From contig NZ_ML178723.1 in NCBI RefSeq assembly GCF_004360155.1, positions 259 through 64,258 on the forward strand: a stretch of DNA of 64,000 nt, given 5' to 3'. Made by a program: the position numbers and the translations under genes. The notes under the pieces are model-generated. The model made no database searches. It had not been told where the DNA came from and saw only the letters and a list, made by a program, of their open reading frames with translations. The DNA comes from Paraglaciecola marina. Its GTDB lineage: Bacteria > Pseudomonadota > Gammaproteobacteria > Enterobacterales > Alteromonadaceae. The stretch's first letter is position 1, and each line of letters begins with the position of its first letter. Positions 1 through 64,000 of this stretch are shown here, piece after piece.

Positions 1-1
1 T

Positions 2-124
2 GCTTTTTTATTGCCTGAAGATACTAATGTAATGGTATTAAATAAAACTTTTGGAAATCAATCTATAGGGCCTGAATTCACCTTATTACAATTACAAAAG
101 AAGACAATAGTTGAGCAAAGGTAA
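2..124 (+). CDS. C-terminal end of an unidentified protein (partial)
   Basis: An open frame runs in from the left edge and stops at TAA 122-124, giving the last 40 residues of a protein that starts outside the window. The tail is mixed polar/hydrophobic and ends in a charged stretch (KKTIVEQR). I do not recognise the family. It has no AUG-independent support other than being open from the edge, so it could also be a chance frame; the next gene is convergent. Confidence 0.4.
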   Translation, partial: AFLLPEDTNVMVLNKTFGNQSIGPEFTLLQLQKKTIVEQR

Positions 125-230
125 GCCTTAATCAGAAACTATTGGGAGCATTTCGGGTAGTTTCCCTGCAATAGGTAGAATAGCTGGTAATGTCGGCTAT
201 TTGTTGTGTTATCTTTTTACGAAATGAAAC

Positions 231-280
231 AATACGACTTAGTCGTTAAGCCGTATTGAATGGCCTTTTATTTGAAAGGC
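231..280. other. Two adjacent short hairpins between convergent genes
   Basis: An imperfect inverted repeat (231-241 with 247-257, one mismatch) is followed by a 6-bp stem GCCTTT/AAAGGC (263-268 with 275-280). They lie between the end of the partial left-edge gene and the end of the minus-strand lipoprotein gene, where a terminator is expected. Neither is followed by a convincing T-run, so the role is uncertain. Confidence 0.3.
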
Positions 281-306
281 TGATGTAGCTTTAAGTTCAC
301 TTATCT

Positions 307-981
307 CTAGAATCGCTCTTCTACTTTTTTTAGTAGATTGGCATTTTCAATGTTCAAGATAACTTTCCGCTCTAAAATGATTTTACCTTCCACCACAGAT
401 GAGCCATCAATCGTTAAAGTGGGAGGGGTACGATCATTATTCTTGTCTTCCTTATCCCACCAACTGTCGTCATTTGTCGATTCAAATATTATATCTCCTG
501 CAACTATTGTGTTTAGAGTGAGTGTTATGTCGCCGTTGGTGGTTTCAATATCGCCACTTACCTGCGTGTCTAGTATTACAATGTCGCCGTTAACAGTGGA
601 TAGATCGCCACTAACTTTGCTGTTTTCTAGTAACTCAATACTGCCGTTCACTGTACTGATATCACCTAGGGCGTTTAAGTTTTCTTTTACTTTAATGCTG
701 CCATTAACTGTGGACACATCTGATACCTGAACATTCTTTCCTAACTTTATCCCACCATTCACGGTACTTACGTCATTAGCAATGACCCCATTTTGTAGCT
801 CTATTTCACCATTTACCGAAGATAAGTCACCAACTTGACGGTCTTCAGCAATATCAAAACCACCAAAAACGCTACTTTTGTCAGGCTTGTCACCCTGTCC
901 ATTGACGTGGATGATACAACTCGATGTGGAAATCAATAAAGTGCTTAAAACAGCTGCTAGAGTTAAACGGGATATGTTCAT
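307..981 (-). CDS. Repeat-built exported lipoprotein with VNG repeats (DUF4097/bactofilin-like beta-solenoid)
   Basis: This 224-residue protein has an N-terminal export signal ending in a weak lipobox (Cys22), then a body made of tandem 18-19-residue units, each carrying a (S/T)-x-x-N-G signature. The VNG triplets sit at about residues 56, 74, 92, 111 and 130, with a TNG at 148. Alternating hydrophobic residues between the signatures (for example GSIKV, GDIVI) suggest one beta-solenoid turn per unit, as in polymer-forming or DUF4097-like proteins. The C-terminal third is non-repetitive and charged. It stands alone; the neighbours do not reveal a partner. A structural or adhesive envelope role is an inference, and no catalytic motif is visible. 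Confidence 0.7.
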   Translation of the reverse strand: MNISRLTLAAVLSTLLISTSSCIIHVNGQGDKPDKSSVFGGFDIAEDRQVGDLSSVNGEIELQNGVIANDVSTVNGGIKLGKNVQVSDVSTVNGSIKVKENLNALGDISTVNGSIELLENSKVSGDLSTVNGDIVILDTQVSGDIETTNGDITLTLNTIVAGDIIFESTNDDSWWDKEDKNNDRTPPTLTIDGSSVVEGKIILERKVILNIENANLLKKVEERF

Positions 982-1154
982 GTTATTCCTTGTTGTTTAG
1001 CGATAAATTCAATATTTACTATGATAAGCAGTGCTTATGCCAATAATGTAAAGTACTGATAGTTATAGTTTTATTAGATTGATTGAATACTTAGACGCAA
1101 ATTAATCCTAAAAAGTTGGCGAGAACCACAATTATTTGGCCAGACTCTAGATCT

Positions 1155-1182
1155 TAAAAGCCGTCAGTACAGACGGCTTTTT
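1155..1182 (-). terminator. Rho-independent terminator, probably bidirectional
   Basis: A perfect 6-bp stem GCCGTC (1160-1165) / GACGGC (1172-1177) is flanked by an A-run on the left and five Ts on the right, so it can work on both strands. It sits downstream of oxyR and of the candidate small peptide gene, and upstream of the repeat lipoprotein, all on the minus strand. Confidence 0.7.
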
Positions 1183-1213
1183 ATTGAATACGGTTATTAA
1201 GACACTCATGGGT

Positions 1214-1333
1214 TTATTTTTTCTGGCAATACTGATCACCATAGTAGTTGTTTAAATAGTTACACTGTATTACTTCTTTTTTTGCTCTAGATAAACTAAA
1301 GCTAACAACTAAATTATTAAATATATTTTTCAT
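1214..1333 (-). CDS. Candidate 39-residue Cys-containing small protein
   Basis: An ATG at 1333-1331 opens a 39-codon frame ending at TAA 1216-1214. An AGGT sequence lies about 8 bases upstream as a possible ribosome site. The product begins MKNIFNNLVVSF, is basic in the middle (RAKK), and ends in a Tyr/Asn-rich segment with two cysteines 11 residues apart (C24 and C36). It lies between the end of oxyR and a strong terminator at 1155-1182, so it would be transcribed before that terminator. I recognise no family. Such a short frame can arise by chance; the support is the start signal and the terminator placement. Confidence 0.35.
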   Translation of the reverse strand: MKNIFNNLVVSFSLSRAKKEVIQCNYLNNYYGDQYCQKK

Positions 1334-1430
1334 GGTATTTACCTGGTTGAGTTAAGACAATACCATTGTGCTTTTTATTCTTTGTTCAGTATATTTAATT
1401 GTTTTGATTATATTGTTCTAAAAAATAGAA

Positions 1431-2339
1431 CTAATTGCCGTCACATTTCTGACTGAGTTGTTTTGTAAATATATTCTTGAGTATGCTCAGTTCATTGGTT
1501 CGTACGTAATTAGGCCTAATGACTAACGAAATTGTTCTATGAGGGCCTGGTTCATTAAGATGAATGGCTGTTAACTCTGATTCATTGTGTGTGAGTTGGT
1601 CTAAAGCCATTTGAGGCACTAGAGTCGTTCCTAACTTGCCCGCCACCATCTGAATCAAGGTATGCAAGCTTGCTGAATCAAAGTCAGTGTCCTGCTTTTT
1701 ATTTTGTAAACTACAAGCCGCTAGAGCATGCTCTTTTAGACAATGGCCATCTTTTAACAACATTAGTTTATCAATTTCTAGCTCTTCACTAGTGATCTCA
1801 TTAACTTTGGAGGGGCGTTCATCCTTATGGCACACCCAGTAAAAGTCTTCTTGCCAAAAATCGAAACCCATTAGCCCTTCAATTGGGTAAGGAAGAGCCA
1901 GTATTGCAGCGTCAATTTCACCTGCTCTGAGCTTATCAACTAATATGTGAGATTGATCTTCTTGAATTCTAAGTTTGAAGTTTGGGTATTGCTTGCGAAC
2001 TTCGGGTAACACTTTAGGTAAAAGGTAGGGACCTATGGTGGGTATAACGCCAATAGTCATAGGTCTAGAAAATGGTTCTTTGTTACTTTGTGACAACAGT
2101 AAGAGCTCATCAAATTCTAATTTAACTTTTTTAGCTTTATCAAGTATGGGTTGGCCGTCTCCGGTCACTAATACATGCTTGTTATTGCGCTCGAATACTG
2201 AGAAGCCAAGTTGTTTTTCAAATTCATTAATAGCGGTGCTGAGTGCTGACTGGGATACGTTGCACATTTCTGCCGCTTTTTTGAAGTGTAGGGTTTTTTC
2301 AACGGCTAGTGCGTAATGTAATTGCTTAAGTGAAATCAT
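1431..2339 (-). CDS. oxyR: OxyR, LysR-type hydrogen peroxide sensor
   Basis: This 302-residue LysR-type regulator has an N-terminal winged helix-turn-helix (about residues 1-60) and a periplasmic-binding-like sensor domain. The redox pair is present as Cys200 and Cys209 in GHC-x8-C context, matching Cys199/Cys208 of E. coli OxyR, which form a disulfide on peroxide exposure. It is transcribed divergently from ahpC across a 251-base region, the classic arrangement for OxyR and a peroxidase target. Peroxide-driven activation of ahpC and ahpF here is inferred from family knowledge. Length and cysteine spacing are normal, so the assignment is secure. Confidence 0.95.
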   Translation of the reverse strand: MISLKQLHYALAVEKTLHFKKAAEMCNVSQSALSTAINEFEKQLGFSVFERNNKHVLVTGDGQPILDKAKKVKLEFDELLLLSQSNKEPFSRPMTIGVIPTIGPYLLPKVLPEVRKQYPNFKLRIQEDQSHILVDKLRAGEIDAAILALPYPIEGLMGFDFWQEDFYWVCHKDERPSKVNEITSEELEIDKLMLLKDGHCLKEHALAACSLQNKKQDTDFDSASLHTLIQMVAGKLGTTLVPQMALDQLTHNESELTAIHLNEPGPHRTISLVIRPNYVRTNELSILKNIFTKQLSQKCDGN

Positions 2340-2382
2340 ACTTCTAATTATTTGTTTTATCGAACGTAATGGTAATTTTAAC

Positions 2383-2400
2383 CAGTATTTTAGAATTAAC
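2383..2400. promoter_or_regulatory. Repeated element upstream of ahpC (candidate OxyR-associated site)
   Basis: The string CAGTATTTTAGAAT followed by TTAAC occurs here in the oxyR-ahpC intergenic region and again, with one inserted base, at 3266-3285 upstream of ahpF. Sharing between the two peroxide-defence promoters suggests a common regulator site. Assigning it to OxyR is an inference. Confidence 0.4.
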
Positions 2401-2483
2401 TAGCTTTTTATTTCGCTTACTACTCAAATTAGGGGAGTTTCATTATTCTATTTAAGTGAACGTAATAATCAATTTAACCAAAT

Positions 2484-2539
2484 TTACCAACTTATAATTT
2501 CCACCTAATATACCCCCATCGAAAGCAAAAATGCTTTTG
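2484..2539 (+). promoter_or_regulatory. ahpC promoter with hairpin leader
   Basis: A good -10 box TAATAT (2506-2511) lies 16 bases after a weak -35 TTACCA (2484-2489), as expected for an activator-dependent promoter. It is followed by CATCGAAAGC and an 8-bp hairpin (AAAGCA 2522-2527 with TGCTTT 2532-2537, extendable by a G-T and a C-G pair), which would sit at the very 5' end of the mRNA. A near-copy precedes ahpF at 3324-3356. Confidence 0.55.
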
Positions 2540-2590
2540 GAAACTTACTAACTTACATAGTTAACAAACTAAATAAACGAGGAAATACAA

Positions 2591-3154
2591 ATGGCTCAAA
2601 TCGGCAAAACTATACCAGAATTCACTGCTCAAGCATTTCACAACGGCGAGTTTGTTGAAGTTACATCAGAAGGCGTAAAAGGTAAGTGGTCAATCTTCTT
2701 GTTCTATCCAGCAGATTTCACATTTGTTTGTCCTACTGAATTAGAAGATATGGCTAACCAGTACGAAGAACTTCAAAAGTTAGGTGTTGAAGTATATGCA
2801 GTATCTACTGATACACATTTCTCTCATAAAGCATGGCACGACTCTTCAGATGCAATTGGAAAAATTCAATTTCCAATGATTGGTGACCAAACAGGTACTA
2901 TTACACGTGGTTTTGACGTAATGATAGAAGAAGATCACATGGCACACCGTGGTACTTTCTTAGCAGACCCTGATGGCGTTATCCAAGTTGCACACATTCA
3001 TGCTGGTGGTATTGGCCGAAGTGCTAAAGACATGGTACGTAATGTTAAAGCTGCACAATATGTTCGTGAAAATGACGGTGAAGTATGTCCAGCTGCTTGG
3101 GAACAAGGTGAAGCTACATTAACACCAAGCCTAGATTTAGTTGGAAAAATCTAA
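2591..3154 (+). CDS. ahpC: AhpC, alkyl hydroperoxide reductase peroxiredoxin subunit
   Basis: This 187-residue typical 2-Cys peroxiredoxin reduces hydrogen peroxide and organic hydroperoxides in the cytoplasm, using electrons from AhpF. The peroxidatic cysteine is Cys47 in FTFVCPTE and the resolving cysteine is Cys166 in EVCPAAW, matching Cys46/Cys165 of the enteric enzyme. A GAGGAAA ribosome site precedes the ATG. It is followed by a strong terminator and then ahpF with its own promoter, so the two are probably co-regulated but separately transcribed rather than a simple operon. OxyR is divergent immediately upstream. Confidence 0.97.
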
Positions 3155-3182
3155 GCGTAACTAAACAAGTTTTAACCCCTTT

Positions 3183-3222
3183 AAAAACGAGTTAATAACG
3201 CAAGTTATTAACTCGTTTTTTT
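3183..3222 (+). terminator. Rho-independent terminator of ahpC
   Basis: A perfect 17-bp stem (3183-3199 with 3204-3220) is closed by a GCAA tetraloop and ends in a run of Ts. It lies 29 bases after the ahpC stop and separates ahpC from ahpF. Confidence 0.9.
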
Positions 3223-3265
3223 AGCGCCTGTAATAAATCAGAATAGTAACTTTCACCACAATGTT

Positions 3266-3356
3266 CAGTATTTTAGAATGTTAACTTAGATTTTATGAAT
3301 TTTATTAATTAAAGCGCATTCCTTAATATACCTACATCGAAAGCAAATAAGCTTTC
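3266..3356 (+). promoter_or_regulatory. ahpF promoter with hairpin leader and repeated upstream element
   Basis: The element CAGTATTTTAGAAT recurs at 3266-3279. Downstream, a -10 box TAATAT (3324-3329) is followed by ACCTACATCGAAAGC and a 6-bp hairpin (GAAAGC 3339-3344 with GCTTTC 3351-3356, loop AAATAA). Sequence and spacing copy the ahpC leader at 2506-2539. No clear -35 box is visible, consistent with activator dependence. Confidence 0.5.
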
Positions 3357-3382
3357 ATCAATTAAAATCAAAGGGTAGTACT

Positions 3383-4948
3383 ATGTTAAGTAACGATATT
3401 TTAAATGCACTAAAATCTTATACTCAAAATATGACGAATAAGGTATCACTTGTTTTACAAACGGGTGAACAAGAAAAACGTTCAGAGCTTAAAGAGTTCT
3501 TAACTCAGTTATGTTCAGTTTCAGATAATTTGTCTTTAGTTGAACGTGACGAAAATTTACGTAGCCCTATTACTTTTTACTTAGAAGTGGAGGGTAAAAA
3601 CAATGGTATTCATTTTTCTGGTATTCCTAGCGGCCATGAATTTAATTCACTTATCTTGGCGATATTACAATCATCAGGTACAGAGCTTAAGCTTGATAAG
3701 ACCTTAAGAGGCATGATTGAAAAAATTCAAGAGAAACTACACTTTGAAGTATTTATCTCTTTGAGCTGTCATAACTGTCCTGATGTTGTGCAATCTTTAA
3801 ATCAGTTTGCATTGTTAAATGACCAAGTTAGTTCTGAGATGATAGACGGTGGTTTATTCCAAGAGCTAATTGAAGATCGCAACATTCAAGGTGTGCCAAG
3901 TGTTTACTTGAACGGTGAGTTATTTGCTAATGGTAAAATAGACACCGCACAATTGGTTGATAAATTAATCGAACGCTTTCCTTATATAGTTAACGGAGAA
4001 AGTTCTGAGAAATTACCTTTACAAGATGTAACCGTTATTGGTGCTGGCCCTGCCGGTGTGGCATCAGCAATTTATGCCGCTCGTAAAGGTTTGAACGTTA
4101 CTATGATCGCAGATCGTATTGGCGGCCAAGTTAAAGATACGGTAGGTATAGAAAACTTAATATCTGTGCCTAAAACTACTGGTACAGAGCTAACGGGTAA
4201 CATGCAAGCTCACATGAGCGACTATGACATCAATATTAAAGAGTTTTTACGTGTTGATAAAATCGAGCATGATGTCAATAACAGTAAAGCACCCAAGACT
4301 CTACATTTGTCCAGTGGTGAAGTGATCGAGTCTAAAACCGTTATCATCGCCACCGGTGCTAAATGGAGAGAGCTAGGCATACCTGGTGAGAAAGAAAACG
4401 TAGGTTCTGGTGTAGCGTATTGCCCGCACTGTGACGGTCCATTCTTTAAAGGAAAAGATGTCGCTGTTGTGGGTGGTGGGAACTCAGGTATTGAGGCTGC
4501 ACTTGATTTAGCGGGAATGGTAAATCATGTTACTGTATTTGAGTTTTTACCCGACCTTAAAGCAGATAAAGTGTTGGTTGATAAAGCGGAAGCTCACGAC
4601 AAAATTACCATTATTAAAAATGTAGCGACTAAAGAAGTGATTGCTAAAGATGGAAAAGTCGTTGCTCTTGCATACGAAGACAGGGTGACAGGTGAAGCAA
4701 AAGAACAAGCTTTATCGGGGATTTTTGTTCAAATAGGTTTAGTACCAAACAGTGAGTTTTTAGACGGTGTAGTTGATAGAACTAAGCATGGTGAAATCAT
4801 TATTGATGAGAAATGTCACACTACCACGCCTGGAATATTTGCTGCCGGTGATGTTTCTACGGTTCCATATAAGCAGATTGTTATTGCGATGGGCGAGGGG
4901 GCTAAAGCTTCGTTGTCAGCCTTTGATTACATCATTAGAGAAAGTTAA
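3383..4948 (+). CDS. ahpF: AhpF, NADH-dependent reductase of AhpC
   Basis: This 521-residue flavoprotein passes electrons from NADH through FAD and two dithiol centres to AhpC. The N-terminal tandem thioredoxin-fold domain carries Cys129-x-x-Cys132 (CHNC). An FAD-binding Rossmann motif GAGPAG starts at about residue 220. The thioredoxin-reductase-like domain carries Cys347-x-x-Cys350 (CPHC) and an NAD(P) motif GGGNSG shortly after. These positions match the enteric AhpF closely. It follows ahpC after a terminator and has its own promoter and leader. It ends at a strong terminator. Confidence 0.96.
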
Positions 4949-4962
4949 TCTACTTGATATAT

Positions 4963-4996
4963 AGAAAACACCTGAGCTTGCTCAGGTGTTTTCTAT
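4963..4996 (+). terminator. Rho-independent terminator of ahpF
   Basis: A near-perfect inverted repeat AGAAAACACCTGAGC / GCTCAGGTGTTTTCT (4964-4978 with 4981-4995) sits 15 bases after the ahpF stop. A-rich on the left and T-rich on the right. Confidence 0.85.
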
Positions 4997-5115
4997 TATT
5001 AATTTCGTAGTTTCTACGTAAATATGCGCTTTAATGCGCTACCTCCTTGAATTTTTCTTTCATATCGTACATCTTGCTTGCTCGTTTTTTTATATCAGCT
5101 CATGAGCGTTTAAGC

Positions 5116-5943
5116 ATGTTAACAAATACCCAAAAAGCCACCTATCAAGAAAGTGGTTACCTCGTTTTAGAAGATTGTTTCACTGCAACACAAATGGACA
5201 TGTTAAAACAAGCTGCACTGCAGATAGTTGACGACTTTGATCCCAACTCAACCCGTTCTGTTTTTTCAACGCAAGACCAAAGTAAAACCAGAGATGACTA
5301 CTTTTTATCTTCTGGTGACAAGATCAGATGCTTTTTTGAAGAAGACGCATTTGATGATAACGGAGAGCTAAAACAAGCTAAATCATTGAGTATCAATAAA
5401 ATTGGTCATGGATTACATACGCTTTCTCCAGAATTTAAAGCTTTTAGCCATAGCGAAATCATAAAAGCGATTGCAATGGATTTAGGGCAGCAAAAACCGC
5501 AAATTCATCAATCTATGTATATTTTTAAACAACCTAAGATTGGTGGTGTCATTCGTTGGCATCAAGATGCGACTTATTTTTTAACTAAACCTATCTCTGT
5601 GATTACTTTTTGGTTTGCGGTTGAAGATGCCACTATCGAAAATGGTTGTTTACAAGTTCAGTCTGGAGGTGAGCCTATCCCCATTAAAGAGCAATTTTTG
5701 CGTTATCCCGATGATAGAACTGAGTTAAAGCAATTGCATGATATGCCATGGCCTGAAGATGATTGCGCAAAACCTTTAGAAGTTAAAAAGGGGGCTTTGG
5801 TGGTATTTAACGGCGAGTTACCCCATTTTAGTGCTCCCAATATATCTGATAAATCTAGGCATGCTTATACCTTACATATTACTTGTGGAAATACTGAATA
5901 CGCTAAAGAAAACTGGTTACAAGCTACTTCTAGTCGATTGTAA
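5116..5943 (+). CDS. Phytanoyl-CoA dioxygenase (PhyH) family Fe(II)/2-oxoglutarate oxygenase
   Basis: This is a predicted non-haem iron oxygenase that hydroxylates a small substrate using 2-oxoglutarate and oxygen. From the ATG at 5116 it is 275 residues. The frame extends upstream to a TTG at 5047, but that extension is hydrophobic and unlike the family's start. The iron facial triad is visible as His149-x-Asp151 (WHQD) and His237 (LPHFSAP), with Arg248 as the likely 2-oxoglutarate anchor. It is followed by a class II aldolase and an enolase-superfamily enzyme on the same strand, suggesting a catabolic operon. The substrate cannot be read from sequence. Confidence 0.8.
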   Translation: MLTNTQKATYQESGYLVLEDCFTATQMDMLKQAALQIVDDFDPNSTRSVFSTQDQSKTRDDYFLSSGDKIRCFFEEDAFDDNGELKQAKSLSINKIGHGLHTLSPEFKAFSHSEIIKAIAMDLGQQKPQIHQSMYIFKQPKIGGVIRWHQDATYFLTKPISVITFWFAVEDATIENGCLQVQSGGEPIPIKEQFLRYPDDRTELKQLHDMPWPEDDCAKPLEVKKGALVVFNGELPHFSAPNISDKSRHAYTLHITCGNTEYAKENWLQATSSRL

Positions 5944-6066
5944 TTTATCGTCACGGGTAAATAACTTAAGGCTATATGAGGTTACGTTTTGGGCCATAAA
6001 ACTATGGGTAAACTCTGTAGAATAGGGTTCAATTAAAAAGTGAAAGTTGAGTCAGTAGGAGGCTTA

Positions 6067-6834
6067 GTGTTTCAGCTAGAAAAATTTAGTTTAAAGGGCA
6101 AAGTGTCTGAGCAAGAGTGGCAAGTCAGAGTCGACCTCGCCGCTTGCTATCGTTTGGTTGCAGATCACCGCTGGGGCGATTTGATTTATACCCATCTTTC
6201 GGCTCGTATTCCTAATACCGACCATTATCTAGTCAACGCTTTTGGGTTAACCTTTGATGAAGTGACGGCCTCAAACTTGGTTAAGGTAGACCTAAATGGC
6301 AATATATTAGATGGCTCACCGTACACTATTAACCCTGCAGGTTTTACTATTCATAGTGCTATCCATGAAGTACGTCATGATGCCCAATGCGTTATCCATT
6401 TGCATACTAAAGCCACTATTGGTGTGGCTACAGTAGAAGGGGGCTTAAAACCTTGGAGTCAATATGCGATGTTCTCGTTGGCTTCACTTAGTTATCACGG
6501 TTACGAAGGGTTAGCGGTAAACGATGAAGAAAAAGCCCGACTTCAATCTGATTTGGGGAGTACTAATCATATGTTATTGCATAACCATGGAGGCCTGACT
6601 TTAGGGCCTAATGTGGGAGATGCGTTTATGCGTTTTTATGATTTGCAACGTGCATGCGAAATTCAAATGGATTTATTGCAAAGTGGCCAGCCAGTTATTG
6701 AGATCCCCCAAGATATTGTTGATGGCATTCAACAGCAAGCTAATATTGTGCACAGTGGTGAGACAGGCGGTCAAAAAGCATGGCCAGCTATGCTAAGACG
6801 AGCTTACAAGCTTGACCCTACTTTTTGTGACTAG
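6067..6834 (+). CDS. Class II aldolase/adducin family protein
   Basis: This is a predicted zinc-dependent aldolase-like enzyme acting on a sugar or sugar-acid derivative. I choose the GTG at 6067 because a TAGGAGG ribosome site lies at 6056-6062, giving 255 residues; another GTG at 6040 would add nine. Zinc ligands are visible as a His-x-His motif (HLH, about 111-113) and an LHNHGG motif (about 171-176). It lies 123 bases after the PhyH gene and 50 bases before the enolase-superfamily gene. The family includes aldolases, epimerases and decarboxylases, so the exact reaction is open. Confidence 0.8.
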   Translation: MFQLEKFSLKGKVSEQEWQVRVDLAACYRLVADHRWGDLIYTHLSARIPNTDHYLVNAFGLTFDEVTASNLVKVDLNGNILDGSPYTINPAGFTIHSAIHEVRHDAQCVIHLHTKATIGVATVEGGLKPWSQYAMFSLASLSYHGYEGLAVNDEEKARLQSDLGSTNHMLLHNHGGLTLGPNVGDAFMRFYDLQRACEIQMDLLQSGQPVIEIPQDIVDGIQQQANIVHSGETGGQKAWPAMLRRAYKLDPTFCD

Positions 6835-6884
6835 TCATATTATTTGTTATTCAAATTATTAGAGATTTAAAACAGGACTTATAA

Positions 6885-8060
6885 ATGAAAATTACTCGTG
6901 TTGAAATTTTCGACATACATTGCCCTAAAAGGCCACCTTGGAACCCAGTATTTATTCGCATTCATACCGATGAAGGAATATCTGGAGTGGGTGAGGCGGG
7001 GCTCGCTTATGACTTAGGTCATAGTGCAGCTGCCCATATGATTAAAGAAATTGCAGAAGCTATGTTAATTGGCTTTGATCCCATGAACACAGAATTACTG
7101 TGGACACGTATGTTGCGTGAAAGTTTTTGGGGACTAGGCGGAGGCCCAGTTTTATATTCTGCTATGAGTGCAATAGATACAGCACTTTGGGATATCAAAG
7201 GTAAAGTGTTTGGTGTGCCTGTGTATCAGTTACTCGGTGGTAAAACTAACGGCAAGTTAAGAACCTATGCTAGTCAATTACAGTTTGATTGGGATAAAGA
7301 GTGCACTAAGCTAACTCAACCTGAACAGTATGCTGAAGCCGCGTTAAAAGCTGTAGCCGAAGGGTATGATGCCGTAAAAGTTGACCCTATTGTTTATGAT
7401 AAAGACGGTCACTCCTCTTTTGATCGCACTAATTTATTCACTAAACCTCAAATGAGACTATTTGGTGATAGATTAAGGGCTATCCGCAGTGCAGTAGGAG
7501 CAGACGTTGATATTATTTTTGAATCCCACTCCCTAATGGGCGCAGCTTCTGCTATTCAAATGGGAGAAGTTATCGAAGAAGTAGGCTGTATGATGTACGA
7601 AGAGCCAGTGAACTATTTGAACTCTGCAGTACACAAAAAAGTAGCCGAAAATGTTCGAGTCCCTATTGCGGGTGGTGAAAGGCTTTACCACCGCTGGGAT
7701 GTACGTCCTTATTTTGAAGATCAAAGTATTGACGTATTACAGCCTGATGTAGGCTTATGTGGTGGGTTTACCGAAACCAAAAAAGTCTGCGATTATGCAG
7801 ATGTTTACGATATTAGAGTACAAGCCCATGTATGTGGTGGCCCTGTGGCGACAGCCGCAAGCTTACACTTAGAAACAGCCATTCCTAACTTTTTAATACA
7901 TGAACACCATACCTATGCCATTAAAGAGTGGAATAGGGAGTTATGTATTCAAGACCCACAGCCTGTAAAAGGCTTCTTTGAGGTATCTGAAACGCCGGGA
8001 ATAGGTATAGAGTTGAATGATGACTTGGTGTATCGCTCACCTAACATGGAAGTGAAGTAA
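6885..8060 (+). CDS. Mandelate racemase/muconate lactonizing (enolase superfamily) protein, probable sugar-acid dehydratase
   Basis: This 391-residue enzyme has the N-terminal capping domain and the C-terminal TIM barrel of the enolase superfamily, which abstracts a proton alpha to a carboxylate. Candidate residues are Lys165 and Asp167 in VKVDP, metal ligands Glu213, Glu240 (EEP) and Glu265 (GGER), and His315 in QAHVCGG. The pattern resembles the sugar-acid dehydratases related to D-galactonate or mannonate dehydratase rather than mandelate racemase. It closes the PhyH-aldolase-dehydratase run, so a pathway dehydrating an acid and then cleaving the product is plausible. The substrate is unknown. 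Confidence 0.82.
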   Translation: MKITRVEIFDIHCPKRPPWNPVFIRIHTDEGISGVGEAGLAYDLGHSAAAHMIKEIAEAMLIGFDPMNTELLWTRMLRESFWGLGGGPVLYSAMSAIDTALWDIKGKVFGVPVYQLLGGKTNGKLRTYASQLQFDWDKECTKLTQPEQYAEAALKAVAEGYDAVKVDPIVYDKDGHSSFDRTNLFTKPQMRLFGDRLRAIRSAVGADVDIIFESHSLMGAASAIQMGEVIEEVGCMMYEEPVNYLNSAVHKKVAENVRVPIAGGERLYHRWDVRPYFEDQSIDVLQPDVGLCGGFTETKKVCDYADVYDIRVQAHVCGGPVATAASLHLETAIPNFLIHEHHTYAIKEWNRELCIQDPQPVKGFFEVSETPGIGIELNDDLVYRSPNMEVK

Positions 8061-8075
8061 TCATTTAACTTATAC

Positions 8076-8107
8076 TAGTGAGAGCCACAGAAGCGTTGCT
8101 CTCACTA
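8076..8107. terminator. Shared hairpin between convergent genes
   Basis: A perfect 10-bp inverted repeat TAGTGAGAGC (8076-8085) / GCTCTCACTA (8098-8107) lies between the enolase-superfamily gene and the convergent binding-protein gene. Its right arm contains the minus-strand stop codon. No T-run follows, so it is a weak or Rho-assisted terminator at best. Confidence 0.45.
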
Positions 8108-9160
8108 CTCGGTCGTTGCTTTGAGTAGGTTTTTCATTGTTAATTTTATAGGTTCTTTTCCCGCTTTGTAAGCTGAGAATTGATTGTAATCAACATCATG
8201 CCATTGTTTCTTTTGCATGAAATCTAGATGATTTTCAACATTGTGCTTTGTTATTAACTCAAAATCATAAGGAGGATGCTCAAATCTATCAATTCCGTGG
8301 TGGTAGTCGAAAGCTTTGGTTATGGCTATGGCTCCCATTAAAAAGTGGCCACCCATAGACGCAGTGAGTTGACCTTGTTTAATTTTTTCTAATGCTTCTG
8401 GTAGCCAATCAAACCCACCAATGATCCCTGATTTCCCAAATTGCAATTGATGCTGTTTAAGTACTTCAAGTGCTAATTTATCACTAGCACACCAAAAGAT
8501 GTTTGTTTTAGGGTAACGAGCCATCATGGCTTTAAAATTTACTGCTACATTTTGGTGTACCCAATAGGTAGGAAAAATTTGATTTATACGACTATCATGC
8601 TTGCTTGCTAATTTAGTTAGTGCGAATTCTCTAGATGCAGATAAATTATCAAGGTTCCCTCCAATACCTATTAGTGAGGGCATTGCATTAGCGTGGTTCG
8701 AAGTCAATTCACTGAACAGAGCATCAAGTAATTGTTGACCCGCTTTATTATTATTGTAAACGACCTCTCCAATCCAGTGTTTATATTTTTGTTGTGGCTT
8801 TTTTATTTGTAGGGCTTCATCCCCATAAACTGGCTGTTCTAAGGTAATAAATGATATCCCACTCGCTTCTATTTTATTAAAGGTTGGTATGGCGTTGCCA
8901 TGAAAAGGCCGAAAAATAATATAGTCGGGTTTATCTTGTCGTGAGGTTATTTTATCAATCAATTCTAATGTAGAGAAACGATCGACCCCTCCAGAGACTA
9001 CTTCTAATTCTACTCCTAAGCTTTTTGCTGAGACTACACTGACTTGATGTACGGTTTCCCAAAATACATCGTGCTTTTTGACTGGCACTACCATAACAAC
9101 TTTCATTGCATAGCTATATTGAGAGATGAATAAAATAATTAAACTTAATACTATTTTCAT
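8105..9160 (-). CDS. Periplasmic sugar-binding protein (LacI/ribose-binding-like), orphan
   Basis: This 351-residue protein has a signal peptide (about residues 1-18, ending YSYA) and the two-lobed periplasmic-binding fold of ABC sugar receptors: an early VVMVVPVKKHDVFW strand-loop, a mid-protein IGIGGNLDNLSASRE segment and a later FWCASDKLALEV segment. No permease or ATPase gene is adjacent. It may therefore feed a distant ABC transporter, or act as the sensor of a chemoreceptor or histidine kinase, as known for some LuxP- or TorT-like proteins. It is the next gene after the M28 peptidase on the same strand, with a 102-base gap. Confidence 0.75.
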   Translation of the reverse strand: MKIVLSLIILFISQYSYAMKVVMVVPVKKHDVFWETVHQVSVVSAKSLGVELEVVSGGVDRFSTLELIDKITSRQDKPDYIIFRPFHGNAIPTFNKIEASGISFITLEQPVYGDEALQIKKPQQKYKHWIGEVVYNNNKAGQQLLDALFSELTSNHANAMPSLIGIGGNLDNLSASREFALTKLASKHDSRINQIFPTYWVHQNVAVNFKAMMARYPKTNIFWCASDKLALEVLKQHQLQFGKSGIIGGFDWLPEALEKIKQGQLTASMGGHFLMGAIAITKAFDYHHGIDRFEHPPYDFELITKHNVENHLDFMQKKQWHDVDYNQFSAYKAGKEPIKLTMKNLLKATTE

Positions 9161-9262
9161 ATGTTTTTCAATTTTTACTTAGGCACTGTTTCTTCGTTAC
9201 AAATTGCTAAAAAACAAAGTAAGAGCTTTCTCTATTCACTTTGATTTTTGTATTACATCCAA

Positions 9263-10648
9263 TTACTCTCCGAATGCTCCCGCAGGACCAGGGAAGACCA
9301 CAGGGCTTTCAAAACCGTCTTTACTGACACTTGCCACACCAAAGAAGTAGTTGTCTATCACTACATTTTCTAAGGTGTATTGGTTTACATTCCCAACATA
9401 CTTACTAAATTGCCATTGGGGTGCGTCGGTATAACGCCAGTAAATTTTATATCCCGCTAACTGGGAGTTTTCTACTTTATCTAATGCTTGCCAACTCAAG
9501 CTTGTGCTAGGTTGCACTGCGCCCCCAATGTTAACCTGTGCCGGTGGAGAGGGAGCCCACGCCATGCCAGCTAAAGATACCGCATTCAAAGATGTGAGTT
9601 TGGCTGCATAATCAAAGTCTACACCTTCAATGGTATCACCGTAGTGCACCCCATTGGCTATTTTTAAGTCTTGGTGTTGTCTGTCGTAATGTTCGTTAGT
9701 TTCCATTATACGCACACCAGGATAGCCTAAGTCATTGAAGGGGCGATGATGGCCGCCCCGCCTAAATCTATCTAAGCGATAAATCACCATAGTATCTAAG
9801 TTAGGAATATAGTGGTCTGCCATTAAATCAATATAACGAGCTAGATTTCGACTAGGTGAGTCTACTTCGCCCCCAGTGTACCTGCGGGTAGTTTTTTCTT
9901 TATCAGTTTCTGTATAACGAGTACCTTCTGCAAAAATACGTGCTGTGGTGTTATCAGTGACCCCATTAATACCTGAAATGTTGCCAATCATGTCATTATT
10001 CAATACGGCTTTTAAGCGCCAACCATCTTTTTTAGCGTTTTCTGCGAGTATCTTGCCGCCAAATAAGCCTTGCTCTTCACCAGATAGTGCGGCATAAACA
10101 ATACTGCCATTAAATTCATATTGGCTAAGTACACGGGCTGTTTCAAGCACGCCTGCCAAGCCTGAGGCATTGTCGTTTGCACCGGGTGAGTCATCTACAA
10201 AGTTCATCACATCTGAAACCCGAGAATCAATATCACCAGACATCATGACATAGCGATTAGGATCGGTTGTACCTGTTTGTATGGCAATCACGCTGACAAC
10301 TTCGGTTGCATCGGGAATGCGCTTTTCGCCTTCTATTACTCTTGATTGAAAATATACTGTTAAACAGCCCCCGCAGGCCTTTGAAATTGCGTCAAATTCT
10401 GACTTTATCCAACGTCTAGCCGCTCCAATACCACGAGTGTCAGATTTTGTTTCAGACAAGGTGTGGCGAGTGCCGAAACCTACAAGTTTACGAATGTCTT
10501 TCTCTATGTTTGCAGCTGAAATTTTAGCTTGAATCTCATGGAGCTTGGCTTGGTCTGTAAACTGAAGCTCTGCACTTAAACTAGGCTGTGAAAGCATTAA
10601 ACCTAAGGGTAAGCAAAGTGGCATTAAAATACCTGACAGTGGTTTCAT
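9263..10648 (-). CDS. Exported M28 family metallopeptidase with C-terminal beta domain
   Basis: This 461-residue protein has a signal peptide (about 1-26, ending SLSA) and a zinc aminopeptidase-type M28 domain. Visible residues are Asp159 in PGANDNASG (bridging zinc ligand), Glu191/Glu192 in SGEEQGLFGG (catalytic base and ligand), Asp219 in NNDM, and a late His in NEHYDRQH. The usual first zinc ligand His of the HxD motif is Asp139 here (GDIDS), an oddity that may define a subfamily. The final ~100 residues look fibronectin-III-like. It lies 99 bases after the NhaC gene on the same strand and may work with it in peptide use. Periplasmic or secreted location is inferred from the signal. Confidence 0.82.
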   Translation of the reverse strand: MKPLSGILMPLCLPLGLMLSQPSLSAELQFTDQAKLHEIQAKISAANIEKDIRKLVGFGTRHTLSETKSDTRGIGAARRWIKSEFDAISKACGGCLTVYFQSRVIEGEKRIPDATEVVSVIAIQTGTTDPNRYVMMSGDIDSRVSDVMNFVDDSPGANDNASGLAGVLETARVLSQYEFNGSIVYAALSGEEQGLFGGKILAENAKKDGWRLKAVLNNDMIGNISGINGVTDNTTARIFAEGTRYTETDKEKTTRRYTGGEVDSPSRNLARYIDLMADHYIPNLDTMVIYRLDRFRRGGHHRPFNDLGYPGVRIMETNEHYDRQHQDLKIANGVHYGDTIEGVDFDYAAKLTSLNAVSLAGMAWAPSPPAQVNIGGAVQPSTSLSWQALDKVENSQLAGYKIYWRYTDAPQWQFSKYVGNVNQYTLENVVIDNYFFGVASVSKDGFESPVVFPGPAGAFGE

Positions 10649-10747
10649 TTAGTGTTTCCTAAACTTTGATAGTTTTTAGTCATAGAGTGGAACGGAAAAA
10701 GAGAAGAACTTATTCATTTACTAATAATTTACCCCAACAGAGGTTAT

Positions 10748-12289
10748 TTAAATAGACCTTGTAGCCCGATTACACATGCCAATCACTAGGAATAGCTGTA
10801 CGATTAAGGACACTAAGACAATACTGTTGGCTTGATAGAACCCCGCTACAACAAAGCTTAATAACGCCACAGCTCCATTTAACAGGGCATAGGGGTATTG
10901 GGTTCTAAAGTGTTCAAATTGATTACAGTTTGAACCTGTCGCTGATAATATTGTGGTTTCTGATATGGGAGAGCAATGGTCTCCAAATAACCCCCCAGAC
11001 AAAACAGCTCCCATACTTACAAATAAAGGTGCATCTATGGCGAAAGAAGTGGGGATGACTAATGGCAACATAATAGCGAATGTTCCCCAAGATGAGCCCG
11101 TTGCGAAGGATATGACACCAGAAAATATAAACGCGACGGCAGGCAATAGCCAATAAGGAAAACCACGCTGTGCTTGCTCGGCAATGTATTGCGCGGTGCC
11201 CAGCTCTTTACCAAGTGAGCTTAAGGTCCAAGCAAGTATTAAAATAATGGTGACTTGCATCATGTTACTCATACCGTTTAGGTACATAGTGACACTGCCA
11301 TTTAGGCTACGCACTTTATACCAAGCCATTAGTCCCATTAGTGACACGGCCGCTAAAAAGTAAGCACTACTTAATGCTGCTCTAAAAGCAGAGCCGGGAA
11401 CACTCTTAAAAGGGAATCCCATTGGCACTAGCATCATAGCTAAAACAATAGCCATTACCGCTAAAGGGATAAAGACAAACGAGGCCCGGGCATTGGAGTG
11501 GGTAAAAGGTTGAATTAACGGAGCCTCTTCATCTAAGGTTGTTTTAGGTTTTTGATTGGGTGCTTGCTGTGTACTTGAATCAGGTATTGCGTGTGGTAGT
11601 GCCATACACTCTTTTTCTGCCAAGGCCATTGCTCCAAAATCGGCTTTGCGCCACACCAATAAAGGCACAATGGCTATGGCTAAAATGGCATAAAACTGAA
11701 ACGGTATAGTCTGAATAAAAGCGCCCCATGCTGTTATATCCTGCCCAGCAGAATCAAATTCTTTTTGCATCAATCCCATAATGTAAATCCCCCAACCGAT
11801 AAAAGGCACTAAGATCGCCACAGGAGAAGCGGTGGAGTCGATAATAAAAGCCAATTTTTGACGAGATATTTTTAACTTATCAAATAAGGGGCGAAATACC
11901 GGCCCCACTATTAAAGGTGTACCTAGGTCAGAGTAAAAAATAAAAATGCCCCCGAGCCAAGCGGCCATTTGTGCCCTTGCTCGGGAATTTATCCATTTCA
12001 TAATATTGGCTGCAAAGGCCGGCCCTCCGCCGGATTTTTCCATAAGGGCTACAAAACCGCCAATAAACACCATAAGTACTATTACGCCAGCGTTGTAACT
12101 GTCAGTTATGGTGCCAACTAAGTGGGTTTTCACTAACTCTGACAAGACAGTTAGAGGGTTAAAGCCAATTAGCATCACCACTGCGGTTATCACCCCCGTA
12201 AATAACCCAATCACAACATTACGGGTATATAAGGATAAAATTAACGTTAACACTATAGGTAAAATGGAGCTGATGTCTGGTGACGTCAA
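10748..12289 (-). CDS. NhaC-type Na+/H+ antiporter family transporter
   Basis: This 513-residue integral membrane protein has about 11-12 hydrophobic segments and the NhaC-family features FIFYSDLGTPLIVGP and GGLFGDHCSPISETTILS. The middle carries a hydrophilic loop of about 45 residues (around positions 213-265). Family members exchange Na+ for H+, but relatives near peptidase genes are often annotated for organic-acid or amino-acid exchange. It leads the run NhaC, M28 peptidase, binding protein on the minus strand. The second NhaC-type gene at 50319-51659 is shorter and only distantly similar. Confidence 0.8.
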   Translation of the reverse strand: MTSPDISSILPIVLTLILSLYTRNVVIGLFTGVITAVVMLIGFNPLTVLSELVKTHLVGTITDSYNAGVIVLMVFIGGFVALMEKSGGGPAFAANIMKWINSRARAQMAAWLGGIFIFYSDLGTPLIVGPVFRPLFDKLKISRQKLAFIIDSTASPVAILVPFIGWGIYIMGLMQKEFDSAGQDITAWGAFIQTIPFQFYAILAIAIVPLLVWRKADFGAMALAEKECMALPHAIPDSSTQQAPNQKPKTTLDEEAPLIQPFTHSNARASFVFIPLAVMAIVLAMMLVPMGFPFKSVPGSAFRAALSSAYFLAAVSLMGLMAWYKVRSLNGSVTMYLNGMSNMMQVTIILILAWTLSSLGKELGTAQYIAEQAQRGFPYWLLPAVAFIFSGVISFATGSSWGTFAIMLPLVIPTSFAIDAPLFVSMGAVLSGGLFGDHCSPISETTILSATGSNCNQFEHFRTQYPYALLNGAVALLSFVVAGFYQANSIVLVSLIVQLFLVIGMCNRATRSI

Positions 12290-12735
12290 AATACTGATCC
12301 CTTACTTTGGAAGATAAAAATAGTTGTAGCTGTGATTAGGCAAACATAACCACTAACTTTCAGTGAGTCCAAAAGTAGATGTTTGAATTAAGTTACAGTA
12401 GTAAGCAAGCAATACACCACTATTAAAGACAAGACGTTACTTAGTTCTATTCAGGTTTCTAGGTGTTAGGTTTGCTGAAGTGTATTGAAATTATTAAGTT
12501 CAGTTAGTTGGTTGTAGTGGTAGTTTAACTTTAAGTATCTTTATGCATTGCTTAGATATTTTACATTGAAGCACTTAAATGATGCGACGCCTTTATTTTA
12601 AATTCGTAGGCGGCGTTGTCGCATCATGGATGCTAATTGGTAAGACTTATGCTTGCATCTGATTATAACGAGATATGAGTGGGCAGTTCAGAGTGTCTCT
12701 TAGGTAAAAATTATAATAAAAATAGGATGTTAACC
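12290..12735. other. 446-base divergent intergenic region with a long inverted repeat
   Basis: This gene-free stretch separates the minus-strand NhaC gene from the plus-strand oxidase gene and must hold both promoters. Its one conspicuous element is an inverted repeat ATGATGCGAC (12579-12588) / GTCGCATCAT (12618-12627) with extra GCC/GGC complementarity inside. It is GC-richer than its surroundings and lies about 109 bases upstream of the oxidase start. It could be an operator, an attenuator hairpin or a small RNA; I cannot choose. I see no credible protein-coding frame in the rest. Confidence 0.5.
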
Positions 12736-13863
12736 ATGTTTCAGCAAGATATAGAGCGTAGACACTTTTTGCAAGGTATTGGAGTTGGGGCTGTTTCAGC
12801 GTCATTATTTGGTTGTGTTCAAACACCGGAAAAGCGCGGCTTTGAACGTCCTTTTTCAAGAAAGCCTCTTGTTGCTCCCAAGATTGATAGAAATAATATT
12901 GTGACACAAGTGGTTGGCCATAGACCTTTTCGCGCAGAAGGGTTTGTGGTGCGCAGTGAAGCATTTGGTGAGAAAGTATTAGTGCACAACTATGGACACG
13001 GTGGTGGTGGGATCACCCTATCTTGGGGCTCATCGGCTTTGGCTGTAAAGGAGGTAAAAACTCAAGAAAACAAACAAGCGGCTGTTATTGGCGGTGGAGT
13101 CATGGGCTTGACGACTGCAAGGTTATTACAAGAAGCGGGATGGAAAGTCACCATATACACCAGGGAAATGGCAAGACATACTACTTCACAAGTGGCTGGA
13201 GGTGAGTGGGGACCTTATAGTGTGCATGAACCTAAGGTATCCAGCGACGCCTTTAAACGACAATTGCAATTAGCTGCAAAAATTGCCCATGAAACCTTCG
13301 CTAGAATGGTGGGGGATGACTACGGTATTCAGTGGATGGAGTTGTACACAGCAAGTAATACTAAACCTAAGGGGGACTCTCCTTTTAGTCAATATTACCC
13401 CTATCGAGAAACCTTTGGGCCAGACCAGCACCCTTTTCCAACTGACTATTGTACGGTTTCTGCAACCATGCTGGTTGAAACTACCACTTTTTTGCGTCGC
13501 TTAATTCAAGATGTACGTTTAGCTGGTGGTGAGTTTGTAATCCGTGATTTTAAAGATCAAGACACACTACACACGCTGTCTGAACCAGTGATATTTAACT
13601 GCACAGGCTTGGGTTCTAGGTCATTATTTGGAGATCAAGGTATTACACCAGCAAAAGGCCAATTGGTATTATTGCCTCCAGATCCCGCTGTGGATTACTT
13701 AACTGTAGGTGGTGGGACAGGCTCCCTTTATATGTTCTCCAGAAATGACTACATGATTTTGGGCGGCACCTTTGGGCTTGACGATTGGTCAACAGAGCCT
13801 GACCCTAAAGAGACAGAAAGAATTATCAAGGAAAGCCAACAGTTTTTTGCATGGTTAGAATAG
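12736..13863 (+). CDS. Tat-exported lipoprotein, D-amino-acid-oxidase-like FAD oxidoreductase with permuted domain order
   Basis: Starting at the ATG at 12736 (AGGA at 12724-12727), the protein is 375 residues. Residues 8-13 (RRHFLQ) form a twin-arginine signal and Cys27 in LFGC a lipobox, predicting a folded, membrane-anchored enzyme outside the cytoplasm. The FAD Rossmann motif GGGVMG is at 119-124 rather than near the start. The NYGHGGGGITLSWG motif that ends ordinary D-amino-acid oxidases comes before it, at about 85-98. The C-terminus instead ends after an LGGTFG strand. This order is what a circular permutation would give. Substrate is probably an amino acid or imino acid; electron acceptor unknown. 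Confidence 0.78.
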   Translation: MFQQDIERRHFLQGIGVGAVSASLFGCVQTPEKRGFERPFSRKPLVAPKIDRNNIVTQVVGHRPFRAEGFVVRSEAFGEKVLVHNYGHGGGGITLSWGSSALAVKEVKTQENKQAAVIGGGVMGLTTARLLQEAGWKVTIYTREMARHTTSQVAGGEWGPYSVHEPKVSSDAFKRQLQLAAKIAHETFARMVGDDYGIQWMELYTASNTKPKGDSPFSQYYPYRETFGPDQHPFPTDYCTVSATMLVETTTFLRRLIQDVRLAGGEFVIRDFKDQDTLHTLSEPVIFNCTGLGSRSLFGDQGITPAKGQLVLLPPDPAVDYLTVGGGTGSLYMFSRNDYMILGGTFGLDDWSTEPDPKETERIIKESQQFFAWLE

Positions 13864-13897
13864 CCATTTCATAGCGAGCGATGCACTTTAAACATTG

Positions 13898-13933
13898 AAA
13901 AGCCGCTGCTGTTTAATACCTGCGGTTTTTTAA
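13898..13933 (+). terminator. Rho-independent terminator of the Tat oxidase gene
   Basis: A 9-bp stem with one G-T pair (13898-13906 with 13922-13930) is followed by Ts. It lies 35 bases after the stop codon. Confidence 0.65.
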
Positions 13934-14013
13934 TAGAGTCTCTTCAAAACTGATTAATGTATAAAAGGTTTTGGGATGGGCAGTGGTATCAAATTAATGC
14001 CAACTTTATATTA

Positions 14014-14038
14014 ATGACGACACGTCATGGTTTTTTTT
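14014..14038 (+). terminator. Second hairpin with T8 run (terminator-like)
   Basis: A 6-bp stem ATGACG / CGTCAT with an ACA loop (14014-14028) is followed by GG and eight Ts. It lies about 80 bases beyond the first terminator. It may be a backup terminator or the 3' end of a short RNA starting after 13933. Confidence 0.4.
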
Positions 14039-14041
14039 AAA

Positions 14042-14085
14042 TTTTACACGGGTAATATTGCATTTTTATTATTACCCGTATAAAA
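14042..14085. promoter_or_regulatory. Long palindrome upstream of the DUF2239-MATE pair (candidate operator)
   Basis: The arms TTTTACACGGGTAATA (14042-14057) and TATTACCCGTATAAAA (14070-14085) match at 15 of 16 positions, with a 12-base AT-rich spacer. The element ends 36 bases before the DUF2239 start codon, where an operator overlapping the promoter would sit. No T-run follows the right arm, which argues against a terminator. Confidence 0.55.
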
Positions 14086-14121
14086 TTGATGTTTGTTTGA
14101 ACATCTTAAGGTAGTGTAAAA

Positions 14122-14685
14122 ATGGAATACATAGCCATTTACGATAAAACAGCAGTCGCTAAGGGCTCCTTACAGGACATAATTCAGCAGGTAAAAGCGT
14201 TTGATAACAACATTGAAGCTATAGTTTTTGAAGTTGAAACATGCCGTAGAATTGATTTTAGTTGGTATGGTGACACCCAAACAGTTTTAGACAATGCCAA
14301 TGTTGATACGGTTAATAAAAGCAAGCGCGGCAGGCCAAAGCTTGGCGTTAAGGCTAAAGAAGTCACTTTATTGCCTAGGCACTGGGAGTGGTTAGCGAGG
14401 CAAAAAGGAGGTGCATCAGCCACCTTGAGACGCTTAGTTGAAGAAGCACAAATTAGCACATCTACTGAAGACCTCATTTGTACTAAACAACAGCAACTAG
14501 ATAAGTTTATGATGGCGTTCTTAGGTGATGAAGCTGGGTTTGAAGAAGCAAGCCGAGCTTTGTACCGTAATAGTAAAGTTAGTTTTGCTAGCGCCATTGA
14601 ATCTTGGCCGGCTGAAATCAAAGACTTTGTTTTAACAAAGTTTAATGCTATTGCTGCATTACATAACGGGACTGCTTCACAATGA
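14122..14685 (+). CDS. DUF2239 family protein with AT-hook-like motif
   Basis: This 187-residue protein matches what I know of DUF2239, a family without assigned function. A central basic KRGRPKLG motif (about residues 68-75) resembles an AT-hook, a minor-groove DNA-binding element. It is followed by a short strand and two helices (EVTLLPRHWEWLARQKGGASATLRRL, split here as two parts) reminiscent of ribbon-helix-helix proteins. Its last four bases overlap the start of the MATE gene (ATGA at 14682-14685), so the two are translationally coupled. A DNA-binding regulator of the pump, acting on the palindrome upstream, is an attractive but unproven role. Confidence 0.7.
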   Translation: MEYIAIYDKTAVAKGSLQDIIQQVKAFDNNIEAIVFEVETCRRIDFSWYGDTQTVLDNANVDTVNKSKRGRPKLGVKAKEVTLLPRHWEWLARQKGGASATLRRLVEEAQISTSTEDLICTKQQQLDKFMMAFLGDEAGFEEASRALYRNSKVSFASAIESWPAEIKDFVLTKFNAIAALHNGTASQ

Positions 14686-16058
14686 CAAAATCAGTAGAGG
14701 AAAACTCTTTTGTAAACGGAGCCTTGCCTTTAGTGTTTTTTAAAACCGCTGCGCCTATCATTTTAATTATGTTGGTGAATGGCTCATTCTCTTTAGTGGA
14801 TGCTTATTTTCTTGGCGTCTTTGTTGGGCCTGAGGCATTAACGGCCGTTACGTCTATGTTTCCAGCATTTATCATGATGGTTGCCCTGTCTACCTTAGTT
14901 TCTAATGGCTTTGCTAGTTTAATGGCAAGGCAGCTTGGAGCAGGTGAGCAATCTCAGTCTGTCGAAACCTTTTCTCAAGCTATAACCTTATCGTTAGTGG
15001 TTTGCAGTGTACTTATTACTATGTTCATTTTAGGAGGAAATACGCTTACGGGAGCCGTGAGTAACGGCTCTGAAACCATTGCTAGTATGAGTTATGAGTA
15101 CATTGCTATTTTGGTGTTTTGCTCCCCTCTGGTATTTATCCTAGGGATCAATGGTGACAGTTTACGCTGCGAAGGTCATGTTTCTTTTATGGCTATCATT
15201 TCACTGATTTCAGTGTTGTTAAACGCTGTATTTAACTACTTGTTGATCGTCGAATTTCAATGGGGGGTGGCTGGTTCTGCTTACGGTACCGTTTTAGCCC
15301 AAGCCACTGCCTTGGTGGTGATTTACTTATATCGAAAATACCAACCTCATGGCATTAAGCGACAGGTGATACAGTTTTCCATGTTAAGACACCATTGGAC
15401 TACATTTTTATCGTTAGGAGCACCATCAAGTTTGAATTATGTTGGTCTAGCTCTATCGTCAGGGGCGATCTTGTATAACTTACAAATTTGGGATGCTGCG
15501 AACTATGAAACAACGGTTGGCGCTTATGGAATTATCACTCGTTTAATGACTTTTATATTTTTACCTTTATTAGGCTTGAGCATGGCGTTTCAAGCTATTG
15601 TGGGTAATAACTATGGCGCGAATGCATTAAGTCGAGTGAATAGCAGTATTAAAATCGCCCTGCTGGTGTCCTTGATATATTGCGTTACCTTACAATTGCT
15701 CGGGGTGTTGTTTCACGAAAAATTAGGGGCTTTGTTTGTGACTGACCAACAAGTTGTAGCCGAAGTAGCAAGGATTTTTCCGTGGACTACTTTGGGGTTG
15801 TTTCTAATGGGGCCACAAATGATGATTAGTATGTTTTTTCAGGCGATAGGTGATGCCAAACGTGCAGGCATATTAGGGATTACTAAAACCTATGCTTTTT
15901 CATTACCTTTGATTTTTGTTCTACCGCTATTTTTTGCTGAGTGGGGCATTTGGTACGCTGCTCCTGTTACTGAGGCTCTAGCATTACTATTAACCACGAG
16001 TGTATTAATCTTAAGTCATTCAAACGTTCGTTCTTTCGGATTATTCTTTAAACACTAG
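14682..16058 (+). CDS. MATE family multidrug/toxin efflux transporter
   Basis: This 458-residue membrane protein has about 12 transmembrane segments in two six-helix halves and the MATE-type start (VDAYFLGVFVGPEALTAV). The family exports cationic drugs, dyes or toxic metabolites using Na+ or H+ gradients. The gene overlaps the DUF2239 gene by four bases and shares its promoter and palindrome. It ends at a strong bidirectional terminator facing the convergent acyl-CoA dehydrogenase gene. Substrate not predictable. Confidence 0.88.
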   Translation: MTKSVEENSFVNGALPLVFFKTAAPIILIMLVNGSFSLVDAYFLGVFVGPEALTAVTSMFPAFIMMVALSTLVSNGFASLMARQLGAGEQSQSVETFSQAITLSLVVCSVLITMFILGGNTLTGAVSNGSETIASMSYEYIAILVFCSPLVFILGINGDSLRCEGHVSFMAIISLISVLLNAVFNYLLIVEFQWGVAGSAYGTVLAQATALVVIYLYRKYQPHGIKRQVIQFSMLRHHWTTFLSLGAPSSLNYVGLALSSGAILYNLQIWDAANYETTVGAYGIITRLMTFIFLPLLGLSMAFQAIVGNNYGANALSRVNSSIKIALLVSLIYCVTLQLLGVLFHEKLGALFVTDQQVVAEVARIFPWTTLGLFLMGPQMMISMFFQAIGDAKRAGILGITKTYAFSLPLIFVLPLFFAEWGIWYAAPVTEALALLLTTSVLILSHSNVRSFGLFFKH

Positions 16059-16081
16059 TCATATTTTACAGGGCATTAAAA

Positions 16082-16114
16082 AAGGGGCATTGAAATGAAT
16101 CAATGCCCCTTTTT
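16082..16114. terminator. Bidirectional terminator between the MATE and acyl-CoA dehydrogenase genes
   Basis: A perfect 10-bp stem GGGGCATTGA (16084-16093) / TCAATGCCCC (16100-16109), with As on the left and Ts on the right, serves both convergent genes. Confidence 0.9.
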
Positions 16115-16129
16115 ATTTATTGCTTACGG

Positions 16130-18385
16130 TTAAGCTGCATCTGCTTTTTTATTACCAGATTCATTCACTAGGGTAAGGTCTTTGTCTAATAACTCTAGGT
16201 CAAATGTAAACTCATCAACGCGAATTGCTACTTTACGTTTTTCATTGTAATCCAGCACTAAGGCTACTTCTTCAGCTGTAAGTTCACCAGCGGCGTGTAA
16301 TTTACCAACCGCATGTTCGAATGATATAAAAGGAACTACAGGTGTTTTACGAAGCGCCTTTTGTATTTTCTTAAGTTGTGGCATTACAGCATGTTTAGCT
16401 TTGAAAGCTTGCTCATTAATGTCGTTGCCATCTCCAGGAATCACTTTAATCAAATGAGTTAACTGGGCTTTAATGGTAGTGTCTTCCATCGCTGCTGCAG
16501 ATAACTCTCGTTTAAGATCATCTGAAATACCCTTAACAGAAGAGGTGTAAGTGTTTGTTAGCAAACGCATTAGGCCTCTTACTGGTGTATTAGGGAAATT
16601 AGCAATAAAGTCGTTTAACGCAGTTTCACCTTTGTTTAAACACCACTGAATGGCGTATTCAAAATAAGGTAGTGCTTCGTTACGGTTTTCAACTCTTTGC
16701 TCGTAGAAACGCACCACAGCCATTGCTGCATACATATAGCTCATCACATCACCAAGACGTGCTGACAACATTTCAGCTTTCTTTAAATCGCCACCTAATA
16801 CTAATAATGACAAATCAGCCATAGGTGCAAGTTTTGCTGCCAATGAGTTCATACGTTTTTCATATTTACTCACTTCTGGCAATGCAGATGATGCACCACG
16901 GGTAAATGGTACATAACTTTTTGCTAAGCTACGGAATGCATTTTTAACGCTAAAGCCGATAGTTTTACCTAACACTTTATTGAATTTTGCATCAGCGTTT
17001 TTGTCTTCACTGTGGATTAAGTCAACCATGTCTTTAAGGTGTGGGTGACAACGCATGGTACCTTGGCCAAATATCATCAAGCTACGGGTTAATATGTTTG
17101 CGCCTTCTACAGTAATGGCGATAGGTAGAGCGACATAACCACCTGCTAGGGTATTTTGGGGTCCACGTTGAATGGCTTTACCCGCTTGAACGTCCATGGC
17201 TGAATTAACAACTTCACGGCCAAGTTCTGTCATATGATATTTAGCAATAGCGGTTACAACACCAGGTTTGAGCCCAAGGTTCAAGCCTTCGGTGGTTAAA
17301 ACTCGCATGGCTTCTAGTACAAAGGTTTTACCGGCAATGTCTGCCATTTCTTCTTGAATACCTTCAAAGCGACCAATTGGCACACCAAATTGTTCACGTA
17401 CAAAAGAGTATTCAGCGGTAGATTTAAGAGCAGTATGTGCTGATGCAACCCCCATTGCTGGCAAAGAAATACCACGGCCTGCACCCAAACATGCTACTAG
17501 CATTTGCCAACCACGACCGATGTTACCTTGGCCACCTATGATAAAGTCCATGGGGATAAATACGTCTTGGCCACGGGTAGTACCATTGTAAAACTTCACG
17601 CCCATAGGATCATGGCGATTACCTAACTCAACACCAGGGTGAGATTTAGGAATAAGTGCACAGGTAATGCCTAGCTCTACTTGGTCCCCCAATAAACCTT
17701 CAGTATCAAATACTTTAAATGCTAAACCTAATACTGTAGCAATTGGGGCTAGTGTGATGTAACGCTTGTCCCAAGTAATACTCAAGCCTAGTACTTCTTT
17801 ACCTTCCCACATACCTTTGGTAACAATTGCAGCATCTGGGATACCGCCAGCATCTGAGCCTGCTTCTGGGCTAGTTAATGCAAAACATGGAATATCTTGG
17901 CCAACTGCTAACCTAGGTAAGTAATGGTTTTGTTGTTCAGGTGTACCGTAATGCATCAGTAACTCACCCGGGCCTAAAGAGTTAGGCACCATTACGGTAA
18001 CTGCTAATGCACCGCTTTTAGCTGCTAAAGTGGCAACTATGGTTGAGTTCGCGTATGGCGTGAATTCTAGACCGCCAAATTTTTTGGGAATGATCAACGC
18101 GAAAAATTTATTAACAGACAAAAAGTCTAAAATTTCCTGTGGAATATGTTTTTCACTTTGTAGGGCAAAGTCATCCACCATTTCAAGTACTTGCTGAACT
18201 GGGCCGTCTAAAAATGCTTGTTCTTCAGTACTTAGCTTAGCTGTAGGAATATTCCGTAAAGCTTGCATGTCAGGTTTACCCTGATAGATAGAGGCTTCTA
18301 ACCATACATCACCAGCTTCTAACGCTTCTTGCTCGGTAATCGAAATTGGGGGTAATACTTTTTTAAGGCTTGTTCTAATACTCAT
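16130..18385 (-). CDS. fadE: FadE-type acyl-CoA dehydrogenase
   Basis: This 751-residue enzyme performs the first step of fatty-acid beta-oxidation, oxidising acyl-CoA to trans-2-enoyl-CoA with FAD. The N-terminal two thirds show acyl-CoA dehydrogenase motifs (FALTSPEAGSDAGG, RSLMIFGQGTMRCHP); the C-terminal part is the DUF1974-like extension found in FadE. E. coli FadE is about 814 residues and has an N-terminal membrane region that this protein lacks. The gene stands alone, with terminators shared with the MATE gene. Marine relatives carry several paralogues, so the symbol indicates family rather than a proven orthologue. Confidence 0.85.
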   Translation of the reverse strand: MSIRTSLKKVLPPISITEQEALEAGDVWLEASIYQGKPDMQALRNIPTAKLSTEEQAFLDGPVQQVLEMVDDFALQSEKHIPQEILDFLSVNKFFALIIPKKFGGLEFTPYANSTIVATLAAKSGALAVTVMVPNSLGPGELLMHYGTPEQQNHYLPRLAVGQDIPCFALTSPEAGSDAGGIPDAAIVTKGMWEGKEVLGLSITWDKRYITLAPIATVLGLAFKVFDTEGLLGDQVELGITCALIPKSHPGVELGNRHDPMGVKFYNGTTRGQDVFIPMDFIIGGQGNIGRGWQMLVACLGAGRGISLPAMGVASAHTALKSTAEYSFVREQFGVPIGRFEGIQEEMADIAGKTFVLEAMRVLTTEGLNLGLKPGVVTAIAKYHMTELGREVVNSAMDVQAGKAIQRGPQNTLAGGYVALPIAITVEGANILTRSLMIFGQGTMRCHPHLKDMVDLIHSEDKNADAKFNKVLGKTIGFSVKNAFRSLAKSYVPFTRGASSALPEVSKYEKRMNSLAAKLAPMADLSLLVLGGDLKKAEMLSARLGDVMSYMYAAMAVVRFYEQRVENRNEALPYFEYAIQWCLNKGETALNDFIANFPNTPVRGLMRLLTNTYTSSVKGISDDLKRELSAAAMEDTTIKAQLTHLIKVIPGDGNDINEQAFKAKHAVMPQLKKIQKALRKTPVVPFISFEHAVGKLHAAGELTAEEVALVLDYNEKRKVAIRVDEFTFDLELLDKDLTLVNESGNKKADAA

Positions 18386-18682
18386 TTTGTCTCATCCGCT
18401 CATCTGACCAGTTGGAGTTATAATACTGATTTCGAGCAAAAGGTCAAAACTCTTTAATATTTTTATTTTTTATAACCTCTTAAAATTTTTAAAGTTAAGC
18501 TATATTGACGCAGCTTTGTATAGCGAAGTCTTTGCTGAAACTTCCCATGTTTATGGGTTTTTATGTAGTTAGGATATTTTATTAAAAAGAGTGAAATTAA
18601 GGCTATAAGACTTTGATTGTAAAAATATACTAGTATTTGAGGGGGCAATATTCCAAATTATATGACCAAAAGAGAGTGACTA

Positions 18683-19447
18683 ATGATTAATCGATTTTTG
18701 TGTTACTTGTTTGCTATTGTATTTTTTAGTCAGGGGGCCATAGCCAATAACGTAATTAAAGCGTGCGGCCATCATGATTATGCGCCTTGGAACGCTTTAC
18801 ATGATGATAGCATTGTAGGGCTTTGCGCTGACATTGCTACGGAATTGTATAGCAGAATAGGTTACAAAGTTGATCATAGCTATGTTGGCCCCTGGAAGCG
18901 CTGTCAAATGTTAATAGAGAACGGCGCTGTAGATATGAATATTTGTTCTTTTAAGAACATCAATAGAGCAGAGTATTCAGTATTTATGCCGAGTGCCATA
19001 GCAACCAATGAAAACGCATTATTTATAAAAGCTAACTCGACAATTGATTATCAAACACTAGATGACTTAAATGGGTTAATTATTGGAAAAGTTAGAGGTG
19101 TCAGTTTAGGTGATCAGGTTGACGACTATTTAAGCCAAAACGCTGTGGTTGCTGTAGTAGAGGATTATTCTAAGTTGTTTAAAATGCTTTTGTTAGGTCG
19201 TGTTGAGGCGTTCATATTTAGTCGAGAGTCTGGGAAAGATTATATATCTAAACATAACTTACAATACAAAATCATTGATTTGCCTAAGCCGATTGTAATT
19301 GGAAAGTTACATATATCCCTGTCTAAAAAATCTAAACACCTTTCAACAATAAAAGATATTAATAATGTATTTTTAAGCGATGACTATCAAGAATGGCAGG
19401 CTGAGTTGTTTAAGAAATACAAATTTAGCCAATTCGATATGCAATAA
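18683..19447 (+). CDS. Periplasmic solute-binding protein (family 3-like)
   Basis: This 254-residue protein has a signal peptide (about 1-21, ending GAIA) and the fold pattern of family-3 periplasmic binding proteins: VIKACGHHDYAPW at the mature start, GLCADIATELYSRIGY, and the hinge-like region TLDDLNGLIIGKVRGVS. Such stand-alone proteins in marine Alteromonadales often bind amino acids or act as sensory proteins without a cognate transporter. No permease or ATPase is adjacent. It lies 158 bases upstream of the MMPL gene on the same strand, but a functional link is not evident. Confidence 0.7.
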   Translation: MINRFLCYLFAIVFFSQGAIANNVIKACGHHDYAPWNALHDDSIVGLCADIATELYSRIGYKVDHSYVGPWKRCQMLIENGAVDMNICSFKNINRAEYSVFMPSAIATNENALFIKANSTIDYQTLDDLNGLIIGKVRGVSLGDQVDDYLSQNAVVAVVEDYSKLFKMLLLGRVEAFIFSRESGKDYISKHNLQYKIIDLPKPIVIGKLHISLSKKSKHLSTIKDINNVFLSDDYQEWQAELFKKYKFSQFDMQ

Positions 19448-19605
19448 TAGGGTAAATTAAAATTCAACTTATAGTTAAAAACTCTATATTTTAGGTTGTG
19501 TTGGTAGGCAAGTTTCGTTCTGTTAATGTGAAGTTATATGCTCAATAAAGCATTGAGCCTATTATTATATTGGTGTTCCTAATTATATAAAAGGTAGCAG
19601 CTTAA

Positions 19606-21909
19606 GTGAAAAATTCTTGGTTAAATATTTCAGTTACTCATCCTAAAATTGTATTGATGTTAGGCATAACTCTAATTGTCGCTTCGGCACTAGGTGCTAA
19701 AAACCTATATTTTAGAGGGGATTACAAGGTGTTTTTTGAGGACGACAACCCTCAAAGAATGGCATTTGAACATATGCAGAACACTTTCAGTAAAAATGAA
19801 AATGTAAGCATTATTATAGCCCCAAAATCTGGCAACGTATTTACCAAAGAAACTTTAACTCTAATACAAGAAATGACAGAACAGGCTTGGCAAACGCCTA
19901 TGTCAATTCGAGTGGACTCTCTTACAAACTTTCAACATACCTGGGCTGAAGACGATGACCTTGTGGTTGATGATTTGGTACTTGAGCCCGTTAATATTTC
20001 TGAAGATGAAATAAATAGAGTTAAACATATAGCTTTGAATGAGCCTAACTTAGTTGGCCGTATGGTGTCTGAGAAAGGACATGTTTCAATCGTAAATATT
20101 ATTATTAATTTACCTGACGGGGATCAAACGGAAGAAGTGTTTGTTATTACCGAGTTTGTAAAAGAGATGACAAATACTTTCAAAAACCAGTATCCAAACC
20201 ATGACTTTTATCACACTGGTATGGTGATAATGAACAACGCATTTGCTGACTCTGCCAAACAAGATGCGTCAACACTTATCCCCCTTATGTTTTTGGCTAT
20301 TTTGGTTATTATGTGGCTGTTGTTGCGTACTTTCGTTGGAACTGTAGCGACACTATTCGTGATAATCGCGAGTATTCTATCTACTATGGGGTTAGCGGGG
20401 TGGTTTGGTTTTTTTCTAAGCACTGCCAGCGTAAATGTACCTACTATAGTGATGACGTTAGCAGTGGCAGACTGTATTCATGTAATATCCAGTATGATGT
20501 TCTCAATGAGTCAAGGAAAAGATAAAAGAGAAGCGCTTTTATATAGTATTCACTTAAACAAAAAGCCAATCTTAATTACCAGTTTAACTACGGCTATTGG
20601 ATTTCTTACGTTAAACTTTTCAGAAGTACCTATTTTAGCTGATTTAGGTAACCTTACTGCCATAGGTGTGGTGTTTGCGTGTGTTTTCTCCCTGAGTATT
20701 TTACCCGCCATGATAGTGTTATTACCCTTAAATAAGGTCAAAGCACAGAATAGACATATAGGAGCCACAGAAAAATTTGGGGAGTGGGTTATAAGCCACC
20801 ATAATAAATTATTGCCAATTAGTTTGGTGGTGACTTTGCTGGCGATCGGATTTTCATTTAAGAATCATTTAAACGATATTGCTACTGATTATTTTGATGA
20901 TACTACTGAATTTAGGCAGTCCACTAATTTCCAAGAGCAAAACCTTAGCGGTATGACTAGTATTGATTTTGCTATCAACTCAAATATTGATTCGGGGATC
21001 AATATTCCTGAGGTTCTTATTATTGTAGAGCAGTTTAGTGAGTGGTTGCGGGCTCAACCGGAAGTGGACCATGTTTCCACAATTGCCGACACTTACAAGC
21101 GCTTGAATAAAAATATGAACAAGGATGACATGGCATTTTATAAGCTACCCGATGACCGGGAGTTGGCGGCTCAATATTTATTGATGTATGAGTTTTCATT
21201 ACCTTATGGACTAGATTTAACCAATCAACTCGATTTAAATAAATCTGCTACTCGAATTATGACCGTAGTAAAAAACCTAGGTAGTAAAGAATTGACAGGC
21301 CTAGAGTCCCGAGCCAGAACTTGGTTTGATGATAATGTTGATGACTATAGTTTAATTGTGGCCAGCCCTAATCTGATGTTCGCACATATTGGAGAAGCTA
21401 ATATGGAAAGTATGTTGAAGGGATCCGTTGTTGCTTTAATCTTGATTTCAATTTTACTGGTGTTTGCTTTGAGATCATGGCGAATGGGCATAATCAGTTT
21501 GTTACCTAACTTATTACCGGCTTGTATAGGGTTTGGAATTTGGGGGCTTTATTCCGCTGAAGTTAATTTAGGGCTATCGATAGTACTAAGTATGACGTTA
21601 GGGATTATTGTAGATGATACGGTGCATTTTTTGACTAAGTATGGCCATGCAAGAGGGCTTGGTCAAAATGCCAAGAGCAGTGTGCGTTTTGCTTTTGCAA
21701 GTGTAGGGAAAGCATTGTGGGTGACAACTTTAGTTTTAGCTGCAGGGTTTTCAGTTTTAACCCTGTCTCCTTTCGCAGTTAACTCTGAAATGGGTTTACT
21801 AACGAGTATCATTATTGTGGTCGCCTTAGTTGTAGACTTCTTATTTTTACCTGCATTCTTAATTGCGTTTGATCGCAAAAAAAATGAGAATGCCCCCGTT
21901 TTATCTTAA
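19606..21909 (+). CDS. MMPL/RND superfamily transporter (hydrophobic-substrate exporter)
   Basis: This 767-residue inner-membrane protein begins with GTG and has the RND/MMPL duplication: one N-terminal helix, a periplasmic domain (about 45-215), five helices, then a second helix near 400, a second periplasmic domain and a final five helices. The segment VMTLAVADCIHVISSMM and its second-half twin LSMTLGIIVDDTVHFLTKYGH place conserved acidic residues in the proton path. Members move lipids or hydrophobic compounds by proton motive force. It is followed at 13 bases by a LolA-like protein and then by an outer-membrane barrel, suggesting a route across the whole envelope. Confidence 0.85.
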   Translation: MKNSWLNISVTHPKIVLMLGITLIVASALGAKNLYFRGDYKVFFEDDNPQRMAFEHMQNTFSKNENVSIIIAPKSGNVFTKETLTLIQEMTEQAWQTPMSIRVDSLTNFQHTWAEDDDLVVDDLVLEPVNISEDEINRVKHIALNEPNLVGRMVSEKGHVSIVNIIINLPDGDQTEEVFVITEFVKEMTNTFKNQYPNHDFYHTGMVIMNNAFADSAKQDASTLIPLMFLAILVIMWLLLRTFVGTVATLFVIIASILSTMGLAGWFGFFLSTASVNVPTIVMTLAVADCIHVISSMMFSMSQGKDKREALLYSIHLNKKPILITSLTTAIGFLTLNFSEVPILADLGNLTAIGVVFACVFSLSILPAMIVLLPLNKVKAQNRHIGATEKFGEWVISHHNKLLPISLVVTLLAIGFSFKNHLNDIATDYFDDTTEFRQSTNFQEQNLSGMTSIDFAINSNIDSGINIPEVLIIVEQFSEWLRAQPEVDHVSTIADTYKRLNKNMNKDDMAFYKLPDDRELAAQYLLMYEFSLPYGLDLTNQLDLNKSATRIMTVVKNLGSKELTGLESRARTWFDDNVDDYSLIVASPNLMFAHIGEANMESMLKGSVVALILISILLVFALRSWRMGIISLLPNLLPACIGFGIWGLYSAEVNLGLSIVLSMTLGIIVDDTVHFLTKYGHARGLGQNAKSSVRFAFASVGKALWVTTLVLAAGFSVLTLSPFAVNSEMGLLTSIIIVVALVVDFLFLPAFLIAFDRKKNENAPVLS

Positions 21910-21922
21910 TCAGGAATATTCC

Positions 21923-22726
21923 ATGACTAACCTTAAATCTAGGTGTTGCCAATTATTAATGGTTCTATCTTTAGTACTTTTACTAGACTTCAACGTTTAT
22001 GCTCAAACTGCTGAAGAAAAAGGGCTCGAAATTGCCAAAGAGCGTAAAGCTAGAGACGTAGGTTGGGGTGACAGTTCCGCAGATGTCAGTATGATTTTAA
22101 GGAATGCTCAAGGACAAGAAGTTGAGCGTAAAATGCGTATTAAGTCTTTGGAGGTTATAGGTGATGGTGATAAAGGATTAACAATTTTTGATCAGCCATT
22201 GGACGTAAAGGGGGCTGCATTTCTAAGTTTTTCACATACCAATGAACCAGATGACCAATGGATATATTTACCAAAACGTAAACGGGTAACGCGAATTCGT
22301 TCGAAAAACAAGTCGGGCCCCTTTATGGGCAGTGAGTTTGCTTATGAAGACATGAGCTCTTTCGAAATTGAAAAGTTTGCGTTTAAATTTTTAAGAGAAG
22401 AACGTTTTGATGGTCAAGCTTGTTTTGTAGTAGAGCAAATCCCTTTGGATAAAAACTCAGGTTATACCAAACAAGTGGTTTGGCTCGATAAAAAGCATTA
22501 CCGAGTTTTGAAAATTGAATCCTATGATCGTAAAAAGAGCCTATTAAAGGAGCTAGTGATGGAAGAGTATGAGTTATATTTAAACAAATACTGGCGGCCT
22601 TTGAGAATGGAAATGTTTAATGAGCAAAATGGAAAAAGTACCGAGTTAGTGACACATAATCTCGAGTTTGGTGTGGGACTGGGTAAGGGTGACTTTGACG
22701 AAGCTAGACTTAAAAATGTTAAGTAA
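21923..22726 (+). CDS. Periplasmic LolA-like (outer membrane lipoprotein-sorting) protein
   Basis: Starting at the ATG at 21923 (CAGGA ribosome site 21911-21915), the protein is 267 residues with a signal peptide ending near NVYAQT. The mature part resembles the LolA-like family annotated as outer membrane lipoprotein-sorting protein: a half-open beta-barrel that can hold an acyl chain, with motifs DDQWIYLPKRKRVTRI, GSEFAYEDM and a late KQVVWLDKKHYRV strand. It is not LolA itself, which is shorter and paired with LolCDE. It lies between an MMPL pump gene and a barrel gene, where a soluble lipid carrier is expected. Confidence 0.78.
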   Translation: MTNLKSRCCQLLMVLSLVLLLDFNVYAQTAEEKGLEIAKERKARDVGWGDSSADVSMILRNAQGQEVERKMRIKSLEVIGDGDKGLTIFDQPLDVKGAAFLSFSHTNEPDDQWIYLPKRKRVTRIRSKNKSGPFMGSEFAYEDMSSFEIEKFAFKFLREERFDGQACFVVEQIPLDKNSGYTKQVVWLDKKHYRVLKIESYDRKKSLLKELVMEEYELYLNKYWRPLRMEMFNEQNGKSTELVTHNLEFGVGLGKGDFDEARLKNVK

Positions 22727-22756
22727 AAATCAAAATTTTGAATTAAAGGTCGAAAA

Positions 22757-23938
22757 TTGAAACTGCTCGGTGCATTTTTTATTGCAATTTACCCTATGAT
22801 TACGCTTGCTGATATTGAGTACCATGGTGATGCAGGGGTAGAGCAACGCTATTTTTTTGAAGATGCAGCTTACCCACAACAACAAAGAAGTAATTTATCT
22901 GGATACTTTTCTCCTGAGTTGTACACATCATTCAATAATGGTGATGACAGTATAGTATTGAAAGGGTTTTTACGTGTTGATCAGCAAGACTCAGAAAGAA
23001 CTCATGTGGATATTCGCGAGTTAAAATGGACTCATGCGGGTGCAGACTGGGAATTTCAAGCTGGTATAGGAAAAGTATTCTGGGGACAAACCGAATCTTT
23101 ACATTTAGTTGATATCATTAATCAAACCGATGCTGTTGAAGCGATTGATGGCGAAGACAAGCTTGGTCAACCTATGGCTACTTTTTCTCTATTTAAGGAT
23201 TGGGGAAACACCACAGTTTACTTGTTACCTTACTTTAGAGAACGCACATTTTCAGGACTTGATGGTCACTTTCGTGCCCCTTTACCAGTAAATACGGATA
23301 ACTCGCTTTATGAGTCCGATGATGAAGAGCAACATCTCGATTGGGCTGCACGCTGGGAATACTCTTTGGAAAATTGGGATTTAGGTTTGTCTTATTTTGA
23401 TGGCACCTCTAGAGAGCCTCTTTTTTTGTTAGATACCAATGAGTCCTCTGAGTCGAGCATTCAGCCTTATTATCCTTTATTGCAGCAAGTTGGTTTAGAT
23501 GCGTTGACTTTAGTGGGAGACTGGACGCTTAAATTTGAAGGTGTTCATCGTAAAATTCTCGATCAAAGTACCAGTGCTTTTGTGGGGGGATTTGAGTATT
23601 CCTTTGTTCAAGTGTTTGATAGCTTTATTGACGTAAACTGGCTAATGGAATATCAATACGACGAACGTGATACCGAGACCCAAGCACAAAATGATTTGAT
23701 GTTAGGAAGTCGTATTGTGTTTAATGATATTGATGGCACAGAAATTTTAATCGGTGCGGTTCAGGATTTAGATTATCCAAATGTTAGGTCCGGTTTTATT
23801 GAGGCTTCTAGTAGAATCAATGACAATTGGAAATGGCGTGTAGATGGGTGGTTTTTCTCCAGTGATGAACCCTCTGAACCAACCTATTTAATTCGCCGTG
23901 ACGATTACCTGCAACTTAGTTTGGAATATTATTTTTAA
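22757..23938 (+). CDS. Predicted outer-membrane beta-barrel protein of the MMPL module
   Basis: This 393-residue protein uses a TTG start behind AAAGGT. It has a short signal (about 1-18, ending TLADIEY) and a run of amphipathic strands separated by acidic loops, ending in aromatic Phe (SLEYYF), the usual sorting signal of outer-membrane barrels. The GKVFWGQTESLHLVDIINQTD segment resembles barrels that accompany RND/MMPL pumps (DUF1302-like). It is the third gene of the module, 30 bases after the LolA-like gene. It is probably the outer-membrane exit or acceptor; the cargo is unknown. Confidence 0.7.
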   Translation: MKLLGAFFIAIYPMITLADIEYHGDAGVEQRYFFEDAAYPQQQRSNLSGYFSPELYTSFNNGDDSIVLKGFLRVDQQDSERTHVDIRELKWTHAGADWEFQAGIGKVFWGQTESLHLVDIINQTDAVEAIDGEDKLGQPMATFSLFKDWGNTTVYLLPYFRERTFSGLDGHFRAPLPVNTDNSLYESDDEEQHLDWAARWEYSLENWDLGLSYFDGTSREPLFLLDTNESSESSIQPYYPLLQQVGLDALTLVGDWTLKFEGVHRKILDQSTSAFVGGFEYSFVQVFDSFIDVNWLMEYQYDERDTETQAQNDLMLGSRIVFNDIDGTEILIGAVQDLDYPNVRSGFIEASSRINDNWKWRVDGWFFSSDEPSEPTYLIRRDDYLQLSLEYYF

Positions 23939-23950
23939 GTCTCGCTATTG

Positions 23951-24094
23951 CTAGTCGTCTACCCAACGGTTCTTTATTTCTAAAATAGCTGGTAGTTTTT
24001 GTTCAAATAGGTCTACTAATTCGGGATCAAAGTGTTTGTGCTTTTGCTCTCTAATAAAGTTCATGGCTTCTTCTATTGGAATTTCTTTCTTCAC
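23951..24094 (-). pseudogene. Remnant of the C-terminus of an HD-GYP domain protein
   Basis: A GTG-initiated frame of 47 codons ends at TAG 23953-23951. Its sequence, with IEEAMNFIREQKHKHFDPEL followed by VDLF and an ILEI segment, matches the conserved end of HD-GYP cyclic-di-GMP phosphodiesterases (pattern: A-x-x-x-I-x-x-x-x-G-x-HFDP-x-L-V-x-x-F). A stop codon lies one codon before the GTG and no HD or GYP motif is present upstream, so the catalytic part is gone. It is probably a decayed fragment; an independent small protein cannot be excluded. Confidence 0.65.
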
Positions 24095-24105
24095 CGACTA
24101 ACCCC

Positions 24106-24240
24106 TTAGGCTTGTTGTGCCACCTGAAAAGCCATAAATGCAGAGAGCTCAGCAATGACTAATGATAATGTCACCCAACCTAGGTGAAATTCACCTACAA
24201 GGAATAAAATAGTCGATTGGTAGTCAAATACATTTAATAT
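24106..24240 (-). pseudogene. Possible fragment of a membrane protein
   Basis: An open stretch of 44 codons ending at TAA 24108-24106 encodes a hydrophobic helix-like segment (ILFLV, then WVTLSLVIAELSAFMAF). It lacks ATG, GTG or TTG near its start; only an internal GTG exists. It sits directly behind the HD-GYP remnant and before the esterase gene's end, so it looks like the tail of a lost membrane protein. It may also be chance. Confidence 0.25.
24181..24197. repeat. 17-bp odd palindrome
   Basis: TAGGTGAA and TTCACCTA are perfect inverted arms around a single A. It lies in the decayed region downstream of the formaldehyde genes. Its position, behind the genes on both sides, does not suit an operator of the neighbouring genes. 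Confidence 0.4.
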
Positions 24241-24251
24241 CTAGTTCATTA

Positions 24252-25117
24252 TTAAGTCTTACAAAGATGCTCTGCGTGGAAAGACAGGTGTTCTTCAATG
24301 AAGCTAGCAATAAAAAAGTAACTGTGATCATAGCCAGGGTGATAGCGAAACTCTGCTTTATAATTTATATCTTTGGCAACTTGTTCTAATGGGCTTGTAA
24401 GCTTTTGGGTATGAAAAAAATTGTCATCTAGCCCTTGGTCAATCAGCATAGGGATATGTAAAAAGCTACCTTGTTGGCGCATCAATGCACAGCTGTCGTA
24501 AGCCTCCCAATCTTTGGTGTTTGCCCCTAAATAGTGTTTAAACGCTTTTTGTCCCCATTGGCAATCACTTGGGTTAACAATAGGAGCAAAAGCCGAGACT
24601 GAACAATATTGTTTCATATTAGACAAAGCGACGATTAAAGCACCATGTCCTCCCATTGAGTGCCCTGCAATTGCTGCTTTGGGTTTGACCTTAAACTCTT
24701 TTTGAATAAGGCTTGGCAGCTCATCAACTATATAGTCATACATTTGATAATTATCTTGCCAAGGTTGCTCTGTAGCATTCACATAAAAACCTGCTCCTAA
24801 CCCAAGATCATAAGCGCCATCTGCTGCATCAGGGACTGCATCCCCTCTAGGACTGGTATCTGGCATCACTAACATTATTCCTAATTTAGCTGCTGCTCTT
24901 TGTGCCCCGGCTTTGGTGGCAAAGTTTTCATCGGTGCACGTTAATCCGCTTAACCAATACAACACTGGTAATCTTTGATTCGTGTCTTTAACTGGAGGAA
25001 TAAATACACTAAATTTCATTTCGCAATTTAGTACCCTAGAACGATGGCTATAACGCTTTTGCGTGCCACCAAAACACTTATTGGCACTCAACTCAGCAAG
25101 TTCTGTTGCAATAGTCA

Positions 25118-25118
<1 letters not shown>
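24252..25118 (-). CDS. fghA: S-formylglutathione hydrolase
   Basis: This 288-residue alpha/beta hydrolase of the esterase D family hydrolyses S-formylglutathione to formate and glutathione, the second step of glutathione-dependent formaldehyde detoxification. The nucleophile is Ser154 in GHSMGG; an oxyanion-hole-type LSGLTCTDENF segment is at about 57-67, and late Asp (QGLDDNFF) and His (GYDHSYFF) complete the triad. The start codon abuts the stop of the upstream glutathione-dependent dehydrogenase gene, with a one-base overlap at 25118, indicating an operon. Confidence 0.92.
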
Positions 25119-26254
<1,136 letters not shown>

Positions 26255-26273
26255 TTAAGTCGTATTAGTCGTG

Positions 26274-26681
26274 TTAAAAACAATAACCTAGCAGGCGAAT
26301 ATTGTCGGCCTTCCAAACTACATTACTAATTTCGTAACCTTTTAAGCATAGCTGTTCTTTTTCTAGTTTTAATTTTAAGGCGTTAGCGGCTCTATCTTCT
26401 AGATCCAGTTTAGTTTGATTATTAGCCTGAATATCTAACCTTTGATTGTCTGACCGAGAGTTAAAACTATCTTGTCTGGGCCTATCTATCTCTTGTCTTC
26501 CCTTACGCAATAAAGACTCTTGGGAGGTATTTTCCCAAGATATTCCGTATACGAATTCTGTTTGCCCATTCTCACTAATTCGGGTTTCAAACTTTTCTTC
26601 GGTCATAATAGGTGGTGCTGACCCGCTAACACACGCAATGCACCCAAAAAGCACCAGAATCATTATACAAACCTTATTCAT
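26274..26681 (-). CDS. Small predicted lipoprotein of unknown function
   Basis: Using the ATG at 26681 gives 135 residues; a TTG four codons upstream is less likely. The N-terminus is a hydrophobic signal with cysteines suitable for lipidation (LFGC at about 14, or IAC at 17). The mature part is hydrophilic, rich in Arg, Asn, Asp and Gln, with a possible helical or coiled segment in the middle and two late cysteines. I recognise no family. It lies 37 bases upstream of the formaldehyde dehydrogenase gene on the same strand, so it might be co-transcribed, though a functional link is not apparent. Confidence 0.6.
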   Translation of the reverse strand: MNKVCIMILVLFGCIACVSGSAPPIMTEEKFETRISENGQTEFVYGISWENTSQESLLRKGRQEIDRPRQDSFNSRSDNQRLDIQANNQTKLDLEDRAANALKLKLEKEQLCLKGYEISNVVWKADNIRLLGYCF

Positions 26682-26902
26682 TAAACTTAACAACCCCTGC
26701 TTATTATCTTTATTATGTTATTAATTTAGATACTAAACATTGACAGCAAACTAAGCAATTTGTGATTTGGTATTTAGCTGTATTTAACTATACCTATTTA
26801 GCTGAAAGTATAAGTTTGCTGTAGCTTAAGCATAATTGTTGCAACTTATGAAAATGTAGTATGGTATTAATAATAGATTTTAAATTGGACTAAAGCGTGA
26901 TA

Positions 26903-27514
26903 ATGAAAAGGCTTTTGCTACTGTTATTAGGCTGTGTGGCTTGTTGGCAAGGAATAGCTGCAGATAGGCTATACAGTGTATTTTCTTTAGGTATAACTAA
27001 TTTAGAAGTCGCAGATAATAGCAACCAAAATCTAAGCTATAAACTTGGGTTAGGGTATCAGTTTCATCCTAAGTGGTATGTGGAAGCAGGATATCAACAG
27101 TTGGGTTATGATGAGCTTTTTGTTGGCACATTACCTACAGCGAATGAGGTTGTAAATGAAAAAAAACTTATCCAAGGTGATGCCTTATTTTTAGCTGTTT
27201 TAGGGAAGGCCTCTAACAGGTACGGAGAGTTATTTTATCGTTTAGGTCTGTTAAAAACAGATGTCAGAGGCCAGGGCTTACAAGCTGGGATACAAGAATG
27301 CCAATTAGGTCAAGGCACGACTATAGAGATTGATAATTACGGTACTGCAACCTTGTGTGATTATGACGAGGGGGGCGTAGCTGCAGTTATTGGCTTAGGG
27401 TTTGATTATTTTGTTGGAGCCAGAACCCTAGTTCGTACTGAAATTGAATATATTAAAGGGCAGGATGACCTAGAGGCAGCTTCATTGTTTGTTGGCTTAC
27501 GATATAACTTTTAA
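26903..27514 (+). CDS. Small outer-membrane beta-barrel protein (OmpA/OmpW-like barrel)
   Basis: From the ATG at 26903 the protein is 203 residues; a GTG at 26897 is also possible. It has a signal peptide (ending near GIAA), alternating amphipathic strands (YKLGLGYQFHPKWYVEAGY) and ends in Phe (LRYNF), as eight-stranded outer-membrane barrels do. Two cysteines in an extracellular-type loop (around residues 129 and 152) may form a disulfide. It ends on the base before the stop of the convergent amidohydrolase gene. Function is unknown. Confidence 0.7.
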   Translation: MKRLLLLLLGCVACWQGIAADRLYSVFSLGITNLEVADNSNQNLSYKLGLGYQFHPKWYVEAGYQQLGYDELFVGTLPTANEVVNEKKLIQGDALFLAVLGKASNRYGELFYRLGLLKTDVRGQGLQAGIQECQLGQGTTIEIDNYGTATLCDYDEGGVAAVIGLGFDYFVGARTLVRTEIEYIKGQDDLEAASLFVGLRYNF

Positions 27515-28387
27515 TTAATCAAATTGGTACCAATGTAAGGCATTATTATAAATGATGTTGGTAGGGCAAAGTTCGCAGCCTTCCAATAGCAGTTTGTAGT
27601 TGCCCCATAACTCTTTATAAGAGTGACTAAAAGTACATAGAGGGAAGTTACTTGCTAACATCACTCTTTGCTCACCGAATACTGCTAAGCAATCTTTTAA
27701 TAGATTTGAAGCCTGTTCAAGCTTCCACCGTCTATCTGACATTTCCCATCCTGATAGCTTAATAGCGACGTTATCATACTGTGATAATTTTATGAGGTTA
27801 GCGTTCCAGCTTCGCTGCGCGGTTGGTGTAAAATTATCAAGGGGCCAGCCACCATGGTTTATGATGACTTTTAACAAAGGGAGTTTTTTAACTATTGTAA
27901 TCAACTGCCCTACGCCTGAGTCATCAGCTAAAGAGAGTTGTGCGTCAAAACTTAGGTTTTGCTGCTGTAACAGAGCAAGGTGTTTGTAGGTCATATTAGA
28001 GCTTAAAACTTTATAAGCATCGTCATCTAAAATATAACGTATTCCCACCACAGAGGCTCGTTGTTTTAATTGTTGAATGTGTGTATTGAAAGTCTCAGTA
28101 CATAGGTCTGCATATGCCACACTCTTAAATGGTAAGGTACAATTTTGTTCTAGCCAGTCAATTTCACGCCAAGGTTGTTGGTTATCAAACCCTGCTTCAA
28201 TATGCACAAAACCAGCTAGCTCTTGGGCCTCGCCGAGGTGCAAGTTTGTTTCATTGAAATCACGGTTAATGTTTGTTTTGTCTGGCCATAGGGGCGCATT
28301 GTATGGTTTTAGCCAATCATATTTACCTTTATTTAAATCAAATAAATGTATGTGGGGATCAATGATCTTCAGCGGGGCTTTATTCAT
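27515..28387 (-). CDS. Amidohydrolase family protein, sugar-lactonase-like (COG3618)
   Basis: This 290-residue TIM-barrel hydrolase begins KIIDPHIHLFDLNKGKYDWL, the signature of the amidohydrolase-2/COG3618 group that includes L-fucono- and L-rhamnono-lactonases. Metal-binding HIH (about 12-14) and a late acidic/His set (NHGGWPLDN, ASNFPLC) are visible. It lies 11 bases after an SDR dehydrogenase gene on the same strand. A sugar dehydrogenase producing a lactone and a lactonase opening it is a natural reading, but other amidohydrolase substrates are possible. Confidence 0.75.
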   Translation of the reverse strand: MNKAPLKIIDPHIHLFDLNKGKYDWLKPYNAPLWPDKTNINRDFNETNLHLGEAQELAGFVHIEAGFDNQQPWREIDWLEQNCTLPFKSVAYADLCTETFNTHIQQLKQRASVVGIRYILDDDAYKVLSSNMTYKHLALLQQQNLSFDAQLSLADDSGVGQLITIVKKLPLLKVIINHGGWPLDNFTPTAQRSWNANLIKLSQYDNVAIKLSGWEMSDRRWKLEQASNLLKDCLAVFGEQRVMLASNFPLCTFSHSYKELWGNYKLLLEGCELCPTNIIYNNALHWYQFD

Positions 28388-28398
28388 AATACATGCTG

Positions 28399-29187
28399 TT
28401 ATTGGGCGGTATAGCCACCATCGATGGACTGTAGGCTTCCAGTAATAAATGCTGCATCATTTGTAGCTAAAAAATAGGTTAATGCTGCTACTTCGTGAGC
28501 TTTACCCAACCTTCCAAGAGGTTGTAATCTGGCTTCTTCTTTGTGAACGTTTTTAATATCCGCCCCTGACTTGTCTACATAGTTTTGAATGGCTGTATGG
28601 TACAAGGGAGTTTCAATGGTGCCGGGGCATATTGCATTGGCTCTGATATTAAATTTTGCATAATCCAAGGCTGTAGTTTTTGCCATTGATGCTAAGGCTG
28701 TTTTACTTAGGTTGTAAGCAAAAGAGTTGGGTTTTGCGACTATTGCCTGATCCGATGCCATATACAAAATAACCCCAGACAGCTGTTGTTTCATTATTGG
28801 TAAAACAGCTTTAGTTGCGGCGATTGCGCCTTTTACATTGAGTGAAAATACGCGCTCAAAATCTTCATCTGTAGTTTGTTCTATATTGCCCGAGTAATGA
28901 ATGCCCGCATTGGATATTAGTGCATCTACTCTTTTATGTTGATTAATGATACTTTGAAAATTTGATGTTATGTCAACAGCGTTAGACATATCGCATTCAA
29001 TCCACTCTATGTCTGTTGATTGCTTTGGGTTGCTCTTGATATCGAGATTCACAACATGATAGTTGTACTCTAAAAATTTTTGGCACACCGCATCACCAAT
29101 ACCAAAACTACCACCAGTCACTATGCATATTTTTTTATGTGTTTGGGTTTTCATATAGGGTTTAGGTATCTCATTAAACGAATTCAT
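28399..29187 (-). CDS. Short-chain dehydrogenase/reductase (SDR), probable sugar or sugar-acid dehydrogenase
   Basis: This 262-residue classical SDR has the cofactor motif GGSFGIG (about 25-31), NAG at about 93-95, the catalytic Tyr-x-x-x-Lys as YNLSK, and the family end AAFITGSLQSIDGGY. The start at 29187 lacks a clear ribosome site; ATG at 29154 would remove 11 residues. The C-terminal LQPLGRLGK pattern resembles 2-keto-3-deoxy-L-fuconate and related dehydrogenases. It is coupled to the lactonase-like gene by an 11-base gap, pointing to non-phosphorylative deoxysugar catabolism. Confidence 0.75.
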   Translation of the reverse strand: MNSFNEIPKPYMKTQTHKKICIVTGGSFGIGDAVCQKFLEYNYHVVNLDIKSNPKQSTDIEWIECDMSNAVDITSNFQSIINQHKRVDALISNAGIHYSGNIEQTTDEDFERVFSLNVKGAIAATKAVLPIMKQQLSGVILYMASDQAIVAKPNSFAYNLSKTALASMAKTTALDYAKFNIRANAICPGTIETPLYHTAIQNYVDKSGADIKNVHKEEARLQPLGRLGKAHEVAALTYFLATNDAAFITGSLQSIDGGYTAQ

Positions 29188-29301
29188 TGGAGCAGGTGCA
29201 GTAAGTGTAAAGATGTGTTTTAAGCATTACAACGGTTTAGGTATCTTGTAGAATAAATAATAGCTGTCACTTTTAATTCTGTTAAGAAAAGCGAGACCTT
29301 T

Positions 29302-31053
29302 TTGCTGTTTTTAGTTCCACGTGTTGTTACCTATGTTTGTGTCCTTTTATATATCTCTATTGCCCCTTTCAGTGCATTAGCTGCTGTTGAAATTCAGGGT
29401 GTAAAAAACTCTACCATTAATGAGAATATTCAAGCACATATTGGGTACCTAGATACTCCCACAAGTATTTATCAGTACTCCCAATACAAACAACAACTCG
29501 TTGAAAAAGTGAATATTGCTACCCAAGTTTATGGTTATTACCACGTTCAAGTTCAAGTGATTGCGCCCCCACAAGGTGCCCCTAAAAAAGACTGGAGTCT
29601 TAAAGTTGATCTAGGGCAGGTAACTAAGCTTAGAGAGGTTGTCATTATTATTGATGGTGAAGGAGCTCAAGACTCAGAGATCATGCAGTGGAAAACTTCG
29701 GTAAAGTTAAAACAAGGTAGCCCCCTTGAACATGCTCTTTACGACAGTACAAAGTCACAATTACAAAGCTTAATGCTATCCCGTGGATATTTCGATTCTG
29801 AATACAAGCAAAGTACTATCAAAGTGTATGAGTCTTTAAATGTGGCCGATATCACCTTGCATATGAATACAGGAATTCGCTACAAATTTGGTGAATTACA
29901 ATTTGGTCAAGATGCAAGAGCTAAAGAGTTAGTGACAGAGTTATTACCTTTCAAAACAGGTGACTTTTATGTGGCTAGCCAATTAGGCTTACTCAACCGT
30001 AGAGTTAAACAAACCCAGTATTTTACTAACGCAATTGTTAGGCCTTTATTGTCAAAAGCAAAAGACTTTGTTATTCCAATTGAAGTCATCTTAACCCACA
30101 AACCAAGGGATAATTTTGATGTGGGGGCGGGTGTTTCATCTGATGTTGGTCCACGATTTACCGGTAAATGGCAGCGCCCTTGGGCAAACAGTAGTGGCCA
30201 TTCAGTCGGAGGCCAAGTTTATCTATCGGAGCCAGAGCAGTATATTTCCTTAAACTATAAAGTGCCTTTAGAAGACGCCATTCAAAATTATTTAAGTTAT
30301 CAGGTGGGGTACCAAGCTGAGGATGACAACGATACAGATAGTGAAAAGTGGTCAATATCTGCTACTAGGCATTGGACTGTGGTTGGCTCAGATTGGCAGC
30401 GTTCAGCATTCCTAAAGCTTGAACAAGAAACCTTTACTCAAGGTTTAGAAGAAGAGCAAACTACGCGTTTGTTAATACCTGGTATGACAATAAGTCGGTT
30501 ACGAAGCCGAGGTGGTCTTGATATTAATTGGGGGGACAAACAAACCATTACAGTTGAAGTGGCATCTGACTCTGTGTTATCAGATATCAATCTAGTTCGA
30601 ATATTAGCGAAAACTAAATGGGTTAGAAGCTTAGGTCAACATCGCTTTCAATGGAGAATTGAAGTGGGTGGCATTGTCACTAACGACTTCGACCAAGTGC
30701 CTTCTAGTTTGCGATTTTTTACTGGGGGAGACCAAAGCGTTAGAGGGTTTGACTATAACACTTTGTCACCATTTGAATTGGACGATGACGGAGAAGAAGA
30801 GCTAATAGGGGGACAGTTCTTAGCTGTGGCAAGCTTTGAATATTCATACCCTGTGTCTGATAGTTGGCGAGCAGCTGTGTTTATTGATGGGGGCAACGCG
30901 ACTGATAACCCTATAGAAGATTATGCATTAGGAGCGGGGATTGGGGCTATCTGGAATTCACCCATTGGGCCAGTGCGCTTCTATTTGGCTAAAGGGAAAA
31001 GCGACTTTGGTTTTACTCGTTATTTCCACCTTTCTATGGGGCCATCGTTATGA
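29302..31053 (+). CDS. tamA: TamA, translocation and assembly module outer-membrane subunit
   Basis: This 583-residue Omp85-family protein has a signal peptide, three POTRA-like domains (about 30-270) and a C-terminal beta-barrel. The L6 loop motif appears as QSVRGFDY, and the barrel ends in a typical aromatic-rich strand. TamA works with TamB to insert or transport outer-membrane components, including autotransporters and phospholipids. No ATG is available near the front; the frame opens with TTG at 29302 (CTG follows). Its end overlaps the tamB start by four bases. Confidence 0.9.
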   Translation: MLFLVPRVVTYVCVLLYISIAPFSALAAVEIQGVKNSTINENIQAHIGYLDTPTSIYQYSQYKQQLVEKVNIATQVYGYYHVQVQVIAPPQGAPKKDWSLKVDLGQVTKLREVVIIIDGEGAQDSEIMQWKTSVKLKQGSPLEHALYDSTKSQLQSLMLSRGYFDSEYKQSTIKVYESLNVADITLHMNTGIRYKFGELQFGQDARAKELVTELLPFKTGDFYVASQLGLLNRRVKQTQYFTNAIVRPLLSKAKDFVIPIEVILTHKPRDNFDVGAGVSSDVGPRFTGKWQRPWANSSGHSVGGQVYLSEPEQYISLNYKVPLEDAIQNYLSYQVGYQAEDDNDTDSEKWSISATRHWTVVGSDWQRSAFLKLEQETFTQGLEEEQTTRLLIPGMTISRLRSRGGLDINWGDKQTITVEVASDSVLSDINLVRILAKTKWVRSLGQHRFQWRIEVGGIVTNDFDQVPSSLRFFTGGDQSVRGFDYNTLSPFELDDDGEEELIGGQFLAVASFEYSYPVSDSWRAAVFIDGGNATDNPIEDYALGAGIGAIWNSPIGPVRFYLAKGKSDFGFTRYFHLSMGPSL

Positions 31054-34000
31054 GTGATAAAGCTAAGGATACTCAAGCTACCCATCACGCCTTAACTAAA
31101 AGAAAACTAGTAAAGCTATTTTATCGTACCATTTTGGCATTTTTGATCGTGTTGGTGCTGGTGGTTGGTTTTATATTTACTCCCTACGGCGCCAAAGTTT
31201 TACTTAATACCGCAGATAGCATGTTAGAGCCATTAGATATCGAATATGGCAGTGGTGGGCTAAGTTCAGAGCTATATTTAACACGCCTTGAATGGCGTGA
31301 TGCTGTGACTCAAGCTGTTCTTAACGACCTAACCGTATCTATTAGTTTTGAATGCATATGGCAGCTAGCAGTGTGCGTAGACTCACTTAGTACCTCAAAA
31401 GTAGCTGTAAATATTGCTCCAGCTAGCACCCCAGACTCTACAGATGTCACTACATCAGTTATCACCTTGCCTATTCCAGTGTCTGTTAAAAATATTGATG
31501 TAAGCAACCTTTCAGTAAGCCTAGAAAATGCCTTAAATTTAACTTGGCAGCAGCTAAACGGGGAGTTGAGTTTTTATAAGGAATTACAAGTACCCAAAAT
31601 GCAGCTGCAAAATTTGATTGTGACCACTTATGCCAATGAAACTGCACAACCTACAACAAGCTTTGAGTGGTCTAGGTGGCAATATGAGCCGCTACAACCA
31701 CTTCCCATAATTTTGCCAATACACTTTAATGTTCTAGATTTTACAATGTTAGATACTGAGCTAAATATTGCTGATCAGGAGTCAATTACATTAAAAAAAG
31801 TTAATGTACAGGCTGCGGGAAATAGTAACAATTTTGAGTTAAGTGAGCTTTATGTTGAACATCAGCTAGGCCATATCAATGTAAAAGGCAATATACAGTT
31901 AGATGGTGAACTCACTCACGAGTTAACCTTAGATGGGCAAGGCTTGTGGCCAGAAAACAACCCTATAACGGTTGCTATTGCCTCTAATGGCAGTATTCAA
32001 AAGGTGACGACAACATTAAATGTGGTCAGTGGTGATAACGCCTATAATTCGCAAACTGCAGTAACAGCTTTATCGGCAGAGGTTTCAGCTCAGTTATCTA
32101 GAGCCGGTTTACCTTTGAATGCATCGCTAAGTTGGAATAACCTAGGTTGGCCATTAACTGAACCTAACTTCAATTCAGAAGCTGGAGATTTAAAGCTGAG
32201 TGGCAGTTTAGATGAATTAAAATTGATTTTAACTACAGGCGTGAGTGGAGAAGATATTCCTAATGCCCAGTTACATATCCTTGCTTTAGCTAAAGTAAAT
32301 TCAAAACAGAAATCACTTAGCCTAGATAAATTATTAATCAAAACCTTAGAGGGTGAGGTTAATACTAAAGGCTCTTTAGATTTTGCAAAAACCTTAACAT
32401 GGCAAGGTAGCACCCAAGTTCAAAATATAAAGCCAGGTGTCTTTTGGCCAGATATACAGGCGGAGATAAACGGTACCATTCCGACTAAATTCAATAATAG
32501 TAATGGCTCATGGGAGTTTGATTCAGAGGCCTTAGATATTGACGGGCTATGGCAAAACTATCCATTATCTATCACCGGTGCTGCATCGTTTGTTGAAAAT
32601 GGTAAATTGAAAATTCGTGATCTACTTATAAAAAATGCAGAAAACCAGTTATTTGTAACAGGTACAGTGCAACAGCAGCAAGAATTGATAGATTTAAATA
32701 TTAAGTTAGACGCGCCTGAAGTAGCTGATTCATTTCCACAAGCAAGCGGGGCCATTTCATTGGTTGCCAGCGTTAAAGGTGCGCTATTTGAGCCTGAGGT
32801 AAATTATGAATTGTCTGCGGAGCAGCTTAGGTTCTCGGGTATTACAGTGGCGGATGCAACTGGCGCTGGGCAACTTAAATGGGATGATCATAAACCATTA
32901 GAAATGGCGTTAACGTTGTCAGGTATACAAGGAATTAATAACCAAGTAGATACTGCAACATTAAGTTTAAAGGGTGATGCCCAAAACCATAACCTTGAGT
33001 TAACCACTACGGGTGAAACCACTAGTATAAATGTACAAATTGAAGGCCAGCTAAATGAAACTAGTTGGCAGGGCAGGTGGTTAAAGGGCAAGCTAACTTC
33101 GTCCTATGCAAATTTAAATTTAGTCGATGAATTTGAGATACAAACTGACTGGGGTAAACAGGCATACTCAATTGGCAGCCACTGTTGGCGTCAGCAAGAA
33201 AGTGAACTGTGTATTACAAAAGCACAGTTTCAGAAAAAAGAGGTGTCTTGGGATTTAGCCATTAAGGAATTTAATTTACTACCTGTAGTACGCAGGTTTA
33301 TGCCAACCTTGCCTGCATTGCAAACCAATAGTCGCTTGTCATTGGAGTCTTCAGGAACATGGGATATTCAGTCTTTACCTATCGCCACTGTCAATGTGGT
33401 GCTGAGCCCTGCTAAGTGGACCTTTACAGCTCAGGATAATTTCCAAATAGATATTCAAGATTTGTCTTTGAGTGCCAGTACGAATGCTGACGATATTCAA
33501 GTTGATTTGAACTTTAGTGGCCCAAAAATTGGGCAGCTCACTAGCAGTATTCAAGCTCAACCCGCTTCTTTAGATGGGATACTTGGTTCGCCGATAAAAG
33601 GTGAATTGCTTATCTCCGAGTTTAACTTATCGCCTTTTCTGGCACTAGCACCTCAGTTAGACGTTTTACAAGGTGTGATTAAAGGACAATCTGAGGTTTT
33701 GGGTACAGTGTCTAGCCCTCTATTACAAGGGGAGTTAGCATTGGTAAATGGTGAGCTTAAAGGCGAGTCATTACCTGTTTGGTTAAGTGATATTCAACAA
33801 AAAATTGTTTTAAATGGAAACCATGCTGATTTTAGTGGCAGCTATAGACTAGGAAAAGGACCGGGGGAGTTAAAAGGTCAAATCGCGTGGGTGCCCTCAT
33901 TGAGTGGCAACCTAAATATTAGTGGTAATGCCCTTGAATTTGATTATCAAAATATCGTAAAAGCTAGTATTAACCCAGACATAACCGTTGAGTTTGCTGC

Positions 34001-34898
34001 GGATAACGTGGCTGTTAAAGGTGAAATTAGTATACCTTATGCACGAGTTAAAGTTAGGGATTTACCCCAAGGCGCGGTGTCCTTATCTGATGATGTAATC
34101 TTGGTAGAGCAAGAAGCGCAGAAGCAGCAAAGTGCACAAAAGTTGACACTTGATCTGCTTATTAAAGTAGATCCTTTAAAAGCCGATGAAGTGAAGCTTG
34201 ACGCTTTTGGGTTAACCACAGATTTACAAGGGCAACTTCGATTACGAAATAAAAAAGCAGATCTGTTGGCAAGTGGCGAAATTCAGCTTGTAAACGGTAA
34301 ATATAAAGCTTACGGACAGAACCTCGTCATAAGAGAAGGGGATATTTTGTTTAATAGCACCCTAGATAAGCCCTATTTAAATATTGAAGCGATACGAGAT
34401 CCTGATTTAACCGAAGATGACGTGGTGGCTGGGTTACGAGTTGAAGGAGGAGTGGAAAGCCCTACTGTAACTGTCTTTTCTGAACCGGAAATGGAGCAGC
34501 AACAAAGTTTGTCATATATATTAACGGGGCGAGGTTTAGGTGACTCAAGTGATGACAGTCAAGACACTATATTAACCAATGCCTTGCTATCTTTGGGGCT
34601 AGGCCAAAGTGAAAACTTAGTAAGCAAAGCGGGGAACAAGTTAGGCTTTCAAGACGTTTCATTGGATACATCAGGGCAGGGGGATGACACACAGCTATCT
34701 CTTACAGGCACCATATCACCGGGTGTGCAATTGCGTTATGGCGTAGGTGTGTTTGATTCTGAGTCTGAAGTGGCAATTCGTTATGAGTTACTTCCTAAGC
34801 TCTATTTAGAAGCGGTTAGTGGCCTGGAAAGTACTCTAGATATATATTACCAGTTCAGTCTAGGTAATAATGACAACATGAATTTAAATGAGGATTAA
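31050..34898 (+). CDS. tamB: TamB, translocation and assembly module inner-membrane-anchored subunit
   Basis: This 1282-residue protein has one N-terminal transmembrane helix (about 22-44) and a very long periplasmic beta-taco region, ending in the conserved DUF490/TamB domain (segment LRNKKADLLASGEIQLVNGKY and the final QFSLGNN strand). TamB bridges the periplasm to TamA and is implicated in phospholipid transport to the outer membrane. Length is within the family range (E. coli about 1259). It overlaps tamA at ATGA 31050-31053. Confidence 0.92.
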   Translation: MSDKAKDTQATHHALTKRKLVKLFYRTILAFLIVLVLVVGFIFTPYGAKVLLNTADSMLEPLDIEYGSGGLSSELYLTRLEWRDAVTQAVLNDLTVSISFECIWQLAVCVDSLSTSKVAVNIAPASTPDSTDVTTSVITLPIPVSVKNIDVSNLSVSLENALNLTWQQLNGELSFYKELQVPKMQLQNLIVTTYANETAQPTTSFEWSRWQYEPLQPLPIILPIHFNVLDFTMLDTELNIADQESITLKKVNVQAAGNSNNFELSELYVEHQLGHINVKGNIQLDGELTHELTLDGQGLWPENNPITVAIASNGSIQKVTTTLNVVSGDNAYNSQTAVTALSAEVSAQLSRAGLPLNASLSWNNLGWPLTEPNFNSEAGDLKLSGSLDELKLILTTGVSGEDIPNAQLHILALAKVNSKQKSLSLDKLLIKTLEGEVNTKGSLDFAKTLTWQGSTQVQNIKPGVFWPDIQAEINGTIPTKFNNSNGSWEFDSEALDIDGLWQNYPLSITGAASFVENGKLKIRDLLIKNAENQLFVTGTVQQQQELIDLNIKLDAPEVADSFPQASGAISLVASVKGALFEPEVNYELSAEQLRFSGITVADATGAGQLKWDDHKPLEMALTLSGIQGINNQVDTATLSLKGDAQNHNLELTTTGETTSINVQIEGQLNETSWQGRWLKGKLTSSYANLNLVDEFEIQTDWGKQAYSIGSHCWRQQESELCITKAQFQKKEVSWDLAIKEFNLLPVVRRFMPTLPALQTNSRLSLESSGTWDIQSLPIATVNVVLSPAKWTFTAQDNFQIDIQDLSLSASTNADDIQVDLNFSGPKIGQLTSSIQAQPASLDGILGSPIKGELLISEFNLSPFLALAPQLDVLQGVIKGQSEVLGTVSSPLLQGELALVNGELKGESLPVWLSDIQQKIVLNGNHADFSGSYRLGKGPGELKGQIAWVPSLSGNLNISGNALEFDYQNIVKASINPDITVEFAADNVAVKGEISIPYARVKVRDLPQGAVSLSDDVILVEQEAQKQQSAQKLTLDLLIKVDPLKADEVKLDAFGLTTDLQGQLRLRNKKADLLASGEIQLVNGKYKAYGQNLVIREGDILFNSTLDKPYLNIEAIRDPDLTEDDVVAGLRVEGGVESPTVTVFSEPEMEQQQSLSYILTGRGLGDSSDDSQDTILTNALLSLGLGQSENLVSKAGNKLGFQDVSLDTSGQGDDTQLSLTGTISPGVQLRYGVGVFDSESEVAIRYELLPKLYLEAVSGLESTLDIYYQFSLGNNDNMNLNED

Positions 34899-34941
34899 AT
34901 TTAAAGTGGCAAAGTTAATTATTATAAAAGGGATTGTATAG

Positions 34942-35877
34942 ATGTTTGCATCGCTTGGTTTTGCCGTTGAAGTTACCTTACCTATTAGCTTAATAATTAT
35001 CTTGGGAGTCTTTCTAAAGCGTATTCGTTGGATTACCGAGGAGTTTGTTGAAACTGGCTCTAAGCTGGTTTTTAACTTGACGTTACCTTGTCTACTGTTT
35101 GTTAATATTGCCAATATTAATTTGTCTCAAGAATTTCCAACGTCTCTAATTGGCTTCGGTGCTGTGGTGATGACGATAACGTTTTTATTGTATCATTTTC
35201 TTGGGTATTACATTGCAAACAAAGAGGCAAGAGGGGCCTTCGTACAAGGGGCGTGCCGGGGCAATATGGCAATTATTGGTTTGGCATTAGCGGTAAACGC
35301 CTTTGGCGATTCGGCATTAGCACTGGCTTCTATCTATTTGGCGGTACTTGTGGTGCCACTCAATGTTTTTTCAATTTTGACTCTCTATTATCACCAAGCT
35401 GAGACTCCGTCGGTAAAAGCGGTAGCAAAGAGTGTACTGACTAACCCATTGGCGATTGCCATTGGACTTGCACTGGTTGTAGCTTTGTTATCGATTCAGT
35501 TACCTAAATTAATCACTGACACCGGTCAATACTTAGCCCGTATGACCTTACCATTAGCATTATTGTGTGTGGGGGCTTCTATTCGCTTACAAGAGTTTCG
35601 TGCCTCGAGTTTATTGTATTGGGCTATTGCCAGTAAAATTGCATTTTTACCTTTGGTGGCGACTGTTGCTGGATATACGTTTGGTTTGCGAGGAACTGAG
35701 TTAGGCGTACTTTACATGATGACTTCGGCACCGACTGCCGCTGCGGCTTACCCTATGGTGCGTAGTATTGGCGGCGATTATCATCTTACTGCCGCCATTA
35801 TTGCAGGTAGCACATTATTTTCTCTAATTAGCTCAACAATAGGTTTATTTTTACTACGTCACTTTCAATGGGTGTAA
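34942..35877 (+). CDS. AEC family (auxin efflux carrier-like) transporter
   Basis: This 311-residue membrane protein has about ten hydrophobic segments in two halves with the AEC pattern: a first helix VTLPISLIIILGVFLKR, the FNLTLPCLLF crossing, and the second-half MTLPLALLCVGASI. Bacterial members export or import small carboxylates such as malate or malonate. It lies 43 bases after tamB but is not a usual tam partner. It converges on the DUF2721 gene with a shared hairpin. Confidence 0.85.
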   Translation: MFASLGFAVEVTLPISLIIILGVFLKRIRWITEEFVETGSKLVFNLTLPCLLFVNIANINLSQEFPTSLIGFGAVVMTITFLLYHFLGYYIANKEARGAFVQGACRGNMAIIGLALAVNAFGDSALALASIYLAVLVVPLNVFSILTLYYHQAETPSVKAVAKSVLTNPLAIAIGLALVVALLSIQLPKLITDTGQYLARMTLPLALLCVGASIRLQEFRASSLLYWAIASKIAFLPLVATVAGYTFGLRGTELGVLYMMTSAPTAAAAYPMVRSIGGDYHLTAAIIAGSTLFSLISSTIGLFLLRHFQWV

Positions 35878-35885
35878 CAAAACCA

Positions 35886-35921
35886 GGTAAAGAAAAGTTA
35901 TTCGAATAACTTCTCTTTACC
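35886..35921. terminator. Shared hairpin between the AEC and DUF2721 genes
   Basis: An inverted repeat GGTAAAGA... / ...TCTTTACC encloses a perfect 18-bp palindrome AAGTTATTCGAATAACTT (35895-35912). The minus-strand stop codon (35898-35900) lies inside it. It probably ends transcription of both convergent genes, though no strong T-run follows. Confidence 0.6.
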
Positions 35922-36347
35922 ACTTTGTAGTGTTCGCGTTGCTAATTGTACTTCTTTTAAAAACATTAATAGTGCGAAAATAAGTAGAAAAAGCGCTAAA
36001 ACAAATAACGACAAAATCAACTCACTCAGGTCAATTAACCAAAAATCTCCTAAAAATAAACATGTCACCATAGAACATACGAATAGCGCAGAGGCGGTAC
36101 ATAATCCGATAGAACGATTGATAATGGTTATGCGCCTCCATAGGTTTGCTAACTCTTTCTCTGATTGTCTAAGAAAGTCTGGATTTTTAATTGTGTTTAC
36201 ACGACGCTCCATAATACGAGCTCTATCGACTATTCGTCCCAGTCGACCTGACATTACGTTTAGAAAGCCAGCTATGCCGGTCAACATGAATACAGGTGCC
36301 ACAGCGAGTTGAATTATTTCTGCAATGTCGGGAACGTTAGTTTCCAT
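35898..36347 (-). CDS. DUF2721 family membrane protein
   Basis: This 149-residue protein has three hydrophobic helices (about 9-30, 77-98 and 110-136) and the signature IQLAVAPVFMLTGIAGFLNV followed by RLGRIVDRAR, which I associate with DUF2721. The function of this family is unknown. It is convergent with the AEC transporter gene. The charged segment between helices one and two is conserved in character and probably cytoplasmic. Confidence 0.8.
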   Translation of the reverse strand: METNVPDIAEIIQLAVAPVFMLTGIAGFLNVMSGRLGRIVDRARIMERRVNTIKNPDFLRQSEKELANLWRRITIINRSIGLCTASALFVCSMVTCLFLGDFWLIDLSELILSLFVLALFLLIFALLMFLKEVQLATRTLQSGKEKLFE

Positions 36348-36433
36348 CTGCGTACCTTAAGTTGTCCAATATTTATGAGACCACCATTCTATAACAATAA
36401 AAACCACATCTAAAATTTTACCCATGTAAATTA

Positions 36434-38044
36434 TTACATTTTGGGAAACAAAGTTAGTAAACCATCGGCAATTATGTCTCGCCAAGAAAAGTAATCATGT
36501 CCTGCAGAGTATTCCTTATGGTAGGTGGTATAACCTTTTGCTAATAGAACGTCTCGTAAATGGCGGTTAGTTTCTAAGATACCGTCGCCAACATACCTAG
36601 AGTTCTCAAATAGACCTGCGCTTAGAAAAAATCGAATGGGTTTTTGAGGCATAGTAATAAAGCGATTAGCAATATAGTGCTGACTGGTGATTCTTTGCTC
36701 TTGGGGCGCCCACCAAAATGATCCTGACATTGAGATCACATTGCCAAAAATGTGTGGGTGCCTAAGTGCTATAGAAGTCGCTGCTAATCCACCATAACTA
36801 GAGCCTGCAATAATAGTTCTGGTATTAGGGATACTAATGTTCAGTTTTTTATTAATTTGAGGGGCTAGCTCATTAGCTAATACATCTGCGAATAGATTGT
36901 TTGCTGGTAATTCATTAGCTCGCGCTGCTGCGTCAGGGTTACTTATGAAAACCGCAATCACAGGTGGAATTTTCTTTTGGGCTATTAGCTGGTCTAGTAT
37001 TTTAGGAAGTTTAACTAGTTCTAAATACTTTTGAGCATCGAATATATACAGTAATAGGGGATTAGGGCTTGTAATTACTGGAGTATACACAGTTATATCT
37101 CTGGTATTTGCTAAGGTGTTACTGCTAAAAGAGAAGGTAGATAAGGTTCCTTTTTCATCTGTTTCTATTGGTAATATGCTAGGTTCTTTAGTGGGGGGGG
37201 ACAGCTTGATTGTTGAGTAATTGGAGTATTTATCCACTCTAGGGTCTGGCCAAGGAAAATGATTATAAGGATCTTGCTGAGCCACTGCTTTGATTGCTAC
37301 CCGTCTCGCAAAGCCAGAAAAGGGGGGATAAGGTACGTTAGGTGCAATTTGATAAGATAGCTGTGTGTCTGCTGGTACCACAAAACTTCTATACCAAGTA
37401 TCAGATTGTCCAAGTTGCTTCAGAGGTTCATGATCATTTGAAGGGCCACCGAGTAATTTGACATTACTATATTCTCCTCGAGCAAGAAACGTCATTAATG
37501 TTCCTGATGGAATTTTTTCTATAATTGGAGTGCCCGATTTTTCTACATCAACCCAAAATTTATCTGTGGTATTACCTTGTTTTAAGGCATTTTCTAATGC
37601 ATTTATTCTTGGGCTTAAAGGGCTATCAATTTTAGGGGGGACTTGTTCTGATATGGATACCTGAGCTTCAAGCTCTATTTTATATGTACCCATTCCTGAT
37701 AGTCGCCATATTTCAGGACAATTCTCTGCCACTAGATAAAAGTGATTTTTGCCTGTTTTATTATGTATTAGTTGGCGTAACATTTTTCCTTCGGCATTGA
37801 TAACATCCAAACTTAATGCACTCCCTACGCTATCGAGGTAACCGGCTAAATAGTCTCCCTTAATACATGGTACTTTGATGTCTAGCTCAGATACTCCAGT
37901 GCTAAGGCTACCTTTTAATGGAGAGCCTATGGCTAAGTCTAAATTATCAGCACTCCATAATGTTAATGAAACTACGCAGAGTATCCACATTGGTGTTACC
38001 ACTAAGCATTTTATTAGCTTTGACGTTTTTGTTGTTTTTTTCAT
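36434..38044 (-). CDS. Exported enterochelin-esterase-like hydrolase (Fes/IroE-type)
   Basis: Using the ATG at 38044 gives 536 residues; a GTG three codons upstream is also possible. A basic N-terminus and a hydrophobic segment form a signal peptide or anchor. The N-terminal half resembles the Fes N-domain (YSNVKLLGGPSNDHEPL, WYRSFVVPADTQLSYQI) and the C-terminal half is an esterase-D-like hydrolase with Ser416 in GSSYGG and His516 in SAGHDYF. Enteric Fes is cytoplasmic, whereas this protein appears exported, like IroE. It is divergent from the siderophore receptor gene across a Fur-box-like region and probably frees iron from ester siderophores. Confidence 0.82.
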   Translation of the reverse strand: MKKTTKTSKLIKCLVVTPMWILCVVSLTLWSADNLDLAIGSPLKGSLSTGVSELDIKVPCIKGDYLAGYLDSVGSALSLDVINAEGKMLRQLIHNKTGKNHFYLVAENCPEIWRLSGMGTYKIELEAQVSISEQVPPKIDSPLSPRINALENALKQGNTTDKFWVDVEKSGTPIIEKIPSGTLMTFLARGEYSNVKLLGGPSNDHEPLKQLGQSDTWYRSFVVPADTQLSYQIAPNVPYPPFSGFARRVAIKAVAQQDPYNHFPWPDPRVDKYSNYSTIKLSPPTKEPSILPIETDEKGTLSTFSFSSNTLANTRDITVYTPVITSPNPLLLYIFDAQKYLELVKLPKILDQLIAQKKIPPVIAVFISNPDAAARANELPANNLFADVLANELAPQINKKLNISIPNTRTIIAGSSYGGLAATSIALRHPHIFGNVISMSGSFWWAPQEQRITSQHYIANRFITMPQKPIRFFLSAGLFENSRYVGDGILETNRHLRDVLLAKGYTTYHKEYSAGHDYFSWRDIIADGLLTLFPKM

Positions 38045-38087
38045 TTCTTTCACTTTTATTGATACATATCATTATTTAACCACAAAC

Positions 38088-38110
38088 GCTATTAAAAATC
38101 ATTCTCATTT
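38088..38110. promoter_or_regulatory. Fur-box-like site between the esterase and siderophore receptor genes
   Basis: The minus-strand sequence AAATGAGAATGATTTTTAAT resembles the Fur consensus (GATAATGATAATCATTATC; about 14 of 19 positions). A second, poorer match (ATATCATTATT) lies at 38066-38076, nearer the esterase start. Placement between divergent iron genes supports iron control. Confidence 0.55.
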
Positions 38111-38213
38111 GTGTTATCTTGCTTTCGATCTGGTGCACCTCAGTCAAAGAAATTAGGGTTGGTATAAAAAAGCCGACTACGAATCGTCATTCAAAAATTT
38201 TATGGAACACTAA

Positions 38214-40355
38214 ATGAAAAGTATGGGTATACAATTTAATAAAAGCTATCTTGCTGCGGCTTGCAGCACAGCGTTAATGATAAATAGTATTTCTGCCGTC
38301 GCGGCTGATGAGCCAAAAAATGCTGAAAAAGGCATAGAGGTAATTAGTGTAGTTGGGCATAAAATTAACGAGCTTAGTATTGAAAATAACGGTGGGGCTT
38401 TAGGCAACCGCTCTATATTAGATACCCCATTTTCAGTTGATGTGATTTCTTTAGAAGATATGGAAATCCGTCAAGTAAATACATTAGACAGCCTATTTAG
38501 CCGTGAAGCTTCTGTGTCTGTTGATGGCAGTGCATACAGTGCATTTGGTAATACGCTTAGGGTCCGTGGTTTAGCATTAGACTACACTCAAAGTTTTAAA
38601 GTTAATGGTATGTCTATTAATAGTTTTAGCGGAGAGATGCCTTACGAAGCTTTTGAACAAGTGACCTTAATAAAAGGCGCTACTGGCTTTATGTATGGTA
38701 TGGCAGCGCCTGGCGGTATAGTGAACTACGAAACTAAAAAAGCCAAAGATACTTCAATAAGCGCCAATCTAGGTTTTCGTAGCGACAGGATATTTAGTGG
38801 GCATATTGATGCTAGCAGCCGCTTTGGTGATGATGATGAATTTGGTGTAAGAGTTAACCTAGTTAAAGAAAATGGTGATACCTATTTAGATGATGGGGGA
38901 ATTGACCGTGAAACAGCCTCATTAGCCTTTGATGCATATTTGACTGAGTCACTTTATTGGACTGTTGACCTTATCTACAGTGACCGACTAATTGAAAACT
39001 CGTGGACACAATTGGGTAACTCTTTAGAAAGCACTGACTCTTTGCCTGATACAGTCAGTGGTACCACCAACTTAGCAGTAGATGGTACCTTTGATAAGTA
39101 CAAAAATCTTATCGCTATTAGTAGTTTAAATTGGACTATTAATGACAATTGGCAAGCTAAACTTGAATATGACTACTCAAAAAACGAAACCAGATGGGTT
39201 AAGAATCTAACCTACCTTTTAAATAGCGAAGGGGATTTTGATGTAGCACTTTATGAGCAATATTTTGATGTGAGTTATTCGCAAATTCAAGGAATGCTCA
39301 CTGGTGAAGTGACAACTGGCAATATCACACATAATTTAGTGATAGGAGCTTCCCATCAAAAAGCCACAACCTACCGAAATGATGGTGGTGAGTATGGCCG
39401 TGTAGTCACATGGGGGTATGGCACAGATAATTTGTTTGATCCAGTTGATTTACCTACCTACAGTGCTGACCTGCAAAAAGACATTCAAATAGCTTGGACT
39501 GATACACAAGACTCAGTATTCATCAGTGACTTTATTGAGCTTAATGATAAATGGCAGGCTTTAGTGGGGGTACGGTCAAATGGTATAGAGCATACCGCAA
39601 GTGAATACTTCTCGTCTCATGATCATTATGACGATACCGCTATAACACCAACATTTGCATTGATGTTTAAACCTAATGAAAACACAACTTATTACGGAAG
39701 TTATGTGGAATCTATTGAGGGACAAACGTCTACAGTTGGCGATGCCTATGCCAATGCAGATGAGTTGTTAGAACCGTTAGAAAGCTCTCAATATGAGCTA
39801 GGCTTGAAAACCGCTGGTGACGGCTGGTCACTCACATCTGCACTGTTTCGTATTGAACGGGGGGCAACCTTAGTCACAGATGACAATTACTTGGTACAAG
39901 AAGGGATTACCATTTACCAAGGCTTTGAACTTAGTGGAGCATTGGATGTAACAGATAGTTTGTCTGTATATGGTGATCTAATGTTGTTAGATACCGAATA
40001 CGATAAAACAAGTTCAAGTACACAAGGTAATGAAGTTGCTGGTACTCCTAACCAACAATTTACCTTACAGACTAACTATAACGTAGCATCGGTTGAGGGC
40101 TTAACGTTCAACTTAGGTGCTAAATACCACGGTAAAACCACACTAGATTCAAATAACTACTGGGACGTGCCAGCGTATACAGTGGTGTATGGCGGCGGTA
40201 GTTACAGCACTAAAGTGAATGATGTGCCTATTACCTTTATAGGTACCATAGATAACGTGTTCGATAAAGAATATTGGACCGCTGCAGATTCTTACGGTGG
40301 CTTAAGAATTGGAGAGCCACGCACTATTGCTCTTAAAGTGAAAGTAGACTTTTAA
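38214..40355 (+). CDS. TonB-dependent siderophore receptor
   Basis: This 713-residue outer-membrane receptor has a signal peptide (ending near SAVAADE), a plug domain with the siderophore-receptor pattern (ETKKAK after MYGMAAPGGIVNY) and a 22-strand barrel ending in Phe (LKVKVDF). It would import a ferric siderophore using TonB energy. It is divergent from the exported Fes-like esterase and is followed by two small membrane proteins and a PepSY protein, a set typical of siderophore reduction loci. A Fur-box-like sequence lies about 110 bases upstream. Confidence 0.9.
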   Translation: MKSMGIQFNKSYLAAACSTALMINSISAVAADEPKNAEKGIEVISVVGHKINELSIENNGGALGNRSILDTPFSVDVISLEDMEIRQVNTLDSLFSREASVSVDGSAYSAFGNTLRVRGLALDYTQSFKVNGMSINSFSGEMPYEAFEQVTLIKGATGFMYGMAAPGGIVNYETKKAKDTSISANLGFRSDRIFSGHIDASSRFGDDDEFGVRVNLVKENGDTYLDDGGIDRETASLAFDAYLTESLYWTVDLIYSDRLIENSWTQLGNSLESTDSLPDTVSGTTNLAVDGTFDKYKNLIAISSLNWTINDNWQAKLEYDYSKNETRWVKNLTYLLNSEGDFDVALYEQYFDVSYSQIQGMLTGEVTTGNITHNLVIGASHQKATTYRNDGGEYGRVVTWGYGTDNLFDPVDLPTYSADLQKDIQIAWTDTQDSVFISDFIELNDKWQALVGVRSNGIEHTASEYFSSHDHYDDTAITPTFALMFKPNENTTYYGSYVESIEGQTSTVGDAYANADELLEPLESSQYELGLKTAGDGWSLTSALFRIERGATLVTDDNYLVQEGITIYQGFELSGALDVTDSLSVYGDLMLLDTEYDKTSSSTQGNEVAGTPNQQFTLQTNYNVASVEGLTFNLGAKYHGKTTLDSNNYWDVPAYTVVYGGGSYSTKVNDVPITFIGTIDNVFDKEYWTAADSYGGLRIGEPRTIALKVKVDF

Positions 40356-40372
40356 GTTTCTATTTACAGCAT

Positions 40373-40410
40373 AAAGCCCGGTCAATTATCTGTAATTTCC
40401 GGGCTTTTTA
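40373..40410 (+). terminator. Terminator-like hairpin after the siderophore receptor gene
   Basis: A 9-bp stem AAAGCCCGG (40373-40381) / CCGGGCTTT (40399-40407) is followed by Ts. It lies before the small membrane protein genes, so those may depend on read-through or their own promoter. Confidence 0.85.
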
Positions 40411-40453
40411 TCAGTCATTTAAAACATAAGTAGCGGGTTCTCTTAAGCTATTT

Positions 40454-40753
40454 ATGTTTTACATCGAGTACTTACAAATGTGGCAATTATTGGCTTTAAG
40501 CCTAATCATTTTCGGGAGTGTGCTGGTATATCTTAGCAATAAGTATCAACTCATCATCCCGTCTCCCTTATCAAAAAAGTGGCGTATCCTTGGCTATTGT
40601 TGTTGGTTATTTGCGCTTATTTCGTGGCTGCAAATTTTTGTGATATCTGCGGCATTCTTCTTTTGGTTGTTCATGTTACTGACCCTTCTCGGATGTATTC
40701 CATTGTGTAGCTTGTGTTTCACAAAAACAGATAAAAAAGGAACTTCATCATGA
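40454..40753 (+). CDS. Small membrane protein, DUF3325-like
   Basis: This 99-residue protein has about three hydrophobic helices with a basic stretch (SKKWRILGY) between the first and second. By helix layout and context it resembles DUF3325 proteins that accompany PepSY reductases in siderophore loci; I assign this from pattern only. Its stop overlaps the next start by four bases (ATGA, 40750-40753). The ribosome site is weak and a later ATG at 40478 is possible. Confidence 0.55.
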   Translation: MFYIEYLQMWQLLALSLIIFGSVLVYLSNKYQLIIPSPLSKKWRILGYCCWLFALISWLQIFVISAAFFFWLFMLLTLLGCIPLCSLCFTKTDKKGTSS

Positions 40754-41049
40754 GTCGCCTTAGTGCGGAACAAAAAATACAACCTCATTGGTGGTCAAAA
40801 ACTTTTGCTGGCGTGATATTAGGTTTGACCTTGAGTTATGGCTTAGTTGCCATTTTTGCTTGGTTTGGGCCTGGTGGTTTAGAGGCAGTCGCCAAAAATC
40901 AATTTAACATGTGGATGATTTCTCCTTTTTGGATGCTTGTCATTTCATTTACCTATTTATTTAAAACCGGCTTTAAAGCCATCTTGTATTTAACCCTAGC
41001 TAATATCCTTATCTATGGTGTATTTCTAGTTTTAAGGTGGATGTCATGA
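40750..41049 (+). CDS. Small membrane protein, DUF3649-like
   Basis: This 99-residue protein has three hydrophobic segments after a short hydrophilic start (RLSAEQKIQPHWWSK). The pattern GVILGLTLSYGLVAIFAW followed by two more helices resembles DUF3649 proteins of siderophore loci. It overlaps the gene before it and the PepSY gene after it by four bases each, so the three are translationally coupled. A role in helping the PepSY protein reduce or process the imported siderophore is inferred from context. Confidence 0.55.
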   Translation: MSRLSAEQKIQPHWWSKTFAGVILGLTLSYGLVAIFAWFGPGGLEAVAKNQFNMWMISPFWMLVISFTYLFKTGFKAILYLTLANILIYGVFLVLRWMS

Positions 41050-42614
41050 AGATACGTAGCGATATTTTACGTACCTATCAATTGGTACATACCTGGACTG
41101 GAATAGTGGCGGGCTTGGTTTTGTTTATCGGGTTTTATGCTGGATCTTTAACTATGTTTGAAGATGAGTTGACCCATTGGGCCACGCCTTCTAATCATCA
41201 TTTGCCACAAGTTTCCACCGACAAACTTGACGATTTAATTGCCAAAGCAAGTGCTTCATCTGACAAGGTATCACAGGGGTTTACCATAAACTTAAGTGAC
41301 GAACTGTCACCCATTACTTGGTTTGAACAAGGTGGTGGACGCCGTTTAGCCTTAGATGATGTGAAGGTTCATGGCACATTATCAGAGGATGGCAACTTAC
41401 TCACCCAAACAGAACCTACCAACGAGTTAGGTAACCTCATTGATCTACTTCATAGAACAGCTGGTATAGCAGGAAAGTTAGGCCACGAAGACTTAGGAGT
41501 TGTAGTCTTGGGTGTGGCGTCAGTTTTGTATTTTCTGGCACTTGTATCTGGCATCATATTTTTGCTGCCTACTTTAACGAAGAGCTTTTTTGCTTTGCGT
41601 AAAAATAAAGGGCCCAATAGGTTTTGGTTAGATAGCCACAACCTTGTGGGTATTGTTAGTTTACCTTTCCATTTTATAATTGCATGGACTGTGATTGTTT
41701 TTGCCTTCCATGATGTGCTGTACGATGGCTTGAGCTTGGTTTATGGGGATGAGCCGACATTTGAACGAGTCGCCAGCCCAGCGGTTGAGTACTCTATGGA
41801 TGATTTGCCGCCCATATCAACTTATTTGCGTAAAGTTGAAACACTTACCGATGGGTATCATGTTGAATCTATTGCTTTCTCTGGGCTATTGTCTGCACGG
41901 CCTTCAGTAGGCGTTACCATAAAAAACACCCAAGAAATGATGCGTAATAGCACTGGTGATTTTATCTATATGCACCCTTATAATCTCAATGTTACCTACA
42001 GCAGTATTCCTATGAGCGAGAATGAGTATTATGTAACCTATGTTGCCAGTTTCTTCTCTCTGCATTTTGGTGGTTTTGGTGGTAATACAGGGCGTTGGCT
42101 ATATTTTGTAATGGGACTTTTAGGCGCGTTTTTGTTTTATAGCGGCAATTTGATTTGGCTTGAAAAACGCAGAAAGAAAGCGCCAATTCAAAGTCAATCA
42201 AATCGCTCTATGGCAAACCTCACTGTGGGAATTTGTTTGGGGTCGATGTTAGCGGTTGCGGTGACCTTGTTCTCGAGTAAATGGTTATATCTATTCAATA
42301 CAGAAATTAACTATAGTTATCTAACCTGCTATTACCTAATCTTCTTTACTGCTGTTATTTATAGCTTTATTAGGGGCGCAGCCATAAGTGCTATTCATAT
42401 TCAATATGCTACTAGTATTGCTTGTTTGCTGATCCCCATTACCAGTGTAGTGACCCGCTTTATTGCTAGTTCAGATCATTGGGCAAGCAGAGATTTGGGC
42501 AGTATTATGGTTGATGTAGTGGCGTTTGTGTTTGCAGGAATATTCTATTTTGCAGCAAAGAAAACTAAAAATCGGGCGCTTTATGGTGAACGCAACAGTA
42601 TTTGGGCTATATAA
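41046..42614 (+). CDS. PepSY-associated transmembrane protein (ferric-siderophore reductase-like)
   Basis: Starting at the ATG at 41046 (ATGA overlap with the previous stop), the protein is 522 residues. It has a first helix after LVHTWTGIVAGL, a periplasmic PepSY domain, a central helix pair with HNLVGIVSLPFHFIIAWTV, and several C-terminal helices. Conserved histidines in the helices could bind haem. Members such as FoxB, PiuB or FsrB-like proteins reduce ferric siderophores at the inner membrane. Its place after the receptor and small membrane proteins agrees with that role. Confidence 0.82.
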   Translation: MKIRSDILRTYQLVHTWTGIVAGLVLFIGFYAGSLTMFEDELTHWATPSNHHLPQVSTDKLDDLIAKASASSDKVSQGFTINLSDELSPITWFEQGGGRRLALDDVKVHGTLSEDGNLLTQTEPTNELGNLIDLLHRTAGIAGKLGHEDLGVVVLGVASVLYFLALVSGIIFLLPTLTKSFFALRKNKGPNRFWLDSHNLVGIVSLPFHFIIAWTVIVFAFHDVLYDGLSLVYGDEPTFERVASPAVEYSMDDLPPISTYLRKVETLTDGYHVESIAFSGLLSARPSVGVTIKNTQEMMRNSTGDFIYMHPYNLNVTYSSIPMSENEYYVTYVASFFSLHFGGFGGNTGRWLYFVMGLLGAFLFYSGNLIWLEKRRKKAPIQSQSNRSMANLTVGICLGSMLAVAVTLFSSKWLYLFNTEINYSYLTCYYLIFFTAVIYSFIRGAAISAIHIQYATSIACLLIPITSVVTRFIASSDHWASRDLGSIMVDVVAFVFAGIFYFAAKKTKNRALYGERNSIWAI

Positions 42615-42627
42615 AAAGTAAAAAGGT

Positions 42628-42665
42628 ACCAGTTAACATCTCTTAGGGGGAAGATGTTAACTGGT
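42628..42665. terminator. Hairpin between the PepSY and rimO genes
   Basis: A perfect 14-bp stem ACCAGTTAACATCT (42628-42641) / AGATGTTAACTGGT (42652-42665) lies between these convergent genes. It lacks a strong T-run but is stable and well placed as a bidirectional terminator. Confidence 0.65.
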
Positions 42666-42691
42666 TAGTTTCTGGAAAGTGGTTAAGTCTC

Positions 42692-44104
42692 TTAATCCTC
42701 GGCTTTAACCGCCCATAAATCATGTTCATCATTATGGATTATTTGTGCCCAGATAATATCACCAGGCTTAACGTCAAACTCATCGGTTAAATGTACATTA
42801 CCATCAATTTCTGGCGCGTCGGCATAACATCTACCTACTGCACCCTCTGGTGTTACTTCATCAATGATAACTTGGTATTCAAGGCCAATTTTTGCTTCTA
42901 ACTTGGCTGTGCTTATTTGCGCTTGTTTATGCATAAAACGTTCGAAGCGTTGTTGTTTAATTTCTTCACTTACTGGGTCTGGTAAGTCATTGGCTTTAGC
43001 GCCATCTACATCAGAGTATTTAAAACATCCTACACGGTCTAGCTGTGCTTCATCTAAAAAGTCCAAGAGCATTTGGAAGTCTTCTTCAGTTTCACCAGGG
43101 AAACCGACAATAAAGGTAGAGCGTATTACTAGGTTAGGGCATTTTTCTCGCCAGGCTTTGATACGCTCCATGGTTTTTTCAGCTGCTGCGGGACGCTTCA
43201 TAAGCTTCAGCACCCGTGGGCTTGCATGTTGAAACGGAATATCTAAGTAAGGCAGAATTTTACCTTCGGCCATAAGAGGCATCACTTTATCAACCGATGG
43301 GTAAGGGTATACATAATGAAGTCTTACCCATATACCCATTTCACCGAGTTTTTCGCATAGGGCTTTCATATCGGTTTTTACCGGCATGCCATCCCAAAAA
43401 TCAGTTTTATATTTTACATCTACGCCATATGCACTGGTATCTTGAGAAATTACTAAAAGCTCTTTTACACCCGCATTTTTAAGGCGTTTTGCTTCATCTA
43501 AAATACTACCAATGGGGCGGCTAACTAGATCACCGCGCATTGATGGAATAATGCAAAAAGTACATCTGTGGTTACAGCCTTCGGATATCTTTAAATAAGC
43601 ATAGTGTCTTGGCGTTAGCTTGACCCCAATGTCTGGCACCAAGTTTAGATAAGGGTTGTGCTGAGGTTGAGGTAAGTGTTCGTGAACTTGGTTCACTACT
43701 TCTTCATAAGCGTGAGGACCGGTTATTGCTAACACATTAGGATGGACTTCACGGATTTCATTTTCTTTTATACCCAAACAACCTGTAACTATAACTTTGC
43801 CGTTTTCGTTGAGAGCTTCACCAATCGTATCCAGTGACTCTTGTACTGCTGAATCAATAAAGCCGCAGGTGTTTACTATGACTAAATCAGAGTCATTATA
43901 GGTAGGCACCACGTCATAACCTTCAGTACGTAATTGCGTCAAAATACGCTCTGAGTCCACCAGGTTTTTGGGGCAGCCTAGGCTCACAAAACCAATTTTA
44001 GTACCGCTGGCTTTTTGGATCGGAGAGTCAGCCTCTAGCACTTTTACAGGTGTTTCTAAAGTGGTCGTTTTGTTTGGGGTGAAAGTTTCAACTGTCATGG
44101 GCAT
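42692..44104 (-). CDS. rimO: RimO, ribosomal protein S12 methylthiotransferase
   Basis: This 470-residue radical-SAM enzyme adds a methylthio group to Asp89 (E. coli numbering) of ribosomal protein S12. The auxiliary [4Fe-4S] cysteines are Cys44, Cys80 and Cys109; the radical-SAM cluster is Cys177-x3-Cys181-x2-Cys184 (CNHRCTFC). A C-terminal TRAM domain follows. The N-terminus has about 33 extra residues before [12 protein letters not shown], so a later start is possible, though none is obvious. The gene is alone on this strand. Confidence 0.93.
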
Positions 44105-44248
44105 ATCTTAAATGTACGTAATTGAAAGTATTATACGTTAAGTGTTTGTGGGAAGTTAGAAGGAATATTGTTTTTGTAGTTTTTATATATCTGCTTTATT
44201 TAGATAGTCAGTTACTATTTACAGGTTACTCAATATTCAGGATAAAAG

Positions 44249-44530
44249 ATGAACTTAGATAAGTCGCAAAAACGTATTAATAAACGAGTGAAGCGAGGTT
44301 TTCATGGATATCCGCTTATTACCATTCAATATTTTGGAAATGATGACGGAATAGCAACAAAAGTAGAGGTAGGGTTTATTGAAGCTGAAAATGCTACGCC
44401 CATGTTAGAAACCTTTGAAAGTAGCACTGACATTCGTCAAGACGAAACCGTGCAAACCACTATTATTAAAATTATCGATAGAGTAGATGCTAAAACCGTG
44501 ACCTTGGAGTTGATGCCACCACTTAAGTAA
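44249..44530 (+). CDS. Small conserved protein of unknown function
   Basis: This 93-residue protein begins MNLDKSQKRINKRVKRGFHG, very basic, then has a compact alternating segment (GYPLITIQYFG) and a C-terminal strand-rich part (TVQTTIIKIIDRVDAKTVTLEL). I recall similar uncharacterised proteins starting with a KRINKKVKKGFHGYP-type motif in other gammaproteobacteria, but no function is known to me. GGAT precedes the ATG as a weak ribosome site. It is divergent from rimO and convergent with the NTF2-like gene. Confidence 0.65.
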   Translation: MNLDKSQKRINKRVKRGFHGYPLITIQYFGNDDGIATKVEVGFIEAENATPMLETFESSTDIRQDETVQTTIIKIIDRVDAKTVTLELMPPLK

Positions 44531-44634
44531 GAGAATTTAACTTTAGGGTGTAACACCTTAATGTCAGTTAGTGGCATGCGGTTTTTGTAAAGCCTAGTGC
44601 CACATGCTTCAACTATAAAGAGTGATATAGGTGT

Positions 44635-45003
44635 CTATACTGTGCGTTCTAAATGCCACACCTTAGACACAATACACCAACCGTCAGCGTCTTTTACAAA
44701 ACTTAAGTGGTCTACAAATATGTTTTTGTGTGCTCGCAAACGGACTTTAACTGTGGCGCAATCTTTAGATAACCAATCAATCATGATGATTTCTTGTTCT
44801 CTCACTTGCTCAACACTTGCAGGTGAAGGGCGAGTGGCAACATCTTGTCTAAAGCTAGCGATTGGGTCGACGAGTAGCTTACCTTCATCTACATCAAATA
44901 GGCTCGAACTAGGGTGAAACACCTTATCTAATAAATTTGTGTCGCAATAGTAAAGAGCATCAAAGTAGGTATTAACAGCTTCAATTAAATCTTGTGGGCG
45001 CAT
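44635..45003 (-). CDS. NTF2-like (SnoaL/lumazine-binding-like) protein
   Basis: This 122-residue protein has the cone-shaped NTF2-like pattern: an N-terminal helix pair (DLIEAVNTYFDALYYCDTNLLDKVFHP), a short strand, and a curved sheet ending GWCIVSKVWH. Members bind small ligands or catalyse isomerisation or hydrolysis; no clear active site is visible. It is 157 bases downstream of the hybrid kinase gene on the same strand and may or may not be related. Function unknown. Confidence 0.7.
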   Translation of the reverse strand: MRPQDLIEAVNTYFDALYYCDTNLLDKVFHPSSSLFDVDEGKLLVDPIASFRQDVATRPSPASVEQVREQEIIMIDWLSKDCATVKVRLRAHKNIFVDHLSFVKDADGWCIVSKVWHLERTV

Positions 45004-45160
45004 CTTGAGTTCCTAGTATCTGAATTGATTATGTAGTCTTACTACATATTAATTGACTGGTTACTCAGGTGTTACTGGCTTGATGGGCATTATTCGATAA
45101 TAATAAGCCAGTTTTAATGTGTTGAAGTAAAAGTCAGGCAATTTTACAATGATTTTAGAC

Positions 45161-47248
45161 TCAAATATTTTTTTGGCGGGCGATATACTTTTCTAGAGTC
45201 TTGGCAAGCTTGTCGAAATCTAATGGTTTACTAACATAGTCGGTCATACCTACGCTTAAACATTTTTCTTTATCGCCTTTCATGGCATTAGCTGTGAGGG
45301 CAATAATAGGGATGTTTTTAACTTTTTCACCGGCTTCACCGGCTCGAATTTTTTGGGTGGCTTCAAATCCATCCATCACTGGCATTTGACAATCCATGAT
45401 GACGATGTCAAATGAAGCTGCACTTAAAGCGTTAATCGCTTCTAACCCGTTGCCACAGGCCACGGCTTTTAAATCCATTTGTTTTAGAAGTTCTATGACA
45501 ACCACTTGATTAATTTCGTTATCTTCGACGACTAGAACTCTAGCCGTTTTCTGACTAGGCTTTACAGGTGTTTTCGGTACCTGACTCAGATGCTCTTCTA
45601 GACTAGTTTTAGTCTCTAATGTTTCAATTTGAGGGCGCCCCAGAGGTATCTGGAAACTAAAAGTACTGCCCTGGCCGGTTTTACTTCTAACATTGATAAC
45701 TCCCCCCATTAATTGACATAACCGATAGACAATCGATAGGCCTAGCCCTGTGCCACCGTAATTTCTGGTGGTACTAGAGTCAGCTTGAGTGAAGGGGTGA
45801 AATATATCTTGTTGTGCTTGCTCACTAATACCAATGCCTGTGTCTGTTACTTGGCAATGAAATAGTTTTTCTGAGTTGTTTTCTTCAAGCTTCCACTTGA
45901 TAGCTACTTGCCCTTTTTCTGTGAATTTAAGGGCGTTACCTACTAAGTTGTGCAGAATCTGCCTAATTCTTAGAGTATCGCCGCTTACTAAATCATCTGA
46001 TAAGGGAGGCGAGGTTAGTACGATATCTACATTTTTGTCATGAAATGCGGGCTGCATCATTTCCACAAATTCGTTTAAAAAGCTAGAGACAGAAAAATTT
46101 TCATATTCAATTGTGAGTTTTTCGGCATCTATTTTAGATAAATCTAAAATGTCATTCAGAATAATGAGAAGGTATTCTGCGCTAGATTGCGCTATTTTCA
46201 CATTAGATAATTGCTGGTCGTTAAGACCACTACGTTCTAGCCATTGGAGCATGCCTAGTATCCCATTCATCGGCGTGCGTATTTCATGGCTCATATTGGC
46301 TAAAAACTGGCTTTTAGTTCTAGCTGCTGCTTCTGCGGTTTCTTTAGCTTTGATTAATGCATTGCGACTACTGATTTGATCATCAATATTTTGAAATGAA
46401 CCTAGTAAGCCAACACATTTATTATTTTCTATAACCGGCTCACCTTTTGCTCTCACCCAAGTAATCTTGTTTTTTGCGGTGATGATCTGTAACTCTTCGT
46501 CCCAAGGCTCACCATTTTCAATACCTTTTTGCAATAAAGCGGTAATGTTTTCTCGATGTTCACCTTCTTGGTAAAACAAAATAGCGTTTTCTACTGTGGG
46601 TTCAAAGTCTGCTGATACTTGATGGATTTTTCGGGTCATCTCAGACCAATAAAGACTGTTGTTTTCAAGATCAAGCTCCCATGCCCCAACATTGGCTTGC
46701 TCACTCATCATTTCGAGCATATTTTGTTGCCGAGCTAGATGCTTTTCAAAGTCAACTCGTGTGAGTTCATTGCTGACCCACTGTGAGAAAAGTAAAATTA
46801 ATTCAAGATCATCACTATTAAAGCCTTTATCTCTTATCTCTGGTCCAGAAAAGTTGATGGTTCCATAGGGTTTGCCATTAACGATTAAAGGTGTACCTAT
46901 GTAGCTTTCCAAACCAAATGCGCTATAACAGGGGTGGGTTTTAATCTTGCTTTCACCAGCATGGGAGAATGACAGCGGCGCTTTATTGTTTAAGGTGTGG
47001 ATACAGTAAGTTACTCCTAGCTCAAAGCTATCACCAGGCACTACTTCATTGTTCGGAGTACAAGCGTATTTTACGATGTAAGTTTCATCAGAAATATGAC
47101 TAACTATGCCTAATGGCAATGAAAAAGTTTCACAGCCTAACGCTAATAACTGCTGAATTTTACTATCTACATCTAGGGTGCTATTTGATGTAATACGGTG
47201 CAATTCTTGAAGAGTGGTGATTGTCTGGCTTTCTTCGCTCTTTTTCAT
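45161..47248 (-). CDS. Soluble hybrid histidine kinase (GAF-PAS-HisKA-HATPase-REC)
   Basis: This 695-residue kinase has no transmembrane segment. It has a GAF domain (about 20-165), a PAS domain (about 175-292), HisKA with His321 in MSHEIRTPMNG, an ATPase domain (NALKFTEKG, DTGIGI, GGTGLGLS) and a C-terminal receiver with phosphoacceptor Asp619 (MDCQMPVMDG) and Lys674. It would sense a cytoplasmic signal and pass phosphate to a separate phosphotransfer protein. No cognate regulator is adjacent. The ligand of GAF and PAS is unknown. Confidence 0.9.
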   Translation of the reverse strand: MKKSEESQTITTLQELHRITSNSTLDVDSKIQQLLALGCETFSLPLGIVSHISDETYIVKYACTPNNEVVPGDSFELGVTYCIHTLNNKAPLSFSHAGESKIKTHPCYSAFGLESYIGTPLIVNGKPYGTINFSGPEIRDKGFNSDDLELILLFSQWVSNELTRVDFEKHLARQQNMLEMMSEQANVGAWELDLENNSLYWSEMTRKIHQVSADFEPTVENAILFYQEGEHRENITALLQKGIENGEPWDEELQIITAKNKITWVRAKGEPVIENNKCVGLLGSFQNIDDQISSRNALIKAKETAEAAARTKSQFLANMSHEIRTPMNGILGMLQWLERSGLNDQQLSNVKIAQSSAEYLLIILNDILDLSKIDAEKLTIEYENFSVSSFLNEFVEMMQPAFHDKNVDIVLTSPPLSDDLVSGDTLRIRQILHNLVGNALKFTEKGQVAIKWKLEENNSEKLFHCQVTDTGIGISEQAQQDIFHPFTQADSSTTRNYGGTGLGLSIVYRLCQLMGGVINVRSKTGQGSTFSFQIPLGRPQIETLETKTSLEEHLSQVPKTPVKPSQKTARVLVVEDNEINQVVVIELLKQMDLKAVACGNGLEAINALSAASFDIVIMDCQMPVMDGFEATQKIRAGEAGEKVKNIPIIALTANAMKGDKEKCLSVGMTDYVSKPLDFDKLAKTLEKYIARQKNI

Positions 47249-47342
47249 TTGTACCTTACCTTATGATATTACAGTTAATTTAGCACAAATTTTCAGTTAG
47301 AGAAGACCTTCAGTAATATTATGAATTTGCTTTTTAGCACAG

Positions 47343-47376
47343 AAAAAAAATGCCTAGCTTCTTACCGCTAGGCATT
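47343..47376 (-). terminator. Rho-independent terminator of the second TonB-dependent receptor gene
   Basis: A perfect 10-bp stem AATGCCTAGC (47349-47358) / GCTAGGCATT (47367-47376) with a minus-strand T-run at 47343-47350 lies 50 bases after the receptor's stop. Confidence 0.9.
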
Positions 47377-47425
47377 TAACTTGAACATATTATTTTAGTA
47401 GGGTGCAAACAAACCCTATTTACTA

Positions 47426-49951
47426 TTAGAACTTATAGCTGAACATCACTGAGCCGGTTCTACCTTCAGATGGCTTGACAACGACTGAGTCAAATAAGTC
47501 TGCTGATGTATAATACTCTTCATCAAATAAATTATTGATTGATAATAAAACTTCATAACTGTCTGTGACATAACCCATTGACGCAGTCCACACCATGTAA
47601 CTAGGTAAAAGAATAGTTTCTAGCACGTCGGTATAGGTTTCATCTGCCCAGCCAAAACCAGTACTAGCTGTGATTTTCCCATCACCAATAGGTTGTACGT
47701 AGTTTAGGTACATACTAATAGTATTATCTGGTAAACCACCTCTGTCTAGTTCCACTCCGGTACCTACAAATGTAGAACGGTTACCACCAATACGACCGCC
47801 ATAGACTTGATAGGGTTCTAATCCATTTTGCACAGCAAAGTCAGCACCATTGATAATGGCTAAAGCATTATCACTAACTTCTGTCGTTTCTATATGTGTG
47901 GCAGTAGCTGTCACAGAGAAGTTTTCGTTAAGTAGAGCACGAGCTTCAAATTCTATCCCAGTACTTGAAACTGCTACTAAGGCTTGTGTCTGACCTATAC
48001 GATCAGTTTTTTCTTGGTCATAGACTGATAAAGCCGCATAAATAGTATCTTCTTCGTTGCTATATTTAAGCCCAAGTTCAATTAAGTCAGAATCAGCAAG
48101 GTAATCCCCACCGTCGACACTGCTAGCAATAATACCGCCTAATTGGTTTGTGGTTAATGAATTTGCCTTGGCATAGGTTGCGTAAGGTACAAATCCTGAT
48201 TCTGTGGCATAAGATAAGCTTAGGTTATAACTTAATGCAGATTCAGTGTCAGTATGCACGCCATCTCCAAAAGGAATGCCTAGCAATGAAACAGCTTCTT
48301 CTTCTGCTTCAACATCATAATAATCATAGCGAGCACCTACCAAGACAGAGAGTTTTTCAAAGCTGATATCTGCTAGGTAAAATATCCCTAAGTTAGAGAC
48401 AGTAGAAACTTGCTCTTCGTTATAGTTACGGCGCACTGTGCCGTCAATTCCTGTGGGGTTACCGTCTTCATCATACAAAATAGTGGCATCTTCGTATGGG
48501 TCTGTCACTGCCCAGTCAATTCTATCGTTGGCTGTTGGCCCAACACTGATGTCCCTAAAATCAAAGGTTTCATCATAAAATGCGTGATTTAAGTCTAAGT
48601 CTTCGTGTCTTAAACTAACACCTGCTATATGTTGAATTAATACGTTTTCACCTTGAGTATCAAACATTAAGCTTGAACGGAATTCAGCGGCTGTTGCTCC
48701 TGGATAATCAGCAGTAAAACCCCAACTTTGATATTTGGTATGGTCCATATAATCATAATAAAACTGGTTCTTCCAGACCATGTCATCAATGTAAGTGGTA
48801 AAATCCAAATAAGCAGTAAATGCTGTAGAGTCGGCAAAATCTATATCATCAATAAAGGTTGTTTTGTGATCAATTTTAGTGGTACCAGGATCTGTTAGTG
48901 CATAACCGTCAATGAACCCTGGAGCGCCTGGGCAAGCTAACAGCATATCGTTATAAACAAAATTACTGGTATCAGCATCGCCTGGACTACAGAAAGAGCC
49001 AACGCTTGAGAATGAAGAGTTAATAAAATAAGGGGCGGCAGAGGTAATAAAGCCAGACTCTTGAGGTAATAAGCGATCGGCACCAATAGTGTTATCGCTA
49101 TTTCTTACAGGCGCAGCACCGGTAATATAAGTTCCGTTATCGATTAAGTCTTGGGTAACTCGGTTCCAGCCTGGTACTTGGATACTATCAGATGTCTGTG
49201 CTTGAAAACCAAATTCCATAGTGGTGCTGTCGGTAATATCAAGATCTATTGCAACTTGTAACATTTCATTGGTAGGCTCGTAATTATTGTAATACGAGCC
49301 AGAATTTTCGGCTTCAGCAAATACATAAATACCACCTTGCTTATCACCTAACTTGAATGGAGTTCCTGCTTCGGCGGCTAATATTTTTTGAGAGTAGGTA
49401 CCTAGTGTTAAATCAATTTTACCGGTAACTTCTTCTATATATTTGGTGGCGTCTGATTTTGCAGATTTAGGTGAGTAATTTAGCTGTCCACCAACACTTC
49501 CTGTTCCATATAATGGGCTTACTGGCCCACGCATAACTTCTAATTGTTTCGCGCCACGAATGTTAGTTTTAAAGGCTCCTGGGTTGGCAATCCTACGAAA
49601 ACCTCTGAAGTAGTTATCTGCAGATTCTCCACGAATATCCATAGCCCCTTGGATCCCAAAGAAAGAACTGGTGAAAGCACCCGGTGTCATTCTTACTAAA
49701 TCATCAACACTGCGTAATCCATAAGCTTCAATCAAATCAGAGCTTACTTCTGTTACTGAGCGAGGTGTTTCTACTAAAGACATATCAAAACCATAGGTGC
49801 TGCTAGATTCTGGGGGCATGATCATGTTTTCATCTTTGACACCGACGACGGATATTTTTTCAATTTCTTGTGCGTTAAGTGATAAAGCAAGTGATGTAGC
49901 AGTAATGGCTGCTATCGCAAGGGATAGTTTATTAAGTTTGTGCGTTCTCAA
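47426..49951 (-). CDS. TonB-dependent receptor (FhuE-like plug)
   Basis: This 841-residue receptor has a signal peptide (ending near LSLNAQE), a TonB-box-like EKISVVG, a plug with ETPRSVTEVSSDLIEAYGL and MRGPVSPLYGTGSVGG, and a barrel ending in aromatic Phe (VMFSYKF). The plug pattern is that of siderophore-type receptors, although no Fur-box-like sequence is visible upstream. It is downstream of, and on the same strand as, an NhaC-type gene but separated by 367 bases. The ligand is unknown. Compared with the receptor at 38214 it is 128 residues longer. Confidence 0.87.
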   Translation of the reverse strand: MRTHKLNKLSLAIAAITATSLALSLNAQEIEKISVVGVKDENMIMPPESSSTYGFDMSLVETPRSVTEVSSDLIEAYGLRSVDDLVRMTPGAFTSSFFGIQGAMDIRGESADNYFRGFRRIANPGAFKTNIRGAKQLEVMRGPVSPLYGTGSVGGQLNYSPKSAKSDATKYIEEVTGKIDLTLGTYSQKILAAEAGTPFKLGDKQGGIYVFAEAENSGSYYNNYEPTNEMLQVAIDLDITDSTTMEFGFQAQTSDSIQVPGWNRVTQDLIDNGTYITGAAPVRNSDNTIGADRLLPQESGFITSAAPYFINSSFSSVGSFCSPGDADTSNFVYNDMLLACPGAPGFIDGYALTDPGTTKIDHKTTFIDDIDFADSTAFTAYLDFTTYIDDMVWKNQFYYDYMDHTKYQSWGFTADYPGATAAEFRSSLMFDTQGENVLIQHIAGVSLRHEDLDLNHAFYDETFDFRDISVGPTANDRIDWAVTDPYEDATILYDEDGNPTGIDGTVRRNYNEEQVSTVSNLGIFYLADISFEKLSVLVGARYDYYDVEAEEEAVSLLGIPFGDGVHTDTESALSYNLSLSYATESGFVPYATYAKANSLTTNQLGGIIASSVDGGDYLADSDLIELGLKYSNEEDTIYAALSVYDQEKTDRIGQTQALVAVSSTGIEFEARALLNENFSVTATATHIETTEVSDNALAIINGADFAVQNGLEPYQVYGGRIGGNRSTFVGTGVELDRGGLPDNTISMYLNYVQPIGDGKITASTGFGWADETYTDVLETILLPSYMVWTASMGYVTDSYEVLLSINNLFDEEYYTSADLFDSVVVKPSEGRTGSVMFSYKF

Positions 49952-50318
49952 GGTGTGTCTCCGTATCCATGCAACTTTAAAGTTGTCTTATGGGCTGGTA
50001 GTAGTTTTTATATTGTGGTTGTCTTGTCGCGTATCATTCTTAACGATGATTTGTGCAACAATTGCCCCCACACAGCAATAGTTATGCCAGCATACTTTAA
50101 AACCTGACCAGCTGGTTTACATAGGTTAGGAAGCCAAATTGCTTAAAAAAAACGCACAGTTATGGTACTAACATGCATTGTTTTTGGGAAAGTAATGGTT
50201 GGTTAGACTTATTGGAGTAAGGTTTTTTTGTTTGAAATATGACACAGCGTTTGTGTTTGTTGAGTATAAACAAACTGCATAACATACCTAGAGTAAAGGC
50301 ATAGTAAAACCTAAGCCT
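49952..50318. other. 367-base intergenic region upstream of the second receptor gene
   Basis: No protein-coding frame stands out. The region must hold the receptor's promoter. It contains a perfect 10-bp palindrome ACCAGCTGGT (50107-50116) within TGACCAGCTGGTTT, which could be a regulator site, and part of the stem of the hairpin at 50286-50329. I see no clear Fur box. Confidence 0.5.
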
Positions 50319-50329
50319 TTACTCTAGGT
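50286..50329 (-). terminator. Hairpin overlapping the end of the second NhaC gene
   Basis: A perfect 15-bp inverted repeat ACCTAGAGTAAAGGC (50286-50300) / GCCTTTACTCTAGGT (50315-50329) includes the minus-strand stop codon at 50321-50319. No T-run follows on the minus strand, so termination would be weak; RNA protection is an alternative. Confidence 0.6.
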
Positions 50330-51659
50330 CTAAATGTTCAATATCAGAAAAGTCAGATTCAACTTTGTTTTTGAATTTAGGTAAACCCGTTGCAATAGCA
50401 AGGCAGCCAAATACTAAAATTAACATGGGGTACCAACCGTAATAGGTGAGTGCTAAAGGGGATACACCCGCAAGACTGGCAGCTGCTAGAAGTTGACCAC
50501 CATAGGGTATTAGACCTTGAAATCCACATGAAAAAATATCTAAAAGGCTTGCTGTTCGTCTAGGATCTAAAGAGAACTTTTTTGCTAAGTCCTGCACTAT
50601 AGGACCAGTTGATACTATGGCTATTGTGTTGTTCGCCGTAGCGATATCGAGGGTACTCACTAAGGTGGCGACTCCAAATTCGGCTCCTTTTTTAGTAGAT
50701 ATACCTTTAGTAGTGTTAGTGACTAACCACTGAATACCGCCATAGGCTTTCATTAGTGCAACCACACCGCCAATCAATAATGCAATTACCGCCATGTTTT
50801 GCATCCACTCTAGGCCTTTTTGAATACTTAACACCATAGAGGTAAAAGTGAATAAGCCCTTTGTTAAGCCAATTAAACAAGCACTGACTATACCTACGCC
50901 TAAAACACCTAACACGTTCATTCCAAACAGAGCGCAACAGATTATGAGTAAGTAGGGCAGTATTAACCATATGTCGTAGTCGTTGCTGGTCACCACTGAG
51001 CTGCCGTCAATATCTACCATCAATAGGCATACAGCCGTTACAAAAGCTGCAGGTAATACAATAATCAAATTAGCTTTGAACTTATCTCTAAGTTGCACCC
51101 CTTGTGTCCGAGTAGCGGCGATTGTGGTATCGGAAATAAATGATAAATTGTCACCAAACATAGCGCCGCCCACCACTATACTGACAGTTAATGGAATGGG
51201 TAAACTAAGGCTTTCTGCCAGTCCAATTCCTATAGGCGTAATCGCTGTGATGGTGCCCATAGATGTGCCCATGGCAAAGGCAATAAAACATGAAATAACA
51301 AATAAACCAGGCAATAAATAGGCCGTTGGGACGTAATTTAGCGCCCAGTTTACAGTCGCATCTCGGGCTCCTATATCTATGGTGACGGCATAAAAAGCAC
51401 CCGCTAATAAGAAGATAATTGCTAGTAAAATTATGGTCTTGTCGCCACCGCCTTGACAGAATATATCGACCTTTTCAGTGAGTGACAGTGGTGTTACTTT
51501 GCTATTAAGAAATAATGAATATCCAGCACAAATCATAAATGCAACTAAAATTGGCATACTAGAAAAATTTTGTGTAATTATCCCACTGCCGATAATAAGT
51601 AGCATAAATAAAATAATGGGACTTAACCCCATAAAATTTTCTTTAGTCGGTTTTTGCAT
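50319..51659 (-). CDS. NhaC-type antiporter family transporter, second copy
   Basis: This 446-residue membrane protein has about 11 hydrophobic segments and the NhaC-like motif GGAMFGDNLSFISDTTIAATRTQG, parallel to GGLFGDHCSPISETTILS in the other copy. It is 67 residues shorter than the copy at 10748-12289. It ends in a strong hairpin before the receptor gene and is separated from ettA upstream by a terminator. Na+/H+ exchange or organic-acid exchange are both possible. Confidence 0.8.
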   Translation of the reverse strand: MQKPTKENFMGLSPIILFMLLIIGSGIITQNFSSMPILVAFMICAGYSLFLNSKVTPLSLTEKVDIFCQGGGDKTIILLAIIFLLAGAFYAVTIDIGARDATVNWALNYVPTAYLLPGLFVISCFIAFAMGTSMGTITAITPIGIGLAESLSLPIPLTVSIVVGGAMFGDNLSFISDTTIAATRTQGVQLRDKFKANLIIVLPAAFVTAVCLLMVDIDGSSVVTSNDYDIWLILPYLLIICCALFGMNVLGVLGVGIVSACLIGLTKGLFTFTSMVLSIQKGLEWMQNMAVIALLIGGVVALMKAYGGIQWLVTNTTKGISTKKGAEFGVATLVSTLDIATANNTIAIVSTGPIVQDLAKKFSLDPRRTASLLDIFSCGFQGLIPYGGQLLAAASLAGVSPLALTYYGWYPMLILVFGCLAIATGLPKFKNKVESDFSDIEHLDLE

Positions 51660-51760
51660 TAAGCCTTACTTCTATTGAAACGATTTAGGATTGATCTTTT
51701 ACATTTATGTAATTACGTTAAATATCATACAGCTAGAATTTAATATTTACAGTGTGCAAA

Positions 51761-51784
51761 TAAAAACGCAGGCCTAAGCCTGCG
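51761..51784 (-). terminator. Rho-independent terminator of ettA
   Basis: A perfect 7-bp stem CGCAGGC (51767-51773) / GCCTGCG (51778-51784), read on the minus strand, is followed by a run of Ts. It lies 26 bases after the ettA stop. Confidence 0.88.
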
Positions 51785-51809
51785 GAGTAATTCAATGTAA
51801 GCGTTAAAA

Positions 51810-53477
51810 TTACTTACTGATTTTTTTGTACTTTAACCTGTGAGGTTCTACTACATCAGTGCCATAGGTGGCTTTCAGCCAAGCGGCATATTCTGTGTAA
51901 TTACCATCAAAGAAGTTGATTTTACCTTCGTCACGATAATCCATGATGTGAGTGGCTATTCTATCTAAGAACCATCTATCATGGGAAATTACCATGGCAC
52001 AACCAGGGAACTCCAACAGGGCATTTTCTAATGCGCGCAGAGTTTCAACATCTAGATCATTGGTTGGCTCATCCAGAAGTAGCACATTGCCACCGGCTTT
52101 TAATAGTTTCGCCAAATGAACACGGTTACGCTCACCACCTGATAAATCTTTTATGAACTTCTGTTGGTCAGAGCCTTTAAAGTTAAAACGTCCACAATAA
52201 GCGCGGCTATTTAACTCAAAATTACCAATACGGATAATATCTGAGTCATCAGAAATCTCTTTATAAACAGTATTGTTGCCATCCATATGATCACGGAATT
52301 GATCAACACTGGCTAGCTGCACGGTATCACCAATATCTATGGTGCCTGCATCGGGTTTTTCTTGTCCGGTCAACATTCTAAATAGGGTTGATTTACCTGC
52401 ACCGTTTGGTCCAATGATGCCTACTATGGCGCCTTTAGGCATTTTGAAATTAAGGTCATCGATGAGTAATCTGTCACCGTAGGACTTTTGTAATCCAGTT
52501 ACTTCAAAGACCTTGTCTCCTAAGCGCTCGCCTGGTGGAATAAATAGCTCACTGGTTTCGTTACGTTTTTGGTAGTCCCCCGTATTCAGCTCTTCAAAGC
52601 GAGCCATACGTGCCTTACTTTTTGATTGGCGACCTTTAGCGTTAGAACGAACCCATTCTAATTCGGTTTTGATTGATTTTTGGCGAGCACTTTCGGTTTT
52701 TTCTTCTTGTTCTAAACGGGCGTCTTTTTGCTCAAGCCATGAAGAGTAGTTACCTTCCCAAGGAATACCTTGGCCACGGTCTAGTTCTAAGATCCATCCG
52801 GCTACATTGTCTAAGAAGTATCTATCATGGGTAATGGCAACCACTGTACCTTCGTAGTCATGTAAGAAACGCTCTAACCAAGCCACAGATTCAGCATCTA
52901 AGTGGTTGGTAGGTTCGTCTAGTAATAACATTTCGGGTTTTTCGAGCAGTAATTTACATAAGGCTACGCGGCGGCGCTCACCACCAGATAGCTTACTTAC
53001 GTCTGCATCCCAAGGGGGAAGGCGCAGCGCATCGGCGGCTCGTTCTAGGGCGTTGTCTAAGTTGTGGCCATCCTTAGATTGAATAATGGCTTCAAGCTCA
53101 CCTTGTTCTTTAGCAAGGGCATCAAAGTCTGCACCTTCTTCAGCATACTCAGCGTAAACCTCTTCAATACGCTTTAAGGCATGCACTACATCTTGAACGG
53201 CTTCTTCGATGTTACCACGAACATCTTTGCTTTCATCAAGCTGCGGCTCTTGGGGCAAATACCCAATTTTTAGTCCTGCTTGAGGAATAGCTTCACCCTC
53301 AATGTCTTTATCAAGACCAGCCATAATTTTTAATAAGGTGGATTTACCTGAACCGTTCAAACCTAACACGCCAATTTTGGCCCCAGGAAAGAAACTAAGA
53401 GAAATATTTTTTAAAATATGTTTGCTAGGAGGAACGACTTTTCCAACCCGCAACATGCTGTAAACGTACTGCGCCAT
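51810..53477 (-). CDS. ettA: EttA, energy-dependent translational throttle protein (ABC-F)
   Basis: This 555-residue soluble ABC-F ATPase binds the ribosomal E site and gates entry into elongation according to the ATP/ADP ratio. Two ATP-binding domains are seen: Walker A GLNGSGKST (39-47) and GPNGAGKST in the second half, each with LSGGE and LLLDEPTN. A charged arm and linker lie between. Length and spacing match EttA. It is divergent from the Gfo/Idh/MocA gene and ends at a clear terminator. Confidence 0.95.
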   Translation of the reverse strand: MAQYVYSMLRVGKVVPPSKHILKNISLSFFPGAKIGVLGLNGSGKSTLLKIMAGLDKDIEGEAIPQAGLKIGYLPQEPQLDESKDVRGNIEEAVQDVVHALKRIEEVYAEYAEEGADFDALAKEQGELEAIIQSKDGHNLDNALERAADALRLPPWDADVSKLSGGERRRVALCKLLLEKPEMLLLDEPTNHLDAESVAWLERFLHDYEGTVVAITHDRYFLDNVAGWILELDRGQGIPWEGNYSSWLEQKDARLEQEEKTESARQKSIKTELEWVRSNAKGRQSKSKARMARFEELNTGDYQKRNETSELFIPPGERLGDKVFEVTGLQKSYGDRLLIDDLNFKMPKGAIVGIIGPNGAGKSTLFRMLTGQEKPDAGTIDIGDTVQLASVDQFRDHMDGNNTVYKEISDDSDIIRIGNFELNSRAYCGRFNFKGSDQQKFIKDLSGGERNRVHLAKLLKAGGNVLLLDEPTNDLDVETLRALENALLEFPGCAMVISHDRWFLDRIATHIMDYRDEGKINFFDGNYTEYAAWLKATYGTDVVEPHRLKYKKISK

Positions 53478-53621
53478 AATATTAAGTTACTTTTGTTGCT
53501 ATGTATGAGCAATATTGTAATTCACCAAGAGGCTAGGGTAAAAGGGATCGTGAATAAATCGTGCGCTTTAAATATTGCTGGCGTAGAATTTTCACTTTAA
53601 AAGCCGACAACGAGGTTCAAA

Positions 53622-54626
53622 ATGAGAATTATCAACTGGGGTGTATTAGGTCCTGGCGCTATAGCCAACACTTTTGCTACCGCTATGAAAGTCTCACCTA
53701 AGGGTAAAATCACTGCAGTGGCAAGTCGGAGCAAAGAGCGAGCCGAGGCTTTTGCCAAACAATATGACATTGATAACATCTACACAAATTATGAAGCGCT
53801 TTTAAATGACCCAAGCATTGATGTTATTTACATTGCCACGCCCCATAGTTTTCATTTTGAACAAGCAAAACAGTGTCTTCAGGCTGGCAAACATGTACTG
53901 GTAGAAAAGCCATGCACAGTAACCGCTGCGCAAATGCAGTACTTAGTGGATTTAGCTAAAGCAAATAAAGTGTTACTGCAAGAAGGTGTATGGAGCAGGT
54001 TTATGCCTGTGCTAAGCCAAGCTAAAAGAAGTATAGAACAAGGTATTATTGGCGATATTCAATATATTCAGTCAAATATTGGATTCGCGTTTCAAAATAG
54101 AGATCAACCTAAAGAGCGCCTAGCTAAACCTGAACTTGCTGGCGGCGCCTTACTTGACTTGGGGATTTACAGTCTTAGCCTAAGTCAGTATTTTTTAGGT
54201 GAGCATCCAAGCGCTATTCAAAGTACCGGCAAGCTAACAGAGCAAGGGGTAGATGAGCAGGAGATGGTTACACTTAGCTATGCATCAGGAGTCTATGCCC
54301 AGTTTTCAAGTTCGATGGCAGCACACGCCAGCAATAGCATGCATATAGTGGGTAGCCAAGGCTACTTAGTTTTGCCCCATTGCTTTTGGGATGCAGACGC
54401 AGCGTATTTTTATAAGCATGATGAATGTATACAAGCTATAGAGATCCCTCACGCAGCCAATGGCTTTGAATACGAAATTGCAGAAGTAATGGATTGTATA
54501 GAGCAAGGTAAATTGTACAGTGATTTAATGTCTCACCAAGATAGTATCAGTGTGCTCAAAATCATGGATGAAATCCGCGCTCAATTAGGTGTGCAATACC
54601 CAGAATCTATTACTCAGGCTAGATGA
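53622..54626 (+). CDS. Gfo/Idh/MocA family oxidoreductase
   Basis: This 334-residue NAD(P)-dependent oxidoreductase has an N-terminal Rossmann domain (INWGVLGPGAIANTF) and the family's Glu-Lys-Pro motif at 95-97 (EKPCTV), with Lys96 the likely catalytic residue. The C-terminal half is the alpha/beta substrate domain (GGALLDLGIYSLSL). The family oxidises or reduces sugars and related alcohols, including trans-dihydrodiol-type substrates; the actual one is unknown. It is divergent from ettA and lies upstream of glyA with a 137-base gap. Confidence 0.83.
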   Translation: MRIINWGVLGPGAIANTFATAMKVSPKGKITAVASRSKERAEAFAKQYDIDNIYTNYEALLNDPSIDVIYIATPHSFHFEQAKQCLQAGKHVLVEKPCTVTAAQMQYLVDLAKANKVLLQEGVWSRFMPVLSQAKRSIEQGIIGDIQYIQSNIGFAFQNRDQPKERLAKPELAGGALLDLGIYSLSLSQYFLGEHPSAIQSTGKLTEQGVDEQEMVTLSYASGVYAQFSSSMAAHASNSMHIVGSQGYLVLPHCFWDADAAYFYKHDECIQAIEIPHAANGFEYEIAEVMDCIEQGKLYSDLMSHQDSISVLKIMDEIRAQLGVQYPESITQAR

Positions 54627-54763
54627 AATTGAAGTCTGCATAAATCGTTACAACTTTTGGTTGTTTCTCATGCCACAAAGCCACTATACAAATCGTTTAA
54701 AATCACTAAACTATGCGCAAAATTGTTTACCGTACTAAACCCCGTTTATGTTGAGGATATGTG

Positions 54764-56020
54764 ATGCTAACACGTGATATGAATATTGCTGATTTCGACC
54801 CAGAATTGTACCAAGCGATTCAAGATGAAAACCAACGTCAGGAGCATCATATCGAACTGATCGCTTCTGAAAACTATTGCAGCCCACGTGTACTTGAAGC
54901 ACAGGGATCACAGCTTACAAATAAATACGCAGAAGGTTACCCTCATAAGCGTTACTACGGTGGCTGTGAGTATGTTGATATTGCAGAAGACTTGGCCATA
55001 GAAAGAGCTAAGCAATTATTTGGTTGTGATTACGCTAACGTGCAACCACATGCTGGTTCACAAGCTAACTCTGCTGTATTTATGGCGTTGCTAGAAGCAG
55101 GCGATACGGTTTTAGGTATGAGTTTGGCACACGGCGGTCACTTAACTCATGGTGCGTCAGTGAGCTTTTCTGGTAAAACATATAATGCGGTTCAATACGG
55201 ATTACACCCTGAAACAGGTGAAATCGACATGGCTCAAGTTGAAGCATTAGCCCTAGAGCACAAACCTAAAATGATCATAGGTGGATTCTCTGCATATTCG
55301 GGTATTGTTGATTGGCAAAAATTCCGTGAAATCGCAGATAAAGTTGGTGCTTACTTGTTAGTAGATATGGCTCACGTTGCAGGTTTAGTTGCAGCAGGCG
55401 TATATCCTAGCCCAATGGCTCATGCTCACGTTGTAACAACAACAACTCACAAAACACTAGCTGGTCCTCGTGGCGGGTTAATTTTATCTTCTTGTGGTGA
55501 CGAAGCTATCTACAAAAAGTTAAATAGTGCGGTATTCCCTGGTGGCCAAGGTGGTCCTTTGTGTCACGTGATTGCTGCTAAAGCGGTTGCTTTTAAAGAA
55601 GCACTACAACCAGAATTCAAAGTATACCAACAACAAGTAGTGGCTAACGCTAAAGCTATGGTTGCGGTTATCCAAGAGCGTGGTCATAAAGTTGTATCAG
55701 GCGGCACAGATAACCATTTGTTCTTATTAGACCTAATAGGTAAAGAATACACAGGTAAAGATGCAGACGCAGCCCTTGGTAACGCTAACATCACTGTTAA
55801 TAAAAATTCAGTACCTAATGACCCACGCTCTCCGTTTGTAACCAGTGGTCTACGTATTGGTTCACCAGCTATTACCCGCCGTGGCTTTAAAGAAGAGCAA
55901 GCTAAGCAAGTGGCTAATTGGATCTGTGATGTACTAGACAATATTAACGACGAAGCCGTGATTGCTAAAGTAAAAGGCGAAGTAGTGGCCTTATGTGAAC
56001 AGTTCCCTGTTTACGGTTAA
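54764..56020 (+). CDS. glyA: GlyA, serine hydroxymethyltransferase
   Basis: This 418-residue PLP enzyme interconverts serine and glycine, charging tetrahydrofolate with a one-carbon unit. The PLP lysine is Lys230 in [14 protein letters not shown]. The ATG at 54764 is chosen because GAGGAT lies at 54753-54758; a GTG one codon upstream is unlikely. It has the expected family length. In many gammaproteobacteria glyA lies next to nrdR; here a three-gene insertion separates them. It ends at a clear hairpin terminator. Confidence 0.97.
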
Positions 56021-56042
56021 GTTAAGCAGTTACTAGACAATT

Positions 56043-56080
56043 AAACAGTGGTTATTAGGTTTAACCACTGTTTACATTTT
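56043..56080. terminator. Terminator between glyA and the Lrp-type regulator gene
   Basis: A perfect 12-bp stem AAACAGTGGTTA (56043-56054) / TAACCACTGTTT (56062-56073) is followed by T-rich sequence. It can serve glyA on the plus strand and the convergent regulator gene on the minus strand. Confidence 0.88.
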
Positions 56081-56092
56081 TAATTGAATAAC

Positions 56093-56515
56093 TTAATAAT
56101 TCGATAGCACTACGCAGGTTACGGTTTTCTCTACTCCTTTTGTTTCACGTATATCATCTACTAGTTCATCTAGCTGAGAGCTGGCTTCTACAGTTAACTC
56201 TAAAATTAAATCATATACACCACTCACTGACATTATCGAGGTTATTTGCGGACGCTGTTGTAATAGTTTAATGACGTGTCGTGATACCCCTGGTGTTAAA
56301 TTGACCAACATCTGTGCTTTTAATAACTTACGTTCGTACTCTGCATCAAATTCAATGGTGAAGCTTTTAATGATACCGCGACGCTGCAAGGTTTCGATTC
56401 TATTTTGAACGGTACTGCGGGACACGCCTAATTGTTTAGCTAGCTCTATAACAGGCCTTCGACTGTTTGCTTTTAACAATGTAATTAACGCTTGGTCTCT
56501 TTCATCCAAATTCAT
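56093..56515 (-). CDS. Lrp/AsnC family transcriptional regulator
   Basis: Using the ATG at 56515 gives 140 residues; a GTG three codons upstream is possible. An N-terminal helix-turn-helix (LAKQLGVSRSTVQNRIETL) is followed by the RAM ligand-binding domain, as in Lrp and AsnC. Such regulators usually sense amino acids and control an adjacent metabolic gene. It is divergent from lysA, so control of lysA and of itself is likely, perhaps by lysine or diaminopimelate. The palindrome at 56577-56590 in the shared region is a candidate site. Confidence 0.88.
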   Translation of the reverse strand: MNLDERDQALITLLKANSRRPVIELAKQLGVSRSTVQNRIETLQRRGIIKSFTIEFDAEYERKLLKAQMLVNLTPGVSRHVIKLLQQRPQITSIMSVSGVYDLILELTVEASSQLDELVDDIRETKGVEKTVTCVVLSNY

Positions 56516-56576
56516 TATTGCCACTCAGTTTTCATATTTACTATCAATATATAGCATTTTGACAGTTGTTTTTAGC

Positions 56577-56590
56577 ATATCGTTCGATAT
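56577..56590. promoter_or_regulatory. Palindrome between the Lrp-type regulator and lysA (candidate operator)
   Basis: ATATCG and CGATAT form a perfect inverted repeat around TT, in the 167-base region shared by the divergent genes. Its position suits an operator for the Lrp-type regulator, but the length is short. Confidence 0.4.
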
Positions 56591-56682
56591 TAACTAGCAA
56601 TATGTGAATTTGTCCAATGGTTTTTCATGCTTAGATTCTCTACTCTTGTAGTCATTAATTGCTTTGGTTACTAGGCGCATAT

Positions 56683-57942
56683 ATGCCATTTGTAGAATAC
56701 AAAAATTCAGTACAACATATTGAATCCCTCTCTGTTTTGGCCTTAGCTGAGCAGTACCCCACACCGTTTTATTGCTACAGTTCAGCAAAGATACGAGCTC
56801 AGTATCGGATGTTTTCTGACGCTTTTTCCCATCTAAATACTTTGGTGTGTTTTGCTGTAAAAGTGAATTCAAATCAAGCAGTATTATCTTTGTTGGCCAA
56901 AGAAGGGGCGGGAGCTGATGTGGTTTCTGTGGGGGAGATTAAACGTGCATTAGCAGCCAATATTCCCGCTGAAAAAATTGTATTTTCAGGAGTAGCTAAA
57001 ACCGAGCAAGAAATGGAGTTTGCGTTAAAACAGCATATTTTATGTTTCAACATTGAGTCAGAGCCAGAGTTGCTTGCTCTTTCTCATGTCGCGAAACGCT
57101 TAAAAATTACAGCCAATATTTCATTTCGGATTAACCCAAATGTGAATGCCAATACTCATAAAAAAATCTCTACGGGTAAAAAGGGCGATAAGTTTGGTGT
57201 GGATATCGAGCATGCAATTTCACTATATCAAAAAGCTTACAATCTTGATTACATTAATGTGACGGGCATCAATATGCATATTGGCAGTCAAATATCTGAT
57301 GTCACCCCTTTTGATTTAGCGATACAAAAAATAAAGGCTTTGTATTGTGAATTAAAAGTACTAAACATCAATATTAACCATGTTGATTTTGGTGGTGGCT
57401 TGGCTGTGAAATATCAAGATGACGAACTCGCAGAGCCTGAGTTATTGGCACAATATGCTGCAGTGGTTAATCGCCATGCTGAGGATTTTAATTGCAGAAT
57501 TCTGTTCGAACCTGGGCGTTTCATAACAGCTAATGCTGGTGTATTAGTGAGTCAAGTTATTTATAAAAAGAACCAATCAGATAAGACTTTACTGATTGTG
57601 GACGCCGCTATGAACGATTTCATCCGACCGACACTTTACGATGCCTACCATAAAATTACAGCGGCAACACAAAACCACAGGTTTGAATGTGTAGATGTAG
57701 TAGGGCCTGTTTGTGAAACAGGTGATTATTTTGCGTTAGACCGCACTATGGAGGTGGTTGAACAAGGTGATTTGATCGTAATCAATTCAGTTGGGGCTTA
57801 TAGTGCGGTTGCGTCTAACAGTTACAATTCAAGGCCTATTATTGCAGAAATTATGGTGCAAGGTGACCAAGTAGCTGTAATTAGAGAAGCCCAAAGTGTA
57901 GATGAGCTGATAGCACGAGATAAAGTGCCAAGTTGGGTTTAA
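56683..57942 (+). CDS. lysA: LysA, diaminopimelate decarboxylase
   Basis: Starting at the ATG at 56683, the protein is 419 residues; a TTG at 56659 would add eight. This fold-type III PLP enzyme decarboxylates meso-diaminopimelate to lysine. The PLP lysine is Lys60 in CFAVKVNSN, and a glycine-rich phosphate-binding segment (DFGGGLAVKY) and the VGPVCETGDYF motif, with the cysteine of the partner active site, are visible. Other decarboxylases of the group differ in these motifs, so LysA is the best call. An Lrp-type regulator is divergent upstream. Confidence 0.88.
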   Translation: MPFVEYKNSVQHIESLSVLALAEQYPTPFYCYSSAKIRAQYRMFSDAFSHLNTLVCFAVKVNSNQAVLSLLAKEGAGADVVSVGEIKRALAANIPAEKIVFSGVAKTEQEMEFALKQHILCFNIESEPELLALSHVAKRLKITANISFRINPNVNANTHKKISTGKKGDKFGVDIEHAISLYQKAYNLDYINVTGINMHIGSQISDVTPFDLAIQKIKALYCELKVLNININHVDFGGGLAVKYQDDELAEPELLAQYAAVVNRHAEDFNCRILFEPGRFITANAGVLVSQVIYKKNQSDKTLLIVDAAMNDFIRPTLYDAYHKITAATQNHRFECVDVVGPVCETGDYFALDRTMEVVEQGDLIVINSVGAYSAVASNSYNSRPIIAEIMVQGDQVAVIREAQSVDELIARDKVPSWV

Positions 57943-58077
57943 ATTTCTCTTAGGTGGTTATCAACTGGTAGTTACAAGTGTTCCTTATGATACTTCATAC
58001 GCATAGATGAATTACCCATTGTATTTTTCTGATTAGGTCTACTAGGCTAAGGCTTTTAGTATTTAAGGAAGATAAAA

Positions 58078-58536
58078 TTGAAAAAATTAATAATGGTTGG
58101 GTTGTTAGTTACGGTTTCACAGTCATCAATGGCAGTAGGTCTGGTTAATGATATGCAACTATGCCAAGGAGTCATTGAGTTCGTTGATAATAAGTTGAAG
58201 AAAGCCCCTAGGTATTACGATAAAGCCGATGTCAAAACGGTTCGTCAAGGGCTTGAAGCTTATAATCAATATATTCAACGTGAAATTGTTGCACCTAGAT
58301 TATTGAAATTTAATGGCGGTGACGCAGAAAAAACCAAGCAGATGCAAAAGCAGGTTGATGCATATAAATCAACAGTCGTAAATCAGTTGCAAAGTCGTTA
58401 CCCGCAAGAGAACTTGCTTACTGACCACGCCATATCTGTCAATGATTGTGCTAAAAAAGCGGTGCCTTCTGGTGAAGATCTCGATAGATTAAAGGATGCC
58501 GTTAATACCATGGTCAAATTAGCTCAAATGAATTGA
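58078..58536 (+). CDS. Small exported protein of unknown function
   Basis: This 152-residue protein uses a TTG start behind AAGGAAG. It has a signal peptide (about 1-19, ending SSMA). The mature part is helical and charged, with two cysteines (around residues 28 and 121) that could form a disulfide in the periplasm. I do not recognise the family. It is between lysA and nrdR with no apparent link to either. The TTG start and the clear signal peptide support it as a real gene. Confidence 0.6.
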   Translation: MKKLIMVGLLVTVSQSSMAVGLVNDMQLCQGVIEFVDNKLKKAPRYYDKADVKTVRQGLEAYNQYIQREIVAPRLLKFNGGDAEKTKQMQKQVDAYKSTVVNQLQSRYPQENLLTDHAISVNDCAKKAVPSGEDLDRLKDAVNTMVKLAQMN

Positions 58537-58624
58537 TAAAGACTACCTTCTTCAGGCTGTTGTATCACTTGAAGAGAAATTTTGGTAATTTAGTTAAATT
58601 AATTTATCCGATATAGATATTCAC

Positions 58625-59074
58625 ATGCACTGCCCATTTTGTTCTGTTCAAGAAACTAAAGTCATCGATTCTCGCCTAGTGTCGGATGGCAGTCATGTGA
58701 GACGCCGTCGTGAATGTACAGTTTGCAAAGAGCGCTTTACCACCTTTGAAATGGCAGAGTTAGTGATGCCACGAATTGTAAAACGTGATGGCTCTCGCGA
58801 ACCTTTCAACGAAGACAAACTTCGAGCAGGTTTACAACGAGCTCTAGAAAAGCGCCCCGTCAGTACTGAAGAGGTTGAGCAGTGCATTAGCCGGCTTAAG
58901 TCATCTTTACGTGCCACAGGTGAGCGTGAAGTAAGTAGCGAATTTTTAGGCAATTTAATTATGACTGCCTTAAAAGAGCTAGATAAAGTGGCTTATGTAA
59001 GATTTGCGTCTGTTTACCGCTCTTTTGAAGATATTCGAGAGTTTGGTGAAGAAATAGCCCGCCTTGGCGACTAG
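58625..59074 (+). CDS. nrdR: NrdR, ribonucleotide reductase transcriptional repressor
   Basis: This 149-residue regulator has a zinc ribbon with Cys3, Cys6, Cys31 and Cys34 (HCPFC, CTVC), then an ATP-cone domain ([15 protein letters not shown]). It represses ribonucleotide reductase genes when dATP and ATP bind the cone. It lies at the head of the riboflavin cluster, its usual position in gammaproteobacteria. Confidence 0.96.
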
Positions 59075-59119
59075 CCTTACCTTCCTTCTATTACCTTTAA
59101 CTCTTAGGTATTAAATACA

Positions 59120-60259
59120 GTGTTTGAATTTTCCTTAATCGACCATCAGATGATGGCGTTAGCTATTCAGTTGGCAAAACGTGGTCAATATACCACGTCA
59201 CCTAATCCTAATGTTGGGTGCGTTATTAGCAACCCCGCAGGGAAGATAGTAGGGCAAGGCTGGCATCAAAAAGCCGGTACTCCCCATGCAGAAGTCCATG
59301 CATTAAATCAAGCTGGAAAATTAGCACTAGGTGCTACTGCATATGTCACTTTAGAACCATGTAGCCATTTTGGACGTACACCACCTTGTGCAGAAGCATT
59401 AGTTAAAGCTGGGGTGCGCCGAGTCGTTATAGCCATGCAAGACCCAAATCCTGTGGTGTCAGGTAATGGCATAAAGATACTAAAGCAAGCAGGCATAGGC
59501 GTTGATACTGGGTTATTACAAAGTGCTGCTGAGCAGTTAAACCTAGGGTTTATTAAGCGCATGTCTGAAGGTTTGCCTAGAGTTACTGTGAAACTCGCAG
59601 CAAGTTTAGATGGTAAAACCGCCCTTAAAAACGGTCTGAGTCAGTGGATAACAGGTGCGGAGGCGCGCCAAGATGTGCAGCGCCACAGGGCAAAAAGTTG
59701 CGCGATTTTAAGTGGCTCGGGCACAGTCATAGCTGATAACCCATCACTAAATGTGCGCTATGCGGAGCTGGGCCTGAGCTCTGATGAGTTAGCGTTAGAA
59801 AATTTGCGACAACCACTTAGAGTTATTTTAGATGGCCGTAACCAGTTGCCACCTAATTTAAACCTTTTGCAGCAAGGCAGTTCACAACAAGCCGGTGACG
59901 TTTTACTTATTAATGGCAAAAAAAGCGCGCACACGTTTGCAGACCATGTAAATCAATGGCAAGGGCCGTTTAATGGTAACAAGTTAGATCTTAAAGCTGT
60001 GATGGGAGAGCTGGCAAGTCGGCAAATAAATGAAATATGGGTTGAAGCAGGGGCTAAGCTAGCAGGAGCCTTATTGCAAAATAACTTGATAGATGAATTG
60101 ATTTTATACCAAGCGCCCAAACTTATAGGGGGCAGCGGGCAGAACTTGTTTGATACTTTGCCCATTGAATCTATGGATGAAGTACATGACTTGTCTTGGA
60201 CCGATGTTAGGCAAGTGGGTAAAGACCTAAAGATGACCGCACATTTTATTCGTAAATGA
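59120..60259 (+). CDS. ribD: RibD, riboflavin deaminase/reductase
   Basis: This 379-residue bifunctional enzyme performs the second and third steps of riboflavin synthesis from GTP: deamination of the pyrimidine and reduction of the ribosyl side chain. The N-terminal deaminase domain shows the zinc motifs HAEVHAL and PCSHFGRTPPC; the C-terminal reductase domain begins near PRVTVKLAASLDGK. It starts with GTG at 59120, 46 bases after nrdR, and is followed by ribE at 36 bases. Confidence 0.95.
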   Translation: MFEFSLIDHQMMALAIQLAKRGQYTTSPNPNVGCVISNPAGKIVGQGWHQKAGTPHAEVHALNQAGKLALGATAYVTLEPCSHFGRTPPCAEALVKAGVRRVVIAMQDPNPVVSGNGIKILKQAGIGVDTGLLQSAAEQLNLGFIKRMSEGLPRVTVKLAASLDGKTALKNGLSQWITGAEARQDVQRHRAKSCAILSGSGTVIADNPSLNVRYAELGLSSDELALENLRQPLRVILDGRNQLPPNLNLLQQGSSQQAGDVLLINGKKSAHTFADHVNQWQGPFNGNKLDLKAVMGELASRQINEIWVEAGAKLAGALLQNNLIDELILYQAPKLIGGSGQNLFDTLPIESMDEVHDLSWTDVRQVGKDLKMTAHFIRK

Positions 60260-60295
60260 ATAACCGGTTATCCCAAAAAGAGTAACTGAGAGATT

Positions 60296-60967
60296 ATGTT
60301 TACAGGAATTATTGAAGATGTGGGAGTTATCGAAAGCCTAACCCCAAGCGGTGAAGACATTCGTTTGTCGATAAAAGTACAAAAGCTCGATATGAGTGAC
60401 GTTAAGCTTGGCGACAGTATTGCCAACAACGGTGTGTGCTTAACTGTGGTTGCGTTATCAAAACATAGCTTTAGTGCTGATGTATCTCACGAAACCATAA
60501 AGCGTACAGGTTTTGCATCCTATCAGGCTGGCAGCAAAGTCAACTTAGAAAAAGCCATGCAGGCTAATGGTCGTTTAGGTGGCCACATTGTCAGTGGTCA
60601 TGTAGATGGCTTAGGTGAAGTATTGTCAATTTCTAAGGTTGGCCGATACGTAGAAATATGGGTGCAAGCACCTGATGAACTAGCTAAATATTTAGCTGAA
60701 AAAGGCTCGATAACTGTTGATGGCGTAAGTTTAACTGTCAATCAAGTAGATGGTGCTAAATTTTTACTGACCCTTATTCCCCATAGCCTACAAGAAACCA
60801 TAATAGGTTTGTATCAAGTTGGTACCAAAGTAAATTTAGAAGTAGACGTCATTGCTCGGTATTTAGAGCGCCTTATGCTAGGCGATAAGGCAGCGCAGTC
60901 GAATTCGGACACGAGTAAAAAAGATATTAGCATGGCGTTTTTAGCAGAAAACGGCTACTTGAAGTAA
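60296..60967 (+). CDS. ribE: RibE, riboflavin synthase alpha chain
   Basis: This 223-residue enzyme dismutates two molecules of 6,7-dimethyl-8-ribityllumazine to riboflavin. It consists of two homologous barrels, starting MFTGIIEDVG and with the second half marked by GGHIVSGHVDG. It is also called ribC in E. coli. It follows ribD and precedes ribBX, all on the plus strand. Confidence 0.95.
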   Translation: MFTGIIEDVGVIESLTPSGEDIRLSIKVQKLDMSDVKLGDSIANNGVCLTVVALSKHSFSADVSHETIKRTGFASYQAGSKVNLEKAMQANGRLGGHIVSGHVDGLGEVLSISKVGRYVEIWVQAPDELAKYLAEKGSITVDGVSLTVNQVDGAKFLLTLIPHSLQETIIGLYQVGTKVNLEVDVIARYLERLMLGDKAAQSNSDTSKKDISMAFLAENGYLK

Positions 60968-61017
60968 ATTAAGTGTACGGGCCTTGGCTCTGCATCATGA
61001 AAGAAGATAGTAAAAAT

Positions 61018-62118
61018 ATGTCATTTAACAGCAGTGAAGAGATTATTGAAGATATTCGTCAAGGTAAAATGGTTATCTTGATGGATGACGAAGACAGAGA
61101 GAACGAAGGCGACCTAATTATGGCGGCGCAGCACGTTACTCCTGAAGCCATTAATTTTATGGTTACCCATGCTAGAGGTTTAGTTTGCCTACCAATGACA
61201 GCTGAACGCTGTAAAGCCCTTAATTTACCCTTAATGGTAGACAATAACGAAGCGCAGTTTTCCACTAACTTCACAGTGTCGATAGAAGCTGCAAAAGGGG
61301 TGACTACAGGTATTTCAGCAGCAGACCGCGCCAGAACCATACTTGCAGCGGTTGCTAAAAATGCTGTTGCTCAAGATATAGTGCAACCAGGTCATATTTT
61401 TCCTCTTATCAGTAAAGAAGGCGGAGTATTGAATCGAGCTGGACATACCGAAGCTGGTGTTGATTTAGCACGTTTAGCAGGGTGTGAGCCAGCGTCTGTG
61501 ATAGTAGAAATATTAAACGAAGATGGCTCCATGGCAAGACGTCCAGAGCTAGAAGTTTTCGCTAAAAAGCACGATTTGAAAATTGGTACCATTGCCGACC
61601 TAATTGAATACCGTAATTTAAACGAAACCACCATAGAGCAAGTTGCAGAGTGTAAATTGCCTACAGAGTTCGGCGAGTTTGATTTGGTGACGTTTAAAGA
61701 TGTCATCGATAATCAAGTACACTTTGCCATGTGTAAAGGTGAAATTAAGAGTGATACAGCGACGTTAGTGAGAGTGCATTTAATTAATAGTTTTAGTGAT
61801 TTATTAGGCTCGCAACGTTCTATCGAGCGCAGTATGAGCTTACCAGAAGCGATTAAAACCATTGCTGAAAACGGTGGGGTATTAGTACTTTTAGGTAAAA
61901 ATGAAGATTTGCTAAATCAAGTTAAACAATTTCAAGCACAAGACAAAGGTGAAACACCCACTACCGCACCTTGGACTGGCTCATCAAGAACAGTCGGAGT
62001 GGGCAGTCAAATCTTAGCAAGCCTAGGTGTTAAAAAGATGCGTTTACTCAGTAAACCTAAAAAGTATCATGCTTTATCGGGTTATGGCCTTGAAGTTGTT
62101 GAGTATGTATCGGTTTAG
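61018..62118 (+). CDS. ribBX: RibBX: DHBP synthase with a degenerate GTP cyclohydrolase II domain
   Basis: Starting at the ATG at 61018 the protein is 366 residues. The N-terminal DHBP synthase domain is intact ([25 protein letters not shown]) and makes the four-carbon unit of riboflavin. The C-terminal domain resembles GTP cyclohydrolase II but lacks the zinc-binding cysteine motif (the GSLRCDC-type segment is replaced by [10 protein letters not shown]), so it should not catalyse the first step. This matches RibBX of Shewanella and relatives, with a separate ribA elsewhere. Earlier in-frame ATGs (60973, 60997) are less likely by alignment to the family start. Confidence 0.9.
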
Positions 62119-62166
62119 CTTTAATAAGTTCAAATCGTACAAAAAATCTCAATATTTCCCTTGTTA

Positions 62167-62190
62167 GGTGTGCTAAACTGCGCGCCGATT
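62167..62190 (+). promoter_or_regulatory. Possible internal promoter before ribH
   Basis: An extended -10 sequence (TGTGCTAAACT, with TAAACT at 62174-62179) followed by a GC-rich discriminator lies about 35 bases upstream of the ribH ATG. A -35 match is weak. It could drive ribH, nusB and thiL apart from the upstream genes. Confidence 0.4.
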
Positions 62191-62210
62191 TTTCTAGTAA
62201 GGTTTTTTAG

Positions 62211-62687
62211 ATGAACATCATTGAAGGTAACATGCGTGCAACAGGCAAAAAGTTTGCTTTGGTTGTGTCTCGCTTCAACAGTTTTGTAGTTGAAAGTTTA
62301 GTGGATGGCGCACTTGACGCACTTGAAAGACAAGGTGAAGTAAACGATCAAGATATAACGTTAGTTCGCGTTCCTGGCGCCTATGAATTACCCATTGCAG
62401 CTAAAAAACTTGCTGAACAAAACAAATATGACGCAATTATCGCCTTAGGTGCAGTGATACGTGGTGGTACACCGCATTTTGAGTTTGTTGCAGGCGAATG
62501 TAATAAAGGTCTTGCTCAAGTTTCTTTAGATTATGGTGTTCCTGTGTCTTTTGGCGTTATCACTACAGATAGTATTGAGCAAGCTATTGAGCGTTCAGGT
62601 ACTAAAGCCGGCAATAAAGGCGCTGAAGCCGCTGTTGGTGCACTAGAAATGGTTAATGTTTTAGCCAATATAGAAGAGGCCAAATAG
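62211..62687 (+). CDS. ribH: RibH, 6,7-dimethyl-8-ribityllumazine synthase
   Basis: This 158-residue enzyme condenses the pyrimidine and four-carbon intermediates to the lumazine precursor of riboflavin. Motifs [31 protein letters not shown] and [20 protein letters not shown] are visible. Its stop is directly followed by the GTG start of nusB. Confidence 0.96.
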
Positions 62688-63110
62688 GTGAAACCTCAAG
62701 CCCGTCGTCTCTCCCGTGAATTAGCGGTACAAGCTATCTATTCTTGGCAAATGACCAAGAACCCTGTGGAACAAATTGAGCTGAGCATAGTGACCAGCAA
62801 TAACATGCAAAAAGTTGATACTGAGTACTTTTTAGAGCTATTGCGTAATGTGGTTAAAGATTGTGCTGAGCTGGATAAAAAAATGAAGCCCTATTTAGGC
62901 AGGTTGCCAGAAGAACTCGATCCAGTAGAGTTTGCGATCCTTCGAATCGCTACCTATGAACTGGTTGCAAGAATTGATGTCCCTTATAAGGTGGTTATCA
63001 ACGAAGCTATAGAGCTTGCGAAATCATTTGGTGCAGAAGATAGCCATAAATTTGTTAATGGTGTGCTTGATAAAGCCATCAAGACTCTGCGTAAAGACGA
63101 GCGCTCATAA
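62688..63110 (+). CDS. nusB: NusB, transcription antitermination factor
   Basis: This 140-residue all-helical RNA-binding protein works with NusE (S10) on boxA RNA during rRNA transcription antitermination. The start RRLSRELAVQAIYSW and the later VINEAIELAKSFGAEDSHKFVNGVLD match the family. It starts with GTG immediately after the ribH stop, so translation is coupled. Confidence 0.95.
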   Translation: MKPQARRLSRELAVQAIYSWQMTKNPVEQIELSIVTSNNMQKVDTEYFLELLRNVVKDCAELDKKMKPYLGRLPEELDPVEFAILRIATYELVARIDVPYKVVINEAIELAKSFGAEDSHKFVNGVLDKAIKTLRKDERS

Positions 63111-63175
63111 AAGATTGTGTAACAGCAATAACGTGAGTCTTCACCAAGCGCAGCTCAACTAGAAGTAGTGTGATT

Positions 63176-64000
63176 GTGAAAGAATTTAAAGTTATTGAAG
63201 ACTTTTTTAAGCAACAAAGTTATCAACGTAAAGATGTCATTATTGGTATTGGTGATGATGGCGCAATAACCCATATTCCAGAAGGGCAAGCGTTAGTTAC
63301 TACCACAGACACTTTACTAAGTGGTGTGCATTTTTTGCCTTCGACTAGTGCCCATGCTATTGCTCAAAAAGCCATAGCCGTTAATTTAAGCGACTTAGCA
63401 GCTATGGGGGCAGAGCCAGCATGGATAAGTTTGTCTCTAAGTTTGCCAGAAATTGACAAAGTTTGGCTTGAAGAGTTTTCTAGAGGTATTAGAGAGCATG
63501 CTGAATATTATTCAGTTCAATTAATTGGTGGTGATACTGTTCATGGTCCTCTGGCTGTTACTATTACCGCGCAGGGTTTTGTTCCTTACGATCAAGCATT
63601 GACACGAAGCAAAGCCAAACCCGGTGATTCGGTTTATGTCACCGGCAGCATAGGTGACGCAGGTGTGGGGCTACAACTGGCGCAGCTTAAGCGTAAAATC
63701 AATAACCAAGAACATCATGACTTTCTGGTTAATCGACTCGATTATCCCACTCCAAGACTGCTAGTCGGTACTAGCCTAAGACGTGTCGCTAGCGGTTGTA
63801 TCGACTTATCTGACGGACTGATATCTGATATTCAACATATTCTCAAAGCTTCTCAATGTGGTGCTGTTATCCATGTTGATAAACTGCCATTATCAGACGC
63901 GATGGTAGCCTCAGTAGACCCAGATGAAGCGATTAAGTTTGCATTAAGTGCGGGTGATGATTACGAGTTGTTGTTCACAGTAAGTGAGGAACAAAAAGGC
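63176..64000 (+). CDS. thiL: ThiL, thiamine-monophosphate kinase (partial)
   Basis: The frame starts with GTG at 63176 and runs open to the window edge (275 codons), so its C-terminus is missing. It phosphorylates thiamine monophosphate to the active cofactor thiamine pyrophosphate. Motifs GIGDDGA (Mg/ATP binding), TTTDTLLSGVHF, NLSDLAAMGAEPAW, GGDTVHG and DLSDGLISDI match the family. It follows nusB, as in many gammaproteobacteria. Confidence 0.94.
   Translation, partial: MKEFKVIEDFFKQQSYQRKDVIIGIGDDGAITHIPEGQALVTTTDTLLSGVHFLPSTSAHAIAQKAIAVNLSDLAAMGAEPAWISLSLSLPEIDKVWLEEFSRGIREHAEYYSVQLIGGDTVHGPLAVTITAQGFVPYDQALTRSKAKPGDSVYVTGSIGDAGVGLQLAQLKRKINNQEHHDFLVNRLDYPTPRLLVGTSLRRVASGCIDLSDGLISDIQHILKASQCGAVIHVDKLPLSDAMVASVDPDEAIKFALSAGDDYELLFTVSEEQKG

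Follow-up and report, generated by a model that had tools for sequence, protein, structure and literature searches.

A D-amino-acid-oxidase-type flavoprotein of Paraglaciecola marina with a circularly permuted domain order and a predicted Tat lipoprotein signal

We analyzed a window of 64,000 nucleotides from Paraglaciecola marina (RefSeq assembly GCF_004360155.1, contig NZ_ML178723.1, forward-strand positions 259 to 64,258). The open reading frame (ORF) at positions 12736 to 13863 of this window, on the plus strand like all features given below, encodes a protein of 375 amino acids plus stop codon, termed P0001, which the ORF and its Pfam match identify as a permuted D-amino acid oxidase (DAAO)-like FAD oxidoreductase with a Tat-like signal. 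Its start was picked from the alignment with relatives, the in-frame alternatives being ATG at 12727 and GTG at 12679. The protein comprises (i) a putative twin-arginine signal peptide (residues 1 to 26; 12736 to 12813), in which R8 and R9 are kept in most of the aligned members, (ii) the lipobox cysteine Cys27 (LFGC; 12814 to 12816), (iii) a relocated module (residues 45 to 108; 12868 to 13059) that corresponds to the C-terminal segment of a canonical DAAO, namely, the GLRPxR strand, the HNYGHGG motif, and the last helix, and (iv) the canonical N-terminal four fifths (residues 109 to 375; 13060 to 13860), which hold the FAD-binding Rossmann part together with the greater portion of the substrate domain. 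The relocated module contains Arg63 (12922 to 12924) and the segment HNYGHGGGGITLSWG (residues 84 to 98; 12985 to 13029), and the remainder contains the dinucleotide-binding motif GGGVMG (residues 119 to 124; 13090 to 13107) and Tyr332 (13729 to 13731). The positions that an earlier note on this DNA had assigned to R8-R9, LFGC27, HNYGHGGGGITLSWG, and GGGVMG agree with the sequence.

DAAO is a textbook flavoenzyme for which many structures have been solved. In the ordinary enzyme, the Rossmann strand begins at the first residues and HNYGHGG lies at the C-terminal end, an order that was found for P0001 neither with Pfam nor with PDB or BLAST comparisons. The native sequence scored 97.8 bits against the Pfam profile DAO (PF01266; cutoff, 27.9) in two swapped pieces, with residues 48 to 99 matching profile positions 298 to 346 and residues 115 to 371 matching positions 2 to 297. 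A rotated version, produced in silico by joining residues 109 to 375 to residues 45 to 108, matched the same profile in a single stretch (residues 7 to 326 to positions 2 to 350) at 108.7 bits. The PDB sequences behaved in the same manner. Residues 112 to 365 and 56 to 105 of native P0001 aligned with residues 12 to 265 and 280 to 332 of 6rkf, respectively, and the matched segments of pig DAAO, 3 to 249 and 268 to 325, were likewise swapped. Among the 17 DAAO and D-aspartate oxidase (DASPO) sequences listed at an E value of ≤1e-5, all aligned with the rotated protein in one stretch and 16 aligned with the native one in two stretches; the best match of the rotated protein was 6rkf (5 to 327 to 13 to 331; E value, 1.8e-27). 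BLAST against 10 canonical bacterial DAAOs returned two swapped pieces per target for the native sequence and one piece for the rotated sequence, which covered 313 to 336 columns in nine targets and 156 in L137, the most divergent of the 10; for L127, the E values changed from 2e-28 and 1e-10 to 3e-43 upon rotation.

The two segments of P0001 thus map to complementary, nonoverlapping parts of the parent protein in swapped order, and the full-profile match, together with the GxGxxG and HNYGHGG motifs, places the protein among the DAAO-type members of the DAO superfamily. Because of its swapped order, we classed it as a permuted variant and not as a canonical DAAO. At the level of sequence, P0001 is a DAAO-type flavoenzyme with a circularly permuted chain, as the earlier note had proposed, and, judged from the same alignments, the moved part is approximately the last 55 to 65 residues of the ordinary enzyme, about one fifth of it.

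A search of genome contigs from 84,980 species returned at least 597 matching stretches, at least 590 of which were relatives, and the best 80 were kept. The swapped order was present in all 80 (78 recognized by pattern; L077 and L093 by eye), a statement that covers these best 80, of which L092 is cut by a contig end, with the other 510 lying outside it. According to their record titles, the 80 relatives belong to the Gamma- and Alphaproteobacteria, Gemmatimonadota, Acidobacteriota, and Verrucomicrobiota, along with one Zixibacterium and one Mycobacterium, so that the earlier suspicion of a family trait holds for these 80 relatives, across several phyla. Conservation was assessed in A2, an alignment of 69 rows that consists of P0001 and 68 of the 80 loci, near-copies and incomplete loci having been dropped. 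R63, H84 to G90, G119, G121, and G124 are invariant in its 69 rows.

With 26 loci fetched later, the 80 relatives form a set of 106 permuted loci, which is counted without P0001, the close relatives L010 to L016 and L019, L156 (missed by the pattern), L159 to L161, and repeated loci. In 89 of the 104 loci in which it was measured (106 examined; range, 35 to 43), the distance from HNYGHG to GxGxxG was exactly 35 residues. This compares with 25 to 33 residues between the start of HNYGHG and the C terminus in the 10 canonical proteins, which indicates that the old termini were fused almost without a linker. In this join, the moved part adjoins the former N-terminal beta strand. The loop at which the chain was opened is situated between the final helix of P0001 (residues 357 to 374 of the model described below) and the strand at residues 57 to 66. 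As read from these sequences, the new N terminus is located at a formerly internal loop and carries the twin-arginine signal and the lipobox. The complementarity of the Pfam pieces, the identical order in 80 of 80 relatives, and the fixed 35-residue spacing argue that the swapped order is not due to chance. An ordinary DAAO with an upstream copy or fusion, or an artifact of assembly or reading frame, would produce a similar appearance; we consider this extremely improbable, since the same order recurs at all 80 kept loci in several phyla, including records titled as complete genomes (CP096134.1 and NZ_CP115960.1), and none of the 106 permuted loci has the second HNYGHGG motif near the C terminus that a duplication intermediate would show. 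The case that the earlier note had named as contrary to its proposal, namely, the ordinary order preceded by a fused segment, is thereby eliminated at the sequence level.

Searches with A2 in individual phyla showed an uneven distribution of the two orders. In the Pseudomonadota, 15 of 299 genomes (that of P. marina included) had matches, and all 16 matches spanned the junction; up to six candidates were scored per genome, and canonical copies may thus be missed. Among 149 actinomycetotal genomes, 12 had matches (up to 13 scored), 11 of them to canonical forms only and one, Mycobacterium montefiorense (G349), to one of each, the permuted L094/L121 and the canonical L125. The Acidobacteriota yielded matches in 13 of 119 genomes (up to 16 scored), with 10 permuted, two canonical, and one (G517) that comprised the Rossmann part only. 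Thirteen plasmid records matched, of which six (H1 to H6) spanned the junction and the other seven covered residues 100 to 374 or less. Closer to P. marina, a match to P0001 was present in 9 of 60 genomes (its own included) from 3 of 39 genera, a patchy distribution that marks the gene as accessory; the orthologue of G006, a member of the same genus as P. marina, is split over two frames (L016 and L019). The P. marina genome contains a second permuted copy (G000:C6:182799-183923; L005, L018, L118), which is 35% identical, has both an RR and a lipobox, and clusters phylogenetically with L107 and L108.

The tree contained 113 rows, and a single branch with support values of 98/98 separated the 103 permuted sequences (rotated) from the 10 canonical ones, corresponding to one label change between the two forms. 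The tree is unrooted, long branches and uneven composition were flagged during its construction, and its canonical side is drawn entirely from the search of the Actinomycetota; L053 and L092 were not part of it, nor were L077, L093, and the canonical L133 and L135, which the pattern missed. Within these limits, its topology fits a single origin of the permuted form. The permuted Mycobacterium copy (L094/L121) was nested among sphingomonads, a placement that makes horizontal transfer likely.

The AlphaFold2 model computed from A2 had a pLDDT of 91.1 and a pTM of 0.87; values below 50 were confined to residues 1 to 25, and the model was confident from residue 41 onward (means of 10-residue blocks, ≥80). 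A model from the single sequence (pLDDT, 32) was discarded. The first 33 Foldseek matches of the A2-based model were all DAAO or DASPO chains. With VIA-align, residues 111 to 375 superposed on residues 2 to 266 of 6rkf_B (Z score, 23.4; root mean square deviation [rmsd], 2.3; 256 residues aligned), and residues 113 to 375 superposed on residues 1 to 271 of pig DAAO 1an9_A (Z score, 22.8; rmsd, 2.2; 251 residues aligned). Among the 50 matches shown, DAAO and DASPO scored between 20.9 and 23.4, compared with 15.7 to 17.6 for other families (glycine, sarcosine, and other oxidoreductases). Both programs are sequential aligners that leave residues 45 to 110 unaligned, and the absence of a family from their output excludes nothing.

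The placement of the N-terminal module follows instead from the sequence matches, from its modeled strand-strand-strand-helix succession between residues 57 and 105 (strands 57 to 66, 71 to 77, and 80 to 86; helix 89 to 105), and from the confidence of the model. These data strongly imply that the moved segment would occupy the place of the DAAO C terminus in the predicted fold. The structural comparison suggested in the earlier note covers one part of the chain: residues 113 to 375 of the confident model match residues 1 to 271 of pig DAAO, and the N-terminal segment lies outside the sequential alignments. The fact that these alignments leave the module unplaced would also agree with a domain-swapped oligomer, in which the module completes the adjacent subunit and not its own fold. 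We regard such an arrangement as improbable, because the model is confident from residue 41 as a monomer and the nearly linkerless join (35 residues compared with the canonical 25 to 33) suits an intramolecular connection.

We subsequently analyzed the N-terminal extension using a rule that requires RR or RK followed by 11 uncharged residues at most 115 residues ahead of HNYGHG. The rule was satisfied at 101 of the 106 permuted loci, compared with 800 of 5,300 shuffled upstream stretches (15%). Three of 10 canonical upstream stretches likewise satisfied it, probably through translation of noncoding DNA, so that it is uninformative on canonical enzymes. A lipobox was present in at least 91 of the 106 loci according to a loose rule, and L052, L053, and L150 have one by eye as well. 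In A2, for which the starts of the relatives were set upstream of an RR wherever one occurred, R8 is Arg in 66, R9 is Arg in 65, and C27 is Cys in 63 of the 69 rows. P0001 scored 12.9 bits with the Pfam family TAT_signal, below the cutoff of 22.7, and its genome encodes TatC. With its RR, hydrophobic stretch, and lipobox cysteine, P0001 has the sequence features of a Tat-exported lipoprotein, in agreement with the twin-arginine signal and the lipobox Cys27 described in the earlier note. According to the +2 sorting rule, a residue other than Asp after the cysteine directs a lipoprotein to the outer membrane. This residue is Val in P0001 and, among the 63 sequences with the cysteine, Ala in 38 and Asp in none, which suggests that P0001 is sorted to the outer membrane.

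Five loci deviated from the RR rule. L094 of M. montefiorense has no RR, and L117 has no signal and contains a stop inside the match. The remaining three (L100, L101, and L115) start near the domain and have neither a Tat-like signal nor a lipobox; in L116, which is sister to them, a Tat-like signal is present and a lipobox is not. Export is therefore a common feature of the family (101 of 106) but not a universal one, since L100, L101, and L115 lack the signal. The idea that permutation always goes together with export was rejected, as these three proteins are permuted without a signal.

The active-site Arg and Tyr of pig DAAO both have counterparts in P0001. Arg63, invariant in the 69 rows, is aligned with Arg283 of pig DAAO, which we take to bind the substrate carboxylate, Gly90 is aligned with Gly313, and Tyr332 (Tyr in 59 rows and His in 10) is aligned with Tyr228, presumably an active-site residue of the pig enzyme. 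Position 325 corresponds to Arg216 of DASPO, which we assume to bind the acidic side chain of its substrate; P0001 has a glycine there, as do 48 of the 69 rows, so the arginine of a D-aspartate oxidase is missing. In the alignment, the loop that carries Tyr224 of pig DAAO is shorter in P0001. These residues favor a small, nonacidic D-amino acid as the predicted substrate.

The same permuted, exported flavoenzyme may nevertheless act on a compound other than a free D-amino acid, for example, on glycine, sarcosine, an opine-like amine, the N-terminal D-residue of a peptide, or an imino acid. The DAO superfamily spans many amines, glycine oxidase, sarcosine oxidase, and proline dehydrogenase are among the structural neighbors, and the shorter Tyr224 loop, the His that replaces Tyr228 in 10 of the 69 rows, the Gly at the DASPO Arg216 position in 48, and the varying gene neighborhoods would be compatible with such a substrate. 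We judge this reading to be rather unlikely, although it has to be taken seriously, as DAAO and DASPO are the closest families by fold and sequence (Z scores of 20.9 to 23.4 compared with 15.7 to 17.6 for amine oxidases among the matches shown), the carboxylate-binding arginine is invariant, and HNYGHGG is a DAAO-type motif.

The gene neighborhoods were inspected for indications of the substrate. The neighbors of P0001 in the window encode an NhaC-type antiporter, an M28 peptidase, and a DUF2239 protein and do not name a particular substrate. Neither BLAST clustering of ORFs nor a Pfam tally revealed a neighborhood conserved beyond clades. The tally covered 113 of 124 nearest neighbors from 65 of the 80 loci and was blurred by antisense ORFs in high-GC genomes; its most frequent families were Proteasome (HslV-like) and AAA_2 (HslU-like), with seven occurrences each among the 113 neighbors, and none of the 25 families shown, out of 90, was specific for D-amino acids. 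At sphingomonad loci (L042:7180-7878, L045:9110-10489, and others), the permuted gene adjoins genes for HslV-like and HslU-like proteins, and in L062 and L088 it is located between them. The most informative neighborhood is that on a Kozakia plasmid, in which the permuted gene is followed after 5 bases by a cytochrome c gene and is preceded by genes for a beta-lactamase-fold hydrolase, a DadA-like protein (NF001933; 361 bits compared with a cutoff of 383), a second annotated serine hydrolase, and an S9 peptidase, in this order. The ORF L040:3999-5363, which begins approximately 80 bases downstream of the permuted gene, has subthreshold matches to cytochrome c and Cu2_monoox_C, and homologues of it are found approximately 0.9 kb downstream in L037, L038, and L049. 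In some gammaproteobacteria, a gene of this kind (this ORF and cluster c3; 9 loci) is located a short distance downstream of the permuted gene. These few cases hint at peptide-derived D-amino acids as substrates and at a periplasmic electron acceptor.

Among known proteins, DAAO and DASPO (pig DAAO, 1kif and 1an9; 6rkf, titled human DASPO) share with P0001 the fold of residues 111 to 375, the FAD-binding GxGxxG, HNYGHGG, the carboxylate-binding Arg, and the active-site Tyr, at 22 to 26% identity over the structural alignments; P0001 differs from them in its permuted order, its Tat-like signal, its lipobox, and the Gly325 at the position of DASPO Arg216. The canonical DAAOs of Actinomycetota (L125, L127 to L132, L134, L136, and L137) are colinear with rotated P0001 (28 to 31% identity) and, unlike P0001, have the Rossmann motif first and HNYGHGG last. 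The D-amino acid dehydrogenase DadA, which oxidizes D-amino acids, is also a DAO superfamily member but has the canonical order, with its Rossmann motif at the extreme N terminus; P0001 matched the DadA family NF001933 marginally (23.7 bits over residues 116 to 160), and none of the 25 NCBIfam families shown, out of 95, reached its cutoff. The nearest functional analogue is pvLAAD, a membrane-bound L-amino acid deaminase that Proteus exports via Tat; the chain order of pvLAAD is presumably canonical. According to PMC5651824, pvLAAD is an FAD amino acid deaminase that its Tat peptide carries across the membrane and that stays anchored; its electrons are proposed to enter the membrane chain, and azide reduced its activity just slightly. 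It differs from P0001 in that it acts on L-amino acids and has an uncleaved Tat anchor in place of a lipobox (PMC5651824). A list in PMC12502724 includes "D-amino acid oxidase" among the proteins released by Asaia, and passages of PMC3608174 contained nothing on an exported DAAO. Among the open-access papers retrieved, judged by title and beginning of the abstract, none dealt with a permuted form of DAAO or of a DAO flavoprotein.

Taken together, we consider it probable that P0001 is a circularly permuted, envelope-anchored D-amino acid oxidase or dehydrogenase, for which substrate and acceptor are inferred. P0001 would fold and bind FAD in the cytoplasm, and the folded holoenzyme would cross the inner membrane via Tat, become lipidated at Cys27, as the motif suggests, and, with Val and not Asp after the cysteine, probably continue to the outer membrane. 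In the periplasm, Arg63 and Tyr332, conserved active-site residues, may position the substrate, either a D-amino acid or a small amino acid resembling one; a hydride would be transferred to FAD, and the resulting imino acid would hydrolyze to a 2-oxo acid and ammonia. FADH2 might be reoxidized by O2 or possibly by a periplasmic c-type cytochrome. A widespread permuted form that nearly always has an export signal would mean that D-amino acid oxidation may occur in the bacterial envelope, adjacent to D-amino acids derived from peptidoglycan.

It is conceivable, although we hold it to be doubtful, that the permuted order represents an export adaptation, in which a break within a loop and fusion of the former termini shifted the N terminus from the Rossmann strand to a flexible loop that accommodates the Tat signal and lipid anchor, and that it arose once and spread across at least six phyla, with one lineage on rhizobial plasmids having lost or never had the signal. 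If so, a cytosolic or peroxisomal-type oxidase would have become an envelope-tethered enzyme, and the permuted DAAO would represent a natural experiment in which chain topology was reshaped where a folded flavoprotein needs an N-terminal signal for export and lipidation.

Those plasmid records that give such genes a name list them as "FAD-dependent oxidoreductase." On the plasmids of Rhizobium, Bradyrhizobium, and Mesorhizobium (L100, L101, and L160), the DAAO-like gene, annotated as two ORFs in L160, is followed by a gene for a thiamine-pyrophosphate enzyme, and in L100 and L101 it is preceded by a gene for an FAD-binding oxidoreductase.
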